DNA of 64,000 nucleotides from Hymenobacter cellulosilyticus (GTDB lineage Bacteria > Bacteroidota > Bacteroidia > Cytophagales > Hymenobacteraceae), in NCBI RefSeq assembly GCF_022919215.1, contig NZ_CP095046.1:5570501-5634500 (forward strand). The letters run 5' to 3'. Shown here piece after piece: positions 1 through 64,000 of the stretch (the stretch's first letter is position 1; every line of letters starts with the position of its first letter). The position numbers were made by a program, and so were the translations under genes. The notes under the pieces are model-generated. The model had not been told where the DNA came from. It did not search any database and saw only the letters and a program-made list of their open reading frames with translations.

Positions 1-1005
1 AACCGCATGCCCCGCAACGAGGAGCTGCGCCCCGGCCGCATTCTGTGGCTGCAGCACACTCGGCCCAAGGAAGTAGCCATTGAATACGCCAAGAGCGACG
101 ATGCGGCCGCCCTGGCCGCTTTCGAGCGGACCTCGTCAACTGCCGCTCCCGCTACCGCCTCGGCCAAGCCTGTCCGGAAGAAAGAGAAAGTAAAGGACGA
201 AGCCGAGCCTTACACGGGCACAACGGCCGCCGCCAACCGGATTCTGGAAGACGGCGAGGACGCGGATTCAGCTACGACCAACACCGACAAAACCCTGGTA
301 ACTCAGGCCGATAGCGCAACAGATGACCACATGGAGAATCTGAACGAGCTGCCCAGGCTACAGCGGCCAAGCCAACGGTAGCTCCGGCTACCCCCGCACC
401 GAAAGAAGCTCCCGCGGCAGCGCAGCCCAAAAAGCCGCTGCCTACAACTACTCCCGTGGCCGATGAGCCCGAGGAAGAAGCTGTAGCGGCTGAGCCCGTA
501 AAAACTGCCCCGCCCGCAACCCCCAAAGCCCCTACGGCCCGGTAGCTGCTCCTGCCCCGGTGGCAACTACGCCCGCCAGCACCGCGGCCCACCCCGCCCC
601 TGCTTCCTCCCCGGCTCCCACGACTACTGTAGTAGAACCGGTGCCGGCCAGTGGGCAGCATACCGTACAGAAGGGCGAAACGCTCTACGCCGTGGCCCGC
701 AAGTACGGCCTGCGCCCGCGGACCTGATTGCCTGGAACAATTTGCCGGCCAGCCCTTCGTTGCGCCTGGGTCAGGTGCTGCGGGTAGCCGCGCCCACAGC
801 CGCTGCGGGCAGCTCCGAGGCTAGCCCGGCAGACGGAACGGTAGCCTCGGCAGCGCCGGTGAATCATACGGTGGTAGCCGGCGAGTCGATGTACGGCATT
901 GCCCGGCGCTACGGCGTGAGCATCAAGCAGGTAATGGAGTGGAATAACAAGGCCGATACCAACGTGAAGTTGGGAGAAGTCCTCGTTATTAAGGCTGCTA
1001 AGTAG
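1..1005 (+). CDS. LysM-repeat protein, 3' part of a probable glucosaminidase-LysM protein (5' truncated, 3 frameshifts)
   Basis: The gene enters from the left edge already open in frame 1. It begins with the end of a LysM-like repeat (NRMPRNEELRPGRILWLQ). A long Pro/Ala/Glu/Lys-rich linker follows, then two LysM repeats: HTVQKGETLYAVARKYG near 664-715 and HTVVAGESMYGIARRYG near 863-1000. LysM repeats bind peptidoglycan. In Bacteroidota this repeat arrangement usually follows an N-terminal glucosaminidase domain, which would lie outside the window; that part is inference. The frame breaks near 345, 542 and 717. Each break is repaired by adding one C to a CCC run, so these are probably sequencing errors. 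The next gene, 51 bp downstream, is another LysM protein. Confidence 0.8.
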
Positions 1006-1056
1006 CTTATCCAGTATCTTTGAACGGTTTCCGATTTTTATTCTCTGATTTTCCGA

Positions 1057-1906
1057 ATGCGTCCCTTCTTTCGAGTACTCCTGTTTGGCGGCCTGCTTAC
1101 GGGCCCTTGGCGGCCCAGGCTCAGCAGCCCACGGCCCCGGCTCCGGCCGCCCTTTCCGAAGATTCTGTGCGGGTGATGTCGGGCCTGGTGCAAGCCAGCG
1201 TACGGCAGCTACGCGAAATTTACTTTGAGCCCAGCGACACCCGGGCTGTTACCCTGATTGAAACGGCTCTGCAGGAAATCCCGGCCCTCAACCAGCGCCT
1301 GAGCCACTACACGGCCAGCCTGCCCCGGGAGCAGCAGCAGGTGTTGGCCCAGCGCCTGCGCCAGCAGCCCTGGCAGATTGAACTCCAGACCCTGATGCGC
1401 AGCCCGCAGTTTCGCAACTTCGACGCCCGCGCCGCCAAAAACCCCGACCTGAAAGCCGCCACCGAGCGGCTGCGGGCCTCGGGCTTCGTGGGTGCTTCCC
1501 GGCCCGCTCCGGTAGTAGCCGCGGCCCCGGCTTCCGAGCCGATGGGTACCATAGCCCCGCGCCTTCTAAGCCGACGAAGTCTGCTAAACCAGCTCCGGCT
1601 GCCAATTCCCTGGCTTCATCGAAAACCGGAGCGGCCAAGCCAGCCACGGGCTTTAAGGTAGCCCCGCTTACGGCACCGGCAACGGCTAAAGCAGCTCCGG
1701 CCGCCACAACAGCAGCGGCCCCGGCCCCGGCCCCGGTCAGTGCTGCTACTGCAGCTCAGGTGCGGCACACGGTGCAGAAGGGCGAGACGTTGTTCAGCAT
1801 TTCCCGCCACTACGGCGTAACCCCGGCTCAGGTGCAGGAATGGAACAACAAGCCAACCGGGGCCGTGAAGATTGGCGAAGTGCTGGTATTGAACCCAGCC
1901 AAGTAA
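1057..1906 (+). CDS. Exported protein with one C-terminal LysM domain (2 frameshifts)
   Basis: Start chosen at ATG 1057 (MRPFFRVLLFGGLL), which opens a signal peptide ending near AAQAQQ. Repaired length is about 283 residues. Residues 20-150 have no recognised fold and are rich in Gln, Arg and Leu. An Ala/Pro/Lys linker follows, and a single LysM repeat (RHTVQKGETLFSISRHYG ... WNNK) closes the protein. Frame changes near 1105 and 1555 each fit one lost C. It probably sits in the periplasm bound to peptidoglycan. It lies directly behind another LysM gene and is followed by a strong terminator, so the two may be co-transcribed. The enzymatic role, if any, is unknown. Confidence 0.75.
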
Positions 1907-1928
1907 GACCAACCTGGCTTAACCCAAC

Positions 1929-1961
1929 AAAAAAGGGACGCTGCTACAGCGTCCCTTTTTT
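1929..1961. terminator. Rho-independent terminator, bidirectional
   Basis: The stem AAAAAAGGGACGCTG pairs with CAGCGTCCCTTTTTT around a CTA loop. It ends the LysM gene on the plus strand and can also serve the desaturase gene reading toward it. Confidence 0.9.
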
Positions 1962-1990
1962 GTTGTTAGTCCCTGGTCAGCTTTACGCAG

Positions 1991-3050
1991 CTACGGCCAC
2001 TTGTGGGCCAGCCGGGCTATGCGCCGGGTGCGCGACTTCAGAAAGGCTACTACTTCGGCGTCAGACTGATACTGCCCGCCCAGGTTCACGAAGTTCTTGG
2101 CCAGCAAGTCGTAGCGGCGGGTCATCAGGTAGGCAAAAATGTGCAGGAAGTGAATTCCGTCGAACACTACCGCCTGATTCTGTGTGTACTGGTCCAGGTT
2201 TTTGCGGAAGTGGGCCGGGTGTTCGGTCCAGTGCAGGGCGGGCTTGAGGTGGTGGCTAATGTGGTAACCGTCGTTCCAGCACTTGTGGTTGTACTTGGTA
2301 TTGATGCAGGTCACGCTGTTGGTGTAGCAGTTGTCGGGCGTGGCCGCGTTAATAAAGGCGTGCTGGCTCCAGTTGCCGAGCATCATCACGGCCCGGGTCA
2401 CGATGACGGGCAGAATCAGCACGGCCAGCGTGGCGGGCAGGTTTACGAAGGCCAGCCCCAGGCAAGTCAGCAGGTAGATTACCTCCCGCGCAGCAGCCGA
2501 AACCGCAGCTTGGGCTTGCTGGTCCGCCCCAGATACAGCACCAGTTTAGGAATGCCCAGCAGGAAAAAATCGACCAGGTAGCGGCCAAAGCTGGCTACCG
2601 AGTCGCGCTGGTAGTACATGGTGGAGCTTTCGTCGTCGGGCAGGTTATTCTCGGGGTGGTGCATGCCGAGGTGGTGGGTCAGGTAGGTTTCGGGGGTTTG
2701 CCCAAACAGCGGCCCGATAACCCAGGGAATGTAGTGGTTGAGCCGGCTGTACTTTTTCTTGAACAGGATGCGGTGACTGGTGCAATGCAGCATCAGCCCA
2801 AACGGACCTTTGAAGTAAAAGGTGGTCAAACCCATATACACGGCAAACGCCGCCCACCACCAGCCCGCTGGCAACCCGGGCACAAACAGCAGGGCCACCA
2901 AAGGCAGCAGCGTGACCGATATTTCCAGGATGAGGTACACAAACGGCAGGTCCCGCTTGTCCTGAATAAACTGCAGCAACCAGGCATCCAGCCGGGAAAC
3001 GGGGCCGCCGGGTCGTAGACCGGGTCGGTGAGGGCAACCAAATACTTCAT
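1991..3050 (-). CDS. Fatty acid desaturase family membrane protein (2 frameshifts)
   Basis: Repaired length is about 353 residues from ATG 3050 (MKYLVALTDPVYD). It carries the histidine clusters of membrane di-iron desaturases: HCTSH, THHLGMHH, and HISHHLKPALHW with a further HPAHF nearby. Hydrophobic stretches around LVALLFVPGLPAGWWWAAF and LTCLGLAFVNLPATLAVL fit membrane segments. Such enzymes introduce double bonds into acyl chains, or hydroxylate lipids, using O2; the substrate cannot be read from sequence. Frame breaks near 3000 and 2490 are each repaired by adding one base to a C or G run. It stands alone, converging with the LysM genes. Confidence 0.82.
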
Positions 3051-3614
3051 GGGCAAATACTGGCCGAACCGCTCGACCGGGGATGACGACAACAATAAAT
3101 AGCTACCCGAGGAATAAGAAAGCGCCGCGCCCCGGGGGCAACGGCCGAAAGAGCATATCGAATAAAGAAGCCGAGGGCTAGCATAGCAAGGCTGAACTAT
3201 AACGGCCCGGGACGCGGAATAAGTCCAATAGTTGGAGCAAGATAGCCAGATTCTTACGGATGAGCTTTTGTAGACTATGGTTTGCTTGGCTTAGTTGCAA
3301 CGCCGAAACGAGGCTATCTGCTCAGAAAGAGACTTTCAGTTGGTCAGAGCCATAAAAGCCAGTTGCAGACTATTTCTGCTTGGAGAGGAAAGTTTTCTAC
3401 TCTGAGTACACTTCAGCCCCAGTCAACTGTTAACCAAGCTGCCCGATTCACCTTTTTGCTACCTGAGCGCTTCAGCTGTCGAGGACGGCACCCAAGGCCC
3501 TCCTTTTGGTGTTAGTACGCAAAAACCACTTGCCGCGCAATCTTTCCTGACCCCGCATTTGGCGGTAACTTTACTTTCGGCTTCGGGTCCTAATGGCCCG
3601 GGGCCTGTTTGCCC
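3051..3614. other. Intergenic region between desaturase and dnaE
   Basis: This 564-bp spacer separates two divergent genes and so must hold both promoters. I see no convincing coding frame. A 77-codon plus-strand ORF at 3282-3515 has no recognisable domain and atypical composition. No perfect TAnnTTTG box was found close to dnaE; TACTTTCG near 3573 is a partial match. Confidence 0.5.
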
Positions 3615-6600
3615 ATGCCCGTATTCTCGCACCTGCACTGCCATACCCAATACTCCCTGCTCGACGGCCAGGCCAGCATCGGAGCCCTGATGAAAAAGGC
3701 CCAGGCCGACGGCATGCCCGCCGTAGCCCTCACCGACCACGGCAATATGTTCGGGGCTTTCAACTTCGTGGCCGAAGCCAATAAGTACAACGTGAAGCCC
3801 ATCGTGGGCTGCGAGTTTTACCTGGTGGAAGACCGGCACAAGAAAAGCTTCAGCCGGGAAAAAGGCGAGCGGGACGTGCGTCACCACCAGCTCTTGCTGG
3901 CCAAGGACCAGGCCGGCTACCAGAACCTGGCTAAGCTCTGCTCCATGAGCTTTATTGAGGGCGTGTACTCCAAGTACCCACGTATCGACAAGGAGCTGCT
4001 GCTGCAGTACCACGAAGGTTTGATTGCCACTTCCTGCTGCATCGGCGCCGAAATCCCCCAGGCTTTGCTCTGGAAAAGTGAGGAGGAAGCCGAGAAGCAG
4101 CTCAAGTGGTGGCTCGACGTATTCGGCGACGACTACTACATCGAAATCCAGCGCCACGGCATCGAGAACATCGACAACACCGGCAAAAGCCAGGAAGACC
4201 TGAACCAGATTTTGCTGCGCTGGGCGAAGAAGTACAACGTTAAGGTCATCTGCACCAACGACTCGCACTACGTCAATCAGGAGGACTTTGCGCCCCACGA
4301 TCTGCTCCTGTGCGTGAATACCGGGGAAGAGTACAGCATCCCGGTCGGCGACTTCCAGACCAAGTACTTCCGCCTGATTTCGGGCGAGAAAAAGGTGCTT
4401 TACGACCACCTCGACAACCTGCGCCCCCTGGCCTCGTCCGACGACTCCGTGCGGCGCCAGCTTATGCGCATCGACGAGGAATTTCAGATGCCCAAGCCCC
4501 GCTCCCGCTTCGGTTTCCCCAACGACCAGTTCTTTTTCAAGAGCCAGGAGCAGATGAACCAGCTGTTCAGCGACGTGCCGGAAAGCGTGGACAACACCAA
4601 CGAAATCGTTGATAAAATCACGCCGCCCAAGCTGCAGCGCGACATTCTGCTGCCCAACTTCCCCATTCCTGCGGCCTTCGCCAACGCCGACGAGTTTCTG
4701 CGCGAGCTGACCTACGTGGGGGCCTTCGGGCCAAGTGCCGGCAAAGGCGTCGTGACGATGACCAAGCCGCCCCGCTACTCCGAGCGCACGCCCGAAATCG
4801 AGGAGCGCCTGGACTACGAGCTGCGCATTATCCAGACGATGGGCTTTGCGGGCTACTTCCTTATCACCCAGGACTTTATCAACCACGGCCGCAGCGTGGG
4901 CGTGGCCGTAGGGCCGGGCCGGGGCTCGGCCGCCGGTTCTGCGGTGGCCTACTGCGTGGGTATCACCAACATCGACCCGATTAAGTACTCGTTGCTGTTC
5001 GAGCGTTTCCTCAATCCGGAGCGCGTGTCCATGCCCGATATCGATATCGACTTCGACGACGTGAACCGCCAGCGCGTGATTGACTACGTGGTGGATAAGT
5101 ACGGCAAAACCCAGGTGGCTCAGATTATCACCTTCGGTACCATGGCCGCCAAGTCCAGTATCAAGGACGTGGCCCGGGCCATGGAGCTGCCCCTGCCCTG
5201 ACCAACGAGCTGGCCAAGATGGTGCCCGAAAAGCCCGGCACCACGCTGGCTGGGCCTTTGCTGAAAACCAGGAGCTGGACATGATCCGGCGCGACGACGC
5301 GGCCGACAACCTGCGCGGGCACATCCTACGCCTGGCTGAAAAGCTCGAAGGCTCGGTGCGCAACACCGGTATTCACGCGGCCGGCGTCATCATCGCCCCG
5401 ACGACATTACCAAGTACATTCCGGTTTCGACCTCCAAGGACTCGGACCTGCTCGTCACGCAGTTCGACGGCAAGGTGATTGAGAGTGCCGGGATGCTGAA
5501 GATGGACTTTCTGGGCCTAAAAACCTTGACCATCATCGTCGATGCCCTGGAGCTGATCAAGAAGAACCACGGCGTCGATATCAACATCGACGACATCCCG
5601 CTCGACGACCCCAAAACCTACGAGCTTTACCAGCGCGGCGACACGATTGGCACGTTCCAGTTTGAATCCGAGGGCATGCGCATGTACCTCAAGGACCTCA
5701 AGCCGACCAACATTGAGGACCTGATTGCCATGAACGCCTTGTACCGGCCCGGCCCGATGCAGTTCATTCCGAACTTCATCAACCGCAAGCACGGCCGCGA
5801 GGAAGTGGAATACCCGCACGAGCTGCTGGAGCCCATTCTGAACTACTCCCAGGGCATCATGGTGTACCAGGAGCAGATTATGCAGGCCGCCCAGATCTTG
5901 GCCGGCTACTCCCTGGGTGGTGCCGACTTGCTGCGCCGGGCCATGGGTAAGAAGGACATGAAGAAGATGGCCCAGGAGCGGGAGAAGTTCTGCAAGGGCG
6001 CGGCCGAGCTGCACGGCATCAAGGAAAAGAAGGCCAACGAGGTGTTCGACGTGATGGAGAAGTTTGCGGCCTACGGCTTCAACCGCTCCCACTCGGCTGC
6101 CTACTCGGTAGTGGCCTACCAGACCGGCTACCTCAAGGCCAACTACCCGGCCGAGTACATGGCCGCCGTGCTGACCAACAACATGTCGGATATCAAGAAG
6201 GTGACCTTCTTTATCGAGGAAGCCCGCCGCCAGGGTGTGGCCGTACTTGGGCCCGACGTGAACGAATCCATTCTCAAGTTCAACGTAAACGAAAAGGGCC
6301 AGATCCGCTTCGGTATGGCCGCCGTGAAGGGCGCCGGTGAGGCCGCCATTGAGAACATTGTAGCGGAACGCGGCAAGAAAGGCCCGTTCACCGATATCTT
6401 CGACTTCTCCAAGCGCGTCAACCTGCGGGCCGTCAACAAGAAGACCTTCGAAAGCCTGGCCTTGTCGGGCGCTTTCGATTCGTTTGAGCGCTACCACCGC
6501 CGGCAGTTCGTGGAAGCCCCAGCGGCGACCAGAACCTGATTGACAAGGCCGTGCGCATGGGCCAGCAGTACCAGGCCGACCAGGATTCGGCCCAGCAAAG

Positions 6601-7327
6601 CCTGTTTGGCGGCGGGGCTTTTGGCGCGGTAGCCATGCCCCTGCCCAAGGTGGCCGACATGGAGCCCTGGCCCGCTACTGAGCAGCTGCGCCGTGAAAAG
6701 GAAGTGGTAGGCTTCTACCTCTCGGGCCACCCACTCGACGACTTCAAGCTCGAAATCGACTCCTACTGCACCTGCGGGCTGGACAAGGTGGAGAACTATA
6801 AAAACCGCGAGGTGACGGTAGCCGGCCTGATTTCGAACGTCATGTTCAAAACCACCAAGACCGGTCAGCCCTTCGTCTCGTTCAGCGTGGAAGACTACGA
6901 GTCGTCGTTGAACCTGGCCTTGTTCCGCGACGACTACAGCCGTTTCTCGGCCCTGATTAACCCCCGCAACTACGACAAGGAGCAGGTACCGCCCATGTAC
7001 ATTCGGGGCAAATACGCCCAGCGCTTCCGCGACTCCGACCAGTTCGAGTTCAAGATTCTGACCATGGAGCCCCTGTTCAACGTGGCCGAAAAGCTCGCCA
7101 ACGGTGTGCGGGTGCAGCTCGACCTACGCACCATCACCGAGCCTTTCATGGACCGGTTTATGGAAGCCGTGGAAGGCTGCGCGGGTTCGAAAAAGCTCGA
7201 AATCAAATTCGCCGAGCCCCACGAGCACCTTGCTGTCGACACCTATTCGCGGCGCTACCGCATCGAACCCAAGGAATTCATTCGCCGGATGCGGGCCATG
7301 GAAATCGAAGCCTGCCAGTTGATTTAA
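3615..7327 (+). CDS. dnaE: DNA polymerase III subunit alpha (4 frameshifts)
   Basis: Catalytic subunit of the replicative polymerase. Repaired length is about 1238 residues, normal for a Bacteroidota DnaE. The start is ATG 3615 (MPVFSHLHCHTQYSLLDG), where the HLHCH opens the N-terminal PHP domain. The polymerase catalytic aspartates are in PDIDIDFDD near residue 473. GPGRGSAAGS and RPGPMQFIP are further family hallmarks. A C-terminal OB-fold (VTVAGLISNV near residue 1070) and tail complete it. The reading frame slips near 5200, 5250, 5398 and 6522, each time by one missing base. An essential gene with four identical-type lesions is strong evidence for sequencing error. A weak hairpin follows the stop. 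Confidence 0.95.
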
Positions 7328-7353
7328 ACGCGGCACTTATATAGCATATAGCA

Positions 7354-7386
7354 AAGCGGCTTGCAGCACACTTCTGCAAGCCGCTT
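7354..7386 (+). terminator. Probable terminator of dnaE
   Basis: AAGCGGCTTGCAG pairs perfectly with CTGCAAGCCGCTT. The following T tract is poor, so it may act mainly as a 3'-end stabiliser. Confidence 0.6.
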
Positions 7387-7452
7387 CGGTATACGGGTAC
7401 GGCTTATCTTACTACCCGTTTGCTTATTCCGGATTTGTCAATCTTTTAGCCT

Positions 7453-8908
7453 ATGCCGACATCTACCCGTTTTCAGTTTTACCTTTTTCTACTGGCCCTC
7501 TGTAGTCTGCTGGCTGGTCCGGCCCGGGCTCAGACTTACTACCTTGATTTAGGTCAGCAACAAATTGTACTGCCCGACCGGGTGCTGCACGTGGAGCAAG
7601 TCGTGGATGGGCGGCCCGGCCAATCTCCGACGGTGGGGTTGGTTTACCGCGGCCTTGATAACCGGCAGGCAGCGGTACTCTTTCTCAACGGCTTGGAAGC
7701 TGAGCTCAGCTCTTTTCTGCGCAAGCAGCTGCCCGCCCGCACTGGCGACCATGCCGTGGTGCTTTGCGTGCGGGAGCTGCGGATCAATGAGCAGATGGGC
7801 AAAATAACGGAAGAGGCCAGTGCTGATCTGGCGGCCGATGTGTACGAGCACCGACCCGACGGCTACCATTTTGTTCGGAGTGTGGCGGCCCGCACCGCCA
7901 AGCGTGCCCTGGAAACCACCGCCCAGCATCCCATGCACCTGGCCTTGCTGCTGCAGCAGTGCCTGGGACAGGTAGCGGCCACCGACTGGGCCCAAACCAA
8001 CTTATCGCCTGCCCGGGCGCTTTCACAACTCGCCACTGATGTTCCCGTTACGCTCACTGCGGCCGGAAAGAAAACACCCTTACCTGCCATTCTGCGACAA
8101 GCGCCGCGGCCTGGCGTGTATTATAGCTTCGAGCAATTCTTGGCCAACCGTCCCGATACCACCCTGACCGTGCACGCCGACACAGTGCCCTTGCGGCTGC
8201 GAGGCCTCGACGGCCGGCGGCTATGGCGTGGTGTGGCCCGGTTTCGGCCGGTAACTGTAGACGCCAAGGGCAAGAATCAGCCTATGCGCCAGCCCGCCTG
8301 GGTTTTGCGGATGGAGAGCAGCTCTACATTCAGCACGAAAAGCGGTATTTTCCTCTGGTACGCCAAGGCAACTTCTTCACGTTTGTGGGCGAAAAGCCGC
8401 TCGACCCGGAGTATATACGCGCCAAATCGGAAGCCCAGGTCCGGTCAATGGTAACTGGAGTAGGCACCGTATATGCCCAGAACCATACCGGCGAGCCAAC
8501 CCCTTATGCCCTCGATATGCGGACGGGCCAAATGGCTCCTTTCCCCAATCCGCTACGCCCCGCCCTACCCGGCTCGATACGGCCTATGTGTATCTGTACC
8601 GCCAGAATGATGCTTCCCCGGCGCCCATTCCCGTGTTTGTGGAAGGCAGAGAGGTCGGGAAGCTGCGGCCGAATGAATACCTGGAGCTGCCCTGGCCCTA
8701 TTATGCCCGGATGCTGCGGCTGTGTTTGGGCGTAGCCACGCCCAACCCTTGCCAACTGCTGGTACCGAATGCTGCCAAGCTGAACTACCTAAAAGTATCG
8801 GCTATTCCCGCTACGGCTGGGGAACCACTCTGGCAATGGGTAAGCGCCGCGCAGGGCGAAGCAGATCTTGATGCGTTAGATAAGCTACGGGCTGCCGCGG
8901 CCAAGTAA
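7453..8908 (+). CDS. Exported protein of unknown function (2 frameshifts)
   Basis: I do not recognise the family. The start at ATG 7453 gives a clear signal peptide (FYLFLLALCSLLAGPARAQ), so the mature protein is exported. Repaired length is about 485 residues. The mature part has no evident transmembrane segment, no catalytic motif and few Cys. It mentions YYLDLGQQQIVLPDRVLHVEQ near the N-terminus, then alternating polar/hydrophobic strands suggesting a beta-rich protein. No T9SS tail is seen; the C-terminus is helical (DALDKLRAAAAK). Frame slips near 8285 and 8570 each fit one lost base. It is flanked by its own terminator and appears monocistronic. Confidence 0.6.
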
Positions 8909-8927
8909 ATAGCCATTTGTAAACCCA

Positions 8928-8958
8928 AAAAAGGGAGCCAGAATCTGGCTCCCTTTTT
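8928..8958. terminator. Bidirectional rho-independent terminator
   Basis: AAAAAGGGAGCCAG pairs with CTGGCTCCCTTTTT. It lies between the convergent unknown exported gene and the DUF2382 gene and can serve both. Confidence 0.9.
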
Positions 8959-8977
8959 CATTTCATTGTTCACTTAT

Positions 8978-9847
8978 CTACGAGTTACGGCGCTGCTCCT
9001 CGTCGGTGGTATAGCCGCTGCGCTGAGTCGTGGCGTCGTTGATGCGCTCTACATCTACTTCGGTTTTGCGCACCGTGTCACGGATGGTTTCCTCTCGCTC
9101 GGTTACTTCCTTGCCCAAGGTTACTTCTTCTACTACGCGGGCTTCTTTGCCTACTACAGCACGTTCGGCGCTTTCCGTGATTTCAATTTCGCCTTCCTTA
9201 AAGGCATTGAAATCGGCTTCCGTAGCGGGGCGGTTTACGGGATGACGCTCCACACTTACGTGCTCTTCCCGCAGACGTACGCTGGCTTCTACCGGACGCT
9301 CCACGATGCGGCTCCGCAGACGGGCGCCACCGGTTTGCTCCACGCGCTTGCCTACCTGCAGGTTTTCTTCAATCACCTGGGCCGACAGACCTTCTTGGCC
9401 CGTAGTGGCACCAGCCTGCAGGTTGTTAGCTCCGGCATAGCCGGTTTGTGCCGCGCGCTCATCCACGTCAACGGCGCCAGCATTATCCAGAATTTCGGCA
9501 GCCCGGTGAGCGTGCTCTGCCGACTGGCAGTGTACAGTCAAAATAGAGTGGCCCTGCCGGGCTACGTGCGAGTAGCGGCGGGCATCTTCGGTATCGTCGC
9601 CACCAAACAGGTTGCTGAAGAAGTTGCTCACACTGTCCCCGGTACGGCCGGCGGCGTCGCCTACGGCCTCGGTGGTTGTGCCACTGGTGTTCTGGTAGTT
9701 GCTGCTATTGGTGCTGCCACCGGCAGTAGCGGCACCGCCCGAGGAGATGTCAACATTTTCCTGAGTAAAACCGGCAGCAATAAGTTGGGCCGAAGCCTGC
9801 TGAGCGGCTTGAATATTATCGAAGAATCCTACTACGGTCTGGTTCAT
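8978..9847 (-). CDS. YsnF/AvaK-type stress protein (DUF2382) with N-terminal YflT-like domain
   Basis: 290 residues from ATG 9847 (MNQTVVGFFDNIQAAQQASAQL). The N-terminal ~100 residues resemble the general-stress YflT-type fold, with a Gly/Ser/Thr-rich hinge around residues 55-85. The C-terminal half is a DUF2382 domain, seen in GKRVEQTGGARLRSRIVERPVEASVRLREEHVSVERHPVNR and the closing VRKTEVDVERI. The open frame continues upstream through the next gene, but that part is only a shadow. DUF2382 proteins occur in stress regulons and their biochemical role is unsettled. It lies 48 bp behind another DUF2382 gene on the same strand, so the two probably form an operon. Confidence 0.8.
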   Translation of the reverse strand: MNQTVVGFFDNIQAAQQASAQLIAAGFTQENVDISSGGAATAGGSTNSSNYQNTSGTTTEAVGDAAGRTGDSVSNFFSNLFGGDDTEDARRYSHVARQGHSILTVHCQSAEHAHRAAEILDNAGAVDVDERAAQTGYAGANNLQAGATTGQEGLSAQVIEENLQVGKRVEQTGGARLRSRIVERPVEASVRLREEHVSVERHPVNRPATEADFNAFKEGEIEITESAERAVVGKEARVVEEVTLGKEVTEREETIRDTVRKTEVDVERINDATTQRSGYTTDEEQRRNS

Positions 9848-9894
9848 TGTGAAAGAATTTAGGGTTGGGGTATGAATAGGTTGTGTTTTCTGTT

Positions 9895-10366
9895 TTACTG
9901 AATGGGCGCCGTTCCTGGCGCTGCGGCCGGGCCGGCTCCGTCGGCCGAATTGCGGGCAACGTGGATTTCCTCGTGCCGCAGCATAATGGGCTGAGTAAGC
10001 GTGGTAGTCTGAGTGCGCTTGGTCACCCGGATTTCCTCCACCACCAATAGGCGCGTTACTACTACTTCGCGCAGCACCGGAATAATTGTGGTGTCGCCGT
10101 CGTAGCGCAGGCCGGGCGTAGGGGCTCCGTCGGCCACAAACTGGTTGACGGGTACTCGTTCTACCAGCACTTCCTCGTGCTGCAGCGGAATTTCGAGCAT
10201 TTCTTCCCGCTCGTGAACCGTCTTGGACAGGCGTACCCGACCACTTTCCACCACCTCCCGGTTGATAACGGCCTGTTCTTCGATGACCGGTATTACCAGG
10301 GTTGTCCGGGGCAGCGGCCTGCCGGGGCGTTTCGGAAAAATTAGCGGATGGGCGGTTGGGTTCCAT
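9895..10366 (-). CDS. Second DUF2382 (YsnF/AvaK) domain protein (apparent frameshift)
   Basis: The recognisable domain runs TLVIPVIEEQAVINREVVESGRVRLSK ... IIPVLREVVVTRLLVVEEIRV ... LRHEEIHVARN, the two-part signature of DUF2382. The domain frame has no ATG before the TLVIP strand. An ATG at 10366 (MEPNRPSANFSETPRQAAA) lies in a different frame. Joining the two needs one extra base removed or two bases added. Because every other lesion in the window is a base loss, two lost C residues in the two CCCCGG runs near 10312 and 10325 are the likelier cause. Repaired length is about 157 residues. If no frameshift exists, translation would start at 10254 and lose the first strand. Confidence 0.65.
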
Positions 10367-10637
10367 GGCCCAATCTTACGCTCCCGTTTTTCGATGGTTC
10401 CTACTGTCGAGTTCCCTAAGCCGCCTTACTCTGGCTACTTTTTAGCACTATAATTACCTCTATTTTTACATACTAATATTTTAATAAGCAGCCTTTTAGC
10501 TTCCGTAGCCGATATTAAGCTTCTGCATACGCTTATCGAATGAATTGGACAAAACCAGCTAGCATAGATTTGAATTAAAGCATGATTTTTTATTATCTAT
10601 CCAAAGGAAAGTATAGCAGAGTAGCCGCAAAATTAAT

Positions 10638-10655
10638 TTTCAATATTTATTGAAA
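10638..10655. promoter_or_regulatory. Palindromic operator upstream of GbsR-type regulator
   Basis: TTTCAATA-TT-TATTGAAA is a perfect inverted repeat. Its right half overlaps the TTG -33 element (10650-10652) of the regulator's promoter, as expected for autorepression. A near copy lies at 11232-11249. Confidence 0.7.
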
Positions 10656-10679
10656 GTTTGATAGATACTCCTACATTTG
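10650..10679 (+). promoter_or_regulatory. Bacteroidota-type promoter, giving a very short or no leader
   Basis: TTG (10650-10652), a 19-bp spacer, then TACATTTG (10672-10679), matching TAnnTTTG exactly. Transcription would begin at about 10684-10687, at the ATG of the regulator, implying a leaderless or nearly leaderless mRNA. Confidence 0.65.
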
Positions 10680-10683
10680 AGCC

Positions 10684-11208
10684 ATGCAACTCGACGAAGC
10701 TAAGCGCAGATTCATCGAAGGCTGGGGCACACTGGGCTCGGCCTGGGGCGTGAGCCGCACCATGGCCCAGGTCCATGCCCTGCTGCTGGTATCGTTGGGA
10801 GCCTTGAGCACCGAGGACATTATGGACCAGCTCCAGATTTCGCGGGGCAACGTGAACATGAACGTGCGGGCCCTAATGGACTGGGGTATCGTGCGCAAGG
10901 AACTGCGGCCCGGCGAGCGGCGCGAGTTCTTTTCGGCCGAGAAAGATATTCACCGGGTAGCCACGCTTATCTTAAAAGAACGCCGCCGCCGGGAGTTGGA
11001 ACCCATCATGCGTGTGCTCAGTGAAATCAGTCAGGTAGAGCCTTCCGCTACTGCTACAGCCGAAGAAACCGAGGCCTTTACCCAAATGATTGGCAGCATC
11101 CACAACTTTGCGGAGTTTGCCGACCGAGCCGCTGCTACCTTGATTAAAGCCGATGAAAACTGGTTTCTCAGCACCTTCATGAAGCTCATGCGCCCCAGCC
11201 AACCATAA
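10684..11208 (+). CDS. GbsR/MarR-family transcriptional regulator
   Basis: 174 residues. The N-terminal MQLDEAKRRFIEGWGTLGSAWGVSRTMAQVHALLL is typical of GbsR-like proteins. A winged helix follows (ALSTEDIMDQLQISRGNVNMNVRALMDWGIV, then the wing KELRPGERREFF). The C-terminal half is helical and probably dimerises. GbsR relatives in Bacillus sense choline; here the ligand is unknown. The gene has a perfect palindrome over its promoter and a 22/26 copy of that palindrome after its stop, ahead of the epimerase gene. I infer that it represses itself and the two downstream genes. Confidence 0.85.
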   Translation: MQLDEAKRRFIEGWGTLGSAWGVSRTMAQVHALLLVSLGALSTEDIMDQLQISRGNVNMNVRALMDWGIVRKELRPGERREFFSAEKDIHRVATLILKERRRRELEPIMRVLSEISQVEPSATATAEETEAFTQMIGSIHNFAEFADRAAATLIKADENWFLSTFMKLMRPSQP

Positions 11209-11231
11209 GGGCCTATTTTTTTACTTATTTC

Positions 11232-11249
11232 TTTCAAATTTTACTGAAA
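11232..11249. promoter_or_regulatory. Second copy of the GbsR operator, upstream of the epimerase
   Basis: TTTCAA-ATTTTA-CTGAAA followed by GTTTCATA. Over 26 bp it matches the site at 10638-10663 in 22 positions, including the flanking GTTT-ATA. It lies between the regulator stop and the epimerase start, suggesting a second repressed promoter. No clear TAnnTTTG box follows. Confidence 0.6.
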
Positions 11250-11323
11250 GTTTCATACAAGTCATAATCCATTCTATTTTCCTGTCTGTCCGCCTTTCTT
11301 CAGCCTACCAACAACACAGCTTT

Positions 11324-12240
11324 ATGACACGGCCTAAAATGATTCTCGCCGGTGGTAATGGGTTCCTGGGTCAACACCTGACGCGCTATTTCACCCAACT
11401 GGGCTACTCCGTAGTAGTGCTTAGCCGCCAGCCGCAGGCGCGGGGTGTGCAGTGGGACGGGCGCACGCTTGGGCCCTGGGCCGCGGAGCTGGAAGGAGCC
11501 GCAGTAGTAATTAATCTGGCGGGCCGCACAGTTGACTGCCGCTACACCGCGGCCAACAAGGACGCCATTACCCGCAGCCGCACCGAAAGCACCCGGGTCA
11601 TTGGCCAAGCCATTGGGGCTTGCCAGAATCCGCCGGCGGTGTGGCTCAACTTATCGACAGCCACTATTTATACCCACACCGAAGGCAAGGAGCCCGCCAA
11701 CACAGAGGCGGCCGGGTTATTGGTCACAACTTCTCCGAAACGGTAGCTCAGCAGTGGGAAGCGGAGTTTTGGCAGGCTGCTACTCCCCACACGCGCCGCG
11801 CGGCCTTGCGCACAGCCATTGTCCTGGGTCCTGATGGTGGCGCCTTGCCCGTCGTGGCGCGCCTGGCGCGGTATGGCCTGGGCACGCCGCAGGGCACGGG
11901 CCGGCAGTGGGTAAGTTGGCTCCACGTGCTGGACTTTTGCCGCGCCGTGGAGTTTCTGCTGTCCCGCCCCGACCTGGATGGCACCTTCAATTTCTGTGCG
12001 CCTACTCCCCTGATTAATCAGGAGTTTAATGGCCTGCTCGACCATTACTACCGGCCACGCTTGCACCTGCCCCAGCCCCGGTGGCTGCTCGAAATTGGCG
12101 CCCTGCTGCTCAGAACCGAGACCGAGCTTATTCTGAAAAGCCGCAAAGTCGTGCCCCAGCGGCTAACCCAGGCGGGCTTTGCCTTCCAGTTTCCGACCTG
12201 CGACCTGGCCCTGGCCGACCTGGTACCCCAGCTGCCCTAG
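11324..12240 (+). CDS. TIGR01777-type NAD(P)-binding epimerase/oxidoreductase (1 frameshift)
   Basis: Repaired length about 305 residues. The Rossmann motif is ILAGGNGFLGQHL at the N-terminus. INLAGRTVDCRY, the TRSRTESTRVI helix and WVSWLHVLDF are hallmarks of the TIGR01777 branch of extended SDR proteins (YfcH-like). The C-terminal region FNFCAPTPLINQEF ... LRTETELILKSRKVVPQRL also fits that family. The reaction is not established. The frame slips near 11720 by one missing base. It follows the GbsR-type regulator and precedes a small membrane protein, an arrangement consistent with a small regulated operon. Confidence 0.85.
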
Positions 12241-12309
12241 CTTTTTCGACCGGCTGAGCTTCTGTGCTTCTTATTCGTTTGTTTTTTTCACTTCTAACTC
12301 CTCTCTGTC

Positions 12310-12696
12310 ATGAATTACCACTTGCTCGTTTACGGGGTATATCTGCCCGTCACGGTCCTGCTCACGGTATGGGTAGCCCGCACGCTTTTCACGAACGGCC
12401 GCACGTTTCTGGTCGATATCTTCCACGGCAACGAGCAGTTGGCTGATTCGGTCAACAAGCTTCTACTCATGGGCTTTTACCTCATCAACATCGGGTATGC
12501 CACTCTGACGCTCCGCAGTACTGACGAAATCAGCAGCTACCAGGCCAGCGTCGAAACGCTTAGTATCAAGATTGGCACCATCATCCTGATTCTAGGCGCC
12601 ATGCACTTCTTTAATCTGTATGTGTTTTATAAGCTCCGCCACCGCGCCCAGGAGTATGCCCGCGCCTATCAGTTTGTGGTCGATAAAAAAGCGTAA
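12310..12696 (+). CDS. Small integral membrane protein of unknown function
   Basis: 128 residues with three likely membrane helices: LLVYGVYLPVTVLLTVWVA, LLLMGFYLINIGYATLTL and IGTIILILGAMHFFNLYVF. A cytoplasmic-looking basic tail (YKLRHRAQEYARAY) closes it. The loop NGRTFLVDIFHGNEQLADSVNKL between helices 1 and 2 may be functional. I do not recognise a named family. It lies 69 bp behind the epimerase on the same strand and is probably co-transcribed with it. Confidence 0.75.
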   Translation: MNYHLLVYGVYLPVTVLLTVWVARTLFTNGRTFLVDIFHGNEQLADSVNKLLLMGFYLINIGYATLTLRSTDEISSYQASVETLSIKIGTIILILGAMHFFNLYVFYKLRHRAQEYARAYQFVVDKKA

Positions 12697-12826
12697 CTCT
12701 TCTTCCCTCCTACTTGGCTTGGCCGTGAGCTACCGGCAGAGGCGAAGCTTTCCGCCCGGTGAGGGAAATATGACAAGCTGGCCGGTGAAACTTTCCGGCG
12801 CGGGACTTGTTGAACTCCCAATCTGC

Positions 12827-12834
12827 TACCTTGC
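12827..12834 (+). promoter_or_regulatory. Probable -7 box of trxA
   Basis: TACCTTGC resembles TAnnTTTG and recurs before the OmpA lipoprotein at 25924. A TTG lies about 17 bp upstream, somewhat shorter than the usual spacer. Confidence 0.4.
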
Positions 12835-12888
12835 AGCCCCAAGTTTCGTAAGGAGCATTTTCATTGTCACCACAAACCCCCTATTGTC

Positions 12889-13218
12889 ATGGGACATAAA
12901 GCCATCGAGATTACCGATGCTAACTTCGACCAGATTATCAACTCCGACAAACCCGTGCTCGTGGATTTCTGGGCCGAGTGGTGCGGTCCGTGCCGCATGG
13001 TCGGCCCGGTAGTTGAAGAGCTGGCCGGTGAATATGAAGGCCGGGCCGTGATTGGCAAGGTCGACGTAGACTCCAACCCCCAGACCTCGGCCAAGTTTGG
13101 CATTCGCAGCATTCCGACGCTGCTCGTGTTCAAAAACGGTCAGATCGTGGACAAGCAAGTAGGCGCCGTGCCCAAGCACGTGCTGGCCCAGAAATTGGAT
13201 GCCCAGGTAACCGCCTAA
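12889..13218 (+). CDS. trxA: Thioredoxin
   Basis: 109 residues, the standard length. The active site is [10 protein letters not shown] with the redox CGPC pair. The cis-proline segment is [13 protein letters not shown]. It reduces disulfides in cytoplasmic proteins using electrons from thioredoxin reductase; no signal peptide is present. It has its own upstream region and a strong terminator, so it is probably monocistronic. Confidence 0.97.
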
Positions 13219-13243
13219 CTCGTTTAGCGGCCCACTACATAGT

Positions 13244-13281
13244 AAAAGCCCTGCTGTTCTCCGGAACGGCAGGGCTTTTTT
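13244..13281. terminator. Rho-independent terminator after trxA
   Basis: AAAAGCCCTGC pairs with GCAGGGCTTTTTT around a short inner stem. It can serve both trxA and the convergent gene at 13299. Confidence 0.92.
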
Positions 13282-13298
13282 GCGGCTGGGAAGCAGGA

Positions 13299-14258
13299 TT
13301 AGTAGCTCTCGTCGGGGTTGCCGGCCCGGGCTTCGGAGGGAGGTGTCTGGGTAGCTTTCACGCCGCCAAACAGCTTGAAGTTGGGCGCAAACATGATGGG
13401 CAAGGTATAAGTCATGGCGGTGGGTACGTTGTATTCTCGTCCGGGTTTGAAGGCCGGCAGGGCGGCCACCACCCGGCGGGCTTCGATATCTACTTCGGGC
13501 GCCAGGCCGCGCACCACCCGTACCTGACTTACCCGCCCGTCTTCGCCCACCGTGTACGAGACGTATACTTTGCCGGTGATATTCTTACGACGGGCCGCTT
13601 TGGAGTAAATGGTATTGCGGGCCAAATACTGCATCAGAGCTGCCTGCCCGCCCGGAAACTCGGCTGACTGCCGGCGGCGTGGCACTCCGGCATACAGCTC
13701 CCCTTCCAGATTAAAGAACTTCAGATTAGTACTCCGGCCGTTTTCGAGCCGCTCCACGGCGCTAAGCTGGCCCGTATCGTAGTAGTAGCGCCACTCGCCG
13801 TGCGGGCGGCTGGCCACGTACGTACCCTCAGAGCGTTTTTGCCCGTTGCGGTGCACACTAATCCACTTGCCCGTACGCATCCCGTCGGTGTACTCCCCGC
13901 GCTGACTCACCTTGCCATCCTCATACCACGACACGTACACGCCGTCGGCCTCGTCGTTGTGGTAGTGCACTTGCCCGGCCTTGTTACCATTCGGATGATA
14001 CCAGGTAAACAAGCCATTGCGCACGGCCGGCTCGAGGCCCGTAAGAGTACCCCGTAGCAGCAGCGTACCGTTGAGGGCATAGTCACGCATGGCGTAGCCG
14101 CCCTCCCCTTTCTTACGGTCCACAACGCGGTAGTGGGTGGCGCTATCCGGTACGGTTTCCTCGTCGCGGGCATTTAAATAAACGGCAGGCAGGCTCTGCG
14201 CGCGGGCCGTGGGCAAAAAGGCTGCCGTCGCCAAAAATGCAATGAGTAGCGCTTTCAT
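13299..14258 (-). CDS. Exported MORN-repeat protein with TonB C-terminal domain
   Basis: 319 residues with a signal peptide (MKALLIAFLATAAFLPTARAQ). Residues ~95-190 form MORN-like repeats of the type GLFTWYHPNGNKAGQV, GVYVSWYEDGKVSQRGEY, GKWISVHRNGQKRSEGTY and GEWRYYYDTGQL. Residues ~215-305 are a TonB C-terminal domain (FPGGQAALMQYLARNTIY ... GKVYVSYTVGEDGRV ... LPAFKPGREYN). No N-terminal membrane anchor or proline-rich spanning region is present, so it is unlikely to be a classical energy-transducing TonB. A periplasmic or outer-membrane partner-binding role is inferred. Confidence 0.85.
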   Translation of the reverse strand: MKALLIAFLATAAFLPTARAQSLPAVYLNARDEETVPDSATHYRVVDRKKGEGGYAMRDYALNGTLLLRGTLTGLEPAVRNGLFTWYHPNGNKAGQVHYHNDEADGVYVSWYEDGKVSQRGEYTDGMRTGKWISVHRNGQKRSEGTYVASRPHGEWRYYYDTGQLSAVERLENGRSTNLKFFNLEGELYAGVPRRRQSAEFPGGQAALMQYLARNTIYSKAARRKNITGKVYVSYTVGEDGRVSQVRVVRGLAPEVDIEARRVVAALPAFKPGREYNVPTAMTYTLPIMFAPNFKLFGGVKATQTPPSEARAGNPDESY

Positions 14259-14450
14259 GGATTTGCAGACAGTAATCAGCTAACGAAAGATACTTACTTA
14301 CTTGGTTCTAGCCAAGTAGCGGTAAACCAGACTTTAAATCTACGGTATTCACGGCTAGTTCACTATACTCGGGTACTCGAAATTTACAGATCTGGTTTCC
14401 AGGAATAGTGCACAATCAAAAAACTGACTTCGATGCCGCTATAGACACAG

Positions 14451-14491
14451 AAGGGCCAGCTCCCTCGCCGTTAAGCAGGAAGCTGGCCCTT
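14451..14491. terminator. Terminator downstream of the Lrp-type gene
   Basis: AAGGGCCAGCT(T)CC-type stem with GGAAGCTGGCCCTT around a 15-nt loop. On the minus strand it ends the Lrp gene. Confidence 0.7.
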
Positions 14492-14517
14492 GTAAAAACG
14501 CTGTTAGAAATACGTAC

Positions 14518-14982
14518 TTACTGCAGCTGAATTGCCCGATTCATGGTTTCTTCCAGCGAAATAAGCGTTTCGGTACGCTCAATTCCTTCGATAAGCTGCA
14601 CCCGGTCGTGCAGTACGTCGCGCAGGTGCTGGGTGTCGCGGCATACCAGGCGGGCAAATACGCCGTAAGCGCCGGTGGTAAAATGAATGCTCACGACTTC
14701 GGGAATTTCCCGAAGTTGCTCTACCACGCTGGCATACACCGAGCTTTTCAGCAGATAAATTCCCAGGAATGCGCTTACGCCATAGCCTAGCTTTTGGTAA
14801 TCAATTTTGAGGGTAGCCCCCTTCACAATGCCTAATTCCTCTAAACGCGCCATTCGGACGTGCACGGTGCCCCCTGAAACGTGCACCTTACGAGCAATTT
14901 CGGTGTAAGGAATCTTGGCATCCTCGATCAGAAGGGCCAATATTTTGCGGTCGGTGTCGTCAAGTTCGTAATTGCGGGCCAT
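14518..14982 (-). CDS. Lrp/AsnC-family transcriptional regulator
   Basis: 154 residues. The N-terminal winged helix is DDTDRKILALLIEDAKIPYTEIARKVHVSGGTVHVRMARLEELGIV. The C-terminal RAM (ActD-like) domain is GVSAFLGIYLLK ... VVSIHFTTGAYGVFARLVCRD ... IEGIERTETLISL. Family members bind amino acids and act as octamers or hexadecamers. It is transcribed away from the small-RNA locus at 15092-15343, so that RNA is a possible target or partner, but this is only positional inference. Confidence 0.92.
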   Translation of the reverse strand: MARNYELDDTDRKILALLIEDAKIPYTEIARKVHVSGGTVHVRMARLEELGIVKGATLKIDYQKLGYGVSAFLGIYLLKSSVYASVVEQLREIPEVVSIHFTTGAYGVFARLVCRDTQHLRDVLHDRVQLIEGIERTETLISLEETMNRAIQLQ

Positions 14983-15091
14983 TTTTCAGCGGGTTGATTG
15001 CCTAATTTGCAAATCTTCGTCAGTGATACTAAAAATTATGTAAAGTTTATGCCATATGTCTGCAATTATTTTATGTATTCAATTGAAATAC

Positions 15092-15099
15092 TAAATTTG
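15092..15099 (+). promoter_or_regulatory. -7 box of the putative small RNA
   Basis: TAAATTTG matches TAnnTTTG exactly in an AT-rich stretch, predicting a start near 15106. I see no perfect TTG at the ideal distance upstream. Confidence 0.55.
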
Positions 15100-15132
15100 T
15101 TACAATCCAACGCAAACGGTGCTGGACCATCT

Positions 15133-15246
15133 TGTAGAATGATGAAACTGGCAGACATGCCCTCCTCTCTCGGGGTGGTGAATTGGGAGAAACTGGTCCG
15201 GCGGCCGGCTAACTACACCGTGGAGGTTCGAACCCTTCTTCTACAG
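15133..15246 (+). other. tRNA-like domain with Leu-type D arm and oversized variable region
   Basis: A 7-bp acceptor stem TGTAGAA/TTCTACA closes the element. The D arm (TGATGAAACTGGCAGACAT) is of the tRNA-Leu type, and the T arm is GGAGG-TTCGAAC-CCTTC. The anticodon arm is poor: CCCTC/GGGGT has a C-T mismatch, and the loop CTCTCTC would present CTC. About 45 nt lie between the anticodon and T arms, where GGTG/CACC encloses a CCGG-cgg-CCGG hairpin. The discriminator is G and no CCA is encoded. At 114 nt it is too long and irregular for a normal decoding tRNA. Confidence 0.6.
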
Positions 15247-15312
15247 CTGATCAGTTGGACAATGTGAGGAGGGAAAAACCAGGACGTATCTGGGTGGGTA
15301 CGTTCTTCAAGA

Positions 15313-15343
15313 GGCTGCATCTGGGTGGGTGCAGCCTTTTTTT
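15313..15343 (+). terminator. Rho-independent terminator of the small RNA
   Basis: GGCTGCA, loop TCTGGGTGGG, TGCAGCC, then TTTTTTT. Confidence 0.85.
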
Positions 15344-15595
15344 GTAGTAATAATCTGCGGTAGAAGCTGTCAATTCTCTGCTTCTGAAACCCAACTGGGT
15401 GCAAAGGAAATCAAAAAACAGAAGAAGTTGAAAGTTGGCATATAAAAGGCCAAGCCTAACCAAGTGATAGTTCGGAACGGGTATAGCAGTAGTCATTCGG
15501 GGAAAAACAGTTGCACAACCGGATATAATGCCCATTGACAATAAGGGAGTACAAAATCAGGCAAAAGGTTGCTTAGCTTAAATGATAAAATGCGC
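15344..15595. other. Unassigned AT-rich spacer
   Basis: Between the small-RNA terminator and the dsbD terminator I see no credible ORF, repeat or promoter. A 96-codon minus-strand frame at 15251-15541 overlaps the structured RNA and has no domain. Confidence 0.5.
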
Positions 15596-15652
15596 AAAAG
15601 CCGAAGTAGCATTGAATAAGAGTAGACTTACTCAATACCACTTCGGCTTTTC
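15596..15652. terminator. Terminator of dsbD-like gene
   Basis: AAAAGCCGAAGT pairs with ACTTCGGCTTTT. An inner partial stem (ATTGA-TAAG with CTTA-TCAAT) extends it. Confidence 0.85.
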
Positions 15653-15687
15653 CTTGCGAGGAAAATAAACGGTATCAGGACCTTATT

Positions 15688-17901
15688 TTACTGGCGTGCC
15701 ACGGCAGCGCTTTGCCGCTGGTGCTGGGCCTTGCCCGCGTCCAGGAACGCAATAAACTTGTTCACATCCGACTCATACGTCACCGCTGAGGTCAGAACTA
15801 CCGGATTTTCCAGAGTGCTGCTGGGGCTGAGCAAAGTGTAGTACGGCTGGGCGTTCATGTTGAAGCGGCTGATCTGGAAATCCAGGTTTTGCTCGCCCAG
15901 GGTCTTTTTCACGCGTTGGTCGCGCTTGGAGGTGTACCACTGGTCGGCGGGCAGCTCAGTTTTATCATCAGCATACAAGGCCACGATGATGTAGTCGTCG
16001 CGCAGGCGCTGCAGCACACGCGGGTCGCTCCACACGCCTGCTTCCATTACCCGGCAGTTGCCGCAGTTGTGACCGGTGAAGTCCACGAAGATGGGTTTGT
16101 TCTTCTGCCGGGCACATTCTAGCGCTTCCTGCAAAGTAAAGTAGCCCGACAAATTGTGCGGCAGCTCCAAGGCATCAGCATAGCGTGGGGTAGTACAAAG
16201 CGTGTTGGCGGCGGCTTGCACCGGAGCTTGGCCCGAGCTAAGCCAGGCGAAATCCTGGCGGGCAGGCGGCGGAGCCAAAGCTGAGAGAGCATTGAGCGGC
16301 GCGCCAAACAAGCCGGGCACCATGTAGAGCATAAACGACAACGCCACGGCGCCTAACAGCAGGTGAGGCACACTCACGCGCGGATTGTCGCTGTCGTGGG
16401 GCAGGCGAATTTTGCCCAGCAGGTACAGGCCCAGCAAACCCGCCAGCACAATCCAGATAGCCAGAAAAACCGGCCGCGGCAACAGGCCCCAGTGGTACGA
16501 CAGGTCGGCCGAGCTCAGAAACTTAAAGGCCATGGCCAGCTCCACAAAACCGAGCACCACTTTCAGCGTGTTGAGCCAGCCGCCCGAACGGGGCATGGAC
16601 TTCAGCCAGGTAGGAAACAGGGCAAACAGCACGAAGGGCAGGGCAAACGCCGTAGAAAAGGCCAGCATGCCCAGCGTGGGCCGCAGCAACTCGCCGTTAG
16701 CCGCCGCAATGGCCACTGAGCCGACAATAGGTACGGTGCAGGAAAATGATACGAGCACCAGCGTGGCCGCCATGAAAAACAGGCCCGACCAGCCGCCCTT
16801 ATCAGCTTTAGCGTCTACTTTATTGACCAAGCTGCTGGGCGCATTGATTTCGAACATGCCCAGAAACGACATGCCAAACAGCAGGAAAATAACGAAGGAC
16901 AACAGGTTGGGCAGCCAGTGGGAGCTGATAACGTTGGCGGCATCGGCCCCAAAGAGCAGGCTCACTACCACGCCCACGCCGGTATAGATGCTGATGATAG
17001 ACAAACCGTAAACCAAGGCCTTGCTGATGGCCTCGCCCCGGCTGCTCTTGTTGGTAAAGTACGAAACCGTCATGGGCAGCATGGGATACACGCAGGGCAT
17101 GAGTACTGCTACCAGGCCGGCACCGAAGGCCAGCAGCAGGTATTTCCACAAGCTCATGCCGGTACCAGCGGGCTGATTGGAAGTCGTGGCGGCCACCGCA
17201 GCGGCTCCGGTGGCTATTTCCGGTGTTGCAGCAGGAGCCACAGCCGTCGGCGCTTCGGTTGTGGCTGAAGCCGGGGCCGTAGCTACTGCAGCCGTATCGG
17301 GAAGTGGAGCCGGGGTAGCAGCAGTGGCGCCTGATGCCGTAGCAGGAGTAGCGGCCGAGGAAGCAGCCGCAGCCGGCGGCGCGGTAGCAGCTGGCGTTTC
17401 GGCCGCAACGGCCGTCCCACTCACCTCGATGGGCCCGAAGCTTAGGGTTTCGTTGCCGGGAATGCAGCGGCCGTCTACGTCGGTGCAGCTCTGGTATTCG
17501 ACGTCCGCCTTGACGGTCAGCGGGCCGGGCTGTAGCACGCGGATGCGCTGCCGGATCTGCCCGGTTCTCTCGAAGTACGTGACGTCGCCTTTAAACACGT
17601 CGTCAAACTTCTTTTTGGCGCCTACCGACTTGGGCTTCCCCACCAGCTCGTAGGCGGGGCTTTTGGCAAAGGTGAAGGCAAAAACGGTAGGCCCCAGGTC
17701 GGGGTCGAAGTCGGTGGCGTAGAGGTGCCAGGTGTTATCAATGCGGGCATTGACAATGAGGTCGACCTCCTCCCCCGCCTTGGCCGTGGACTGGCTGGTG
17801 GCAACGCTGAGCTTGGCGGGCGTGAGCACCTGGGCGGCAGCCTGACCAATTAGCAGCAGCAGGAACCACAGGGATAGCAGTATTTTTTTACTAAAAAGCA
17901 T
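15688..17901 (-). CDS. dsbD: Thiol:disulfide interchange protein DsbD-like
   Basis: 737 residues. A signal peptide (LSLWFLLLLIGQAAAQ) leads into an N-terminal DsbD-alpha-like domain (residues ~25-165, with CTDVDGRCIPG). About 80 residues of Ala/Thr/Pro-rich linker follow. The DsbD beta membrane domain has about eight helices and carries the redox cysteines in VLMPCVYPMLP and FSCTVPIVG. A C-terminal thioredoxin-like domain has the active site DFTGHNCGNCRVME. The protein carries electrons from cytoplasmic thioredoxin across the membrane to periplasmic disulfides. The thioredoxin gene 2.5 kb away is a plausible donor but not in the same operon. Confidence 0.93.
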   Translation of the reverse strand: MLFSKKILLSLWFLLLLIGQAAAQVLTPAKLSVATSQSTAKAGEEVDLIVNARIDNTWHLYATDFDPDLGPTVFAFTFAKSPAYELVGKPKSVGAKKKFDDVFKGDVTYFERTGQIRQRIRVLQPGPLTVKADVEYQSCTDVDGRCIPGNETLSFGPIEVSGTAVAAETPAATAPPAAAASSAATPATASGATAATPAPLPDTAAVATAPASATTEAPTAVAPAATPEIATGAAAVAATTSNQPAGTGMSLWKYLLLAFGAGLVAVLMPCVYPMLPMTVSYFTNKSSRGEAISKALVYGLSIISIYTGVGVVVSLLFGADAANVISSHWLPNLLSFVIFLLFGMSFLGMFEINAPSSLVNKVDAKADKGGWSGLFFMAATLVLVSFSCTVPIVGSVAIAAANGELLRPTLGMLAFSTAFALPFVLFALFPTWLKSMPRSGGWLNTLKVVLGFVELAMAFKFLSSADLSYHWGLLPRPVFLAIWIVLAGLLGLYLLGKIRLPHDSDNPRVSVPHLLLGAVALSFMLYMVPGLFGAPLNALSALAPPPARQDFAWLSSGQAPVQAAANTLCTTPRYADALELPHNLSGYFTLQEALECARQKNKPIFVDFTGHNCGNCRVMEAGVWSDPRVLQRLRDDYIIVALYADDKTELPADQWYTSKRDQRVKKTLGEQNLDFQISRFNMNAQPYYTLLSPSSTLENPVVLTSAVTYESDVNKFIAFLDAGKAQHQRQSAAVARQ

Positions 17902-18076
17902 GAAGCGGAGTTAGAACAACGACAGCGTTGGAAACAAACAAAGTACGGCAGGAAGTGTCACAATCTTATTATTAAGGCTGCACCCCAGCCCCGCTTGGCC
18001 CTGCCAGCCCCGCCCGCAGCGGTGGTCAACCGGCAGCAGATAGCAACTGAGCCGGAACCGCTTGGGTAGAATCTCG

Positions 18077-18084
18077 TACTTTTG
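18077..18084 (+). promoter_or_regulatory. -7 box of the CNNM/CBS gene
   Basis: TACTTTTG matches TAnnTTTG. The upstream element is not evident. The predicted start gives a leader of about 40 nt. Confidence 0.5.
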
Positions 18085-18128
18085 CATTACAAAGGAAGCC
18101 AGGCCGGTCGAGTCTTGCTCCCGCACAT

Positions 18129-19458
18129 ATGGGATTAAAAATACTACTGACGTTTTTGTTGGTGCTGATAAACGGCTTTTTCGTAGCCGCTGAGTTTGCC
18201 TTCGTTAAGGTCCGCCTGTCACAGATTGAGATAAAAGCGCAGGGAGGAAACCGCTTGGCCAAGCTGGTCGAGAGCATGCTGCACGACCTGAACTACTACT
18301 TATCCGCCACCCAGCTGGGCATTACCCTGGCTTCGCTGGCGCTGGGCTGGATCGGGGAAAGCGTAGTAGCGGAGGTCGTCATGGCGATTATTCACCAGCT
18401 CAACATTACCGTTTCTGACGCGGCCGTTCACAAAATTGCCCTGTTCACGTCGTTTACCCTGATTACCGTGCTGCACATCGTGCTCGGCGAACAGGCACCC
18501 AAGGTTCTGGCAATTCAGAAGCCCGAAACGACTTCCATGGCCATTGCCATCCCCTTGCGGGCCTTTGCGTTTGTCACCTTCCCCTGATCTGGGTGCTCGA
18601 CCGGCTGTCGAATATCGTAGCCGGCTTGTTTGGGGTAGCGCCACGCATGGCACCGAGGTGCACACCTCGGAAGAGCTGCGCCTGCTGCTGGATCAAAGCA
18701 AGCAAAGCGGCGAAATCCAGGAGTCGGAGCACGAGCTGATCGAGAACGTGTTCCAGTTCAACGACCGGATGGTAAAGCAGATCATGGTGCCCCGCACAAA
18801 GCTTTCGGCCATCGACGTGGCTACGCCCCAGGACAACATCCTGGAAATCGTCTACAACGAAGGCTACTCCCGCATTCCGGTGTTCGAAGACAATATCGAC
18901 AACATCGTGGGCGTGCTCTACGTGAAGGACCTGCTGCCGATTGTGCGTCGCCACGAGCCGATTGTGCTGTCCAAAATCATGCGCCCGGCCTACTTCGTCC
19001 CGGAGACCAAGAAAATCAACCGGCTGCTGCGCCAGTTTCAGCGCAAGCACACCCACATGGCCATCGTCTCGGATGAGTTCGGCGGGGTCTCGGGCATTGT
19101 GACCATCGAGGATATTATGGAGGAGCTGGTGGGCGAAATCCAGGATGAGTATGACAACGAGGTACCGGTTGTCGAGAAGATTTCGGAAACCGACTACCGC
19201 GTCAATACCTCTACCCCGATTTCCGACGCCAACGAGTACCTGCCCTACCCCTTGCCCGAGGGCGACGACTACGAAACCGTAGGTGGCCTGCTCAACGTCA
19301 TCTATGGCAATATTCCGGAAGTAGGCGACGTGGCCGTGCTCGACAACTACGAGTTTCGGGTATTGCAACGCTCCCGCCGGGCCGTGGAGTTGGTACAGCT
19401 TCGGGTTACAGCCGATGAGGAGCGCGAACTGGAACCCGGCGAAGGTTTGGATATGTAA
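18129..19458 (+). CDS. CNNM/CBS/CorC-HlyC domain membrane protein (2 frameshifts)
   Basis: Repaired length about 443 residues. The N-terminal CNNM (DUF21) region starts with LLTFLLVLINGFFVAAEFAFV and contains several helices. A CBS pair follows (IMVPRTKLSAIDV ... YSRIPVFEDNIDNIVGVLYVKDLL, then HMAIVSDEFGGVSGIVTIEDIMEELVGEI). The CorC/HlyC C-terminal domain ends near FRVLQRSRRAVELVQL. Relatives are implicated in Mg2+/Co2+ export; the historical hemolysin label is not supported. The frame slips near 18585 and 18650, each by one missing base, exactly between the membrane and CBS parts. Confidence 0.9.
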
Positions 19459-19484
19459 GTCGGCGCAAGTCGCCGTTTACTACA

Positions 19485-19520
19485 GAAAAGCCCGTTCTTA
19501 GTCAAGAACGGGCTTTTTTT
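19485..19520. terminator. Bidirectional terminator
   Basis: GAAAAGCCCGTTCTT pairs with AAGAACGGGCTTTTTT around a short loop, ending the CNNM gene. Confidence 0.93.
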
Positions 19521-19547
19521 ATGCTTGTATCTAGCTTGTACAATAGT

Positions 19548-19886
19548 CTAGCTCGCCGCTACAATCCGCAAAACTGCCAGCAGCACTCCGACGCCAATGG
19601 CAATCCAGACGCCCTTGGAGACTTTGGTGGGCTTAGTTGGTGCCTCGGGCTGCTTCGTGGCCTGCTGCTCGGCCTGGCGCTGCTCGGGAGCCACTGCCAG
19701 GACGGCCGCCGCCTGCCGGGCTGGCGCCGTTACGGGCTCAGGAGTAGGATGAGCCGTGCTAGCTGTAGACGTAGCAGAAGCTACCAGCTCAGTTGGTGCT
19801 GACGGATGAGCTACGGATTGGGCCTGGGAAGTAAAGGTGGTAACGGCCATCAGGCCGCCGAGGAAAAGAGAGTAAGGCTTTTTCAC
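19548..19886 (-). CDS. Small exported protein with C-terminal membrane anchor, unknown
   Basis: 112 residues. It has a signal peptide (KPYSLFLGGLMAVTTFTSQAQ), a low-complexity middle rich in Ala, Thr, Pro and Gln, and one C-terminal helix (GVWIAIGVGVLLAVLRIVAA). The composition suggests a surface stalk or spacer anchored in the inner membrane. No domain is recognised. ATG context and codon use are normal, so I regard it as a real gene. Confidence 0.6.
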   Translation of the reverse strand: MKKPYSLFLGGLMAVTTFTSQAQSVAHPSAPTELVASATSTASTAHPTPEPVTAPARQAAAVLAVAPEQRQAEQQATKQPEAPTKPTKVSKGVWIAIGVGVLLAVLRIVAAS

Positions 19887-19984
19887 AAAGAATGTGTTGA
19901 ATGGGTCCTGAACAGTATGCCCAGAATATGGAAATCAATAACAGCATAATTTGCGGCCCTCACAACTAATCCGAAGCTGCTCCG

Positions 19985-20503
19985 CTACTCGGGCTTGAGC
20001 CAGCTGGCGTACAGCACATAGTTGTCGGCGGTGCGGCTTAGGTTGGCCCGCTGCTCTTCCGTTACGGGCTTGATCTTGCGGGCTGGTATTCCGGCGTACA
20101 AGTAGCCCGGCTCACACTGCGTATTTTCCAGAACCACGGCCCCGGCAGCAATAATGCACCCCTGCCCCACCACAGCCTGGTCCATCACAATGGCGCCCAT
20201 CCCGATCAGCACATCATCCTCAATGGTGCAGCCATGCACAATGGCTTTGTGGCCGATGCTGACCCGGGACCCGACGGTGGTAGCAGCCTTCTGGTAGGTG
20301 CAGTGCAGCACGGCCCCATCCTGAATATTGGTTTTGTCGCCAATGCGGATGCTGTTCACGTCGCCGCGGATAACGGCGTTAAACCACACGGTGCAATCAG
20401 CGCCTAAGATCACGTCGCCGATAATAGTGGCGTTGTCGGCCACGAAGCAGTTGGCGCCCCAGGTTGGCAAAATGCCGTGCACGGGCAGAATCAGAGCGGG
20501 CAT
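19985..20503 (-). CDS. Gamma-carbonic anhydrase family protein
   Basis: 172 residues built from left-handed beta-helix hexapeptides (VADNATIIGDVILGADCTVWFNAVIRGDV ... IGDKTNIQDGAVLHCT ... IGHKAIVHGCTIEDDVLIGMGAIV). The metal-ligand histidines sit in VLHC, IGHK and VHGC. It resembles the YrdA/PaaY branch. Whether it has carbonic anhydrase or acyltransferase-like activity cannot be decided from sequence. It lies 105 bp upstream of nothing related and ends 98 bp before the membrane-anchored small protein gene. Confidence 0.9.
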   Translation of the reverse strand: MPALILPVHGILPTWGANCFVADNATIIGDVILGADCTVWFNAVIRGDVNSIRIGDKTNIQDGAVLHCTYQKAATTVGSRVSIGHKAIVHGCTIEDDVLIGMGAIVMDQAVVGQGCIIAAGAVVLENTQCEPGYLYAGIPARKIKPVTEEQRANLSRTADNYVLYASWLKPE

Positions 20504-20608
20504 AGGATGAAGTGGTGAGCTGGCGAAATCGTGAGTTGATGTTCTAACAGAACAAACAGGGCTGCAAGAACGAAAAACTCACCAACTCACTAGTCCTCTA
20601 CTTCACCT

Positions 20609-21592
20609 CTACCGGGCCAGCATCCGCCGCCAGGTACCTTTCTGCACGTTGTATTTCAGCGTGCTGGGCAAGGCTTGCCAGAAATACTTGTTGATTTCCA
20701 CCGCGAAGCTGGGCTGCATGTAGCAGTTGATAGTGCAGCCCTCACACTGGGGCAGCCGCCCCTCCAGGGCCACCATCCGCCCTACTTCCGGCGACTGATA
20801 CAACTCGTAAAGTTGGCCCTGAATGGGAAATTTCTGCTCCCCTAAGTGGTAACAGGGCACCACCAGCTCGTTGCTAGGCGAGATGACCAGCGTGGTGCTA
20901 GCAGCCTTGCACACCGGAGCGGCGACGTGGTTGCCCCCGTCTTTGCGCAATTGAATAAAGGCTTCATTCAAATATACGCCCCGCTTTTTACCGAAGGCCG
21001 ACAGATAATCCAGCTCCGCTGTGGTTAGCTGCTCCCCGGTTTCCACGCTGTTGTATTCAAAGGCCGGGTTGATTATCAGCATCAGGCCATTGGGCTGAGC
21101 AATGTCGCGGTACACGGCTTCTAGGTCGTGCAGATTCTCCCGGAACACGGTAAAGAGAATATCGGGCCGCTCCCCCAACTCTTTGGCCACCCGGATGCTT
21201 TCCAGCACGAAGTCGTAGCAGGCCACGCCGCGGCCTTTGTCGTGCACTTCCTTCTCGGAAGCGTCCAAGGAGAAATGCAGCATATCCACCTTGCCCCGCA
21301 GCTTTTCGGCGTACTTTGGGTACAGCAGGCAATTGGTGGTTAGCGTCGTAATAAAGCCCATGTCGTGGGCCAGGCCCACAAACTCGTGGATCTGACGGTG
21401 TAGCAGCGGCTCCCCGCCCGTAAAGTCGACCACGCTCACGCCCAGACGCTTCAGGTCCCGCAGGTTCTGCTCCACGTCGGCCAGTTGGATATAGGGCGAG
21501 GGTTTCTCCCAGATATCACAAAATGAGCACCGTGCATTGCACCGGTACGTGACGTAATAATTGCAAAGCACCGGGTGACGAACAATCCGCAT
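20609..21592 (-). CDS. Radical SAM protein with SPASM-like C-terminal cysteines
   Basis: 327 residues from ATG 21592 (MRIVRHPVLCNYYVTYRCN). The frame stays open upstream to 21775, but that part overlaps the next gene's promoter area and is not conserved-looking. The [4Fe-4S]-SAM motif is CNARCSFC. TGGEPLLH and LHFSLDASEKEVHD are further family motifs. Extra cysteines toward the C-terminus (PVCKAAS, VVPCYHL, CEGCTINC) probably bind an auxiliary cluster. The substrate is unknown. There is no adjacent precursor peptide that I can recognise. Confidence 0.85.
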   Translation of the reverse strand: MRIVRHPVLCNYYVTYRCNARCSFCDIWEKPSPYIQLADVEQNLRDLKRLGVSVVDFTGGEPLLHRQIHEFVGLAHDMGFITTLTTNCLLYPKYAEKLRGKVDMLHFSLDASEKEVHDKGRGVACYDFVLESIRVAKELGERPDILFTVFRENLHDLEAVYRDIAQPNGLMLIINPAFEYNSVETGEQLTTAELDYLSAFGKKRGVYLNEAFIQLRKDGGNHVAAPVCKAASTTLVISPSNELVVPCYHLGEQKFPIQGQLYELYQSPEVGRMVALEGRLPQCEGCTINCYMQPSFAVEINKYFWQALPSTLKYNVQKGTWRRMLAR

Positions 21593-21657
21593 AGTGGCCC
21601 AAAGGTAAGCAGGAGTTGGTGGGCAAAGCTTGGAGCACCCAGCGCTGCCCAACCATC

Positions 21658-22416
21658 TTAGTGCTGCAGAATACCGCGGCCCACGTCCCAATGTTTGGGA
21701 GTAGCCGCCAAAGCCTCGGGCGTAGCCGGTCCGTAGTGCTCCAGGTAATAGTTGCAGAACCCTTTTAAGGGACAATTAGGACAGTCGGGCTTAGTGAAAA
21801 AGCAGATATGCTGCCCATGCCAGTAGTTGTGCTTGTGAAAGTTGAGCAGTACCAGCGCATCCTTCGGCAGCTGAGCCAGCAGCAGCTGATGCGCCTTCTC
21901 GACAGATACTTTTGGCCCTATCATGCCCACGCGCTGGGCTACCCGGTGTACGTGGGTATCGACGGGCAGCACCGGCTTCTGGTAGTTAAAGAGCAGTACC
22001 AGGGATGCCGTCTTCAGCCCGATACCCGGCATATCGGTTAGCCATTCCAGCCCTTTTTCCGCGGGCCAGTCCGCCAGAAAGTCGAGCGTAAAGCTGCCCT
22101 GCTCGGCCTTGATCCGGCGCAGAATCTCCTGGATGCGGGGTGCCTGCGTATCGGGCCAGCGGGTGGTCCGGATGGCGTGGGCCAGGTCGGCGGTAGGCGC
22201 GGCTAACACGCCTTCCCAATCTCCGAAAGCCTCCAGCATCCGGTCGTAGGCCAGTTCCTCGTCGTGGTGGGTGGTGCGGTGCGACAACAGGGTGCTGATC
22301 AGCTCCCGCATGGGCGTACGGCGCGGCTTGGGGTCCAGGGGGCCAAAAAAATCGTTCAGAATCACGTGGTTCTGCCAGGTCTTGTCGGCCGCAGGCAGCG
22401 AATAGGCATCAGTCAT
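21658..22416 (-). CDS. Endonuclease III-like DNA glycosylase
   Basis: 252 residues from ATG 22416 (MTDAYSLPAADKTWQ); the open frame runs further up to 22530 but that part overlaps the terminator of the neighbouring gene region. The HhH motif is LTDMPGIGLKTASLVL, with the catalytic Lys in GLK. The catalytic Asp lies in LPVDTHVHR. The iron-sulfur cluster loop CFFTKPDCPNCPLKGFC follows the C-x6-C-x2-C-x5-C rule. Base excision repair of oxidised pyrimidines is the expected role. It differs from canonical Nth in its N-terminal region, so it may belong to a side branch. Confidence 0.87.
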   Translation of the reverse strand: MTDAYSLPAADKTWQNHVILNDFFGPLDPKPRRTPMRELISTLLSHRTTHHDEELAYDRMLEAFGDWEGVLAAPTADLAHAIRTTRWPDTQAPRIQEILRRIKAEQGSFTLDFLADWPAEKGLEWLTDMPGIGLKTASLVLLFNYQKPVLPVDTHVHRVAQRVGMIGPKVSVEKAHQLLLAQLPKDALVLLNFHKHNYWHGQHICFFTKPDCPNCPLKGFCNYYLEHYGPATPEALAATPKHWDVGRGILQH

Positions 22417-22507
22417 GCACAGTTGTACCGTCCGGGCTCGGCACGGGTTGCCTGACGTGGGTGCATTTAGGGCCTTGGTGGCTGCAGAACCAAGAAGCAG
22501 GGCATAA

Positions 22508-22539
22508 AAAAAGGCGGCACCCGAGGGCACCGCCTTTTT
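22508..22539. terminator. Terminator of the first glycine-zipper OmpA gene
   Basis: AAAAAGGCGG pairs with CCGCCTTTTT. The inner part of the stem has two mismatches. Confidence 0.85.
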
Positions 22540-22559
22540 GTTCTTAGAAACTAGATTGC

Positions 22560-23267
22560 TTAGATGGTGCCTTTTTCGGCAGCCTTCTTCAGTTTCTCGT
22601 TAGCGAAGATGGCAACTTCTACACGACGGTTAGCAATCCGACCAGCTTCGGTCGAGTTGTCGGCTACTGGCTGCTTCGAGCCGTAACCCGTTACCGTGAA
22701 GCGCGAAGCGTCTACACCTTGCTGCTGGGCATAGTTGGCTACAGCCTGAGCCCGGCGCTGCGACAGAGGATCGTTGATGGCGTCCGAACCGCTGGTGTCG
22801 GTGTGGCCTTCCACGATTACGTTGGTGTCGTTGTACTTGATGAGGGTCTTAGCCAGCTCAGCAATGTTTTCCTGAGCCGTCGAGGTCAGAGCAGCCGAGT
22901 TCTTAGCAAACAGCAGGCCCGAATCGAAGGTGATTTTGATGCCTTCACCAACGCGCTCAACGCGGGCACCAGCCATTTCACGCTTCAGCTCAGCAGCTTG
23001 CTTGTCCATACGGCGACCAATCAGAGCACCGCCAGCACCACCGACGGCAGCACCAATGATGGCACCTTTGGCCGTACCCGACTTACCACCGATTACGCGG
23101 CCCAGAACGGCACCGCCAGCAGCACCACCCAAACCACCGATGATAGCGCCTTTAGCCGTCTTGCTCCAAGGCTTCTTTTCCGTGGTCGTCGTTTGAGCCT
23201 GGGCGTAGTTAGTGCCCAGCAGCAACACTGCCATCATAAATGCGATATACGAACGAAGGCTTTTCAT
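22560..23267 (-). CDS. OmpA-family protein with glycine-zipper domain (copy 1)
   Basis: 235 residues with a signal peptide (FMMAVLLLGTNYAQAQ). Residues ~35-85 form a glycine-zipper (GAIIGGLGGAAGGAVLGRVIGG ... GAIIGAAVGGAGGALIG) likely to insert in a membrane. The OmpA C-terminal domain follows, with NVIVEGHTDTSGSDAIND, LSQRRAQAVANY and NRRVEVAIF, which bind peptidoglycan. It is a close paralog of the gene at 23727 and lies just downstream of it on the same strand. The 459-bp spacer and a terminator between them indicate separate transcripts. Confidence 0.92.
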   Translation of the reverse strand: MKSLRSYIAFMMAVLLLGTNYAQAQTTTTEKKPWSKTAKGAIIGGLGGAAGGAVLGRVIGGKSGTAKGAIIGAAVGGAGGALIGRRMDKQAAELKREMAGARVERVGEGIKITFDSGLLFAKNSAALTSTAQENIAELAKTLIKYNDTNVIVEGHTDTSGSDAINDPLSQRRAQAVANYAQQQGVDASRFTVTGYGSKQPVADNSTEAGRIANRRVEVAIFANEKLKKAAEKGTI

Positions 23268-23670
23268 TTTGTTGAGGTTTGTGTTTTTGGTATGATGTAA
23301 ATATGCAGAGGTTTTTCTTTTTGAAGCAAAGTTCCTGCTTCAAGTAGCAAGCTTGCTTTCGTGTTGTAAAGCAATTTGCAATCCCCTTGCCAAACTAGTA
23401 CTAAGCCCAAAAAAAACTTCGAAAACAGCATTCACAGGCTTTAAATGAGCTTTTTAAAAAACCTTGTTATTTACTCTAACGGCAAAACACAGATAATTAT
23501 TGCTGTCACTGGCTTACTTAAACCCAGTCTTTTATTATCATGCTCCTATTATTTATTATTTTACAAACCTGCTTCTTCTAATTTTAAATTGGGGCTTGAT
23601 AATTAGTCTAATTTAAGCTGAAGGGACCAGCGAACAGCTCCTTCTTAGTTCATGTACCAGTAGTGAAAAT
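23268..23670. other. Upstream region of OmpA copy 1, AT-rich
   Basis: About 400 bp of AT-rich DNA without a supported ORF. It must carry the promoter of the minus-strand OmpA gene. I could not fix a confident -33/-7 pair. Confidence 0.5.
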
Positions 23671-23702
23671 AAAAAGGCCGCGCCAAATTGGCGCGGCCTT
23701 TT
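23671..23702. terminator. Terminator of the second glycine-zipper OmpA gene
   Basis: AAAAAGGCCGCGCC, loop AAATT, GGCGCGGCCTTTT: a perfect 14-bp stem. Confidence 0.93.
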
Positions 23703-23726
23703 AAAAATGCAGTTGTACTTAGCAGC

Positions 23727-24467
23727 TTACAGAGTGCCGTTTTCAGCAGCCTTCTTCATTTTCTCGTTGGCGAAGATGGCAACTTCTACGCGACGGTTTG
23801 CCTGCTTGCCTTCAGCGGTGGTATTATCAGCCACGGGCTGCGACGAGCCATACCCTTTGGTCTGAACGCGTGCTGCGTCTACACCCTGACCGATGGTGTA
23901 GTTGGCCACGGCCTGAGCGCGACGCTCGGAAAGAGGCTGGTTGATGGCATCCGAACCGGAGTTGTCGGTGTGGCCCTCGATGATGACGTTGGTATCGGGG
24001 TACTTCTTGAGCACCTCAGCCATCTTGGTGATTTCGGTTTGTGAGGCAGCCCGCAGGTCCGACTTATTGGTGTCGAACAGGATACCTGAGTCGAAGGTAA
24101 TTTTGATACCTTCACCAACGCGCTCAACGCGGGCATTTTTCATGTCGCGCTGCAGCTCTTCGGCTTGCTTGTCCATTTTGCGGCCAATGAGAGCACCGCC
24201 GGTACCACCCACGGCAGCACCGATAATAGCACCAGCAGCCGTACCCGACTTACCGCCGATTACGCGGCCCAGCACGGCACCAGCTGCAGCACCGGCACCG
24301 GCACCAATCAGGCCGCCTTTGGCCGTCTTACTCATACCCGTTTTGCGGGCACCCGTACCATTGTTCGTAGAGAGGTCGGGCTGGCTGGCGGGCTGCGAGG
24401 AGGCGCAGGAGCCGAGGAACATGGTCAGGGCCATGAACATAGCCAGAAGGGATTTGGGAGATTTCAT
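23727..24467 (-). CDS. OmpA-family lipoprotein with glycine-zipper domain (copy 2)
   Basis: 246 residues from ATG 24467 (MKSPKSLLAMFMALTMFLGSC). The LGSC lipobox marks it as a lipoprotein, unlike copy 1, which has an ordinary signal peptide. A glycine zipper (GGLIGAGAGAAAGAVLGRVIGG) and an OmpA C-terminal domain (NVIIEGHTDNSGSDAIN ... NRRVEVAIFANEKMKKAAENG) follow. The upstream extension of the frame to 24665 is rejected because the lipobox fixes the start. The shared segments with copy 1 show a tandem duplication followed by divergence of the export signal. Confidence 0.92.
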   Translation of the reverse strand: MKSPKSLLAMFMALTMFLGSCASSQPASQPDLSTNNGTGARKTGMSKTAKGGLIGAGAGAAAGAVLGRVIGGKSGTAAGAIIGAAVGGTGGALIGRKMDKQAEELQRDMKNARVERVGEGIKITFDSGILFDTNKSDLRAASQTEITKMAEVLKKYPDTNVIIEGHTDNSGSDAINQPLSERRAQAVANYTIGQGVDAARVQTKGYGSSQPVADNTTAEGKQANRRVEVAIFANEKMKKAAENGTL

Positions 24468-24616
24468 CAGAAGTGAATTGGTGGAAAGAAAAAAAGAGCG
24501 GGTTTGCTTACCAGTCCGGATGTGCTTACTTGACTTGCTGGCAAAATGTTCGCCAAATATAGGTAGTAGCCTATACGAAGCTGAACAACAGTTTATCTTT
24601 TTCGCCAGAGGCAAGA

Positions 24617-24662
24617 GAAAAGCCCGATCAACGCACCAGTTGTGCGCTAAACGGGCTTTTTC
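24617..24662. terminator. Terminator of accD
   Basis: GAAAAGCCCG pairs with CGGGCTTTTTC, with an inner GCAC/GTGC stem. Confidence 0.85.
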
Positions 24663-24691
24663 CAAAAAGCTTGCCGAAAATTCGGGACTAA

Positions 24692-25585
24692 CTAGCGCAG
24701 CGTAGGCTGGGTTTGAGGCACAGCTACTTCCGCGGGGCGCAACATGGTCAGCAAATCGGTGAGGCGCTGCTTGAGAGCTTTGCGGTCCACGATGAAATCC
24801 AGGAAGCCGTGCTCCAGTACAAACTCGGAGCTCTGAAAATCTTTGGGCAGGTCCTTACCGATGGTTTCCTTGATAACCCGGGGACCGGCAAAGCCAATCA
24901 ACGCGCCGGGCTCGGCAATGTTGAAGTCGCCGAGCATGGCGAAGGAAGCCGTGACGCCGCCCGTGGTGGGGTCGGTGAGCATGGAAATGTAGGGGATGCC
25001 GGCTTCTGAGAGCAGGGCCAGCTTGGCCGAGGTCTTGGCCATCTGCATCAGCGAGTAGCCGGCCTCCATCATGCGCGCCCCACCCGACTTGGAAATCATC
25101 AGGAACGGAATCCGGTTTTGGCGGGCGTAATCAATGGCGCGGGCAATTTTCTCACCTACTACCGAGCCCATCGAGCCGCCGATAAATTTGAAGTCCATGC
25201 AGGCCACTACCAGCTCCAGGCCATTGAGACGGCCGTGGGCAGTGCGCACAGCGTCTTTCAGGCCGGTGCTTTTCTGGGTGGCGGCCACGCGCTGCGGATA
25301 CGCTTTGGTATCGACGAAGTGAAGTGGGTCGCCGGAGGTCAGGTTCTCATCCAGCTCCGTGAACTGGTTGTGGTCGAAGAGCAGCTCAAAGTACTCGGCC
25401 GAGTCGATCCGGTCGTGGTGGTTGCATTTGGCGCAGGTATACAGCAGCCGCTTGTGCTCAGCCATGGTAGCCACGGTTTTGCATTCGGGGCACTTATACC
25501 ACAGGCCGTCTGGCGTCTCCTTCTTCTGCTCCGTCGGGGTGACGATGCCTTTCTCTACGCGCTTAAACCAAGACATTGTAGACAT
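24692..25585 (-). CDS. accD: Acetyl-CoA carboxylase carboxyltransferase subunit beta
   Basis: 297 residues. The N-terminal zinc ribbon has CPEC and CAKC pairs (WYKCPECKT ... YTCAKCNHH). The crotonase-like core includes [36 protein letters not shown] and [18 protein letters not shown]. With AccA it transfers carboxyl from biotin to acetyl-CoA, the first step of fatty acid synthesis. Two ATG codons (25585, 25576) are possible; either leaves the zinc ribbon intact. It is a single gene with its own terminator. Confidence 0.97.
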
Positions 25586-25994
25586 TCTGATTAGTTGGGA
25601 GCTGCAAGATAAGACGAACAGGAGTCGGGGCCGGCCCTGGGTCTTGCTGCTTGCAACAAATGTGTGGTAGGCAAAGGTAAGTCAGCGGCCCGATTACATT
25701 GCTATGCACTGGGCAGCGGGCTTCCGGGCTTTTACGCAAGCGTAATGGATTGGTCGAGGTGAACGTCCTGAATGGGGTTGAGCAGCGCCTCGGTTTCGGC
25801 GCTCAGCGTGGGAAGAATAGGCATGGAGGGAATAAGTCGGAAGGAAACACGGAAGGGTAAACAAATATAGGTCGAAAATCAAACGGCGGCGAGCTGTAGC
25901 TGGCAGATCCGGCGCGGCCTCGCTACCTTGCTTCGGGGATGTCGATTCACTCTGAATGGATGGCCCGATAGTGCTTATTCAAGATAATACCTGC
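25586..25994. other. Divergent spacer between accD and OmpA lipoprotein
   Basis: About 400 bp. It contains a candidate minus-strand small ORF (25732-25824) and a TACCTTGC -7 box (25924-25931) for the plus-strand OmpA gene. Nothing else is supported. Confidence 0.5.
25732..25824 (-). CDS. Candidate 30-residue small ORF
   Basis: ATG 25824 opens a 30-codon frame beginning MPILPTLSAETEALLNPIQD and ending QSITLA. It has no Cys, no membrane segment and no known family. The acidic, non-repetitive sequence looks more protein-like than the overlapping frame, but there is no other support. It may be chance. Confidence 0.2.
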   Translation of the reverse strand: MPILPTLSAETEALLNPIQDVHLDQSITLA

Positions 25995-27005
25995 GTGAAA
26001 AAAATCTCTTCTCTTCTGGTCGGCATAGCTGTATTAGCTGGTACGGCGCTGCCGGGCTGTGTGGCTTCCAAAAAATACGATGACCTGCGGGCCCGCCAAC
26101 AGGCCACCGAGCAGGGCAAGGCCGAAGCAGAGCGCCAGCAGCGGCAAGCTGTGACCGAGCTTAAGAAAGCTACCGACGAGCTGAGCGAGATGCGCCTGAC
26201 CAACAAGCGCCTCGTGGAGGACTCGGCCCAGACCGGCAACGCCCTGCGCCGCACCCGCTCCCTCTACACCCAGCTCACCGACAGCTACGATAAGCTCCTC
26301 AAAAACAGCGACCGGGCCATGGCCGATAAGTCGGCCGACTACAATAAAGTAGCCAAGGACCTGGCCCGCCGGGAGGCCGAGCTGGGCGAGTTGGATACCA
26401 ACCTGCGCCGCAGCAAAGCCGATATCGACAAACTAAATGCTGACCTGAAGGTGCGCGAAGCCAAGCTGGCCGAGCTGACCCAGGCCCTGGCCGACAAGGA
26501 CAAAGCCGTGAATGACCTACGAGCCAGCGTGAGCAATGCCTTGCGCGGCTTTCAGGGCACCGACCTGCAGGTGAAAATGAAGGATGGTAAAGTATACGTG
26601 TCGCTTTCGGAGCAGCTGCTGTTTAAGACCGGCTCGACGAAGGTAGACCCCAAGGGCCAGGAGGCGCTGAAACAACTGGCAGCCGTGCTTAAAAATCAGC
26701 CCGACGTGAACGTGGTGGTGGAAGGCCACACCGACAACGTGCCTTTCAGCCGACCTACGGCGGCCATGCAGGACAACTGGGACTTGAGCGTGCTGCGGGC
26801 CACTGAAATTGCTCGTCTTATTACTTCTGGCGGCGTGGAACCCCAGCGCATCACAGCCTCGGGCCGCAGCCAGTTCATTCCAGTGGCCTCTAACGACTCG
26901 CCCGGCAACAAGGCTCTGAACCGCCGCACCGAAATCATCCTGACGCCCAAGCTCAACGAGCTGCTTAAGATTCTGGACTCGAATTCGACCTCTACCGGTA
27001 AGTAA
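25995..27005 (+). CDS. OmpA-family lipoprotein with long coiled coil
   Basis: The start is put at GTG 25995 (VKKISSLLVGIAVLAGTALPGC), because it sets the LPGC lipobox at the right distance; the frame is open to an ATG at 25956. About 336 residues. After the lipid anchor comes a coiled coil (~35-190, heptads of Ala/Leu/Glu/Lys/Arg). An OmpA domain follows (LSEQLLFKTGSTKVDPKGQ, VVVEGHTDNVPF, NRRTEIILTP). The MotB-like layout suggests a periplasmic strut joining the outer membrane to peptidoglycan. A TACCTTGC box lies 64 bp upstream. Confidence 0.9.
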   Translation: MKKISSLLVGIAVLAGTALPGCVASKKYDDLRARQQATEQGKAEAERQQRQAVTELKKATDELSEMRLTNKRLVEDSAQTGNALRRTRSLYTQLTDSYDKLLKNSDRAMADKSADYNKVAKDLARREAELGELDTNLRRSKADIDKLNADLKVREAKLAELTQALADKDKAVNDLRASVSNALRGFQGTDLQVKMKDGKVYVSLSEQLLFKTGSTKVDPKGQEALKQLAAVLKNQPDVNVVVEGHTDNVPFSRPTAAMQDNWDLSVLRATEIARLITSGGVEPQRITASGRSQFIPVASNDSPGNKALNRRTEIILTPKLNELLKILDSNSTSTGK

Positions 27006-27035
27006 AAGACACCGGCAACTGGTATTATACTTTGG

Positions 27036-27065
27036 CAAAGCAGCCTTGAAGGCTGCTTTGTTTTT
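27036..27065 (+). terminator. Terminator of the OmpA lipoprotein gene
   Basis: CAAAGCAGCCTT pairs with AAGGCTGCTTTG, then TTTTT. Confidence 0.9.
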
Positions 27066-27105
27066 GTAGGTCCACTCTGATTTTCTTCTCAATTCGGCAC
27101 TTTAT

Positions 27106-28650
27106 ATGGCATCACGCTTTCCTCTGTTCTTATTCCTTTTCGGTCTTCTCGCATTCGGATTTGTACCGGCCGTGCAGGCCACTCACATCTTGGGCGGCGA
27201 CCTGACCTATGAACGCAACAGATTTACTACGTTGCCCAACCAATACTACGTGCGGGCGCGGCTGTACCGCGACTTAACTACGCAAGCCGATTACACCGCG
27301 CAGATTCCGCTGATGGTGGCCCGCAACGGCTGCTCCACGACGGAAGCAGGTAGCTTTACCAGCTCACTCAATCGAGTTTCTACCCAGCCCATTTCGGGAA
27401 TGGGCTGCGCCGGCGGCTTTGCGTATCAGCTCATCGTTTTTGAAGGTGTGGTTCAACTACCGCCCGGCCGCTGGCTCCTGAGCATTAACGAGGAAAACCG
27501 CACCAACGGAATACGCAATATTCTGGCTTCCGAAACCCGGGCCTTCCATATTGAGGCCTACCTGGACAACTCGACTGGAATCAGTAATAACTCCCCGAAA
27601 TTTACGGCTTACACGCTGCCGTACGCGGGCGGCAGCCAGCTGCACCGCTACAGCTTTAGTACCTTCGACAGTGAAGGTGATTCACTGGTCTACCAGTCAG
27701 TGCCGCCCCAAACGTATACGAGCCAGCAGAATACCTGCGCGGCTGATATTCCCTACGGGTCTTACGCGGCGGGCACTTTTCAGGACGCCAACGGTCAGGC
27801 CATCAGCTACCCGGCCCGGACCTTTTCAGCGGCAAATCCTTTGTTCTCGTTTCAAGCAAACAACGGCGTTGCAGCGTCTTATTTTCAGCTTAATGCCGCT
27901 ACCGGGGAGTTATTGACCTTGCCGCTCATAAACCAACTCGGCCCTTTTGTGGTAGCAGTCCGTGTTGATGAGTTCCGCCTCCTCAATGGGACGTGGATTA
28001 AAATCGGCAGTGTCACGCGGGATGTCATCTATACCGTACGTAATAATGGCACCAACCGCAACCCTATCCTCAGCGCCCTGACCAGCGGCAACGCTTCGCT
28101 CCCGCTGGGTCAACCCATTCGGGTAACTCCCGGTCAGGCTCTTAGCCTCACCCTTGCCGGCGCTGACCCCGACGCCGGGCAGACCGTGACCATGAACAGC
28201 GACGTAGCGTGGTTTTTACCGGAGGCCACCTTCACCCGCCCAGTTGCTAACCAGGGCCGACTAATCTGGCAGGTACCGACTACGTTGCCCCATGGCCGCT
28301 ACTCCCTGGCCGTTACGCTGGAGGACAACGGTTGTCCGTCAGTAGGCAGTGAAGTGGCTACTCTTACTTTTCGGGTGGGGGCGCAAACGTTGGCCACCAA
28401 AACCGCCCAACCCCAAGTTCTGACGGCCTTCCCCCTGCCCTTCCACGACCAAGTACAGTTTCAGCTGGAGGCGCGCCGCACGCAGGCCGTCATTGTTACA
28501 GATGAGCTGGGCCGCGAAGTAGCCCGCCTCACCAGCCGCCCCGACGGCTTAGTGGTGTGGCAGCCCGCAGCCACGGTATCGGCCGGGCTGTACTTCGCCC
28601 GCACTGCTGATGGCCGGCAGGTGGCCCGCCTGCTACGCTCGGCTCAGTAA
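27106..28650 (+). CDS. T9SS-exported surface protein with cadherin-like fold, unknown role
   Basis: 514 residues with signal peptide (LFLFLFGLLAFGFVPAVQA). The mature protein begins THILGGDLTYERN, a start often seen in large Bacteroidota surface proteins. A beta-rich body with a cadherin-type segment (PLFSFQANNGVAASYFQLNAATGELLTLPLINQLGPFVVAVRVDE) follows. The T9SS sorting tail includes TAFPLPFHDQVQFQLE and ends GLYFARTADGRQVARLLRSAQ. The protein is expected on the cell surface or released. No catalytic motif is evident; adhesion is a guess. A 23-bp hairpin separates it from the convergent TonB receptor. Confidence 0.8.
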   Translation: MASRFPLFLFLFGLLAFGFVPAVQATHILGGDLTYERNRFTTLPNQYYVRARLYRDLTTQADYTAQIPLMVARNGCSTTEAGSFTSSLNRVSTQPISGMGCAGGFAYQLIVFEGVVQLPPGRWLLSINEENRTNGIRNILASETRAFHIEAYLDNSTGISNNSPKFTAYTLPYAGGSQLHRYSFSTFDSEGDSLVYQSVPPQTYTSQQNTCAADIPYGSYAAGTFQDANGQAISYPARTFSAANPLFSFQANNGVAASYFQLNAATGELLTLPLINQLGPFVVAVRVDEFRLLNGTWIKIGSVTRDVIYTVRNNGTNRNPILSALTSGNASLPLGQPIRVTPGQALSLTLAGADPDAGQTVTMNSDVAWFLPEATFTRPVANQGRLIWQVPTTLPHGRYSLAVTLEDNGCPSVGSEVATLTFRVGAQTLATKTAQPQVLTAFPLPFHDQVQFQLEARRTQAVIVTDELGREVARLTSRPDGLVVWQPAATVSAGLYFARTADGRQVARLLRSAQ

Positions 28651-28672
28651 CCGGGTATTACGCATCTGGCGT

Positions 28673-28724
28673 AAACGCCAAACGGCCGGCTTTCCGCGAG
28701 TGGAAAGCCGGCCGTTTGGCGTTT
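28673..28724. terminator. Long perfect inverted repeat between convergent genes
   Basis: The arms 28673-28695 and 28702-28724 are perfectly complementary over 23 bp around a GCGAGT loop. There is no long T tract, but the ends are AAAC/GTTT. It probably ends both convergent transcripts. Confidence 0.8.
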
Positions 28725-28739
28725 GCGGAATCCTTCCCG

Positions 28740-31583
28740 CTACTTGGTCGTGGGTAGGTTGATGAGCAGGCGAGCGAAGTAGAAGCCGCCGTTGTAGCCA
28801 AACTGGTTGGGGTTGTAGATGGTGCGGCCCCGGTTGGTATTGTCGCGGGAGGAATTGTAGGACAAGGCGCCCACGGCAAAGTTTTGCTCGTTGTTGAGCT
28901 CATTCACCCGGTATTTGTCGGGGTACACGTCGAAGATATTGTTGGCGCCCACGGTCAGCCCGATTTCCTTGTTGAGCTGCACGCTCAGGGTCAGGTCGGT
29001 AATCCACTTGGCCGCGAAGGTCTGGTCGATGCTGGAAAACAGGAAGCCGTTGTTGGCGCCGGGGTTGTCGAGGCGGGCGTCGCGGTATTCCACCGAACCG
29101 AAGTGCACCGTGCGGGCTTCCACGCTGAATATCCCGAATGAGTAGCCGGCCGTCAGGTTGATTTTGCTGCGGGGCTGGGCACTCTCGATGCGGCCCCGCT
29201 GCTGGCGGTCAAACAGGGTGTTCTGCAGGCCGGTCTGGTCGGCATCAATCGTGGACGAACTGTTGACCTTGCGTACTTCGGTTTTGTTGAAGTTTGCGGC
29301 AATGGTCAGGCTTAGGCGGCCCGGGCCCAGCTCCATGCGGTTGTTGGCCACCACGTCGATGCCGCGGGTGCGGGTATCAATGGCGTTGGCAAAGAACTGC
29401 ACCTGGCTTACCGGTAAGGTGCCCAGAATGGCAGCCACCGTCGCGTTGGCGCGGCTAAACTGCGACGACAGCACAATCCGGTCCTTGATGTCAATCTGGT
29501 AGGCATCCACGGTCACGCTGGCCGTGCGCAGCACCCGGGCCGTGACGCCCAGGCTGTAGTTCACGGACTTTTCCTGCTTCAAAGCCGGGATGCCGAAACC
29601 CTGCTGCCCGGTGCCGCCCGGCGTGAAGCTGTTGCGCACGATGGGGTTGTCGTTGTTGACGGTCAGCACCTGATTGGGGGCACCCTGCACAAACTGGGTG
29701 CTGGTGTTGGTAAAGTAGCGCTGCTGCAGCGAAGGAGCCCGAAACCCGTTGCTCAACGCCCCGCGCACGGCCACGTCGGGCAGAATGCTGTAGCGGGCGG
29801 CCAGCTTGCCACTCACGTTGTTGCCAAAATCGCTGTAACGCTCGGCGCGGCCGGCTAGGCTTACCAGCAGTTTCTCAGTGATGTCGCTTTCCAGGTCGAT
29901 ATAGCCGGCCGTATTGGTGCGGCTGCGGTTTACGGCGTCGGAGGGCTGGTAGCCGGGAAACACCTGGGCCCCGGCCGCGGCCGGAGTGCCCGGCGCAATC
30001 AGGCGGCCGTAGTTAGCATAGGAGCCCCGCTCCCCGGCTTTAATCTGGTAGTTGTCGTCGCGGTACTCCAGGCCAAAGGCCACGTTGAGCGTACTCAGGG
30101 CGGCCACGTCGGTGAAGTGGCGGGTGAAGTTCAGGTTGCTCGTATTCTGGCGAAAAGCAATGCTGCCGGCGTAAAAGTTGGTTGGGCTGAGGCCAATCGG
30201 CAAGGAAGCGTTGAGCGTGTTGCTGATGTCGAAGCGCAGCTCGTTGCGGCCAAACGTGTTGCTTAAGTCCACGTCGAAGCCCGCTACCCGGGTGCGCAAA
30301 CCCGAAATGATGGACTGGTCGTCGATAAGCGTGTTGATGAACGGCAAAAAGCCGTTGGGGTAAATAGTAGCGTCGGTCTGGGTAATCTGGTTGGGCAAGC
30401 GGTAAAAGCCCGCGGCCTTGCCCGTACGGTGGGTAGCGCCGGCCGTAATGTAGGCCTCCAGCCCCAGGGCCGGCACCAGTGTGTAGCCGAAGTTGAGAAA
30501 GCCGCCGTAGTTGCGGGCATCCGACTGACCCAGGCGCAGGTTTCGCCGGTCGTAGCCATTCTGGGCCACCAGGGCATCGTCCTGGGCCTTTAGTTCGCGG
30601 CGCTTCTGCTCGGTGTCGGCGCTGCCGGGGTAGTTGCCGCCGTTGCCACCCAGGTAAATCAGCGGAGCCGTGTCGGCGCCGGTGCGGTTGGTGTAGCTGC
30701 GGTTGCTGAACTGTCCGCTCAAATCGAGGTAGCCGCGGCCATTCAGCCCGATTCCCACGTTGGCGTCGGCTTGGTAGAGGCGGCCGTCGCCCTCGTAGGT
30801 CTGGCCCACGGTGCTGCTGGCCTGCACGCCAGTGGTGTCGTCCTTGAGCTGAATGTTGATAACGCCGGCAATGGCATCGGAGCCGTACTGGGCGGCGGCT
30901 CCGTCGCGCAGCACCTCAATGCGCTTGATGCTGGCGTTGGGAATCGTGTTCAAATCAGTGCCTACCGAGCCGCGGCCCACCGTACCGTTGATGTTCACCA
31001 AGGCCGAGGAGTGCCGCCGCTTGCCGTTGACCAGTACTAGCACCTGGTCGGGGCCGAGGCCGCGCAGGGAGGCCGGGTCCACGTGGTCGGTGCCGTCGGA
31101 AATGGCCTGGCGCGACGATTGAAACGAGGGCGCCACGTAGGTCAGGATCTGCGAAACGTCGGTTTGGGCAAACACCTTGATTTCCCGGGCCGAAATAACG
31201 TCGACCGGCGCGGTAGTCAGGATGTTGGAGCGGCCTTCCGTGGCCCGGGAGCCGGTTACGACCACCTCGTTGAGGTCGGTAGCGGCATCCTGCAGGCGCA
31301 CGTCGATGCTGGTGCGGCCATTTACGGCAATCTGCTGGGCGGCCGAGCCGATGGCCGAAAAAACCAGCGTAGCCGCGCCGGGCACGCTGATGCTGTAACG
31401 CCCGTCGCCGTCGGTGGACGTACCGTTGGCGGTGCCTTTTTCCAGCACCGTCACGCCGGGCTGGGCCGAGCCGTTGGCGGCAGTTACCCGGCCGGTCACG
31501 GTAAGATTCTGGGCCTCGGCGCGGACCACCAGCAAGAGCAGGCCAGCCAGCAAGGTGTAGACAAAGAGTAGGCGTCTTCTCAT
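28740..31583 (-). CDS. TonB-dependent receptor
   Basis: 947 residues. Signal peptide (FVYTLLAGLLLLVVRAEAQ), then a carboxypeptidase-D-like regulatory domain (VTGRVTAANGSAQPGVTVLEKGT ... FSAIGSAAQQIAV). The plug domain is recognised by LNEVVVTGSRA and VEVLRDGAAAQYGSDAIAGVINI (here IEVLRDG). A 22-strand barrel rich in aromatic-ended strands fills the rest, ending YFARLLINLP-type at the C-terminus. It would import a large substrate through the outer membrane with TonB energy. No SusD partner is adjacent, so it is probably not a polysaccharide-utilisation SusC. The substrate is unknown. Confidence 0.93.
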   Translation of the reverse strand: MRRRLLFVYTLLAGLLLLVVRAEAQNLTVTGRVTAANGSAQPGVTVLEKGTANGTSTDGDGRYSISVPGAATLVFSAIGSAAQQIAVNGRTSIDVRLQDAATDLNEVVVTGSRATEGRSNILTTAPVDVISAREIKVFAQTDVSQILTYVAPSFQSSRQAISDGTDHVDPASLRGLGPDQVLVLVNGKRRHSSALVNINGTVGRGSVGTDLNTIPNASIKRIEVLRDGAAAQYGSDAIAGVINIQLKDDTTGVQASSTVGQTYEGDGRLYQADANVGIGLNGRGYLDLSGQFSNRSYTNRTGADTAPLIYLGGNGGNYPGSADTEQKRRELKAQDDALVAQNGYDRRNLRLGQSDARNYGGFLNFGYTLVPALGLEAYITAGATHRTGKAAGFYRLPNQITQTDATIYPNGFLPFINTLIDDQSIISGLRTRVAGFDVDLSNTFGRNELRFDISNTLNASLPIGLSPTNFYAGSIAFRQNTSNLNFTRHFTDVAALSTLNVAFGLEYRDDNYQIKAGERGSYANYGRLIAPGTPAAAGAQVFPGYQPSDAVNRSRTNTAGYIDLESDITEKLLVSLAGRAERYSDFGNNVSGKLAARYSILPDVAVRGALSNGFRAPSLQQRYFTNTSTQFVQGAPNQVLTVNNDNPIVRNSFTPGGTGQQGFGIPALKQEKSVNYSLGVTARVLRTASVTVDAYQIDIKDRIVLSSQFSRANATVAAILGTLPVSQVQFFANAIDTRTRGIDVVANNRMELGPGRLSLTIAANFNKTEVRKVNSSSTIDADQTGLQNTLFDRQQRGRIESAQPRSKINLTAGYSFGIFSVEARTVHFGSVEYRDARLDNPGANNGFLFSSIDQTFAAKWITDLTLSVQLNKEIGLTVGANNIFDVYPDKYRVNELNNEQNFAVGALSYNSSRDNTNRGRTIYNPNQFGYNGGFYFARLLINLPTTK

Positions 31584-31976
31584 AAAACCAAAATGTAAGT
31601 GGTTGGAAAATCGGCTAGCAAGAATTGCGGGAAGCCGTACACCCGGTTACAATGGTGTTGTGTTGGTACTCAGCCTGACTGGCCTAATATAGATGCTAAT
31701 CCCTACAGCTGCATGGAAAGTCGGGTTTATTCCCGCTGAAGCCTGGGCTAACCGGATTCGCCCTGCCCCGGCACCCGCCGGTGCTGTCAGCCGCCGGGTT
31801 ATGCTCGTTGTTCAAATACTACAGCCCAGATTACACCGAGCTACTCCGGCGGCCAGAAAGCTGTTACCCAAGGATTATGCAGTAATATATTGATATAAAT
31901 CTTTAATCAAAGGCCGTTAGCACCGTCGCCCGATAAGCCGCGGCTCTTCTCGTCAGCTTGTGGCTCATAGCCAAGC
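31584..31976. other. Spacer upstream of the TonB receptor
   Basis: About 390 bp between two minus-strand genes. It must hold the receptor promoter. On the minus strand, TACATTTTGG just before the receptor ATG resembles a -7 box with one extra base. A 66-codon plus-strand ORF (31693-31893) has no support. Confidence 0.45.
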
Positions 31977-32960
31977 TTACCGGCGCCACCACTGCTGCGG
32001 CAGCGGCCCGTCGGCCACTTCCACCCGCTGCCCCGGGGCCGGCAGCAGCAAGGTTACCTCCGGACCGGCCGCCGCTACCAAATGCTCCACAGGCTCGTCC
32101 CAGGCGTGGAAGGCCAGGTTGAAGGTGGCCCAGTGCAAGGGCAGCAATGCGCCCTCGCCCAGGGCCCGGTGCGCGGCCAGAGCATGGTCGGGTCCCATGT
32201 GGATATCGGCCCACAACTCGTCGTAAGCCCCAATTTCCAGCATCACCAGATCAAAAGGTCCGTAAGCCGCGCCAATTTCGCGGAACCCTGCCTCATAGGG
32301 TCCTGAGTCGCCGCCGAAAAAGGCGCGGTGCGTGGGGCCCAACAGGCACCAGGAAGCCCAGAGGGTATTGTCGCGGGTGAGGCGCCGGCCCGAAAAGTGC
32401 CGGGCCGGCGTGGCTACCAGCGTGTGCGTGTCGGTCAGCTTAGCTTCCTGCCACCAGTCCAGCTCGGTTATCTGGGCGGCTGGCACCCCCCAGCGGCGCA
32501 AGTGCCCACCCACGCCCAGCGGACAGAAAAACGGCACGCCAGCGCGGCTCAGCGTCCGGATGGCATCCTTGTCGAGGTGGTCGTAGTGGTCGTGGGACAG
32601 CACCACGGCATCGAGCGGGGGCAGCTCGGTCAGCAGCAAGGGCGCGGGAAAGAACCGTTTGGGGCCGGCCATGCTCAGTGGGGAGGCCCGCAGCCGCCAT
32701 ACCGGGTCGGTCAGAATCCGTTTGCCATCCAGCTCAATCAGCGTGGAAGAGTGCCCAAACCACGTCACGCGCAGGGCCGTGGCGGGCACCGGCTCAGCCA
32801 GCGCGGCCACGTTGGCCCGGAATGGCCCCAACGGCTTTTTAGGCTCCCGCTCCTCTTTGCCCCGCAGCCAGCGGCGCATCATCTGCCAGTAGTCCATCGA
32901 CATGCCGGTGGGAATGGTATTCAGGTACTTCTTACCGTTGAACTGCGAAGGTGTTTTCAT
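31977..32960 (-). CDS. MBL-fold metal-dependent hydrolase (NAPE-PLD/UlaG-like)
   Basis: 327 residues. The metallo-beta-lactamase motif is SHDHYDHLD. RVTWFGHSSTLIELDGKRILTDPVW precedes it, and FFGGDSGPYEAGF and LPLHWATFNLAFHAWDEP supply later metal ligands. The N-terminal region (MKTPSQFNGKKYLNTIP ... WRLRGKEEREPKK in part) fits the COG2220 branch that includes N-acylphosphatidylethanolamine phospholipase D. The natural substrate in bacteria is unknown. No signal peptide, so it acts in the cytoplasm. Confidence 0.88.
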   Translation of the reverse strand: MKTPSQFNGKKYLNTIPTGMSMDYWQMMRRWLRGKEEREPKKPLGPFRANVAALAEPVPATALRVTWFGHSSTLIELDGKRILTDPVWRLRASPLSMAGPKRFFPAPLLLTELPPLDAVVLSHDHYDHLDKDAIRTLSRAGVPFFCPLGVGGHLRRWGVPAAQITELDWWQEAKLTDTHTLVATPARHFSGRRLTRDNTLWASWCLLGPTHRAFFGGDSGPYEAGFREIGAAYGPFDLVMLEIGAYDELWADIHMGPDHALAAHRALGEGALLPLHWATFNLAFHAWDEPVEHLVAAAGPEVTLLLPAPGQRVEVADGPLPQQWWRR

Positions 32961-33068
32961 AGGTGGTCCAGGCTGTCAGCCTGTTTTTTGACCGCAGACG
33001 CCCAGCCTTCCACTTTACTTTACCCAGAAGCGTAATTCCCTGTAATTGTCTTCGGTATAGTCACCTTG

Positions 33069-33751
33069 TCAGAGCAGGGTTTTCACTGTCAGCAAGGCCT
33101 GCTGGGCCCACTTCTGCATGTGTTTGCCGGAGTAGTGCAGGCCATCGGGAGCAAATTCGCTGGCATCCCCGGCGGCGATGCGGGTTAGCCCGGTTATGTC
33201 CACGTAGGCTACGCCCGCCTGCTGACACTCGTCGCGGGCTACGGCGTTAAGCTGGTTTATTTCACGGGTCACGCGGTCCTGGTCGTAGCTCTGCCCAAAG
33301 GGCGAGTAGCTCCAGTCGGGGTAGAAAGCACCACCACGCGCCCGGGCCGGTTGGCGGCAAACCCGATGGCCGTGCGCAGCAGCGCCCGAAACTCGGTGCG
33401 GTAGCTGCTCAGCGGCAGCCCCCGAAACTGGTTGTTGACCCCAATCATCAACGACACCAAATCATAGGTTTTTGTAATCTGCGCCGCCGCAATGGCTTGC
33501 TGCAGTTCTCCGGTGGTCCAGCCGGTGCGGGCAATAATATCGGGGGTAGCCAGGCCGGCCGAACGCGCCAGCTGCACGCTCCACCGGTCGGCGGCGCTTA
33601 CGCCTTCCCCAATCGTGTAGGAGTCGCCCAGGGACAGAAAGCTGCCGTTGGAAGCGGTGCCGCCCGAGCCGGTGCTGGGCACTGCCCGCTCGACGCCGTC
33701 CTGGGTGCAGCCGAACCCAAGAAACAGAAAAAGAATAAGCAGAAGACGCAT
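33069..33751 (-). CDS. SGNH/GDSL-type lipase/esterase, lipoprotein (1 frameshift)
   Basis: Repaired length about 227 residues from ATG 33751 (MRLLLILFLFLGFGCTQDG), whose FGC lipobox marks a lipoprotein. The SGNH blocks are SLGDSYTIGEGV (catalytic Ser), the Gly block near TGWTTGELQQ, MIGVNNQFRG (Asn block) and FAPDGLHYSGKHMQKW (Asp-His). The frame slips near 33325, repaired by one extra C (STPDWSYSPFGQSYDQD). It would hydrolyse esters at the cell envelope. Longer upstream translation to 33865 overlaps the terminator of the next gene and is rejected. Confidence 0.87.
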
Positions 33752-33826
33752 AAGCAGCAGAAAGAACCTGCCGCATATACGGCCGCCCGCGGCCCGCAGA
33801 TTGACAGCTGCATGCTCCTGAAACGC

Positions 33827-33863
33827 AAAACGGACTTTCCCTGGCTTGGGAAAGTCCGTTTTC
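33827..33863. terminator. Terminator of the cystathionine gamma-synthase-like gene
   Basis: AAAACGGACTTTCCC and GGGAAAGTCCGTTTT pair perfectly around TGGCTT. Confidence 0.93.
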
Positions 33864-33899
33864 ATTACGCTTGGCCCTTACTTGGGTCCCGGCATAAGT

Positions 33900-35039
33900 T
33901 TAGCCAATGGCCTGCTTGAGGTCCTCAATCAGGTCCTCCACGTCCTCGATTCCCACACTCAGGCGAATCAGGGAGTCGGACAGGCCGGCGGCCTTACGGG
34001 CATCGGCCGGAATGCTGGCGTGGGTCATCGTGGCGGGGTGGCCCGAGAGACTTTCCACGCCGCCGAGGCTTTCAGCCAGGGAAAACAGCTGAAATTTCTC
34101 CAGTACGGCCACGGCATCCTCTTTCCGGTCGCCTTCCAGCACGAAGGAAATCATGCCGCCGAAGTCGTTCATCTGCTTGGCTGCCACCTCGTGGTTGGGA
34201 TGGTCAGTGAAGCCGGGCCAGAACACTTTTTCCACTTTGGGATGGGCCTTGAGGTACTCGGCTACAGCACGGCCGTTTTCGCAGTGGCGCTGCATACGAA
34301 TATGCAGGGTCTTGAGGCCGCGCAGCACCAGGAAGCAGTCCTGGGGACCGGGCGTGCCGCCGCAGGCGTTCTGGTAGAAGCTCAGGCGCTGGTGCACTTC
34401 GTCGTCGTTGACCACAATGGCGCCCATCACGGTGTCGGAGTGACCAGCCATGTACTTGGTCAGCGAATACACCACGATGTCGGCCCCCAGCTCCAGCGGC
34501 GTTTGCAGGTAAGGCGTCGAGAAGGTGTTGTCGACTACCAGCAAAGCGCCGGCTTCCTTAGCCACGGCCGCAGCGGCGGCAATGTCGATGACGTTGAGCA
34601 GCGGGTTGGTGGGCGTTTCCACCCAGATCAGCTTGGTGCGGTCTGTTACCTTAGCCCGTACGGCTTCCATGTCGTGCATGGGCACGAAGTGGAATTTGAT
34701 ACCCAGGGGCTCGTATACTTTGGTGAAGATGCGGTAAGAGCCGCCGTACAGGTCGTTGGTCGAAATTACCTCGTCGCCGGGCTGCAGCAACTTGATTACG
34801 CAGTCGGTAGCGGCCATGCCCGAGGCAAAAGCCAAACCGTGCTTACCGTTGTCGAGGGCAGCCAGCGCGTCCTGCAGCTGGGTGCGCGTGGGATTATGAG
34901 TGCGCGAGTATTCGTAGCCTTTGTGGTCGCCGGGGGAGCGCTGCACATAGGTTGAAGTCTGGTAAATAGGCGTCATGATGGCCCCGGTGGTGGGGTCGGG
35001 ATGCACGCCGGCGTGGATGGCTTTGGTACCGAATTTCAT
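33900..35039 (-). CDS. Cystathionine gamma-synthase / gamma-lyase family PLP enzyme
   Basis: 379 residues. FGTKAIHAGVHPDPTTGA starts the family. YEYSRTHNPTR, FASGMAATDCVI, DLYGGSYRIF and WVETPTNPLL are typical. The PLP lysine is in VVYSLTKYMAGHSD. The C-terminal GGVESLSGHPATMTHASIP supports the Cys/Met branch. It makes cystathionine from an activated homoserine and cysteine (MetB) or cleaves it (Cgl/MetC); sequence reading does not separate these. It stands alone, with a terminator. Confidence 0.93.
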   Translation of the reverse strand: MKFGTKAIHAGVHPDPTTGAIMTPIYQTSTYVQRSPGDHKGYEYSRTHNPTRTQLQDALAALDNGKHGLAFASGMAATDCVIKLLQPGDEVISTNDLYGGSYRIFTKVYEPLGIKFHFVPMHDMEAVRAKVTDRTKLIWVETPTNPLLNVIDIAAAAAVAKEAGALLVVDNTFSTPYLQTPLELGADIVVYSLTKYMAGHSDTVMGAIVVNDDEVHQRLSFYQNACGGTPGPQDCFLVLRGLKTLHIRMQRHCENGRAVAEYLKAHPKVEKVFWPGFTDHPNHEVAAKQMNDFGGMISFVLEGDRKEDAVAVLEKFQLFSLAESLGGVESLSGHPATMTHASIPADARKAAGLSDSLIRLSVGIEDVEDLIEDLKQAIG

Positions 35040-35211
35040 GGGTGAGTTATTACGAATCGAAAAGTGGACGCGTTGCGCAGGATCAGGGCGTCAAAGGTAA
35101 GAAGGTAGCTGAGAGAAAAGTTTTCCGAAAGCCAGGGAAACCCGAGCAAGCTCCGCAGGTGAAGCCGTATCTTGGTGGCAAAATCCTGTTCACACCTAAC
35201 GCAATAGTTAC

Positions 35212-36093
35212 TTGAAACAATTTCTACTCCTTTGGGCCCTGCTGGGCTTGGGCGTAGCCACGCAAGGTGCCCCTACTCCGCCTGATTCGGCGGCCCGTGA
35301 GCAAGCCTATATCGATTCGGTACAGGCTACGCTGCACTACCAGACCGGTCACGTGGCTTTACCCAACAATTTGGGCTCCCTGAACGTGCCCCAGGGCTTC
35401 CGTTACCTCGACGTAAAGCAGAGCGACTACGTGTTGACCAAACTCTGGGGCAACCCCGATGGCGAATCGCTCGGCATGCTGTTTCCCGCCGACCGGGGCC
35501 CGCTCGATACCAACAGCTGGGCTTTTGCGGTCGAATACGACCCGTCGGGCTACGTGAAAGACGACGACGCGGCCGACATCAACTACGATGACCTGCTCAA
35601 GCAAATGCAGGACGATACGGAGGAAGCCAATGAAGAGCGGGAAAAAGCAGGCTTCGGGCGCGTACTGCTCATTGGCTGGGCCGCCAAGCCCTTCTACGAC
35701 CAGAAGCTTAACGTGCTGCACTGGGCCAAGGAGCTGCGCTTCAGCGGCACTGCCGACAACACGCTTAACTACAACGTGCGCCTGCTGGGCCGCAAGGGGG
35801 TGCTGAACCTGAACGCCATTGGCAGCATGAATCAGTTGGCCGAAATCCGCAGCACTATTCCGGCCATCATCAAGAGCGTGGAATTCACCAAAGGGCAGCA
35901 GTATGCCGACTTCAACCCTGAAATCGACGAGGTAGCGGCCTACGGTATTGGCGGTCTGATAGCGGGCAAGGTGCTGGCCAAAGTGGGCTTCTTCGCGTTG
36001 ATTGTAAAGTTCTGGAAAGTAATCCTGGCCCTGGCAGCCGGCGGCTGGACGGCTATCCGGCGCTTTTTCGGTGCCAAGACAGCCAGCGAATAA
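35212..36093 (+). CDS. DUF2167 exported membrane protein
   Basis: 293 residues from a TTG start at 35212 (translates MKQFLLLWALLGLGVATQG); no ATG lies in a suitable place, and the TTG directly opens the signal peptide. The DUF2167 core includes ATLHYQTGHVALPNNLGSLNVPQGFRYL, LWGNPDGESLGMLFP and VLLIGWAAKPFYDQKLNVLHWAKEL. A C-terminal membrane helix region (AYGIGGLIAGKVLAKVGFFALIVKFWKVILALAAGG) and a basic tail finish it. The function is unknown. Confidence 0.85.
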   Translation: MKQFLLLWALLGLGVATQGAPTPPDSAAREQAYIDSVQATLHYQTGHVALPNNLGSLNVPQGFRYLDVKQSDYVLTKLWGNPDGESLGMLFPADRGPLDTNSWAFAVEYDPSGYVKDDDAADINYDDLLKQMQDDTEEANEEREKAGFGRVLLIGWAAKPFYDQKLNVLHWAKELRFSGTADNTLNYNVRLLGRKGVLNLNAIGSMNQLAEIRSTIPAIIKSVEFTKGQQYADFNPEIDEVAAYGIGGLIAGKVLAKVGFFALIVKFWKVILALAAGGWTAIRRFFGAKTASE

Positions 36094-36205
36094 AGTCCCC
36101 GCCAGCCTGAGCCGCAGCACAGCCGTGTAGCCTTCTGCCGAGTTCTTTCGTTTTACCTTCGGGCCGGCTGCTCCTAGCCGGCCCGATTGTTTTTCCGCCC
36201 TGCCC

Positions 36206-36915
36206 ATGAAATTTCTTCGGGAACTCTTCCAGAAAAATGCCTCTACCCTGCTGTCTATGATTTTGCTGGCGGGTCTGCCTTTTTTGGGCAGCTCGTCGCT
36301 GGGTTTCGTGCTTTATCGAAACCAGGAGCTGATGCAGCATCTCTCGCTAGGACAAAGCCTGTTGTATTTTGTCATTATCGGGGTAGCCATGGCATTCTCC
36401 CTGATGCACACTACGCTTGCAGTGCTTATCACGGGCTTTTACTTTGGCTGGGCAGGGTTTCCGGGCATGCTGGTGGCCTATACCCTAGCCGCGCTGACTG
36501 GCTACCAGATTGCCTCCAGCCTTGACCACGGCAAAATGCTGACTTTCCTGAAGCACTTTCCGAAAGCCGATGCAGTGATGCGGGAATTAAAGAACGACAG
36601 TTGGCAGCTGGTGTTCCTCTTGCGCATTTCCCCGTCACGCCTTTTGCACTGATGACGTTCATTTTAGCCGTGATGCGCATCGACCGGCGCCGCTTCCTGC
36701 TGGGTAGTGTGGTGGGAATGCTGCCCCGCAGCTTGTTTTTCTACTGGCTTGGTACCAAGGCCAAGGATGTGTTTACCCTAGTAAAGAACCCCGACACGGG
36801 CACGACCGGCAAGCTGCTGCTGCTGGCGTTAGTCGTTATTTCCCTGTTTGGGCTGTACTACGTGTTTAACCATGCTCTGAAACGCGCCCTGAGCCGAAGC
36901 AATACCACTAGTTGA
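36206..36915 (+). CDS. VTT/TVP38-like (DedA-superfamily) membrane protein (1 frameshift)
   Basis: Repaired length about 236 residues. Several membrane helices (LLSMILLAGLPFLGSSSLGFVL, LLYFVIIGVAMAFSLMHTTLAVL, LLLLALVVISLFGLYYVF). LRISPVTPFALMTFILAVMRIDRRRFLLGSVVGMLPRSLFFYWLG is the VTT-domain core; the frameshift near 36635 falls inside it and is repaired by one C. Relatives are lipid scramblases or undecaprenyl-phosphate flippases. The substrate here is unknown. Confidence 0.83.
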
Positions 36916-36987
36916 AAAATATTAAAACTGGTTTTCAACGATTTGTGCTTTCTTAGGGTCTTTTTTCAGAAGAATTTTCGCTTCCCG

Positions 36988-37020
36988 TTTGCTTAGCCCA
37001 AGTTTTTGCTCTTATCTTTG
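36988..37020 (+). promoter_or_regulatory. Promoter of tRNA-Arg
   Basis: TTTG (36988-36991), 21 bp, TATCTTTG (37013-37020). This is a full match to the Bacteroidota consensus, with a predicted start near 37027, 13 nt before the tRNA. Confidence 0.8.
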
Positions 37021-37039
37021 CAGCACCAAAACGGTAAAT

Positions 37040-37113
37040 GGTTGTATAGCTCAATTGGATAGAGCATCTGACTACGAATCAGAAGGTTTAAGGTTCGACT
37101 CCTTATACGACCA
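37040..37113 (+). tRNA. tRNA-Arg (anticodon ACG)
   Basis: Cloverleaf: acceptor GGTTGTA/TACGACC, D arm GCTC-AATTGGATA-GAGC, anticodon arm TCTGA-CTACGAA-TCAGA, T arm TAAGG-TTCGACT-CCTTA. Discriminator A; CCA is not encoded. The A at position 34 would be edited to inosine by TadA, as is usual for this tRNA. Confidence 0.97.
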
Positions 37114-37116
37114 CAG

Positions 37117-37152
37117 AAAAAGGCCTCTAGCATGCTGCTAGAGGCCTTTTTT
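37117..37152. terminator. Terminator of tRNA-Arg
   Basis: AAAAGGCCTCTAGC, loop ATGCT, GCTAGAGGCCTTTT: a perfect stem with a T run. Confidence 0.93.
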
Positions 37153-38111
37153 ATTTGGTGGGCGGCAAGGTGCGCGCTGCTTGGGGAAAATAGACTCCCG
37201 CCCTACTTTAGGTTCTGATTCAGCATTTGCAGTACAGCCGGCGTACTTACCTCCGCCCCACGGCTGCCAGCTGAAATGAATGGTCGCTTAGCTATTGCTG
37301 AGTTACATACCCGGTAGTTTTGGCCTTGGTGCTCTGCTACAGAAACAGCTGCATCAGCAGCCGGGCCAGTTCCATATAACCACGAGCCGTCCAACACCTT
37401 GGCTCACCAAGGCATACTATTTAGGTACTTATAATCGGTTTAGTGATAGTGGCCTGTAGGGGTCAAGGTTGCTCGTCCTTACGACAGCAACGTTGGGAAC
37501 AGCACAGGCCAATACAATTTTCACTAAGCTTCAACTGCACTGGCATTCGGTTTCGATGGAAAACTTCTCCAAGAGTTTAGATGCATCATAAACGCCGAGT
37601 ACTTCTTGCTCTACTACACGAGAAAGCCACAAGCACGTTTAGCCAGCCACGAAATTATAGCCGATACGTGCGAAAGCCAGCTTGACTCTCTGCGAAAAGT
37701 ACACTTGTTTGTCCAGTCATAGTCTTTGGAAAATCTGCTTCACATCTTTCCCAAAGAACGTGATGCTAGGCCACGAATGCCCAGATTAAGTCTTGTTCCT
37801 CTATATTTGAGAGCCTCGTACTCTGGTGTGATTGGGTTCTTTACCCTATAACTATGCGCAAGCAAAGCTTCATTAGCATGGATAAAGCTTTGTAACCATG
37901 TCTCTTTACATTCGAAAGAAACTGATGGCTACCAGATGCAGCGCCACTCGAATAGCGGTAGGTTAATAATAACAACAGCTGGAAACCTGCACGGCTCATT
38001 CTCATGAAATCTGAGTAATACTCACTTCTCAGATCTTTCTTACCAATGCCCAACCTCGACCATTGTTGGGATATAAATAACTGTATTTTCAACGCAAGAG
38101 CACCATTCGTT
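37153..38111. other. Gene-free, AT-richer region between tRNA-Arg and the acyltransferase
   Basis: Nearly 960 bp without a supported gene. From about 37400 the base composition turns visibly more AT-rich than the surrounding genome. A 64-codon minus-strand ORF (37203-37397) has fairly protein-like content but no recognisable domain, and may be a gene remnant. No direct repeat of the tRNA 3' end was found. Confidence 0.5.
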
Positions 38112-39221
38112 ATGACGACGGCCACGGCGACCATAAAGCCCCCTATAAAACTTCAGTATATAAATGCTCTTCGCGGCTTAGCCATTCTGGGCGTGATACT
38201 TGTGCATAATTTGGAGTTGTTCGACGCCGATAAACCCATGCTGTCACGTATGATGACAACATTCATTTCCCAGGGTGCCCGGGGCGTGCAGCTTTTTTTC
38301 GTAGCAAGCGCTTTCACTTTATGGCTGTCGATGTCGAGGCGCAAAGAAGAAAAGCACCCTACCCGAAATTTCTTTCTTCGACGTTTTTTTCGGATAGCAC
38401 CACTTTATTATCTAGGTGTTGCCTTTTACAGCCTTTTTTTTACTACCGTGCATGTTCCCATGGTTACGGTATCTTCACTTCTAGCAAATTTAACCTTCCT
38501 CCATGGCCTTCGACCAGAATGGATTCATTCAATTGTGCCTGGTGGCTGGAGTATTACCGTCGAGATGTGGTTTTATTGCCTAGCTCCACTATTATTTAGC
38601 AAACTTAAAACGGTCGACCATTGCGTCCGCTTTATTGTATTTAGCATTCTAGCCTCGGCCCTTCTGTCTATTGTGCTGGTGACCGTGCGACCAAGCTGGC
38701 TGGATTTTGTATTCTACTATTTTCCTAGTCAACTACCGATATTTGGGTTCGGCATTTTGCTATATTTTTTACTAGTGCGCAACGACTTATCGAAAACTAT
38801 AAAGCCTTCAACTTGGCTATTAGCAGCCGGCGTAAGTCTATTATTGTTATTGACTGGGCTACCCTACCATGGTGTTGAGCCAGCGGGAAAACATTATTTA
38901 TTTGGCGCTGCTTTTATGGTGCTGGCCTATGGTCTGAGTCAGTACAATTTCCGCCTGTTAGTAAACCCTATTATAAATTACATTGGGGAAGTAAGTTTTA
39001 GTTTATATCTAGTGCATTTCGCCGTGATGTATGCAGTGCGGGTCATGGGCTACGCAGAAATAGTGACTCCAAACCACTTGGTTGCTGCACTGGCTAACTT
39101 TGGAATTCGGTACGTGCTAGTTCTCATCATCAGCTTATGTTTAGCAACCTTACTTTATCGCTTGGTTGAGGTACCATTCCAGAACGGTGGCAAACGACTA
39201 ATTGAATACTTAGAGCGGTAG
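38112..39221 (+). CDS. Acyltransferase 3 (OafA-type) membrane protein
   Basis: 369 residues from ATG 38112 (MTTATATIKPPIKLQYINALRGLAILGVILVHN); the frame extends to 38046 but the ATG at 38112 sets the family start. The early Arg-Gly and His (LRGLAILGVILVHN) are typical catalytic-region residues. About ten membrane helices follow, with FFLRRFFRIAPLYYLG and GGWSITVEMWFYCLAPL as further family marks. It would acetylate or otherwise acylate an extracellular sugar. Codons are notably richer in A/T than its neighbours and it follows a tRNA gene, so horizontal acquisition is likely. Confidence 0.88.
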   Translation: MTTATATIKPPIKLQYINALRGLAILGVILVHNLELFDADKPMLSRMMTTFISQGARGVQLFFVASAFTLWLSMSRRKEEKHPTRNFFLRRFFRIAPLYYLGVAFYSLFFTTVHVPMVTVSSLLANLTFLHGLRPEWIHSIVPGGWSITVEMWFYCLAPLLFSKLKTVDHCVRFIVFSILASALLSIVLVTVRPSWLDFVFYYFPSQLPIFGFGILLYFLLVRNDLSKTIKPSTWLLAAGVSLLLLLTGLPYHGVEPAGKHYLFGAAFMVLAYGLSQYNFRLLVNPIINYIGEVSFSLYLVHFAVMYAVRVMGYAEIVTPNHLVAALANFGIRYVLVLIISLCLATLLYRLVEVPFQNGGKRLIEYLER

Positions 39222-39510
39222 ACTAAACAGCACTTGATTCTACTGACCCTATGTTGTGCGCAATTCATTGGGAATTGCGGATAAAGCCATAATGTTAGCA
39301 CCTCGAGTGTTACATCTTCCTTCTAACGACTATAATTCGTATACCACAATAGTGCTGTTCGCTAATAATAAGGTAAATACAGCAGCTACTCTATCCTGTT
39401 ACCAGATAAGTTTATGTAGTAATTCGGCGGGTTGTTTTACGCACATTTTATTAATTCGAAAAGCTGTACCAGCTACTGGCCGGGTATAAATTATAAAGCT
39501 GACGTCTTAT
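39222..39510. other. AT-rich tail of the acyltransferase segment
   Basis: About 290 bp. No supported gene. The AT-richer composition ends near 39490, where the high-GC carboxylesterase begins. Confidence 0.45.
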
Positions 39511-40841
39511 CTATACCTGCCTCACCCGCAACACGCCGGGAATTTCCACCTGAGCGGGTAGCACGCCGGTACGGGCAAAGTCGGCCCACAGCTGCCGCAC
39601 CTGCCGGCCGGCTTCCTGAACCTGTTCCCAGGTAGCCGTGCCCAGAATCGGGGCAAAGGACCAACTAGCTTGGGTTCCCAGCAATAGAGGTAAATCGATG
39701 GTATGGGCGGCGCCAAATTCGCTGCCGGGCGGGCGGAACAGCACCACAAAATGGTAGGCCCGCCCGCCTGCCCGCGCGTGTCGCCGCGCAAATGCCCGGG
39801 TAGCTTTCAGATACACCAGGCGCGAGCTGATGGCAACCAACGGGCGGGACAGCAGCCGCCCCAGCAGGGGCAAACTTAACAGCCGACGGTACTTGGGGTC
39901 GAGAACTGCGAAAAACCGGGTTTCCTCGGCCGTGGCACCAATAAGAACATCCACGTGCGGTGCCACGGCCTGCCAGGATTTGTCGATATCGGCCTCGGCT
40001 GGCAAGGGATAGGCTCCGTACTGGGTTCCGAAAGGCATGCCGCCTTTCAGCCCAAACCGGCGCGCAGCTTGCGTTACCGTGCTTTCGCGGGCCAGAACCT
40101 CATCAAGAGTGGCAGTGGGCTCGAAGGTGCCGGCCGCGGCCGACATGGCCTGGTTCATGGCGCGGCGGTTGCGCGCAAGACCCAGCGGGGCACTGTGCAA
40201 AATAGCACGCTTGAATAAGCCCTGGGCGCCCTCAGCCACCATCAGGTGGGCAACGGCATCGGCCCCGGCCGACTGCCCAAACATCGTAACCAGCTCTGGA
40301 CTGCCCCGAAGGCCGCAATGTTGCGCTGCACCCAGCGCAGGGCCTCCAGCAGATCCAGCAAGCCCAGATTGGGCGGGGCGCCTCCCTCCTGGCCCAAGAA
40401 GCCCAGCAGCCCCAGCCGATACGTCACTGCTACGAATAATACCCGCTGCTCACTTACCCATGCGGCCGGATCATACACAGCTAGGTCGCCGGCACCGGTC
40501 ACGTAGGAGCCGCCGTGCACCCACACGATGACAGGCAGCTGCTCATGAGGCTGGTGCTCGGCCGGCCGGGTGATGGAAAGGCGCAGACAGTCTTCATCGT
40601 ACGTAATGCCTGCAAAGAGACTACCCAGCGCCGGAGCCAACAACGAATCGGCTACTTGCGGACAAGCCGGGGCAGGAGAAGTAGCCTGAATTGGCGTGGT
40701 AGCGGGCGGCTCGGCCACGGGTGGTTCAAACCGCTTGGCACGGGCGTAGCGAATACCGGTAGCGCGCACTACGGGGCCGTCGTACCAGCCCTTGATGAGG
40801 CCAGCCGGTGCCTGGAAATGCGGAAAATTATCAGGAGTCAT
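39511..40841 (-). CDS. Type-B carboxylesterase/lipase family protein (1 frameshift)
   Basis: Repaired length about 443 residues from ATG 40841 (MTPDNFPHFQAP). GIRYARAKRFEPP, EDCLRLSI, LPVIVWVHGGSYVTGAGDLAVYD and VTYRLGLLGFLG are carboxylesterase-B motifs; the oxyanion hole is HGGSY. The nucleophile elbow FGQSAG is split by a frame slip near 40290, repaired by one G. No signal peptide is seen. The protein is shorter than typical family members (about 500-550). Substrate unknown. Confidence 0.87.
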
Positions 40842-41003
40842 GCGCAAAGGGAGAAATAGCCGAAGCCGTTTATACGACTACGTGGGCAGCGGATTTGCAA
40901 GAGGATTTAAAGTATCAGACAAGCAGCCAATTGCTTCCTGAGAGCAGCTGCCGGCCAGCTTGGGTTGACTTTCCACTAAGACCGGTCTGGCCTATTCTGG
41001 GAG

Positions 41004-41049
41004 TTTCATAAAAAAATCCCTTAGCCGGCTGCTAAGGGATTTTTATGAA
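41004..41049. terminator. Long terminator between two minus-strand genes
   Basis: TTTCATAAAAA...ATCCCTTAGC pairs with GCTAAGGGATTTTTATGAAA around CGGCT; two A residues bulge. It lies downstream of no plus-strand gene. Reading on the minus strand it precedes 41066's stop side only by overlap with the spacer, so it most likely acts for convergent or read-through transcripts from the carboxylesterase side. Confidence 0.7.
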
Positions 41050-41065
41050 AGGATGTCTCAGTCAG

Positions 41066-42785
41066 CTAGCCCCGGGGCGGAGTGGCACGGCGGACGGGAG
41101 CTTTCGGTGCTGCCGCCTTTTTCGCAGGAGCCACCGGGCCGGCTGCCTTGCGAGGGCCGGCTTTTGGAGCAGATTTTCGGGTGCGCCCCAGTCGGTTAGC
41201 AGCAGGCTTTTTCCGCGCCGGGTTGGCTTTTACGGGCTTGGCTGGTACGTCGGCTTTGGTAGGCTCTGATCCGTATTTGAGCTGAGCTGAATTGGGGCTG
41301 GAGCTGACGAACAAGTCGAACTCTACGCGGCGGTTTCGGGCGCGGCCGGCCTCCGTAGCATTGCTGACCAGCGGATGACGGGCACCGTAGCCGCGCATTT
41401 CAATCCGGTTTTCGGCCACGCCGTGTTGCACCAGATAGCGCTTGGCAGCGGCGGCCCGTTCCCGGGAAAGCGCCAGATTTAAGGCGGCTGCCCCCTTGTT
41501 GTCGGTGTGCCCGGCAATGCTGAGCGAGTAGTCGGGGTACTGACTTAAAATCGGCACCAAGGCGTCGAGGGTGGGGAAAGAGGAAGGCAGCAGAATGGCC
41601 CGGTTGCTTGCAAAGCGGATAGAGCGAGTAGCAGCCTGCAGGCTCCGGCGGACTTCCGCCTTAAGCACGGGACAGCCCCGTTGCTGGCAGGCCCAGCACT
41701 GTTGGGGCAGCGGTCCTTGGCATTGAGCACACCGTCGCCGTCGGTGTCGCCGCTGGCCGCACCTGCCGGGGGCGACGAAACCGCGGTACTATCTTTGGCA
41801 CCAGCTACGGGGCAGCCCGAAACGTCTACGGTAGCGCCGGCGGGCGTGTCGGGGCACTTGTCGTCGGGGTCGATGACGCCGTCACTGTCAGCATCGGGGC
41901 AGCCGCCAAGCTCCACGGTGCCGGCAATATCGGGGCAGTTGTCTTCCGAGTCGGTTACCCCGTCGCTGTCTTTATCGGGGCAGCCGCGTAGTTCGGCCAC
42001 GCCGGCCTCCGTGGCACAGGCATCCTGGTAATCGGGTACACCGTCTTCGTCGCCGTCGCGGGGGCAGCCCTTTTCATCCACCATCACCCCAGCCGGCGTA
42101 CTTGGGCACTTATCGAGGCGGTCCGAGACTCCGTCCTCATCCATATCCAGAGCCTGGCCTAGGTTGAACGTCAGACCCACGCTGTGCTGCAAAAACCGGT
42201 CGGCCCAGCGGGGTGTGGCCTGCTCCACGGTGCCGTCGAGGTTGGCATTGAGCGGCAGATGCTGCCCGCTTTGCACAAACAGGCTGGCGCCGGGGCCCAG
42301 GCGGATGCTGATACCGGCGGCGGCAAATAAATCAAGGTAGCCTTTGTCCAGATCGATGCGGGAGCCGCCAAACAGTCCGGCCCGGCTGGCGTAGGTGAAG
42401 CCCGGGGCAGCCAGCAGATACGGCTGGATAAGACTATTTTCCTTGAGAGCCCAGCCGTTGTTGAGCTTCAGCTTAAATCCCAGATTCACGTTGACCACCG
42501 TGGTGGCAAAGTGCGTGTCGGGACTGCGACGGCCAGTTAGTTCCCCATAAAACACCTGGCTATTGAGGTCGAGCCCCTTGCCCAGGTATTGAGTAATAAG
42601 TAGGCCCGGCGCCAGGCGGGTGTTGTCGAATTTCCAATAGTCGGAGCCAAAGTCGCCCTGATACTGCAGGCCGCTGGCAACCAGGCCCAGGCCTGTGCGC
42701 CGTTCGGAGGTTTGGGCCACGGCCGCTGGGCCAGCAGGACCAACCCCGCTAACAGAAAAGGAAATCGAAGTAGAAAGTGCTTCAT
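41066..42785 (-). CDS. OmpA-family protein with TSP3 calcium repeats and basic tail (2 frameshifts)
   Basis: Repaired length about 573 residues from ATG 42785 (MKHFLLRFPFLLAGLVLLAQ), a signal peptide. An N-terminal beta-barrel-like region (~20-210) is followed by thrombospondin type-3-like repeats (DMDEDGVSDRLDKCPSTPAG, DGDEDGVPDYQDAC, DKDSDGVTDSEDNCPD, DADSDGVIDPDDKCPD, DTDGDGVLNAKDRCPN), which bind Ca2+. The OmpA domain contains YSLSIAGHTDNKGAAALN and NRRVEFDLF. A roughly 60-residue Lys/Arg/Ala/Pro tail closes it, unusual for this class. Frame slips near 42730 and 41685 each fit one lost base. Confidence 0.9.
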
Positions 42786-43067
42786 ACGAGGGAGCAGGAG
42801 TACACCGAAGCGGAATATACCAACAAGGGTATACGGAATAGGTGGCGGGCAGGAAATGCCCTAATGATACATTTATTCCGCAACTCACTCTACGGCGAAT
42901 CACGCAGTTAAGACGACATATTTCCCCGACTATTCGTGCCGTTTCTAACCGCCGGGAGCCTAGGGTCAGGCCTCAGTTTACTAAGGCCCCGACAGCTCCA
43001 TAGTAGAGCGCCCTGGCAAATCTTGCTTTGCTGGCTATCCGGTCAGCTTGTTGTCCCTGACTGAGCA

Positions 43068-44114
43068 TTAGCGATTTGCCGGTAGCCGCACCGACGACTC
43101 GCGGATGATGAGCTTGGGCTCCAGCACCACCGGCTTGAGGGGCGCGGCCGTGGCGGGCCGGTTCAGGAGCTTGAGCAGCAGGCGTACCGCGGTGCGGCCC
43201 ATCTGCTCACTGCGCTGGTCTACCGACGTCAAGGTAGGCTCAGTAAGCTCGGTGAAGGCCTCGTTGCTGAAGCCAATCAGGGCCATATCCTCCGGCACGC
43301 GCAGGCCCTGCTCCTTGGCTACCTGCATGGCACCCACAATGGCTAGGTCGTTGGAGGCAAACACCGCGTCGGGGCGCTGAGGCAGCTTGAGCAGCTTGCG
43401 CATGGCCTGGGTGCCGCTTTTCAGGTTAATATCGGCGTGGTGCGACACGTACTCGCGGCGCAGCGGCAACCCGTGGGCCTGCAGGGCGTCGAGGTAGCCC
43501 TGGTAGCGGTTCTTGTTGATGTTAACGTGCAGCGGGCCGCTGAAAATGGCAATCCGGGTACAGCCCTGCTCAATCAGGTGAGACACGGCTTGGTAGGCCC
43601 CGAGGTAGTCGTTGAGCACCACGGCACTCACGTTGGGCCCCTGGAACCCCTCGATAATCCGGTCGAAAAACACCAGTGGCAGGCGTTGGTCCTTCACGTC
43701 GTTGAAGTGGGTGAAATCCTGGGTGGTATTGGCCAAGGACACCAGAATGCCTTCGACCTGGGCATTCATAAACAGGTCGATGTTCTTCTTCTCCTGCCGC
43801 ACATCCTCATCCGACTGGCAGATCAGCACGTTGTAGCCCGACTTGCTGGCCTCGGTGGCAATGCCGTGCACGACGTGGGGAAAGAAGTTACCGGTAATGT
43901 GGGGCACCAGCACACCCAAGGTTTTGCTCTGGCCGCGGCGTAGGGCGGCGGCCAATTGGTTGGGCCGGTAATTGAGTTCCTGGGCCGCCTGCCGCACCCT
44001 TTCCTTGGTGGCCTCACTCACGTCGTTGTGGTCGGCCAGGGCCCGGGAAATCGTGGAGGCCGACAGGTTCAGGGCTTTAGCTAAATCAGTAATGGAGGCC
44101 CGACGGTTTGCCAT
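43068..44114 (-). CDS. LacI-family transcriptional regulator
   Basis: 348 residues. N-terminal HTH ITDLAKALNLSASTISRALADHNDVSEATKERV, hinge ELNYRPNQLAAALRRG, then a periplasmic-binding-protein-like ligand domain (TLGVLVPHITGNFFPHVVHGIATEA ... VFASNDLAIVGAMQVAKEQGLRVPEDMALIGFSN). The ligand is probably a sugar or sugar phosphate. It is divergent from the class II aldolase gene across a 307-bp spacer, so regulation of that gene is possible but not shown. Confidence 0.93.
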   Translation of the reverse strand: MANRRASITDLAKALNLSASTISRALADHNDVSEATKERVRQAAQELNYRPNQLAAALRRGQSKTLGVLVPHITGNFFPHVVHGIATEASKSGYNVLICQSDEDVRQEKKNIDLFMNAQVEGILVSLANTTQDFTHFNDVKDQRLPLVFFDRIIEGFQGPNVSAVVLNDYLGAYQAVSHLIEQGCTRIAIFSGPLHVNINKNRYQGYLDALQAHGLPLRREYVSHHADINLKSGTQAMRKLLKLPQRPDAVFASNDLAIVGAMQVAKEQGLRVPEDMALIGFSNEAFTELTEPTLTSVDQRSEQMGRTAVRLLLKLLNRPATAAPLKPVVLEPKLIIRESSVRLPANR

Positions 44115-44421
44115 GCACTTGGAAAATTGGTTGGACAGATGCCAGGGCTCAAGATAGAGCCAATTTCACAGCAAAACCCACGCGTGTATGAAATCTGCCT
44201 TATCTTTAGCCCAGTTCCGGGGCCGCACAGCCCCGAGGCTTTTGGCTGTTTTAGCCCGGTTAGCCGGGCGGTAATCCAGCTGAACAGTACGGTTTCTGCG
44301 CGGGCAAGTTCCGGCGGCAAGGCTCACTGCTGCCCCGGAAAAGGCTCCATCCCAGAGGCCGCCGCGTACTCTAGCTCTTCCTCATTCCATTCCCCTTTCG
44401 TACCCTAATTTCTCTCCCTCA
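44115..44421. other. Divergent spacer between lacI-type gene and fbaA
   Basis: 307 bp. TATCTTTA (44201-44208) is a near match to the -7 box. CCCGG-TTAG-CCGGG near 44255 is a small inverted repeat. No strict LacI-type palindrome is evident to me. Confidence 0.4.
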
Positions 44422-45507
44422 ATGGCAGAATCAACGCTTACCGGCTTGCGCGCCGGCGTGCTCCACGGCGACGAAGTTCAGTCCCTGTTTAAAGTAGCCA
44501 AGGCCCAGGGCTTTGCCCTGCCCGCTGTCAACGTGACGGGCAGCAACACGGTGAATGCTGTGCTAGAAACGGCTAAGGCGCTCAACTCGCCGGTTATCAT
44601 CCAGTTTTCGAACGGCGGCGCGCAGTTCTTCGCCGGCAAATCGGTGCCCAACGGCGACCAGCGCGCCAGCATTGCCGGCGCCATTTCGGGAGCCCAGCAC
44701 GTGCACCAGATGGCGGAGCTCTACGATGTGCCCGTGATTCTGCACACCGACCACGCCGCCAAGAAGCTTCTGCCCTGGATTGACGGCCTGCTCACGGCCG
44801 GCGAAAAGCACTTCGCCCAGTACGGCCAGCCGCTCTACAGCTCCCACATGCTGGACTTGTCGGAAGAGCCGATTGAGGAAAACATTGAAATCTGCAAGCG
44901 CTACCTGGAGCGCATGAGCAAGATGGGCATGACGCTGGAAATCGAGCTGGGCGTAACCGGCGGCGAGGAAGACGGCGTCGACAACTCCGACGTGGACTCC
45001 TCGAAGCTCTACACCCAGCCCGAGGAAGTGGCCTACGCCTACGAGCAGCTGAGCGAGGTGAGCAGCCGCTTTACCATTGCTGCCGCTTTCGGCAACGTAC
45101 ACGGCGTGTACAAGCCCGGCAACGTGAAGCTGCAGCCCAAGATTCTGCACAACTCCCAGGAGTTTCTGCGCCAGAAGCACAACATCGAGGAGGCCCTGCC
45201 CATCGATTTCGTGTTCCACGGCGGCTCGGGCTCGTCGCAGGAGGAAATCCGCGAGGCCATTAGCTACGGCGCCATCAAAATGAACATCGACACCGACCTG
45301 CAGTGGGCTTTGTGGGAAGGTATCAAGGATTACTACGTGCAGAACGAAGCCTACCTGCAGGGCCAGATCGGCAACCCCAGCGGCGCTGACTCGCCCAACA
45401 AGAAGTACTACGACCCGCGCGTGTGGCTGCGCAAAGGCGAAGAAACCTTCGTGGCGCGCCTCAAGCAGGCCTTCGAGGACCTGAACGCCGTGAATCGCCG
45501 CCCCTAA
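44422..45507 (+). CDS. fbaA: Class II fructose-bisphosphate aldolase
   Basis: 361 residues, of the class IIA (E. coli FbaA) type. The zinc ligands and active-site residues lie in VILHTDHAAKKLLPW, AFGNVHGVYKPGNV and VFHGGSGSSQEEI. YSSHMLDLSEEPIEENI is typical. It cleaves fructose-1,6-bisphosphate to DHAP and glyceraldehyde-3-phosphate. It is a single gene with a strong terminator, divergent from a LacI regulator. Confidence 0.96.
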   Translation: MAESTLTGLRAGVLHGDEVQSLFKVAKAQGFALPAVNVTGSNTVNAVLETAKALNSPVIIQFSNGGAQFFAGKSVPNGDQRASIAGAISGAQHVHQMAELYDVPVILHTDHAAKKLLPWIDGLLTAGEKHFAQYGQPLYSSHMLDLSEEPIEENIEICKRYLERMSKMGMTLEIELGVTGGEEDGVDNSDVDSSKLYTQPEEVAYAYEQLSEVSSRFTIAAAFGNVHGVYKPGNVKLQPKILHNSQEFLRQKHNIEEALPIDFVFHGGSGSSQEEIREAISYGAIKMNIDTDLQWALWEGIKDYYVQNEAYLQGQIGNPSGADSPNKKYYDPRVWLRKGEETFVARLKQAFEDLNAVNRRP

Positions 45508-45541
45508 TTAATTTGCCCGCTCTGCGCAGTTAGCCCCTTCC

Positions 45542-45577
45542 AAAAAAGCCCCGCAAAACCTTGCGGGGGCTTTTTTT
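45542..45577. terminator. Terminator of fbaA
   Basis: AAAAAAGCCCCGCAA, loop AACC, TTGCGGGGGCTTTTTTT. Confidence 0.95.
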
Positions 45578-45640
45578 GTACTAGTGCTATCCATCTGGAG
45601 GGGTAGCAAGCAAAACAATTCTGTTTTTGCCCGCCTACGG

Positions 45641-45673
45641 TTGTGGTTAGCTAGTCCCAGATTAATAGATTTG
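45641..45673 (+). promoter_or_regulatory. Promoter of the TetR-family gene
   Basis: TTG (45641-45643), 22 bp, TAGATTTG (45666-45673). The box is exact; the spacer is one base longer than the usual range. The leader is about 130 nt. Confidence 0.55.
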
Positions 45674-45810
45674 CAGGGTTGTTCTGCCAGCAGTCGACTT
45701 CGCCTGCCACGATCTGGTTATTAAGAACCAGTGACCTTTTAACTACGCAGCCCTCTTACCTGCTACCAGCAGCCCCGCCGGGATATTCCCCGCCCAAATA
45801 AAACGCGCCC

Positions 45811-46344
45811 ATGACCAACCGTAAGCAGCATATTGCCCAGGTAGCATTGCAGCTATTCGGCGACAAGGGCTTCGAGCACACCCCCACGCAGCTTATTGCC
45901 AAAGAAGCGGGTGTTTCGGAAGCCCTTATTTTCAAGTATTTCGGCTCCAAGGAACAACTTCTGGAGTTTATCATCAAGAACGGCTACAAGCGCATCATCG
46001 AGGCCAACCGTGGCTGGCTGGAGGAGCGCGACCCGCTGGGCCTTATCCACAGCGTGATTGAGCTGCCTTACAAGCTGGTGAAGGAAGAGCCCCACTTCTG
46101 GAAGCTACAGTCGCGGCTGACCAACAGCGAAGTGGCCCAGAAGCAGCACGAGCGGTTTTTGCAGCCCGTACCGGCCCTGCTGCACCGGGCCTTCGAGAAG
46201 CTCCGCTACCAGGAGCCCGACAAGGAAGTGAGCTTGCTGCTGCTGCTCATTGATGCCCTATGGAAAATTCAGGCCCAGAAAACGGACGAGCAAATTCAGG
46301 AAATGCTGGACTTCATTAAGTCGAAGTATCAGTCGCAAGGCTAG
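45811..46344 (+). CDS. TetR/AcrR-family transcriptional regulator
   Basis: 177 residues. The N-terminal HTH is KQHIAQVALQLFGDKGFEHTPTQLIAKEAGVSEALIFKYFGSKEQLLEFI. The helical C-terminal domain binds an unknown ligand. A small hairpin follows the stop. No adjacent transporter gene is present; the next gene is the GH16 glucanase 554 bp away on the same strand, which has its own promoter. Confidence 0.92.
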   Translation: MTNRKQHIAQVALQLFGDKGFEHTPTQLIAKEAGVSEALIFKYFGSKEQLLEFIIKNGYKRIIEANRGWLEERDPLGLIHSVIELPYKLVKEEPHFWKLQSRLTNSEVAQKQHERFLQPVPALLHRAFEKLRYQEPDKEVSLLLLLIDALWKIQAQKTDEQIQEMLDFIKSKYQSQG

Positions 46345-46377
46345 CGCCTGCACCCCAACGTACTCAACAGTAGGCAA

Positions 46378-46406
46378 CGAGGCCGGGCAGTTATTGTCCG
46401 GCCTCG
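46378..46406 (+). terminator. Hairpin after the TetR gene
   Basis: CGAGGCCGG pairs with CCGGCCTCG around an 11-nt loop; the T tract is weak. Confidence 0.6.
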
Positions 46407-46697
46407 CTTGTGTTAGGCCCAGGGGCAAATCCCCGCAAGCATTCGGATAAGGTGTATCCTACCCATGGAGGCAAACCTTGCCTGATTTACACTATTGCGA
46501 CGTATATTTTAAAATTATAACAATAATACCGGCCGATGCTCAAACTTTTTTGCGTGTTTTTTAAACGGCGGTATTTGTGTCCTAGAAGCTGTAAATCAGC
46601 TTGATTTCTCCTTTAAACGTTGTGTACAAGGTGTGTCTTAAGCGTGTAAGTGCCCGTCTGAGTAAACTTTGGTGGGTTGCTAAACCTATTTAGCAGC

Positions 46698-46728
46698 TTG
46701 CTTTTAGTTGCTGAAAGGGGTATATTTG
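46698..46728 (+). promoter_or_regulatory. Promoter of the GH16 gene
   Basis: TTG (46698-46700), 20 bp, TATATTTG (46721-46728). A full consensus match. It predicts a leader of about 165 nt. Confidence 0.75.
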
Positions 46729-46898
46729 ACTACACGCTCCTATTGCTACCGACCCTCTTACCTACTCGCGCAGCTTCACCTATTGCTCGCGCCGTCGCTT
46801 AGCACTCCCTATTTGCTTTCTAGTCTGGTCTTACTCCGAGTCTTGGTATTCGGCCGGCTTCCGCATATCTGTTCCTTTCACTTCCAATCCCACCAATC

Positions 46899-48325
46899 AT
46901 GAAAAAGACCTTTACCACGCTGTGGCGCGCCGCGGCATTCTTGGCATTGTGCCACGTTCCGGCAAAAGCCCAAACCTACCAGCAAGTCTGGGCCGACGAG
47001 TTTAATGGTAGCATCAGCTCCAGCTGGGTGTTCGAAACCGGTGGCGGCGGCTGGGGCAACAATGAAAAGCAGTATTACCAGCGCGCCAACGCTACTGTCA
47101 ACAGCACGGACCTGATGATTACGGCCCGGCGGGAAAATGTGGGAGGCATGGCCTATACATCGTCGCGCATGAAAACCCAGGGCTGAAGCAGTTTACCTAC
47201 GGCAAGATTGAGGCCCGTATGAAGCTGCCGCTGGGCCAGGGCCTGTGGCCGGCTTTCTGGATGCTGGGAGCCAACATCGGGCAGGTAGGCTGGCCGGCCT
47301 GCGGCGAAATTGACGTAATGGAGCACATCAACGCCGAAAACAAGGTGTATGGCACCGTGCACTGGGACAGCAACGGCCACGCCGAATACGGCGGCAACGT
47401 TGTTACCTCGCCCGAAAATTACCACGTGTACACCGTAGAATGGGAGCCAGCCTACATCCGCTGGTTTGTGGACGGCATCAAGTACCATGAAATCAACATA
47501 AGCGGCGGCACGGGCAGCACCGAAGAATTTCAGCGGCCTTTCTTCCTACTGCTGAACCTGGCTGTAGCCGGTAACTGGCCAGGACAGACCGTGGATGAAA
47601 GCAAGCTGCCAGCCACCATGTTTGTGGACTACGTGCGGGTGTATCAGAAAACCAGCACTCCCCCACCCACCTCCTCCATCACCATTCAAGCCGAGTCGTA
47701 CAGCACCATGAACGGGGTGCAACTGGAAGCCTGCTCAGACACGGGCGGCGGGCAGGACGTGGGCTGGATTGACACCAACGACTGGATGGCCTACAATAGC
47801 GTCAATTTCCCGACCTCGGGCGCCTACACGATTGAGTACCGCGTGGCCAGCCCCAGCGGGGGCCGGGTATCGGCTGATCTGAATGCAGGCTCCACCCAGT
47901 TGGGCAACGTAGCCATTCCCGCCACCGGCGGCTGGCAAACATGGACCACCGTGGCTCAGACCGTGAACGTGAATGCGGGCACCTACAACCTGGGCGTGTT
48001 TGCCCAAGCTGGCGGCTGGAACCTCAACTGGATCCGCATTACCAAGGCCGGCACGGCCCGGACGGCCCCGGCTAGCACCACGGCTCCGGAAGTAACAACC
48101 GAGCTGAGCGTGTACCCCAACCCGGCTACCAATCAGCTCAACGTGCAGGCGGGCCAGGACCTGAGCGGCAGTCAGTACCAGATTGTCAACGACCGGGGCC
48201 ACGTAGTAGCCAGCGGCACGCTGAGCACCAGCCGCCTAGATGTAGCAAACCTCAAAAACGGCCTCTACACGCTGGTTATCGTCACTAAAGACCAGCAGAA
48301 GCTGACGCGCCGCTTCAGCAAGTAA
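46899..48325 (+). CDS. GH16 endo-beta-1,3-glucanase with CBM6 and T9SS tail (1 frameshift)
   Basis: Repaired length about 475 residues. Signal peptide AAAFLALCHVPAKAQ. The GH16 domain (~25-250) has the catalytic motif GEIDVMEH (nucleophile and acid/base Glu) plus FWMLGANIGQVGWPACGE, typical of laminarinase-type GH16. A CBM6-like module (47671-48050) follows and a T9SS type A tail ends the protein (LSVYPNPATNQLNVQ ... RFSK). The frame slips near 47182 by one lost G. It would cleave beta-1,3-glucans outside the cell. It heads a four-gene cluster of secreted hydrolases. Confidence 0.93.
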
Positions 48326-48344
48326 CCTTCCAGTACGGGATTTG

Positions 48345-48370
48345 GCAGGCTGCCTGAACGGGCAGCCTGC
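48345..48370 (+). terminator. Terminator of the GH16 gene
   Basis: GCAGGCTGCC pairs with GGCAGCCTGC around TGAACG; no long T run. Confidence 0.7.
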
Positions 48371-48447
48371 TATTCTGCTGCCTTCTGATTCTCATTCTGC
48401 TCCTTTTCTGCTCTTTCCACAATCCAACTCCTACCAAATTATCCATC

Positions 48448-50897
48448 ATGAAAAACAAGTATCTGTATGGCCTAGGAGCCTTGCTGCTCGGTGGCGGACT
48501 CAGCAACCCAGCTTGGGCGCAAAATCAGGAAAGCCGGGCATTCTACGCGGTCGGCTCGAGCCAGGAGCTGGTCCGGCAGCTGGAAAGCCAGGTAGCCACG
48601 GCCGAGAGCCGGCGGGCAACTCCAACGATTAGTCTGCGGGTGTCGGGCAGCCAGGCATTTGTAGGCAAAGTCAACCATCGGGAAGACCTGACCGGTAGCG
48701 GTGAGTACCTGGTGGGCGAAATCCAGAACGTGCCGGGCTCGTCGTTTCTGCTGCGCATTGAAGGCAATACAGTCCAGGGCAACATTATTCTGCGTCAAAC
48801 CCGCCAGGCTTACCAGTACTCGGCCGACGCGCGCGGCAACGTACGGGTGCAGCCTGTCGACATAGACAAGGTGCTCTGCGTGGACTACCACCAGCCCGTG
48901 GGCTACCGCAACCCGGCACCCCAGCCTGGCACCGCCGACAACCGCGCCGCCGTGGTTTCCCTGCAGAGCCTGCCCGGCGCCCGGGGCTGCATCATGCTCG
49001 ACTTCGACGGCCAATACGTGTCGGGCACGCCCTGGAACAACGGCAACCCCATCAACGCGGCCCGGCGGGCATGACCGACGCGGCCATTCAGGAGTTTTGG
49101 GAGCTGGTCAGTGAAGATTTCCGGCCCTTCAGCATGAACGTGACCACCGACGAGGCCGTGTTTAACTCCTACCCCAAAACCATGCGCATGCGCTGCATCA
49201 TCACGCCGACCAATACGGCGGCGCCGGGCGCGGGTGGGGTGGCTTATCTGACGTCCTTCAACTGGAACGACGACACGCCCTGCTGGGTGTTTATGACCTC
49301 GCCTAAAGCCGGTGGCGAAGCGGCCTCGCACGAAGTAGGCCACACCCTGGGCCTGAGCCACGACGGCCGCCTCAATCCTAAGGAAGAGTATTACGACGCC
49401 CGTTCCTCGGCCGGCAACTGGGCCCCGATTATGGGCGCGGGCTATTACAAGCCCGTCACGCACTGGAGCCGCGGCGAGTATGCCTCGGCCAGCCAGACCC
49501 AGGACGATCTGGCCATTATGGCCAGCGCCACCTACAACGTGGGCTACCGCAACGACGACCATAGCGGCAGCATCAGCGGAGCTACCAACCTGGCCCGCAA
49601 CGGCAACAGCCTCAGCGGCTCGGGCATTATCGAGCGGACCGGCGACCAGGACTACTTCGCTTTTTCCACCAGCGGCGGCACGGTCAATCTGAACCTGAAC
49701 ACAGTGGGCCGGCACGGCAACTTGGACATCGTAGGGCGCCTGTTTACCAGCAGTGGAACCCAAATCGGGACCTTTGACACCCAGGGCAGCCTGAGCACGA
49801 CGCTCAGCGCCAACCTGAGCGCGGGCTCGTATTACCTGCAGATAGACGGCACCAGCTACGGCAACCCGGTTACCGAAGGTTACTCCGACTACGGCTCTCT
49901 GGGCACGTTCAACATTACGGGCACGGCCCCGGCTCCGGCCTCGGGCGGTGTAGCTACTGTGTATAAAGACTGCAACTACACCGGCACGGCCGTGGCCCTG
50001 CCTGCGGGCGACTATACCCTGGCTGCTCTACAAAGCCGCGGTATCCTGAACGACGATATTTCTTCGCTCACCGTGAACAGCGGCTACCAGGTGGTACTGT
50101 ACGAAAACGACAACTTCAGCGGCACTGCTTTGACTCTGACGGCCGGCAATGGCTGTCTGGTAAACAACCCATTAGGCACCAGCAACTGGAATGACAAAGC
50201 CACTTCGCTGCGGGTGCAGCCTGCGGCCAGCCAGTCCTTTAGCGTGACCTTGCAGGCTGAAGCGGCCAGCGTAAACAACGGCATGACGGCGGAAACCACC
50301 ACCGACGCGGGCGGGGGTCAGAACATGGGCTACGTAGATGCCGGCGACTACCTAGTCTGGAACGGCATCAACTTCCCTACCTCGGGCTCTTACCTGATTG
50401 AGTACCGCGTAGCCAGCGGCGCCAGCGGTGGCACCATTTCCTCGGACCTGAATGCCGGCACTACGCAATTCGGTAATACGGCCATTCCGGCTACCGGCGG
50501 CTGGCAGGCTTGGACCACCGTGTCGCGCACCGTGGACGTAACGGCTGGTACCTACAACTTCGGCATCTATGCCCAGACCGGCGGCTGGAACCTCAACTGG
50601 GTCCGCATCACCAAAGTGGGCAGCGCTGCTGTAGCCCAGGCACCCGAAACTACCGCGGCCAGCAGCGCACGGCTGAGCCTGTATCCTAACCCGGTAACGG
50701 ACTGGGTGCGCCTGGAAGCAGGCCCAGAGCTGGAAGGCAGCGCGTATCAGGTACTGGATTCTTACGGGCAAGTAAAAGCTCAGGGAGTCGTGGGCGGAGG
50801 TGCGCTGGATATGTCGGCCTTGCGGGCCGGCGTCTACCGGCTGGTAATCGAAACCAAGGATCAGAAAAAACTTACCCGGCAGCTTATCAAGCAATAG
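48448..50897 (+). CDS. Secreted metzincin-type zinc protease with PPC, crystallin, CBM6 and T9SS modules (1 frameshift)
   Basis: Repaired length about 816 residues. Signal peptide LLLGGGLSNPAWAQ, then a propeptide-like region (~25-180). The catalytic domain has HEVGHTLGLSHD, the HExxHxxGxxHD zinc motif of metzincins. A PPC-like beta domain follows (DHSGSISGATNLARNGNSLSG ... TGDQDYFAF). Then a beta/gamma-crystallin-like domain (VYKDCNYTGTAVALPAGDYTL, VVLYENDNFSGTALTL), a CBM6-like module (50240-50620) and a T9SS tail (LSLYPNPVTDWVRLE). The frame slips near 49065 by one lost C. A carbohydrate-targeted protease in a glycanase cluster suggests digestion of glycoprotein-containing walls. Confidence 0.9.
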
Positions 50898-50898
50898 C

Positions 50899-50950
50899 CA
50901 GGTAGCAAAAAGAAGGACTACCGGTGGGTAGTCCTTCTTTTTGCTACCTG
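50899..50950 (+). terminator. Very long perfect hairpin terminator
   Basis: Arms 50899-50922 and 50927-50950 are perfectly complementary over 24 bp around GGTG. The 3' arm includes CTTTTTG. Confidence 0.9.
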
Positions 50951-51009
50951 ACCAAGAACACGGGAGGCATCACGCCAGTTGGAGCAGTCACTTCTACTAA
51001 CCTTTTGCT

Positions 51010-52972
51010 ATGAAAAACTACATGTTTCGGAGAACTGCGGGCTGGTGGCTGCTAGGATTACTCGTAGCCTGCTGGCCCAGCTTACCCAGGCTCAGACTCC
51101 TACGAAGAGCACTAAACGGGGCCTGGCCTATGGCTACCACTCGGCGGCCGATATGCAGGCGCTGGCGCCGGGCATCAGTTGGTGGTACAACTGGTACTCC
51201 CGTCCCGAGGCCGGCGTGGCCACTATCTACCCGGGGCTGGGAATCGACTACGTGCCCATGCAATGGGGCCGCGACCTGGACGGTACCCCGTTCACGGCCG
51301 ACCGGCTGGCGGCTAATATTCCCGCCGGGGCCAAATATCTGCTGGGGTTCAACGAGCCCAATTTCCGCTCCCAGGCCAACCTGACGCCAACCCAGGCCGC
51401 CGCGCTCTGGCCCACGCTGCAGGAAGTGGCCCGCCGCAAAAACCTCAAGCTCGTGTCGCCCGCCGTGAACTACTGCGGCGACTGCGTCTCGGAAAACGGC
51501 GTGACCTACTACTCGCCCACCCAATACCTCGACGCCTTTTTTGCCGCCTGCCCCACGTGCCAGGTCGACTACATTGCCGTGCACACCTACGTGTGCGAAG
51601 AGCGGTGGCTGCGCGACAAAATTGCGGAGCTGAAAAAGTATAACAAGCCCATCTGGCTCACCGAGTTTTCCTGCGGCGACATGCCCGCCAGCCAGATTAC
51701 CCTGGACGTGCAGAAAAAGTACCTGACCGACGCGGTGAACTACCTGGAAAATGAGCCGGCCGTGTTTCGCTACGCCTGGTTTTCGGGCCGCAACAATGAA
51801 ATACCCAATATCAACCTGCTGGCTCCCGCTTCGGGGCAGCTTACAGAGCTGGGCCAGCTCTATGTCAGCCTGCCCTTCAGCGGTGGTAGCGCCCCGCAAA
51901 ACCTGCTCACCCCAACCGGCGCCGTCGCCTCGTCGAGTGAGAGCAGCGCCACCGGAGCCGCCAGCGCCATCGACCGCAACCTGACCACGCGCTGGAGCAG
52001 CAACTTCGCCGATCCGCAGTATCTGCAGCTCGATCTGGGCACGGTGAAAGACATTGCCCGGGTAAAAATCAGTTGGGAAGCAGCCTACGGCAAAGACTAC
52101 CAGCTGCAAACGTCCACGGACGGCACTTCCTGGACCTCCATCCACACCGTACTCAACGGCGACGGGGGCGTCGACGACATTACGGGCCTGGCCGGCCGGG
52201 GCCGCTACCTGCGCCTCTATGGCACCCGCCGCGCTACTGCCTACGGCTATTCCATCTACGAAATCGAGGTGTACGGCCCGGCCACTACCCCACCGGCCAC
52301 TTCGTCCGTGACGCTGCAGGCTGAGTCGTACAGCACGATGAGCGGAGTGCAGCTAGAAGCCTGCTCGGATACGGGCGGCGGGCAGGACGTGGGCTGGATT
52401 GACACCAACGACTGGATGATCTACAACAGTGTGACCTTCCCCACCTCGGGTGCTTACACCATCGAGTACCGCGTAGCCAGTCCCAGCGGCGGCCGGGTAT
52501 CAGCCGATTTGAATGCGGGCACCACGCAGCTAGGCAACGTAGCTATTCCCGCTACCGGCGGCTGGCAGAACTGGACTACCGTGTCGCAAACGGTAAACGT
52601 CACTGCGGGCACCTACAACTTCGGCGTGTTTGCCCAGGCTGGCGGCTGGAACCTGAACTGGATCCGCATTACCAAGGCAGGCAGTACAACCAGTGCCCGC
52701 TCTGCTCAGGTTTTGGCCACAACGGCTACCGCTGGCCGGGCGCAGGCGCTAGAAGTGTATCCTAACCCGCCACCAATACGCTGGGCCTCACTCCAGACCC
52801 AGCGTTGGCCGGTGCGGCCCTGAGCATTGTCAGCGTGGAAGGCAAGCAAGTATGGCAGGGTTCCTACGACGGGCAGCCGCTGAATATAGCCGCGTTAAAG
52901 CCGGGGCTCTACACGCTAATTGCCCTCACGCAAGACCACCAAAAACTGGTGCAGCGGTTTGTGAAGCAGTAA
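51010..52972 (+). CDS. GH128-type glucanase with F5/8C (CBM32-like), CBM6 and T9SS tail (2 frameshifts)
   Basis: Repaired length about 654 residues from ATG 51010 (MKNYMFRRTAGWWLLGLLVACW). The catalytic domain (~35-290) has KRGLAYGY, SWWYNWYS, LLGFNEPNF (acid/base Glu) and PIWLTEFSCG (nucleophile Glu), the pattern of Asl1-like GH128 endo-beta-1,3-glucanases. A discoidin-like F5/8C domain follows (AIDRNLTTRWSSNFADPQYLQLDLG). Then come a CBM6-like module (52305-52680) nearly identical to that of the GH16 enzyme, and a T9SS tail (LEVYPNP ... QRFVKQ). Frame slips near 51080 and 52770 are each one lost base. Confidence 0.9.
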
Positions 52973-52974
52973 AT

Positions 52975-53021
52975 GCAGTGCCACCGGAAGCCGGATTCAG
53001 GTCTGCTTCCGGTGGCACTGC
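52975..53021 (+). terminator. Terminator of the GH128 gene
   Basis: GCAGTGCCACCGGAAGC and GCTTCCGGTGGCACTGC form a perfect 17-bp stem around a 13-nt loop. Confidence 0.85.
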
Positions 53022-53098
53022 CTGTTTACGAATGACAAAATTCTCCGCCTCTCCGGCGGCTTGCCCTTTGCTTTCTTTCACCTAACCATTTCCACTCT

Positions 53099-55101
53099 AT
53101 GAAAACAACTTCTTCACTTTCCAGGCTTTTGCTGCTGCTATTGTTCAGCCTTATCACGCTGCCAACTCTGGCCCAGTTCCGGGTTATCGGCTACGTGCCC
53201 TCCTGGGCCGGAGACGTGAACAGCGTGCAGTACAGCAAACTGACTCACATCAACTACGCCTTTCTGCTCCCCACGGCTACCGGTGGTTTGCAGCCCATTG
53301 AAAACCCCGCCAAGCTCCAAAGCCTGGTTTCGTTGGCCCACGCCAACGGGGTGAAAGTGCTGATTTCGGTGGGCGGCTGGAACGACGGCAACGACAGCGG
53401 CTTCGAGAGTATTGGGGCCAATGCTTCGTACCGCAACACCTTCGTCACGAACCTGGTCAACTTTGCCAATCAGTACAACCTCGACGGCGTGGATATCGAC
53501 TGGGAATACCCCGACGCCGGGGCTTCGGCCAACAACCACGCCCTGCTGATGCAACAGCTTTCCACCGAGATGCACAGCCGCGGCAAGCTGCTTACGGCCG
53601 CCGTGGTGGGCACAGGCGGAGCCAGCATTCTGAACAGCGTCTTTACGTCCGTAGACTTTCTGAACCTGATGGCCTACGACTTCAACAACTTCGACCACTC
53701 CACCTACGACTACGCGGTGCAGTCCATCAACTACTGGAAGGGTCGCGGCCTGCCAGCCAACAAAACCGTGCTCGGCGTGCCCTTCTACGGCCGGCCCACC
53801 TGGGAATCGTACGCTCAACTGCTGGCCCGCGGCGCCAGCCCCAATGCCGACGTCTTCGACGGCGTGGGCTACAACGGCATCCCGACCATCAAGAGCAAAA
53901 CCAACTTGGCCTTCGACCAGGGCAGCGGCATTATGATCTGGGAACTGTCGCAGGACGTTACCGGCGCCAACTCCCTGCTCACGGCCATCAACCAGGTAGT
54001 CGTGCAGCGCAACGGCGTGACTCCGCCCCAGCCCAGGCCATCCCGGGGCGAATTGAGGCCGAAAGCTCTTCGGCACAATCGGGCACCCAAACCGAAACGA
54101 CTACCGACACCGGCGGCGGACTAAATGTGGCCTGGTACGAAACCGGCGACTGGCTCGACTACTCGGTGAACGTGGCCACGGCCGGTTCTTACACCGTGGG
54201 CTTCCGGGTATCTTCGGCTTACGGCGGCGCTACGCTGCAGCTGCGCAACAGCGCTGGCACGGTACTAGGCAGCGTCAACGTAGGCAACACGGGCGGCTGG
54301 CAGAACTGGCAAACCATCAATGCTACTGTGACGCTGCCGGCCGGTCGCCAGACCCTGCGTTTGTTCGCCTCAGCTTCGACAGGGTGCAACGTCAACTGGC
54401 TCAGCTTTGCCAGCACCACACCACCGCCCACTTCCTCAACGACTATCCAAGCCGAAGCCTTTACCAGCATGCAGGGCGTGCAAACCGAGACGACCACCGA
54501 CACCGGCGGCGGCCAGAACGTGGGCTTCATCGACGCTACCGACTGGATGGCCTACGCCAACATCAATTTCCCAACTTCGGGCACGTACACCATCGAGTAC
54601 CGCGTGGCCAGCCCCAGTGGCAGCACCCTGTCGTCGGATTTAAACGCGGGCAGCATTCAGCTCGGCAACGTGACAATTCCCGCCACCGGCGGCTGGCAAA
54701 ACTGGACTACGGTGCGGCAAACGGTCAACGTAAATGCGGGTACCTACAGCTTCGGCGTGTATGCCCAGGCCGGCGGCTGGAACTTCAACTGGCTGCGCAT
54801 CACGAAGGGCACCGCCGCCCGGCCCGCCGAAACGACGCTGGCTACTGCCGATGCCGGCAGCCTAGGCCGTAGCCTGGAAGTTTACCCCAACCCCGCCGCG
54901 CACGTGCTGCACTTGCGGGCCGAAACCAGCCTGGCCGGCAGCCGCTACCAGATTATTGATGCCACCGGCCGCACCGTGCTGAGCGGGCAGCTGCAGGCCA
55001 CCGACCTGGACGTTTCGGCCCTGAAAGCCGGGGTGTACACGCTGCGCCTCACAGCTGAAGACCAGGCCAGCGTGGTACGCCGCTTTATCAAAGCCCAGTA
55101 G
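53099..55101 (+). CDS. GH18 chitinase with two CBM6-type modules and T9SS tail (1 frameshift)
   Basis: Repaired length about 667 residues. Signal peptide LLLLLLFSLITLPTLAQ. The GH18 barrel (~22-310) has VLISVGGWNDGN and the catalytic DGVDIDWEYP (DxxDxDxE), with NLMAYDFNN later. Two carbohydrate-binding modules follow: a divergent one (54038-54415) and a CBM6-like one (54437-54810) close to those of the neighbouring enzymes. The T9SS tail is LEVYPNPAAHVLHLR ... RRFIKAQ. The frame slips near 54030 by one lost C. It would hydrolyse chitin outside the cell. Confidence 0.94.
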
Positions 55102-55131
55102 CACCGGCCCAAACCAGATTCGCTTAAACAC

Positions 55132-55165
55132 AAAAAGCCCCGCCACATATGTGACGGGGTTTTTT
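55132..55165. terminator. Terminator between GH18 gene and leuB
   Basis: AAAAAGCCCCGCCAC with GTGACGGGGTTTTTT around ATAT; it serves both convergent genes. Confidence 0.9.
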
Positions 55166-55180
55166 ATGGTCAAACCAATC

Positions 55181-56302
55181 TTAAATAATCGTGCTCAAAC
55201 CAAGAGCAATGTTGTTCTTGTGCAGCTGGCAATCCAGAATATCCAGGATGCCATAGGCCACGAAGCTGCCCACCTGCTCGGTCGTGTAAGGTGACTTGGC
55301 GTTGAGTTCCGGGGTCAGCACGCCTTGCTCCAGGGCATTGTCCACGGCTTTGCGTACGGATTTGGCTTCTTCCTGTAGGCCAAAGTGCTCCAGCATCATG
55401 GCCGCCGACAGAATGGTGGCAATGGGGTTGGCAATGCCTTTGCCCTTAGCCTGGGGATAGGAGCCGTGAATGGGCTCAAACAGCGCGGTTTCGTCGCCTA
55501 CCGAGGCCGAGGGTAGTAAGCCCAGGGAGCCGGCAATAACCGAAGCTTCGTCGGAGATGATGTCGCCAAACATGTTCTCGGTCAGAATCACGTCGAACTG
55601 CTTGGGGCTCAAAATCATCTGCATGGCTGCGTTGTCCACAAACAGATAATCGACCAGCACTTTGGGGTACTGTAGGGAAATATCCTGCACGACTTCGCGC
55701 CACAGCCGGGAAGTTTCCAGCACGTTGGCCTTGTCTACCAGCGTCAGCTTGCCGCGGCGCGCTTCTGCAGCCTGGAAGGCGCGGTGCGCAATCCGCTCGA
55801 TTTCAAAACGGCTGTAGGTGCAGTTGTCGTAGGCCGAGCCGTCCTCGTTGCGGCCTTTCTCGCCGAAGTACACCCCGCCGGTCAGTTCCCGGAAGATGAC
55901 CATGTCGGCGCCCTGAATCCGCTCCTTCTTCAGCGGCGAGTGTTCCAGCAGCCGGTCGTAGGCCGTCACGGGCCGAATGTTGGCGTACAGGCCCAGCGAC
56001 TTGCGCAGGCGCAGCAGCCCTTGTTCGGGGCGCACCTTGGCACTGGGGTTGTTGTCATACTTGGGGTCGCCGATGGCCCCGAGCAGCACGGCATCGGCGC
56101 GGCGGCAGGCGTCGAGCGTAGCTTCCGGCAGCGGGTCGCCGGTCGCGTCGATGGCGCAGGCACCCATGAGCTGGTAATCGAAGGTAAAGTCGTGCCCAAA
56201 TTTATCGGCTACGGCTTTCAGAGCCCGTACCGCCTCCTGACACACTTCTGGCCCGATACCGTCACCCGACAGCACCACGATTCGTTTGCTTAAAATACCC
56301 AT
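55181..56302 (-). CDS. leuB: 3-Isopropylmalate dehydrogenase
   Basis: 373 residues. [59 protein letters not shown] and the NAD-binding region [28 protein letters not shown] identify LeuB. It oxidises and decarboxylates 3-isopropylmalate to 2-oxoisocaproate. It overlaps leuD by 13 bp, implying translational coupling, and is the last gene of the cluster, followed by a terminator. Confidence 0.97.
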
Positions 56303-56886
56303 TTGCGGAGCTGTTCATAGGTTTTAATGGCGTCGCGCTGGCTCACCAAATAGTCGATATCGTCGTAGCCGTTGATCAGGCACTCCTTCTTGTAAGCATC
56401 CAGCTCGAAGCTGATGCTGGCATCCCACACCGGTATAGCCAAAGTCTGGCTGGGCAAATCCACGACCAGCTGCGTTTCGGGCTCCAGCTCAATCTGCCGG
56501 AACAAGCCTTGCAATACTTCCTCCGAAACCTGCAGCGGCAGCAGACCCGTGTTCAGGGCATTGCCGCGGAAGATGTCGGCGAAGTAGCTGGAAATAACCA
56601 CTTTGAAGCCCGCATCATACAAGGCCCAGGCAGCGTGTTCCCGGCTGGAGCCGCAACCGAAGTTTTTGCCGGCCAGCAGAATCTGGCCCTGATAACGCGG
56701 GTTATTCAACACGAAATCGGCCTTGGGCTGCCCGTCGGCCTGGTAGCGCCAGTCGGCAAACAGGTTTTGGCCAAACCCCTCCCGGGTGGTGGCCTTCAGG
56801 AAACGAGCCGGAATAATCTGGTCCGTATCGACGTTTTCGATGGGCAGCGGGACGACGCCCGAGCGGAGCGTTTGAAATTTTTCCAT
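56290..56886 (-). CDS. leuD: 3-Isopropylmalate dehydratase small subunit
   Basis: 198 residues. [19 protein letters not shown] and [49 protein letters not shown] are the swivelling-domain motifs of LeuD. With LeuC it isomerises 2- to 3-isopropylmalate. It lies 164 bp downstream of leuC, a rather wide gap in which I see no gene. Confidence 0.97.
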
Positions 56887-57050
56887 GGGTGGGACGAAAT
56901 GGAAGTGATTCTATAGCCTGCGTCAAGTGAAAGAAGAAACCAGTTTCCGGTAGCGGGCTGGTCCGGCGGGCCCAAGGCCAGCTCCCTAGCTGATTCCTCC
57001 TCTCGCTTGCGTGCCGGGCGACGCTTGGGGCGCGGCAGAATGGCAGGTTG

Positions 57051-58445
57051 TTAATTCAAATACTGGGTGATGTCGACGATACGGCCCTCTACAGCTGTTA
57101 TAGCGGCCACCAGCGGGCTGGCCAGCAAGGTGCGGGCCCCTGGGCCTTGGCGACCTTCGAAGTTGCGGTTAGAGGTCGACACGCAGTAAGCCCCGGCTGG
57201 AATCTTGTCGTCGTTCATGGCCAGACAGGCCGAGCAGCCGGGTTCGCGCAGCTCAAAGCCGGCTTCGGCTAATACTTGGTCGAGGCCTTCTTCTATGGCC
57301 TGCTTTTCCACTTGTTTGGAACCCGGCACAATGATGGCCTCCACGTGCCCGGCCTTGTGCTTGCCTTTCACGTAAGCTGCCACCGCCCGCAAATCCTCGA
57401 TGCGGGAGTTGGTGCAGCTGCCGATAAAGACGTAGTTGATTTCCTTACCGAGCAAGGACTCACCCGGCTTAAAGCCCATGTAGGCCAATGACTTATCAAA
57501 GCTAGCCGCTTCCCCATCGGTGCCCAGCACCGGAATGGCACCGCTCAGGGCCATGCCCATGCCGGGGTTGGTGCCGTAGGTAATCATGGGCGTAATGGTG
57601 GCCGCGTCGAAGGTCAGGTCCGATTCAAACTCGGCGCCTTCCTCCGAATACAGAGTCTGCCAATACTCCACGGCCTGCTCCCACCGCTCCCCCTGCGGGG
57701 CGTAGGGCCGGCCGTGCAGGTACTCAAACGTGGTAGCATCGGGAGCAATAAGGCCGCCGCGGGCACCCATTTCGATGCTCATGTTGCAGACCGTCATCCG
57801 GCCTTCCATGCTCAGGCCCCGAATGGCGCTGCCGGCATACTCCACGAAGTAGCCGGTGGCCCCGCCCGTACCGAGCTTCGAAATAATGTAGAGAATCACG
57901 TCCTTGGCCGTCACGCCGGGCCGCAGCTGGCCGTCCACGGTGATGCGCATGCGCTTGGGCCGACTGATGAGCAGGCACTGCGAGGCCATTACCTGCGTGA
58001 CCTGGCTGGTGCCAATACCGAAGGCAATGGCCCCAAAAGCGCCGTGGGTGGAGGTGTGACTGTCGCCGCACACGATGGTCATGCCCGGCTGAGTGATGCC
58101 TAGTTCCGGCCCGATGACGTGCACGATGCCCTGGTACTGGTGGCCCAGCCCGAACAGCTCCACACCAAACTTCTCACAGTTCTCGGTGAGCTTATCCACT
58201 TGGGAGCGACTCAGCGGATCCTGAATGGGCAGGTGCTGGTTGCGGGTCGGCACGTTGTGGTCGGCGGTGGCCAGAATCTGCTCCGGCCGGCTCAGGGGCA
58301 AGCCCCGCTCCTGCAGCTCGTCGAAAGCCTGCGGGCTGGTAACTTCGTGAATCAGGTGCCGGTCGATGTAAAACACCTCGAGCCCGCCCGGAATGGCTTT
58401 CACCACGTGGGCATCCCAGATTTTATCGAATAAGGACTTGGCCAT
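57051..58445 (-). CDS. leuC: 3-Isopropylmalate dehydratase large subunit
   Basis: 464 residues. [28 protein letters not shown] (here FYIDRH) and the iron-sulfur cysteines in [14 protein letters not shown] and [11 protein letters not shown] identify the aconitase-type large subunit. The [4Fe-4S] cluster is catalytic. It begins 5 bp after the stop of a 48-codon ORF and ends before leuD. Confidence 0.97.
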
Positions 58446-58450
58446 GCTAG

Positions 58451-58597
58451 TTACTTTGAAGCCTTAGAGCGGTCTGCTTCCTCTTGCTGACTGGTTTGCC
58501 GCAGGGTTTTGCCCGCGTAGGTAAACCAATCGGTGCACCGGGGTGGACGGGCAGCGGCTTGCGGCGCTTCCTGGCTGATTTGTTGGGGCGCGTTCAT
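58451..58597 (-). CDS. Candidate 48-residue small protein between leuA and leuC
   Basis: ATG 58597 lies 7 bp after the leuA stop, and the TAA ends 5 bp before the leuC ATG, so the ORF fills the gap exactly. The sequence begins [20 protein letters not shown], contains [12 protein letters not shown] in the middle, and ends with a hydrophilic tail. It has no membrane segment and a single Cys. I know no family. The tight fit in the operon is the main evidence; it could have a coupling role or be a real small protein. Confidence 0.5.
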
Positions 58598-58604
58598 CAC
58601 GGTA

Positions 58605-59771
58605 TTAGTTGGCGGCCACTAAGTTTTCCTGCTCCACCAAGATGTGCAGGTCAGTATCCACTACTTCTTTCTGACGGTCGGCCAGTTGCAGAAACGAGGC
58701 ATAAGCCTTATTCAGGGCCGTTTTGTCGAAGTCGTAGCCAATTTTTTGTAGGCGGTACGCCAGGGCGGCGCGCCCCGAACGAGCGGTTAGTACAATCGAC
58801 GAATCCGCCACGCCCACCTCGCGCGGATCAATGATTTCGTACGTCTCGCGGTGCTTAATAACGCCGTCCTGGTGTATCCCACTCGAATGCGAAAAGGCAT
58901 TCGCTCCCACAATAGCTTTGTTGGGTTGCACCGGCATGGCCATCATATGCGACACCATGGCCGAGGTTTCGGCCAGGAGCTGCGTGGTGATGCTGGTGTC
59001 CAGATTGAGGTAAGGGTGCTGGCGCAGAATCATTACAACCTCCTCTAAAGCCGTGTTTCCGGCCCGCTCCCCTACCCCGTTAATCGTGCATTCAATCTGC
59101 CGGGCGCCGTTCATGACGCCAGCAATGGAGTTGGCCGTAGCCAAGCCCAAGTCGTTATGGCAATGCGTGGAAAGCGTCACGTTGTGCACGCCCCGCACGT
59201 TCTCGTACAGGTATTTAATTTTGGCGCCGTATTCCCCGGGCAGGCAATAGCCGGTCGTGTCGGGAATATTGAGCACCGTGGCTCCCGCCTTGATGGCCGC
59301 TTCGCAGACGCGGGCCAGGTACACGTTGTCGGTGCGGCCGGCATCTTCGGCATAAAACTCCACGTCTTCCACGAAAGACTTGGCTAGCTTGACGGCGGCC
59401 ACAGCCCGCTCAATTACCTGCTCGGGCGTGGAGTTGAGCTTGAACTTGATGTGCGACTCGGAAGTACCAATACCGGTGTGAATGCGCGGATAGCGGGCGT
59501 GCCGCAATGATTCAGCCGCCACGCGAATGTCGTTTTCAACGGCTCGGGAAAGGCCGCAGACTGTAGCCTCCCGGGTTTGGGCCGCAATGGCTGCCACCGC
59601 GGCAAAGTCGCCGGGACTCGACACTGGGAAACCCGCCTCAATTACGTCGACGCCGAGTAGCTCCAGCTGCCGGGCAATAACCAGTTTTTCATCCTGGTTG
59701 AGCTTGCAGCCGGGCACCTGCTCACCATCGCGCAGGGTCGTATCGAAGATCTGAATTTTCTGAGCAGCCAT
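58605..59771 (-). CDS. leuA: 2-Isopropylmalate synthase (short form)
   Basis: 388 residues from ATG 59771 ([25 protein letters not shown]). The TIM barrel includes [57 protein letters not shown] and [11 protein letters not shown]. It condenses acetyl-CoA with 2-oxoisovalerate. It ends soon after the helical subdomain and lacks the ~120-residue C-terminal domain that binds leucine in the classical enzyme. A 466-bp spacer with palindromes separates it from ilvA, so the leu genes may have their own promoter. Confidence 0.95.
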
Positions 59772-59898
59772 GTTTTCGGAGTACTTACAGCGAATTGCTG
59801 CCCGCAAGTACACCGGTAAAACGCGTCAGGGAAAACAATTTCTCGGCACGCCTACTATTTCCAATAACGAGCTTTATATTTTTAATTATTTAATTATC

Positions 59899-59912
59899 AA
59901 CTATATATAGTT
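59899..59912. promoter_or_regulatory. AT-rich palindrome upstream of leuA
   Basis: AACTATATATAGTT is a perfect 14-bp palindrome about 128 bp before the leuA start. It could be a regulator site or chance in AT-rich DNA. Confidence 0.35.
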
Positions 59913-59930
59913 TACACAAATACAACGGCT

Positions 59931-59948
59931 AACGCTAAAATTAGCGTT
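59931..59948. promoter_or_regulatory. Perfect palindrome upstream of leuA
   Basis: AACGCTAA-AA-TTAGCGTT, 8-bp arms, about 160 bp before the leuA start. A candidate operator for the leu transcript. Confidence 0.45.
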
Positions 59949-60019
59949 GCAGCGGCTTGGTGAAAGAGCGGGTAAAGTGAGCTAATGGAAGCATTCCCAG
60001 CTTTTATTAGCTCGCGTCG

Positions 60020-60181
60020 CCTGTCGTTCTGAGCTTTTCGAAGGATCTTCCTCCAGGTTCTGACCCACCTTTATTTAACATACAAAAGCCCTTTACCACT
60101 GGCGTAGTAAAAGGCTTTATGCAGTGAATGAGGCTTATCATTTAGGCGAGGCAGGTCCTTCGCAAGGCTCAGGATGACAGG
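60020..60181. repeat. Interspersed element with 26-bp imperfect terminal inverted repeats
   Basis: The ends 60020-60045 (CCTGTCGTTCTGAGC...CGAAGGA) and 60156-60181 match as inverted repeats at 22 of 26 positions. The 162-bp unit has no ORF. The GTCATCCTGAGC...CGAAGGA end sequence is a common intergenic repeat type in this group, by recollection. Confidence 0.7.
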
Positions 60182-60237
60182 CAACGAAAGTTACTATTGA
60201 GTAGAAATGCCTCGGCTACGCTCAGCATGATGTTCTT

Positions 60238-61511
60238 CTACACCAGCAGGCTTAGAAAGTCCTGCTTGCCGTTGAGGTACTCGTAGGCAAAGCCTTCCTC
60301 CTGCATCCGCTGCTGAATTCCCTCGATTTCGTGGGGCTTCTTGACTTCAATGCCGACGAAAACCGGTCCTTTTTCCTTGTTGTTCTTCTTAATGTACTGG
60401 AAGTGGATGATGTCGTCGTCGGGGTGGAGCACGTTGTTGACGAAGCGGCGCAGGGCCCCAGGTCGCTGGTTGAAGGTCACCATGAAGTAGTGCTTGAGGC
60501 CCTGGTGGCGCATGGCCCGCTCTTTGATGTCCTCCATGCGGGTGATGTCGTTGTTGCTGCCGCTGAGCACGCACACCACCGTTTTACCCCGAATTTCCTC
60601 GGCAAACTGGCGCAGGGCCGAGATGCTGAGCGTGCCGGCCGGCTCCAGCACGATGCCTTCCTCGTTGTACATCTTAAGCAGGTCTTCGCACACCTGACCT
60701 TCGGGCACTAAAACCACGTCGTCGAGCAGTTCCCGGCACAGCTCGAAGGTCAACGCGCCGGGGCACTTTACGGCCGCCCCGTCCACGAAGCTTTCGATGT
60801 GCGCCAGAGCCTGCCGCCGTCCCGCCTGAATGGCTTGCTGCATGGACGGCGCGCCCAAGGGCTGTACGCCGATGAGCTTGGTCTTCGGACTCAGCTGCCG
60901 AAACACGCTGCCCACGCCTGAGGCCAGACCTCCGCCCCGATGGGCATGAAAACGTAGTCAATGGCAGCAGGCGCGGCTTTCAGGATTTCCAAGCCCACGG
61001 TGGCCTGTCCTTCCACAATGGCCAAGTCATCAAACGGGTGGACGAAGGCGCTACCCCGCTCGTCGCAGAAAAGCTTGGCGGCCTGAAACGTGTCGTCGAA
61101 GGTGTTACCGGTCAGGATAACTTCGACCTGTTCCTGGCCGAAGAGACGCACTTTGCTCACTTTTTGGGCCGGCGTGTTGGCCGGCATGAAAATATAGCCC
61201 TTCAGCCCCAGCAATTGGCAGGCATAGGCCACACCCTGAGCGTGGTTGCCGGCACTGGCACATACTACTTCCCGGGCGCCCTGCTCCTGAGTCAGCGTGG
61301 CAATCTTATGGTAGGCGCCCCGAATTTTGTAGGAGCGCACTACCTGCAAGTCTTCCCGCTTCAGATATACCGACGCGCCATAGGCGGCCGAGAGGCCCAG
61401 GTTTTGCTGGAGCAGCGTTTCGTAAATCACGCCCTGCAGGTTGCGAGCAGCCTGCTCCACGTTTTCCAGCAGCACCGCGGGAACTGAAGGGGCTATAGTT
61501 TCGCTATGCAT
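60238..61511 (-). CDS. ilvA: Threonine dehydratase (1 frameshift)
   Basis: Repaired length about 424 residues. The PLP lysine is in YLKREDLQVVRSYKIRGAYHKI. CASAGNHAQGVAYACQ and the phosphate loop PIGGGGLASGV are typical; the latter is where the frame slips (near 60930), repaired by one G. The C-terminal ACT-like domain (FMVTFNQRPGALRRFVNNVL) allows feedback control, as a single copy. It deaminates threonine to 2-oxobutyrate for isoleucine synthesis. Its start overlaps the end of ilvC by 8 bp. Confidence 0.95.
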
Positions 61512-62568
61512 CGGCTTCGGCGGTTTTCTTCAGGGAGCGGAGCTGGCGCACGGTAGCACCCGTCTGCCACAGCTCCGAGTCCCGGACTTCCTTCAATTCC
61601 ACTTCCAGTTCCTGGCGGTAGTTGGGCGTCGAGCCGCGCTGGATGGTGCGCTCCGCTTCCTTGCCCGAGGCTACGCTGTCGTAGAGCTCATTGAGGACCG
61701 GCAATGTGGCTTCGCGGAAGCGGCCTTTCCAGTCGAGGGCGCCGCGCTGGGCCGTTACCGAGCAATTGCTGAACATCCAGTCCATACCATTTTCGCCGAC
61801 CAACGGCACCAGGCTCTGGGTCAGCTCCTCCACGGTTTCGTTGAAGGCTTCCGAAGGCGAGTGGCCGCGCTGGCGCAACACCTGGTACTGGGCCTCAATG
61901 ATGCCGGCCAAGGCCCCCATCAGCACGCCCCGCTCCCCGGTCAGGTCGGAGTATACTTCCTTTCTGAAGTCGGTTTCGAACAGATAGCCCGAGCCCACGC
62001 CGATGCCCAGGGCAATGGCCTTTTCCAGGGCCTCACCGGTAGCATCCTGAAACACGGCGTACGAGGAGTTCAGGCCACCGCCCTGCAAATACAGACGGCG
62101 CAGGCTGGTGCCGCTGCCCTTGGGCGCTACCAGAATCACGTCCACGTCGGCGGGCGGAATGATGTTGGTCTGGTCGTTGAAGGTGATGCCAAAGCCGTGG
62201 GAGAAGTAGAGCGTTTTGCCCGGCGTCAGGTGCTGCTTGAGCGTGGGCCACAGCGCAATCTGGCCGGCATCCGACAGCAGGTTGGCAATGATGGTACCCC
62301 GCTCAGCGGCTTCCTCGATGGAGAACAGGGTTTCGCCTTCTACCCAGCCATCCTGCAGGGCCTTTTCCCAGGAAGGCGAGTCCTGGCGCTGACCAATGAT
62401 GACGTTGAAGCCGTTGTCGCGCAGGTTTAGCGCCTGACCCGGACCCTGCACCCCGTATCCAATCACGGCAATGACTTCGTCCTTGAGGTAGGCCTGGGCC
62501 TTGAACAGCGGATATTCGTCGCGGGTGATTACAGTTTCGTCTACGCCGCCAAAGTTGATGGTTGCCAT
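61504..62568 (-). CDS. ilvC: Ketol-acid reductoisomerase
   Basis: 354 residues. The Rossmann loop is VIGYGVQGPGQALNLRDNGFNVIIGQRQ. APKGSGTSLRRLY and the Mg-binding ETDFRKEVYSDLTGERG follow. The knotted C-terminal domain includes NCSVTAQRGALDW. It is a class I-size enzyme. It isomerises and reduces acetolactate or acetohydroxybutyrate using NADPH. It overlaps ilvA by 8 bp, indicating translational coupling. Confidence 0.97.
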   Translation of the reverse strand: MATINFGGVDETVITRDEYPLFKAQAYLKDEVIAVIGYGVQGPGQALNLRDNGFNVIIGQRQDSPSWEKALQDGWVEGETLFSIEEAAERGTIIANLLSDAGQIALWPTLKQHLTPGKTLYFSHGFGITFNDQTNIIPPADVDVILVAPKGSGTSLRRLYLQGGGLNSSYAVFQDATGEALEKAIALGIGVGSGYLFETDFRKEVYSDLTGERGVLMGALAGIIEAQYQVLRQRGHSPSEAFNETVEELTQSLVPLVGENGMDWMFSNCSVTAQRGALDWKGRFREATLPVLNELYDSVASGKEAERTIQRGSTPNYRQELEVELKEVRDSELWQTGATVRQLRSLKKTAEADA

Positions 62569-62647
62569 GATGGAAATGGGTAAGGGTGAATGTTGAGTGT
62601 TAAATTGATTTTGAGCTAAAAGGCCTGCTAGTTTATCCTCCTGTGGG

Positions 62648-62817
62648 CGTCATGTCGAGCCCGGCGAGACATCTCGCGTGCTGACGTTGTTGATTCTGGT
62701 TGCAAAGACCGTCATGCCGAGGGGAGTCGAAGCATCTCTACTGCTTCGCTGCAACGGCATTGATTCCCATGGCACGCGAGATTCCTCGACTGCGCTTTGC
62801 TCCGCTCGGAATGACGA
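62648..62817. repeat. Compound interspersed repeat between ilvN and ilvC
   Basis: Three related units: CGTCATGTCGAGC...CTCGCGTG (62648-62680), GTCATGCCGAGGGGAGTCGAAG (from 62710), and GCACGCGAGATTCCTCGAC...CGGAATGACGA, which ends at 62817 in inverted orientation. It has no ORF. The first unit recurs inverted at 63554-63586. Confidence 0.7.
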
Positions 62818-62856
62818 ACTGGTAGAACGTTTCCGTTAAACCGGCTGCCAATGCAG

Positions 62857-63462
62857 CTACATGGTAAAGACCTCGTCGCGGCGGTTGAGGAACTCGTTTT
62901 CCACGACTTCTGAGCCGGGCTCGGTGCGCTCAAACTCGCGCAACTTGCGGTTGAACCCGTCGCTGTGCTTGATGATGGCAATGCGGGCCGAGCGCACGAA
63001 CTCGATGAGGCCGTAGGGTTGCAGCACCCGGATCAGGTTGTCGGTTTCCTCGCGGTGGCCGGTGGTTTCAAATACCGTGTAATCCTTGCGGATCACCACG
63101 GCACGGGCACCGTACTCGCGCAGCAGGCGCTCCACGGAGGCTTTTTCGGCGATGACATCGGTGGGCACTTTGTAGAGCGCCATTTCCTGCCAGATGACTT
63201 CTTGGTTGGTGTTGTAGTAGACCTTGAGCACTTCCACCTGCTTTTCGATCTGCTTGGCAATCTTGCGCACCACGTCCTCAGTTTCGTGAATCACGATGTT
63301 GAAGCGGTGAATTCCCTCGATTTCCGAGGGCGAGGTATTCAGGCTTTCGATGTTGATTTTGCGGCGCGAGAAGATGATGGCAATGCGGTTGAGCAAGCCA
63401 ATCTGGTTCTCGGTGTAGGCCGTGATGTTGTATTCCTGCCGGTCGATGGGATGCTCACTCAT
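62857..63462 (-). CDS. ilvN: Acetolactate synthase small (regulatory) subunit
   Basis: 201 residues. The N-terminal ACT domain is YNITAYTENQIGLLNRIAIIFSRRKINIESLNTSPSEIEGIHRFNIVI. A second ACT-like domain follows (ARAVVIRKDYTVFETTGHREETDNLIRVLQPYG). It activates IlvB and confers valine feedback. The small subunit is longer than the ~165 residues usual in enterobacteria, with a C-terminal extension. It lies 147 bp downstream of ilvB. Confidence 0.95.
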   Translation of the reverse strand: MSEHPIDRQEYNITAYTENQIGLLNRIAIIFSRRKINIESLNTSPSEIEGIHRFNIVIHETEDVVRKIAKQIEKQVEVLKVYYNTNQEVIWQEMALYKVPTDVIAEKASVERLLREYGARAVVIRKDYTVFETTGHREETDNLIRVLQPYGLIEFVRSARIAIIKHSDGFNRKLREFERTEPGSEVVENEFLNRRDEVFTM

Positions 63463-63486
63463 GGCTTCTCACTGTTTAGACTAAGC

Positions 63487-63586
63487 GTCAAGCAGAGGCG
63501 TAGCCGAAGCATTTCGCGTGCTGATGTTGTTATAGCAAATGATTTTAGCGCTGCACGTGAGATGTCTCGCTGGGCTCGACATGACG
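63487..63586. repeat. Interspersed repeat between ilvB and ilvN
   Basis: 63554-63586 read in reverse matches the unit at 62648-62680 in 31 of 33 positions. The stretch TCGCGTGCTGATGTTGTT (63514-63531) is also shared with the element at 62674-62692 with one change. No ORF. Confidence 0.7.
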
Positions 63587-63609
63587 TTGTTCTACTTCGT
63601 CACTCCTTT

Positions 63610-64000
63610 CTACCGCAGCCGGATTTCGCTCACGCTGCAGCCTTGAGGCACCATGGGGAAGATGTTGTTTTCCTTGGTCACCATGACTTCCAGCAGAAAG
63701 GAACCCGGGTGCTGCAGCATTTCCTGCAGGCTGCTTTTCAACTCTTGCCGCTCCGCCACCCGCTTGCCACTGATGCTGTAGCCGCGGGCCACGGTCACGT
63801 AGTCGGGGCTGGCGATGTTGACGAAGGAATAGCGCCGCTCGTGAAACAGCTCCTGCCATTGGCGCACCATGCCCAAGAACTGGTTATTGAGAATGATGAT
63901 CTTCACGTCCACGCCGGTTTGCATGATGGTGCCCAGCTCCTGAATGGTCATCTGGATGCCCCCGTCGCCGATGATGGCCACTACTGGCCGGTCGGGGCGG
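63610..64000 (-). CDS. ilvB: Acetolactate synthase large subunit, C-terminal part
   Basis: The gene continues past the right edge; 129 codons are visible. The thiamine-diphosphate site is VVAIIGDGGIQMT followed by IIILNNQFLGMVRQWQELF, the GDG...NN motif. VMVTKENNIFPMVPQG is the typical C-terminal segment. It makes acetolactate or acetohydroxybutyrate from pyruvate. It is the first visible gene of the ilv-leu cluster in transcription order. Confidence 0.95.
   Translation of the reverse strand, partial: RPDRPVVAIIGDGGIQMTIQELGTIMQTGVDVKIIILNNQFLGMVRQWQELFHERRYSFVNIASPDYVTVARGYSISGKRVAERQELKSSLQEMLQHPGSFLLEVMVTKENNIFPMVPQGCSVSEIRLR

Follow-up and report, generated by a model that had tools for sequence, protein, structure and literature searches.

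A tRNA-like RNA family with covarying stems in Bacteroidota and viral contigs, tied to GatB and a candidate adaptor for asparagine synthesis

In E. coli, AsnC switches on asnA when asparagine is short, and in strain K-12 the two genes are divergent and separated by 151 bp. Decoding tRNAs carry, almost universally, U33 and a purine at position 37. Some tRNAs serve outside translation, an example being a tRNA-Gly that serves peptidoglycan in staphylococci, and amino-acid synthesis has often been proposed as a use of early tRNAs. According to PMC9976931 and PMC4206432, amidation of Asp-tRNA(Asn) is conferred by the U1-A72 pair and prevented in tRNA(Asp) by G1-C72 together with U20a. Bacterial Asp identity is placed mainly in G73, G34, U35, C36 and C38 (PMC9976931). 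Genera with AsnRS, GlnRS and GatCAB and without Asn synthetase, Bacteroidetes genera among them, are treated in PMC4206432, where retention of GatCAB is ascribed to tRNA-Asn.

The window, i.e. the whole 64-kb stretch of DNA that was analysed, carries at 15133-15247 (+ strand) a 115-nt member of a new, covarying family of tRNA-like RNAs of Bacteroidota and viral contigs. No account of such a tRNA-like RNA was found in the open-licence PubMed Central literature. With the system in which a non-discriminating AspRS and GatCAB act on tRNA-Asn, the family shares U1-A72, G73, an Asp-like anticodon region, GatB and the lack of a canonical AsnB; it differs in that the putative carrier is a separate RNA, 109-196 nt long, which has U37 and a long variable arm but lacks a fixed U33, and in that AsnRS is also present. 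The D-loop layout, the T arm and a variable arm between positions 44 and 48 are those of type II tRNAs (tRNA-Leu, tRNA-Ser), whereas U1-A72, the UCUC loop, the variable-arm internal loop GANAAA/CUAA and the lack of an ARAGORN or Rfam match at the window copy set the RNA apart. tmRNA is likewise tRNA-like and found beside phage tRNA genes, but the RNA has a full D arm and an anticodon-like arm, and its window copy gave no ARAGORN or Rfam tmRNA match. As at asnC-asnA of E. coli, the gene lies divergent from an AsnC-type gene, here at a distance of 150 bp; the partner is an RNA gene and not an asparagine synthetase gene. The use proposed below would place the RNA among tRNA-like RNAs working outside the ribosome, although in those described the tRNA body is normal and the amino acid is a different one.

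Layout, fold and covariation

The segment 15092-15343 is flanked by a gene for an AsnC-type regulator of the Lrp/AsnC family (14518-14982, - strand, 154 aa) and by a DsbD-like gene, the latter named from inspection of its ORF. The box TAAATTTG, which we take to be a -7 promoter box of the Bacteroidota type, was read at 15092-15099 (+ strand, as are all following features). The RNA itself, from U1 to the encoded C74, matched model R1 at 116.3 bits and is delimited by covariation and by the determinant counts given below, on which the 7-bp acceptor stem (15133-15139 with 15239-15245) also rests. It is followed by a D arm with a 3-bp stem and a Leu-type loop (15142-15158; compensatory changes at two of three pairs) and by an anticodon-like arm (15160-15175), whose stem covaries in relatives and whose loop CTCTCTC (15165-15171) corresponds to positions 32-38. 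The long variable arm (15177-15219) consists of an outer 4-bp stem, an internal loop GGGANAAA/CUAAC and an inner hairpin and was assigned by covariation, the T arm with loop TTCGAAC (15222-15238) by covariation and alignment. The G73 discriminator and encoded C74 lie at 15246-15247. Downstream, a module at 15265-15343 comprises a purine-rich leader, twin hairpins (approximately 15282-15307 and 15312-15336) with the common tip UCUGGGUGGG, and a T7 terminator (15337-15343). An earlier, sequence-only reading had listed the -7 box, the 7-bp acceptor stem, the Leu-type D arm, the TTCGAAC T arm, a long variable region and two hairpins with T7 after the second; all are present in the sequence. Further downstream, a long near-perfect inverted repeat (15590-15657) lies near the 3' end of the DsbD-like gene and is perhaps its terminator.

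ARAGORN found no tRNA or tmRNA in the window copy, and Rfam at gathering threshold gave nothing there, neither RF00005 nor tmRNA; relaxing the limit to E ≤ 5 yielded nothing but chance microRNA matches, which lie outside the tRNA-like RNA (downstream, in the inverted repeat). Folding energies compared with shuffles gave z = 0.37 for the tRNA part and z = -1.75 for 15100-15345. Folding energy alone would therefore miss the RNA, whose structure is revealed by comparison of relatives. A BLASTN search of 79 genomes, among them that of the window, gave matches in 56, belonging to the same genus and to other families of the order. The matched sequences align as tRNA-like RNAs in which the length of the variable arm is very different.

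In an alignment of 25 sequences, the six helices were paired in 96.9% of 699 cells. Both sides had changed in 15 of 28 pairs, as compared with a mean of 8.4 in shuffles, none of 500 of which reached 15. The covariation score was 0.387, against 0.166 when shuffled and at most 0.141 when the structure was slid. For all five measures the observed value was reached by 0 of 500 shuffles, and every slid version was lower. Pairing amounted to 98.7-100% in the acceptor, D, anticodon, outer variable and T helices; the outer variable stem was 100% paired with three of its four pairs covarying, and the inner variable helix was weaker (79%). Like an elongator tRNA, the family thus forms a cloverleaf with a 7-bp acceptor stem and D, anticodon and T arms. 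The claim that the locus encodes an undescribed small RNA is supported by the strong covariation and by Rfam, which returned no known ncRNA family for it; of the checks proposed at the time, BLASTN finds the RNA in other genomes of the genus and beyond it, and the covariation analysis supports the stems.

The anticodon arm had also been called defective. This is true of the window copy, which has four G in the 3' strand of the anticodon stem where relatives have five, but not of the family: relatives have an intact stem, CCCUC/GGGGG or compensated forms, and a 7-nt loop, and the full stem is present in G045, whose locus is 95% identical to that of the window. In the window's assembly, AsnRS and one asparagine-synthetase homologue are split across frames and a stop lies inside GatB. 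Given these frame breaks and the position of the missing G in a G run, a sequencing indel is the likely cause. Genes that look split or interrupted by a stop lie in the window at 11324-12240 and 18129-19458 and elsewhere in the same assembly (G000) at C1:1253884-1255265, C1:2331907-2333591 and C1:4163379-4164746, which suggests indel errors in the record.

A 77-nt form, in which the whole variable arm is missing, was found in 10 of 47 other genomes of Hymenobacter. Two copies were read, and both retain U1-A72, G73-C74 and the UCUC loop; their cloverleaf pairs were read by eye, the lowest-energy fold of both being different from a cloverleaf. The variable arm is therefore dispensable, the parts read by tRNA enzymes being kept. 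Two further features were considered and rejected. A pseudoknot between loop UCUC and the variable-arm GGGA is compatible with the window and with several relatives; as a general feature it was ruled out, since N34 mismatches its partner in many copies and CUGA or CGAA often replaces GGGA in phages. The resemblance of CCUCCU to the 16S anti-Shine-Dalgarno sequence was likewise dismissed, because the stem changes with compensation.

The twin hairpins had been read as part of the same RNA. This did not hold: the 3' module is kept in L022, L023 and L028, where the tRNA-like part is degenerate, and in L027, L046 and L047, where it is gone. BLASTN matches to the module alone were confined to Hymenobacter among the 79 genomes, and in the two genomes read (L049, L050) a second RNA copy ends in a plain terminator. 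The hairpins would thus be a separate, later unit of Hymenobacter rather than part of the RNA family, and perhaps constitute a small RNA of their own.

Distribution and conserved positions

Following a scan of 395 genomes of the phylum with R1, 40 genomes were classed as carrying the RNA (89-129 bits). One further genome, G042, scored 72.8 bits and the best of the rest 66.3 bits; R1 matches up to the latter value in other genomes were taken as ordinary tRNAs without individual check. Over all sets, family members scored 68.7-133.8 bits and matches coinciding with ARAGORN tRNAs at most 54.7. The RNA was present in all genomes of f11 (3), f19 (8) and f27 (5), in 7 of the 10 f23 genomes and 11 of the 13 f24 genomes, and also in all three of f67, which belong to a different class. 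Tandem copies were common. The short form (pattern GGTTCRANNCCNNNNNNYACAGC) was found in none of 41 RNA-negative genomes (the 40 of the panel described below and G439), while the positive controls G000 and G029 were detected.

A loop-pattern scan of GTDB contigs gave at least 119 stretches; the titles among the 80 matches listed are of Bacteroidota, e.g. Hymenobacter, Algoriphagus, Dyadobacter, Saprospiraceae and Chitinophagaceae. The same kind of scan gave 88 matches in viral contigs. Of the 80 viral loci examined, 79 contained a full-length R1 match (68.7-124.5 bits), the remaining one being cut by the locus end. Among the first 60, ARAGORN tRNA or tmRNA genes (up to 25) were present in 33 and absent from 27. 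Nine of ten proteins from four viral loci had PHROGs matches, including a terminase large subunit (L216), DNA polymerase and helicases (L265) and an RNA ligase (L255). Among named phages (INPHARED) and plasmids (PLSDB), one query each gave no blastn match.

Determinants were counted in 247 rows, representing 214 distinct sequences. Left out were the degenerate copies L021, L022, L023 and L028 (set A4), the A2 rows after the 79th (ordinary tRNAs, others and the cut L272) and three A3 rows (L133, which is cut, and two weak ones). Among the distinct sequences, U1-A72 and U3-A70 were each found in 213 and G2-C71, G73 and the encoded C74 in all 214; the acceptor ends of the model's 25 sequences had been picked with a TGT...TACAGC pattern (failed by 3 of 47 copies, the degenerate L021-L023), a choice that favours U1-U3, A70-A72, G73 and C74 in later matches without enforcing them. 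U35, C36 and C38 were each present in 214/214 and UCUC at 35-38 in 213, position 37 being U in 213 and C in one; 179 of the 247 rows belong to loci retrieved by a pattern in which most of the loop is fixed, and loop variation was judged on the 68 rows of A4 only. In these 68, found without the loop pattern, position 33 was not U in 10. At position 34, G was counted 175 times, C 23, A 14 and U twice, the 39 sequences without G34 including the window, other Hymenobacter, Pontibacter and G394.

Set against the AspRS determinants, G73, U35, C36, C38 and G2-C71 are thus invariant, G34 is found in part of the sequences only, and U1-A72, the feature of a GatCAB substrate, replaces G1-C72. The anticodon is not the GUU of tRNA-Asn, C36 being invariant. 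U33 with a purine at 37, as in elongator tRNAs, does not characterize the family, and since U33 is not fixed and position 37 is U, the RNA probably does not decode.

Neighbouring gene and co-occurring enzymes

The protein encoded beside the window copy carries the Pfam AsnC HTH and ligand-binding domains and is 38% identical to E. coli AsnC. AsnC is its best NCBIfam model (155.8 bits, next 80.2), at a score below the equivalog cut-off of 227. In 80 of 122 loci (the BLAST-found copies plus the 80 listed GTDB pattern matches), the nearest gene upstream is divergent and belongs to its blastp cluster, some loci being cut too short for a decision. By coordinates, an AsnC orthologue was adjacent and divergent in 30 of the 40 RNA-positive genomes, those of f67 included, and not in the other 10. 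Of the 80 loci that have this divergent gene, 64 carry TANNTTTG at a distance of 15-80 nt upstream of the RNA, as compared with a mean of 4.7 in mononucleotide shuffles. Other neighbours were considered as a guide to function and rejected, as none is widely conserved: a sufB-like 481-aa gene was second upstream in 20 loci and an acyl-CoA-ligase-like gene downstream in 14, both named by sequence inspection. TTTGCAA or TTGCAAA occurred in 22 of 80 asnC-RNA intergenic stretches against 2.1 in shuffles (in the window at approximately 15006-15012) and is possibly an AsnC binding site.

For enzyme searches, a panel of 80 genomes was used, consisting of all 40 RNA-positive genomes and 40 chosen, non-randomly, from the 355 scoring under 89 bits; of the latter, 24 belong to the same class as the RNA-positive ones and 16 to other classes, and genomes are not independent. 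The link with GatB, from which the presence of GatCAB was judged, had been predicted before genomes were searched for enzymes. GatB was found in 40/40 RNA-positive genomes, in 1/24 RNA-negative genomes of the same class and in 16/16 of other classes. AsnRS was over cut-off in 40/40 RNA-positive genomes, and GlnRS was present in 33 of them and in 23 of the 24 same-class RNA-negative genomes; the exception, G119, is the one that has GatB. Within the class, among genomes with both AsnRS and GlnRS, GatB accompanied the RNA in 33/33 and was found in 0/23 without it (Fisher 3e-16, ignoring phylogeny). Since these 33 genomes have AsnRS and GlnRS, GatCAB is not needed there for Asn or Gln codons. In f23, the RNA and GatB were both present in seven genomes and both absent from three; in f24, the numbers were 11 and two. 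Because both families are split, a single ancestral event is unlikely, and the joint absence, judged from the families rather than from a tree, likely reflects more than one. Seven of the 16 other-class genomes (G091, G092, G097, G100, G108, G117 and G223) have GatB, AsnRS and GlnRS and may use GatCAB on tRNA-Asn itself.

Canonical AsnB, defined as an orthologue of the G080 protein at E ≤ 1e-80, was found in 0/40 RNA-positive genomes, 18/24 RNA-negative genomes of the same class and 0/16 of other classes. The RNA is therefore strongly tied both to GatB and to the absence of canonical AsnB. Seventeen of the 18 AsnB proteins are at least 68% identical to the G080 protein, and that of G130 is 40% identical. 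In G130, an asparagine synthetase gene and the second-best asnC homologue form a divergent pair separated by 118 bp, and in the other 17 no divergent pair of asnC and an asparagine synthetase gene was found by coordinates. AsnA was present in 4/40, 8/24 and 0/16, respectively, and in 1 of 10 further RNA-positive genomes of the order. TIGR01536 was over cut-off in 65 of the 80 panel genomes. At least one such protein other than canonical AsnB, mostly of 590-690 aa among the matches listed, was present in 35/40 RNA-positive genomes, and these proteins may make asparagine. Neither AsnA nor an over-cut-off asparagine synthetase was found in the other five (G394, G226, G343, G076 and G058), of which G058, G343 and G076 have homologues below cut-off (174-219 bits).

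Of the 47 genomes of Hymenobacter, 31 had the long RNA, 10 the short form and six no intact copy. AsnA was present in 6/6 without intact RNA against 10/41 with RNA (Fisher 0.0007), where G017 (66.3 bits) was classed as not intact; were it intact, the contrast would be 5/5 against 11/42. Loss of the RNA in this genus thus seems to be restricted to genomes in which AsnA can take over.

Proposed function and alternatives

Taken together, the conserved determinants of aspartylation and amidation and the AsnC-type neighbour suggest an Asp-to-Asn adaptor, and we consider it probable, arguing from sequence and gene content, that the RNA is a dedicated, non-coding adaptor for GatCAB-dependent asparagine synthesis. 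In short, the RNA would be processed like a tRNA and aspartylated by AspRS via U35, C36, C38 and G73. GatCAB would recognize U1-A72 and amidate the aspartate to asparagine, which would be freed or passed on as an asparagine supply in bacteria without canonical AsnB. The divergent AsnC-type regulator probably induces the RNA under asparagine shortage, in the way that AsnC controls asnA, and phage copies, often located among tRNA genes, would probably keep the asparagine supply running. For the wider picture, in which a tRNA outside translation acts as an RNA coenzyme that makes Asn, replaces AsnB in part of the Bacteroidota, stands under AsnC-type control and is carried by phages, we see about even chances. 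The idea of a tRNA mimic bound by tRNA enzymes, put forward in the sequence-only reading, gains support from covariation, the phage tRNA arrays, the aminoacylation and amidation determinants and the co-occurrence with GatB.

Several findings speak against the adaptor. G34 is absent from 39/214 sequences, including that of G394, which has neither AsnA nor an over-cut-off AsnB. U1-A72 is atypical for AspRS, whose tRNA has G1-C72, and the huge variable arm might hinder this enzyme. Other TIGR01536 proteins occur in 35/40 RNA-positive genomes and AsnA in 4/40, genomes of other classes keep GatB without the RNA, and 10/40 RNA-positive genomes have no adjacent asnC.

The same determinants and the same link with GatB would be expected if the RNA were charged and amidated as an Asn or Gln donor for ribosome-independent transfer (to peptide, lipid or cell wall), or if its charged state were a signal. 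The asparagine-synthetase homologues in 35/40 RNA-positive genomes fit this reading, as does the fact that no hydrolase was recognized by eye among eight neighbour proteins. We nevertheless hold it to be unlikely: every sampled Hymenobacter genome without an intact RNA has AsnA, its occurrence is complementary to canonical AsnB, the neighbour is of AsnC type, and no transferase gene was recognized as a common neighbour.

GatCAB may alternatively act on tRNA-Asn charged by a non-discriminating AspRS, with the RNA as an accessory or regulator, for instance a decoy of AspRS or GatCAB under AsnC. The non-decoding loop and the adjoining regulator gene are compatible with such a role, and this use of GatCAB is described in PMC4206432 for genera with AsnRS, GlnRS, GatCAB, no Asn synthetase and a U1-A72 tRNA-Asn. 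The proposal leaves unexplained why, within the class, GatB is kept beside GlnRS and AsnRS only with the RNA, and why C74 and U1-A72 of the RNA are near-invariant, and it appears improbable.

That the locus derives from a tRNA which decayed and was retained, together with the two hairpins, as a regulatory RNA, the other suggestion of the sequence-only reading, might be derived from the degenerate copies with hairpins (L022, L023, L028) and from the hairpins alone in L027, L046 and L047. Intact, covarying copies in 40/395 genomes of several families and in viral contigs, as well as the nearly intact window copy at 116.3 bits, make this very improbable; constraint on the family extends over genera and families and into a second class, and decay was seen only in some Hymenobacter species, all six sampled genomes without intact copy having AsnA. 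Least credible is that the RNA decodes GAN codons (Asp/Glu) as a tRNA with an odd variable arm. The anticodon position does read NUC, mostly GUC, and phage copies lie near tRNA genes, but U33 is not conserved, position 37 is U in 213/214 and a normal tRNA-Asp GUC is already present in some phage arrays, for example those of L218, L239 and L255.

If the adaptor reading is true, it would explain why GatCAB is kept in many Bacteroidota with AsnRS and GlnRS and without canonical AsnB, and the task of this tRNA-like RNA would be the synthesis of an amino acid instead of decoding. A function is thereby also suggested for an RNA that some phages carry between tRNA genes and that was missed here by ARAGORN and Rfam.

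Viral copies show further variation. In many of them, such as those of L239, L247, L253 and L255, the tip of the variable arm contains GGGGUAGACCACC and, after it, a GC-rich palindrome that differs between copies (GCCGGCCGGC, GCATGCATGC, GCTTGCAAGC, TCCTGCAGGA), possibly a dimerizing loop. An insert before GG of the D loop, mostly a hairpin, was seen in L200, L205, L206, L208, L225, L234, L239 and L240, and likewise in L242, L245, L248, L253, L254, L257 and L277. A different RNA with tRNA-Leu-like ends lies at L231 7213-7350. Four RNAs on the - strand of L213 (5129-5276, 6142-6262, 6477-6616 and 7682-7830) have constant tRNA-Leu-like ends, corresponding to the acceptor, D and T arms, and differing middles; similar RNAs occur in L218, L275, L278 and L279, and they look like tRNA scaffolds with variable inserts.
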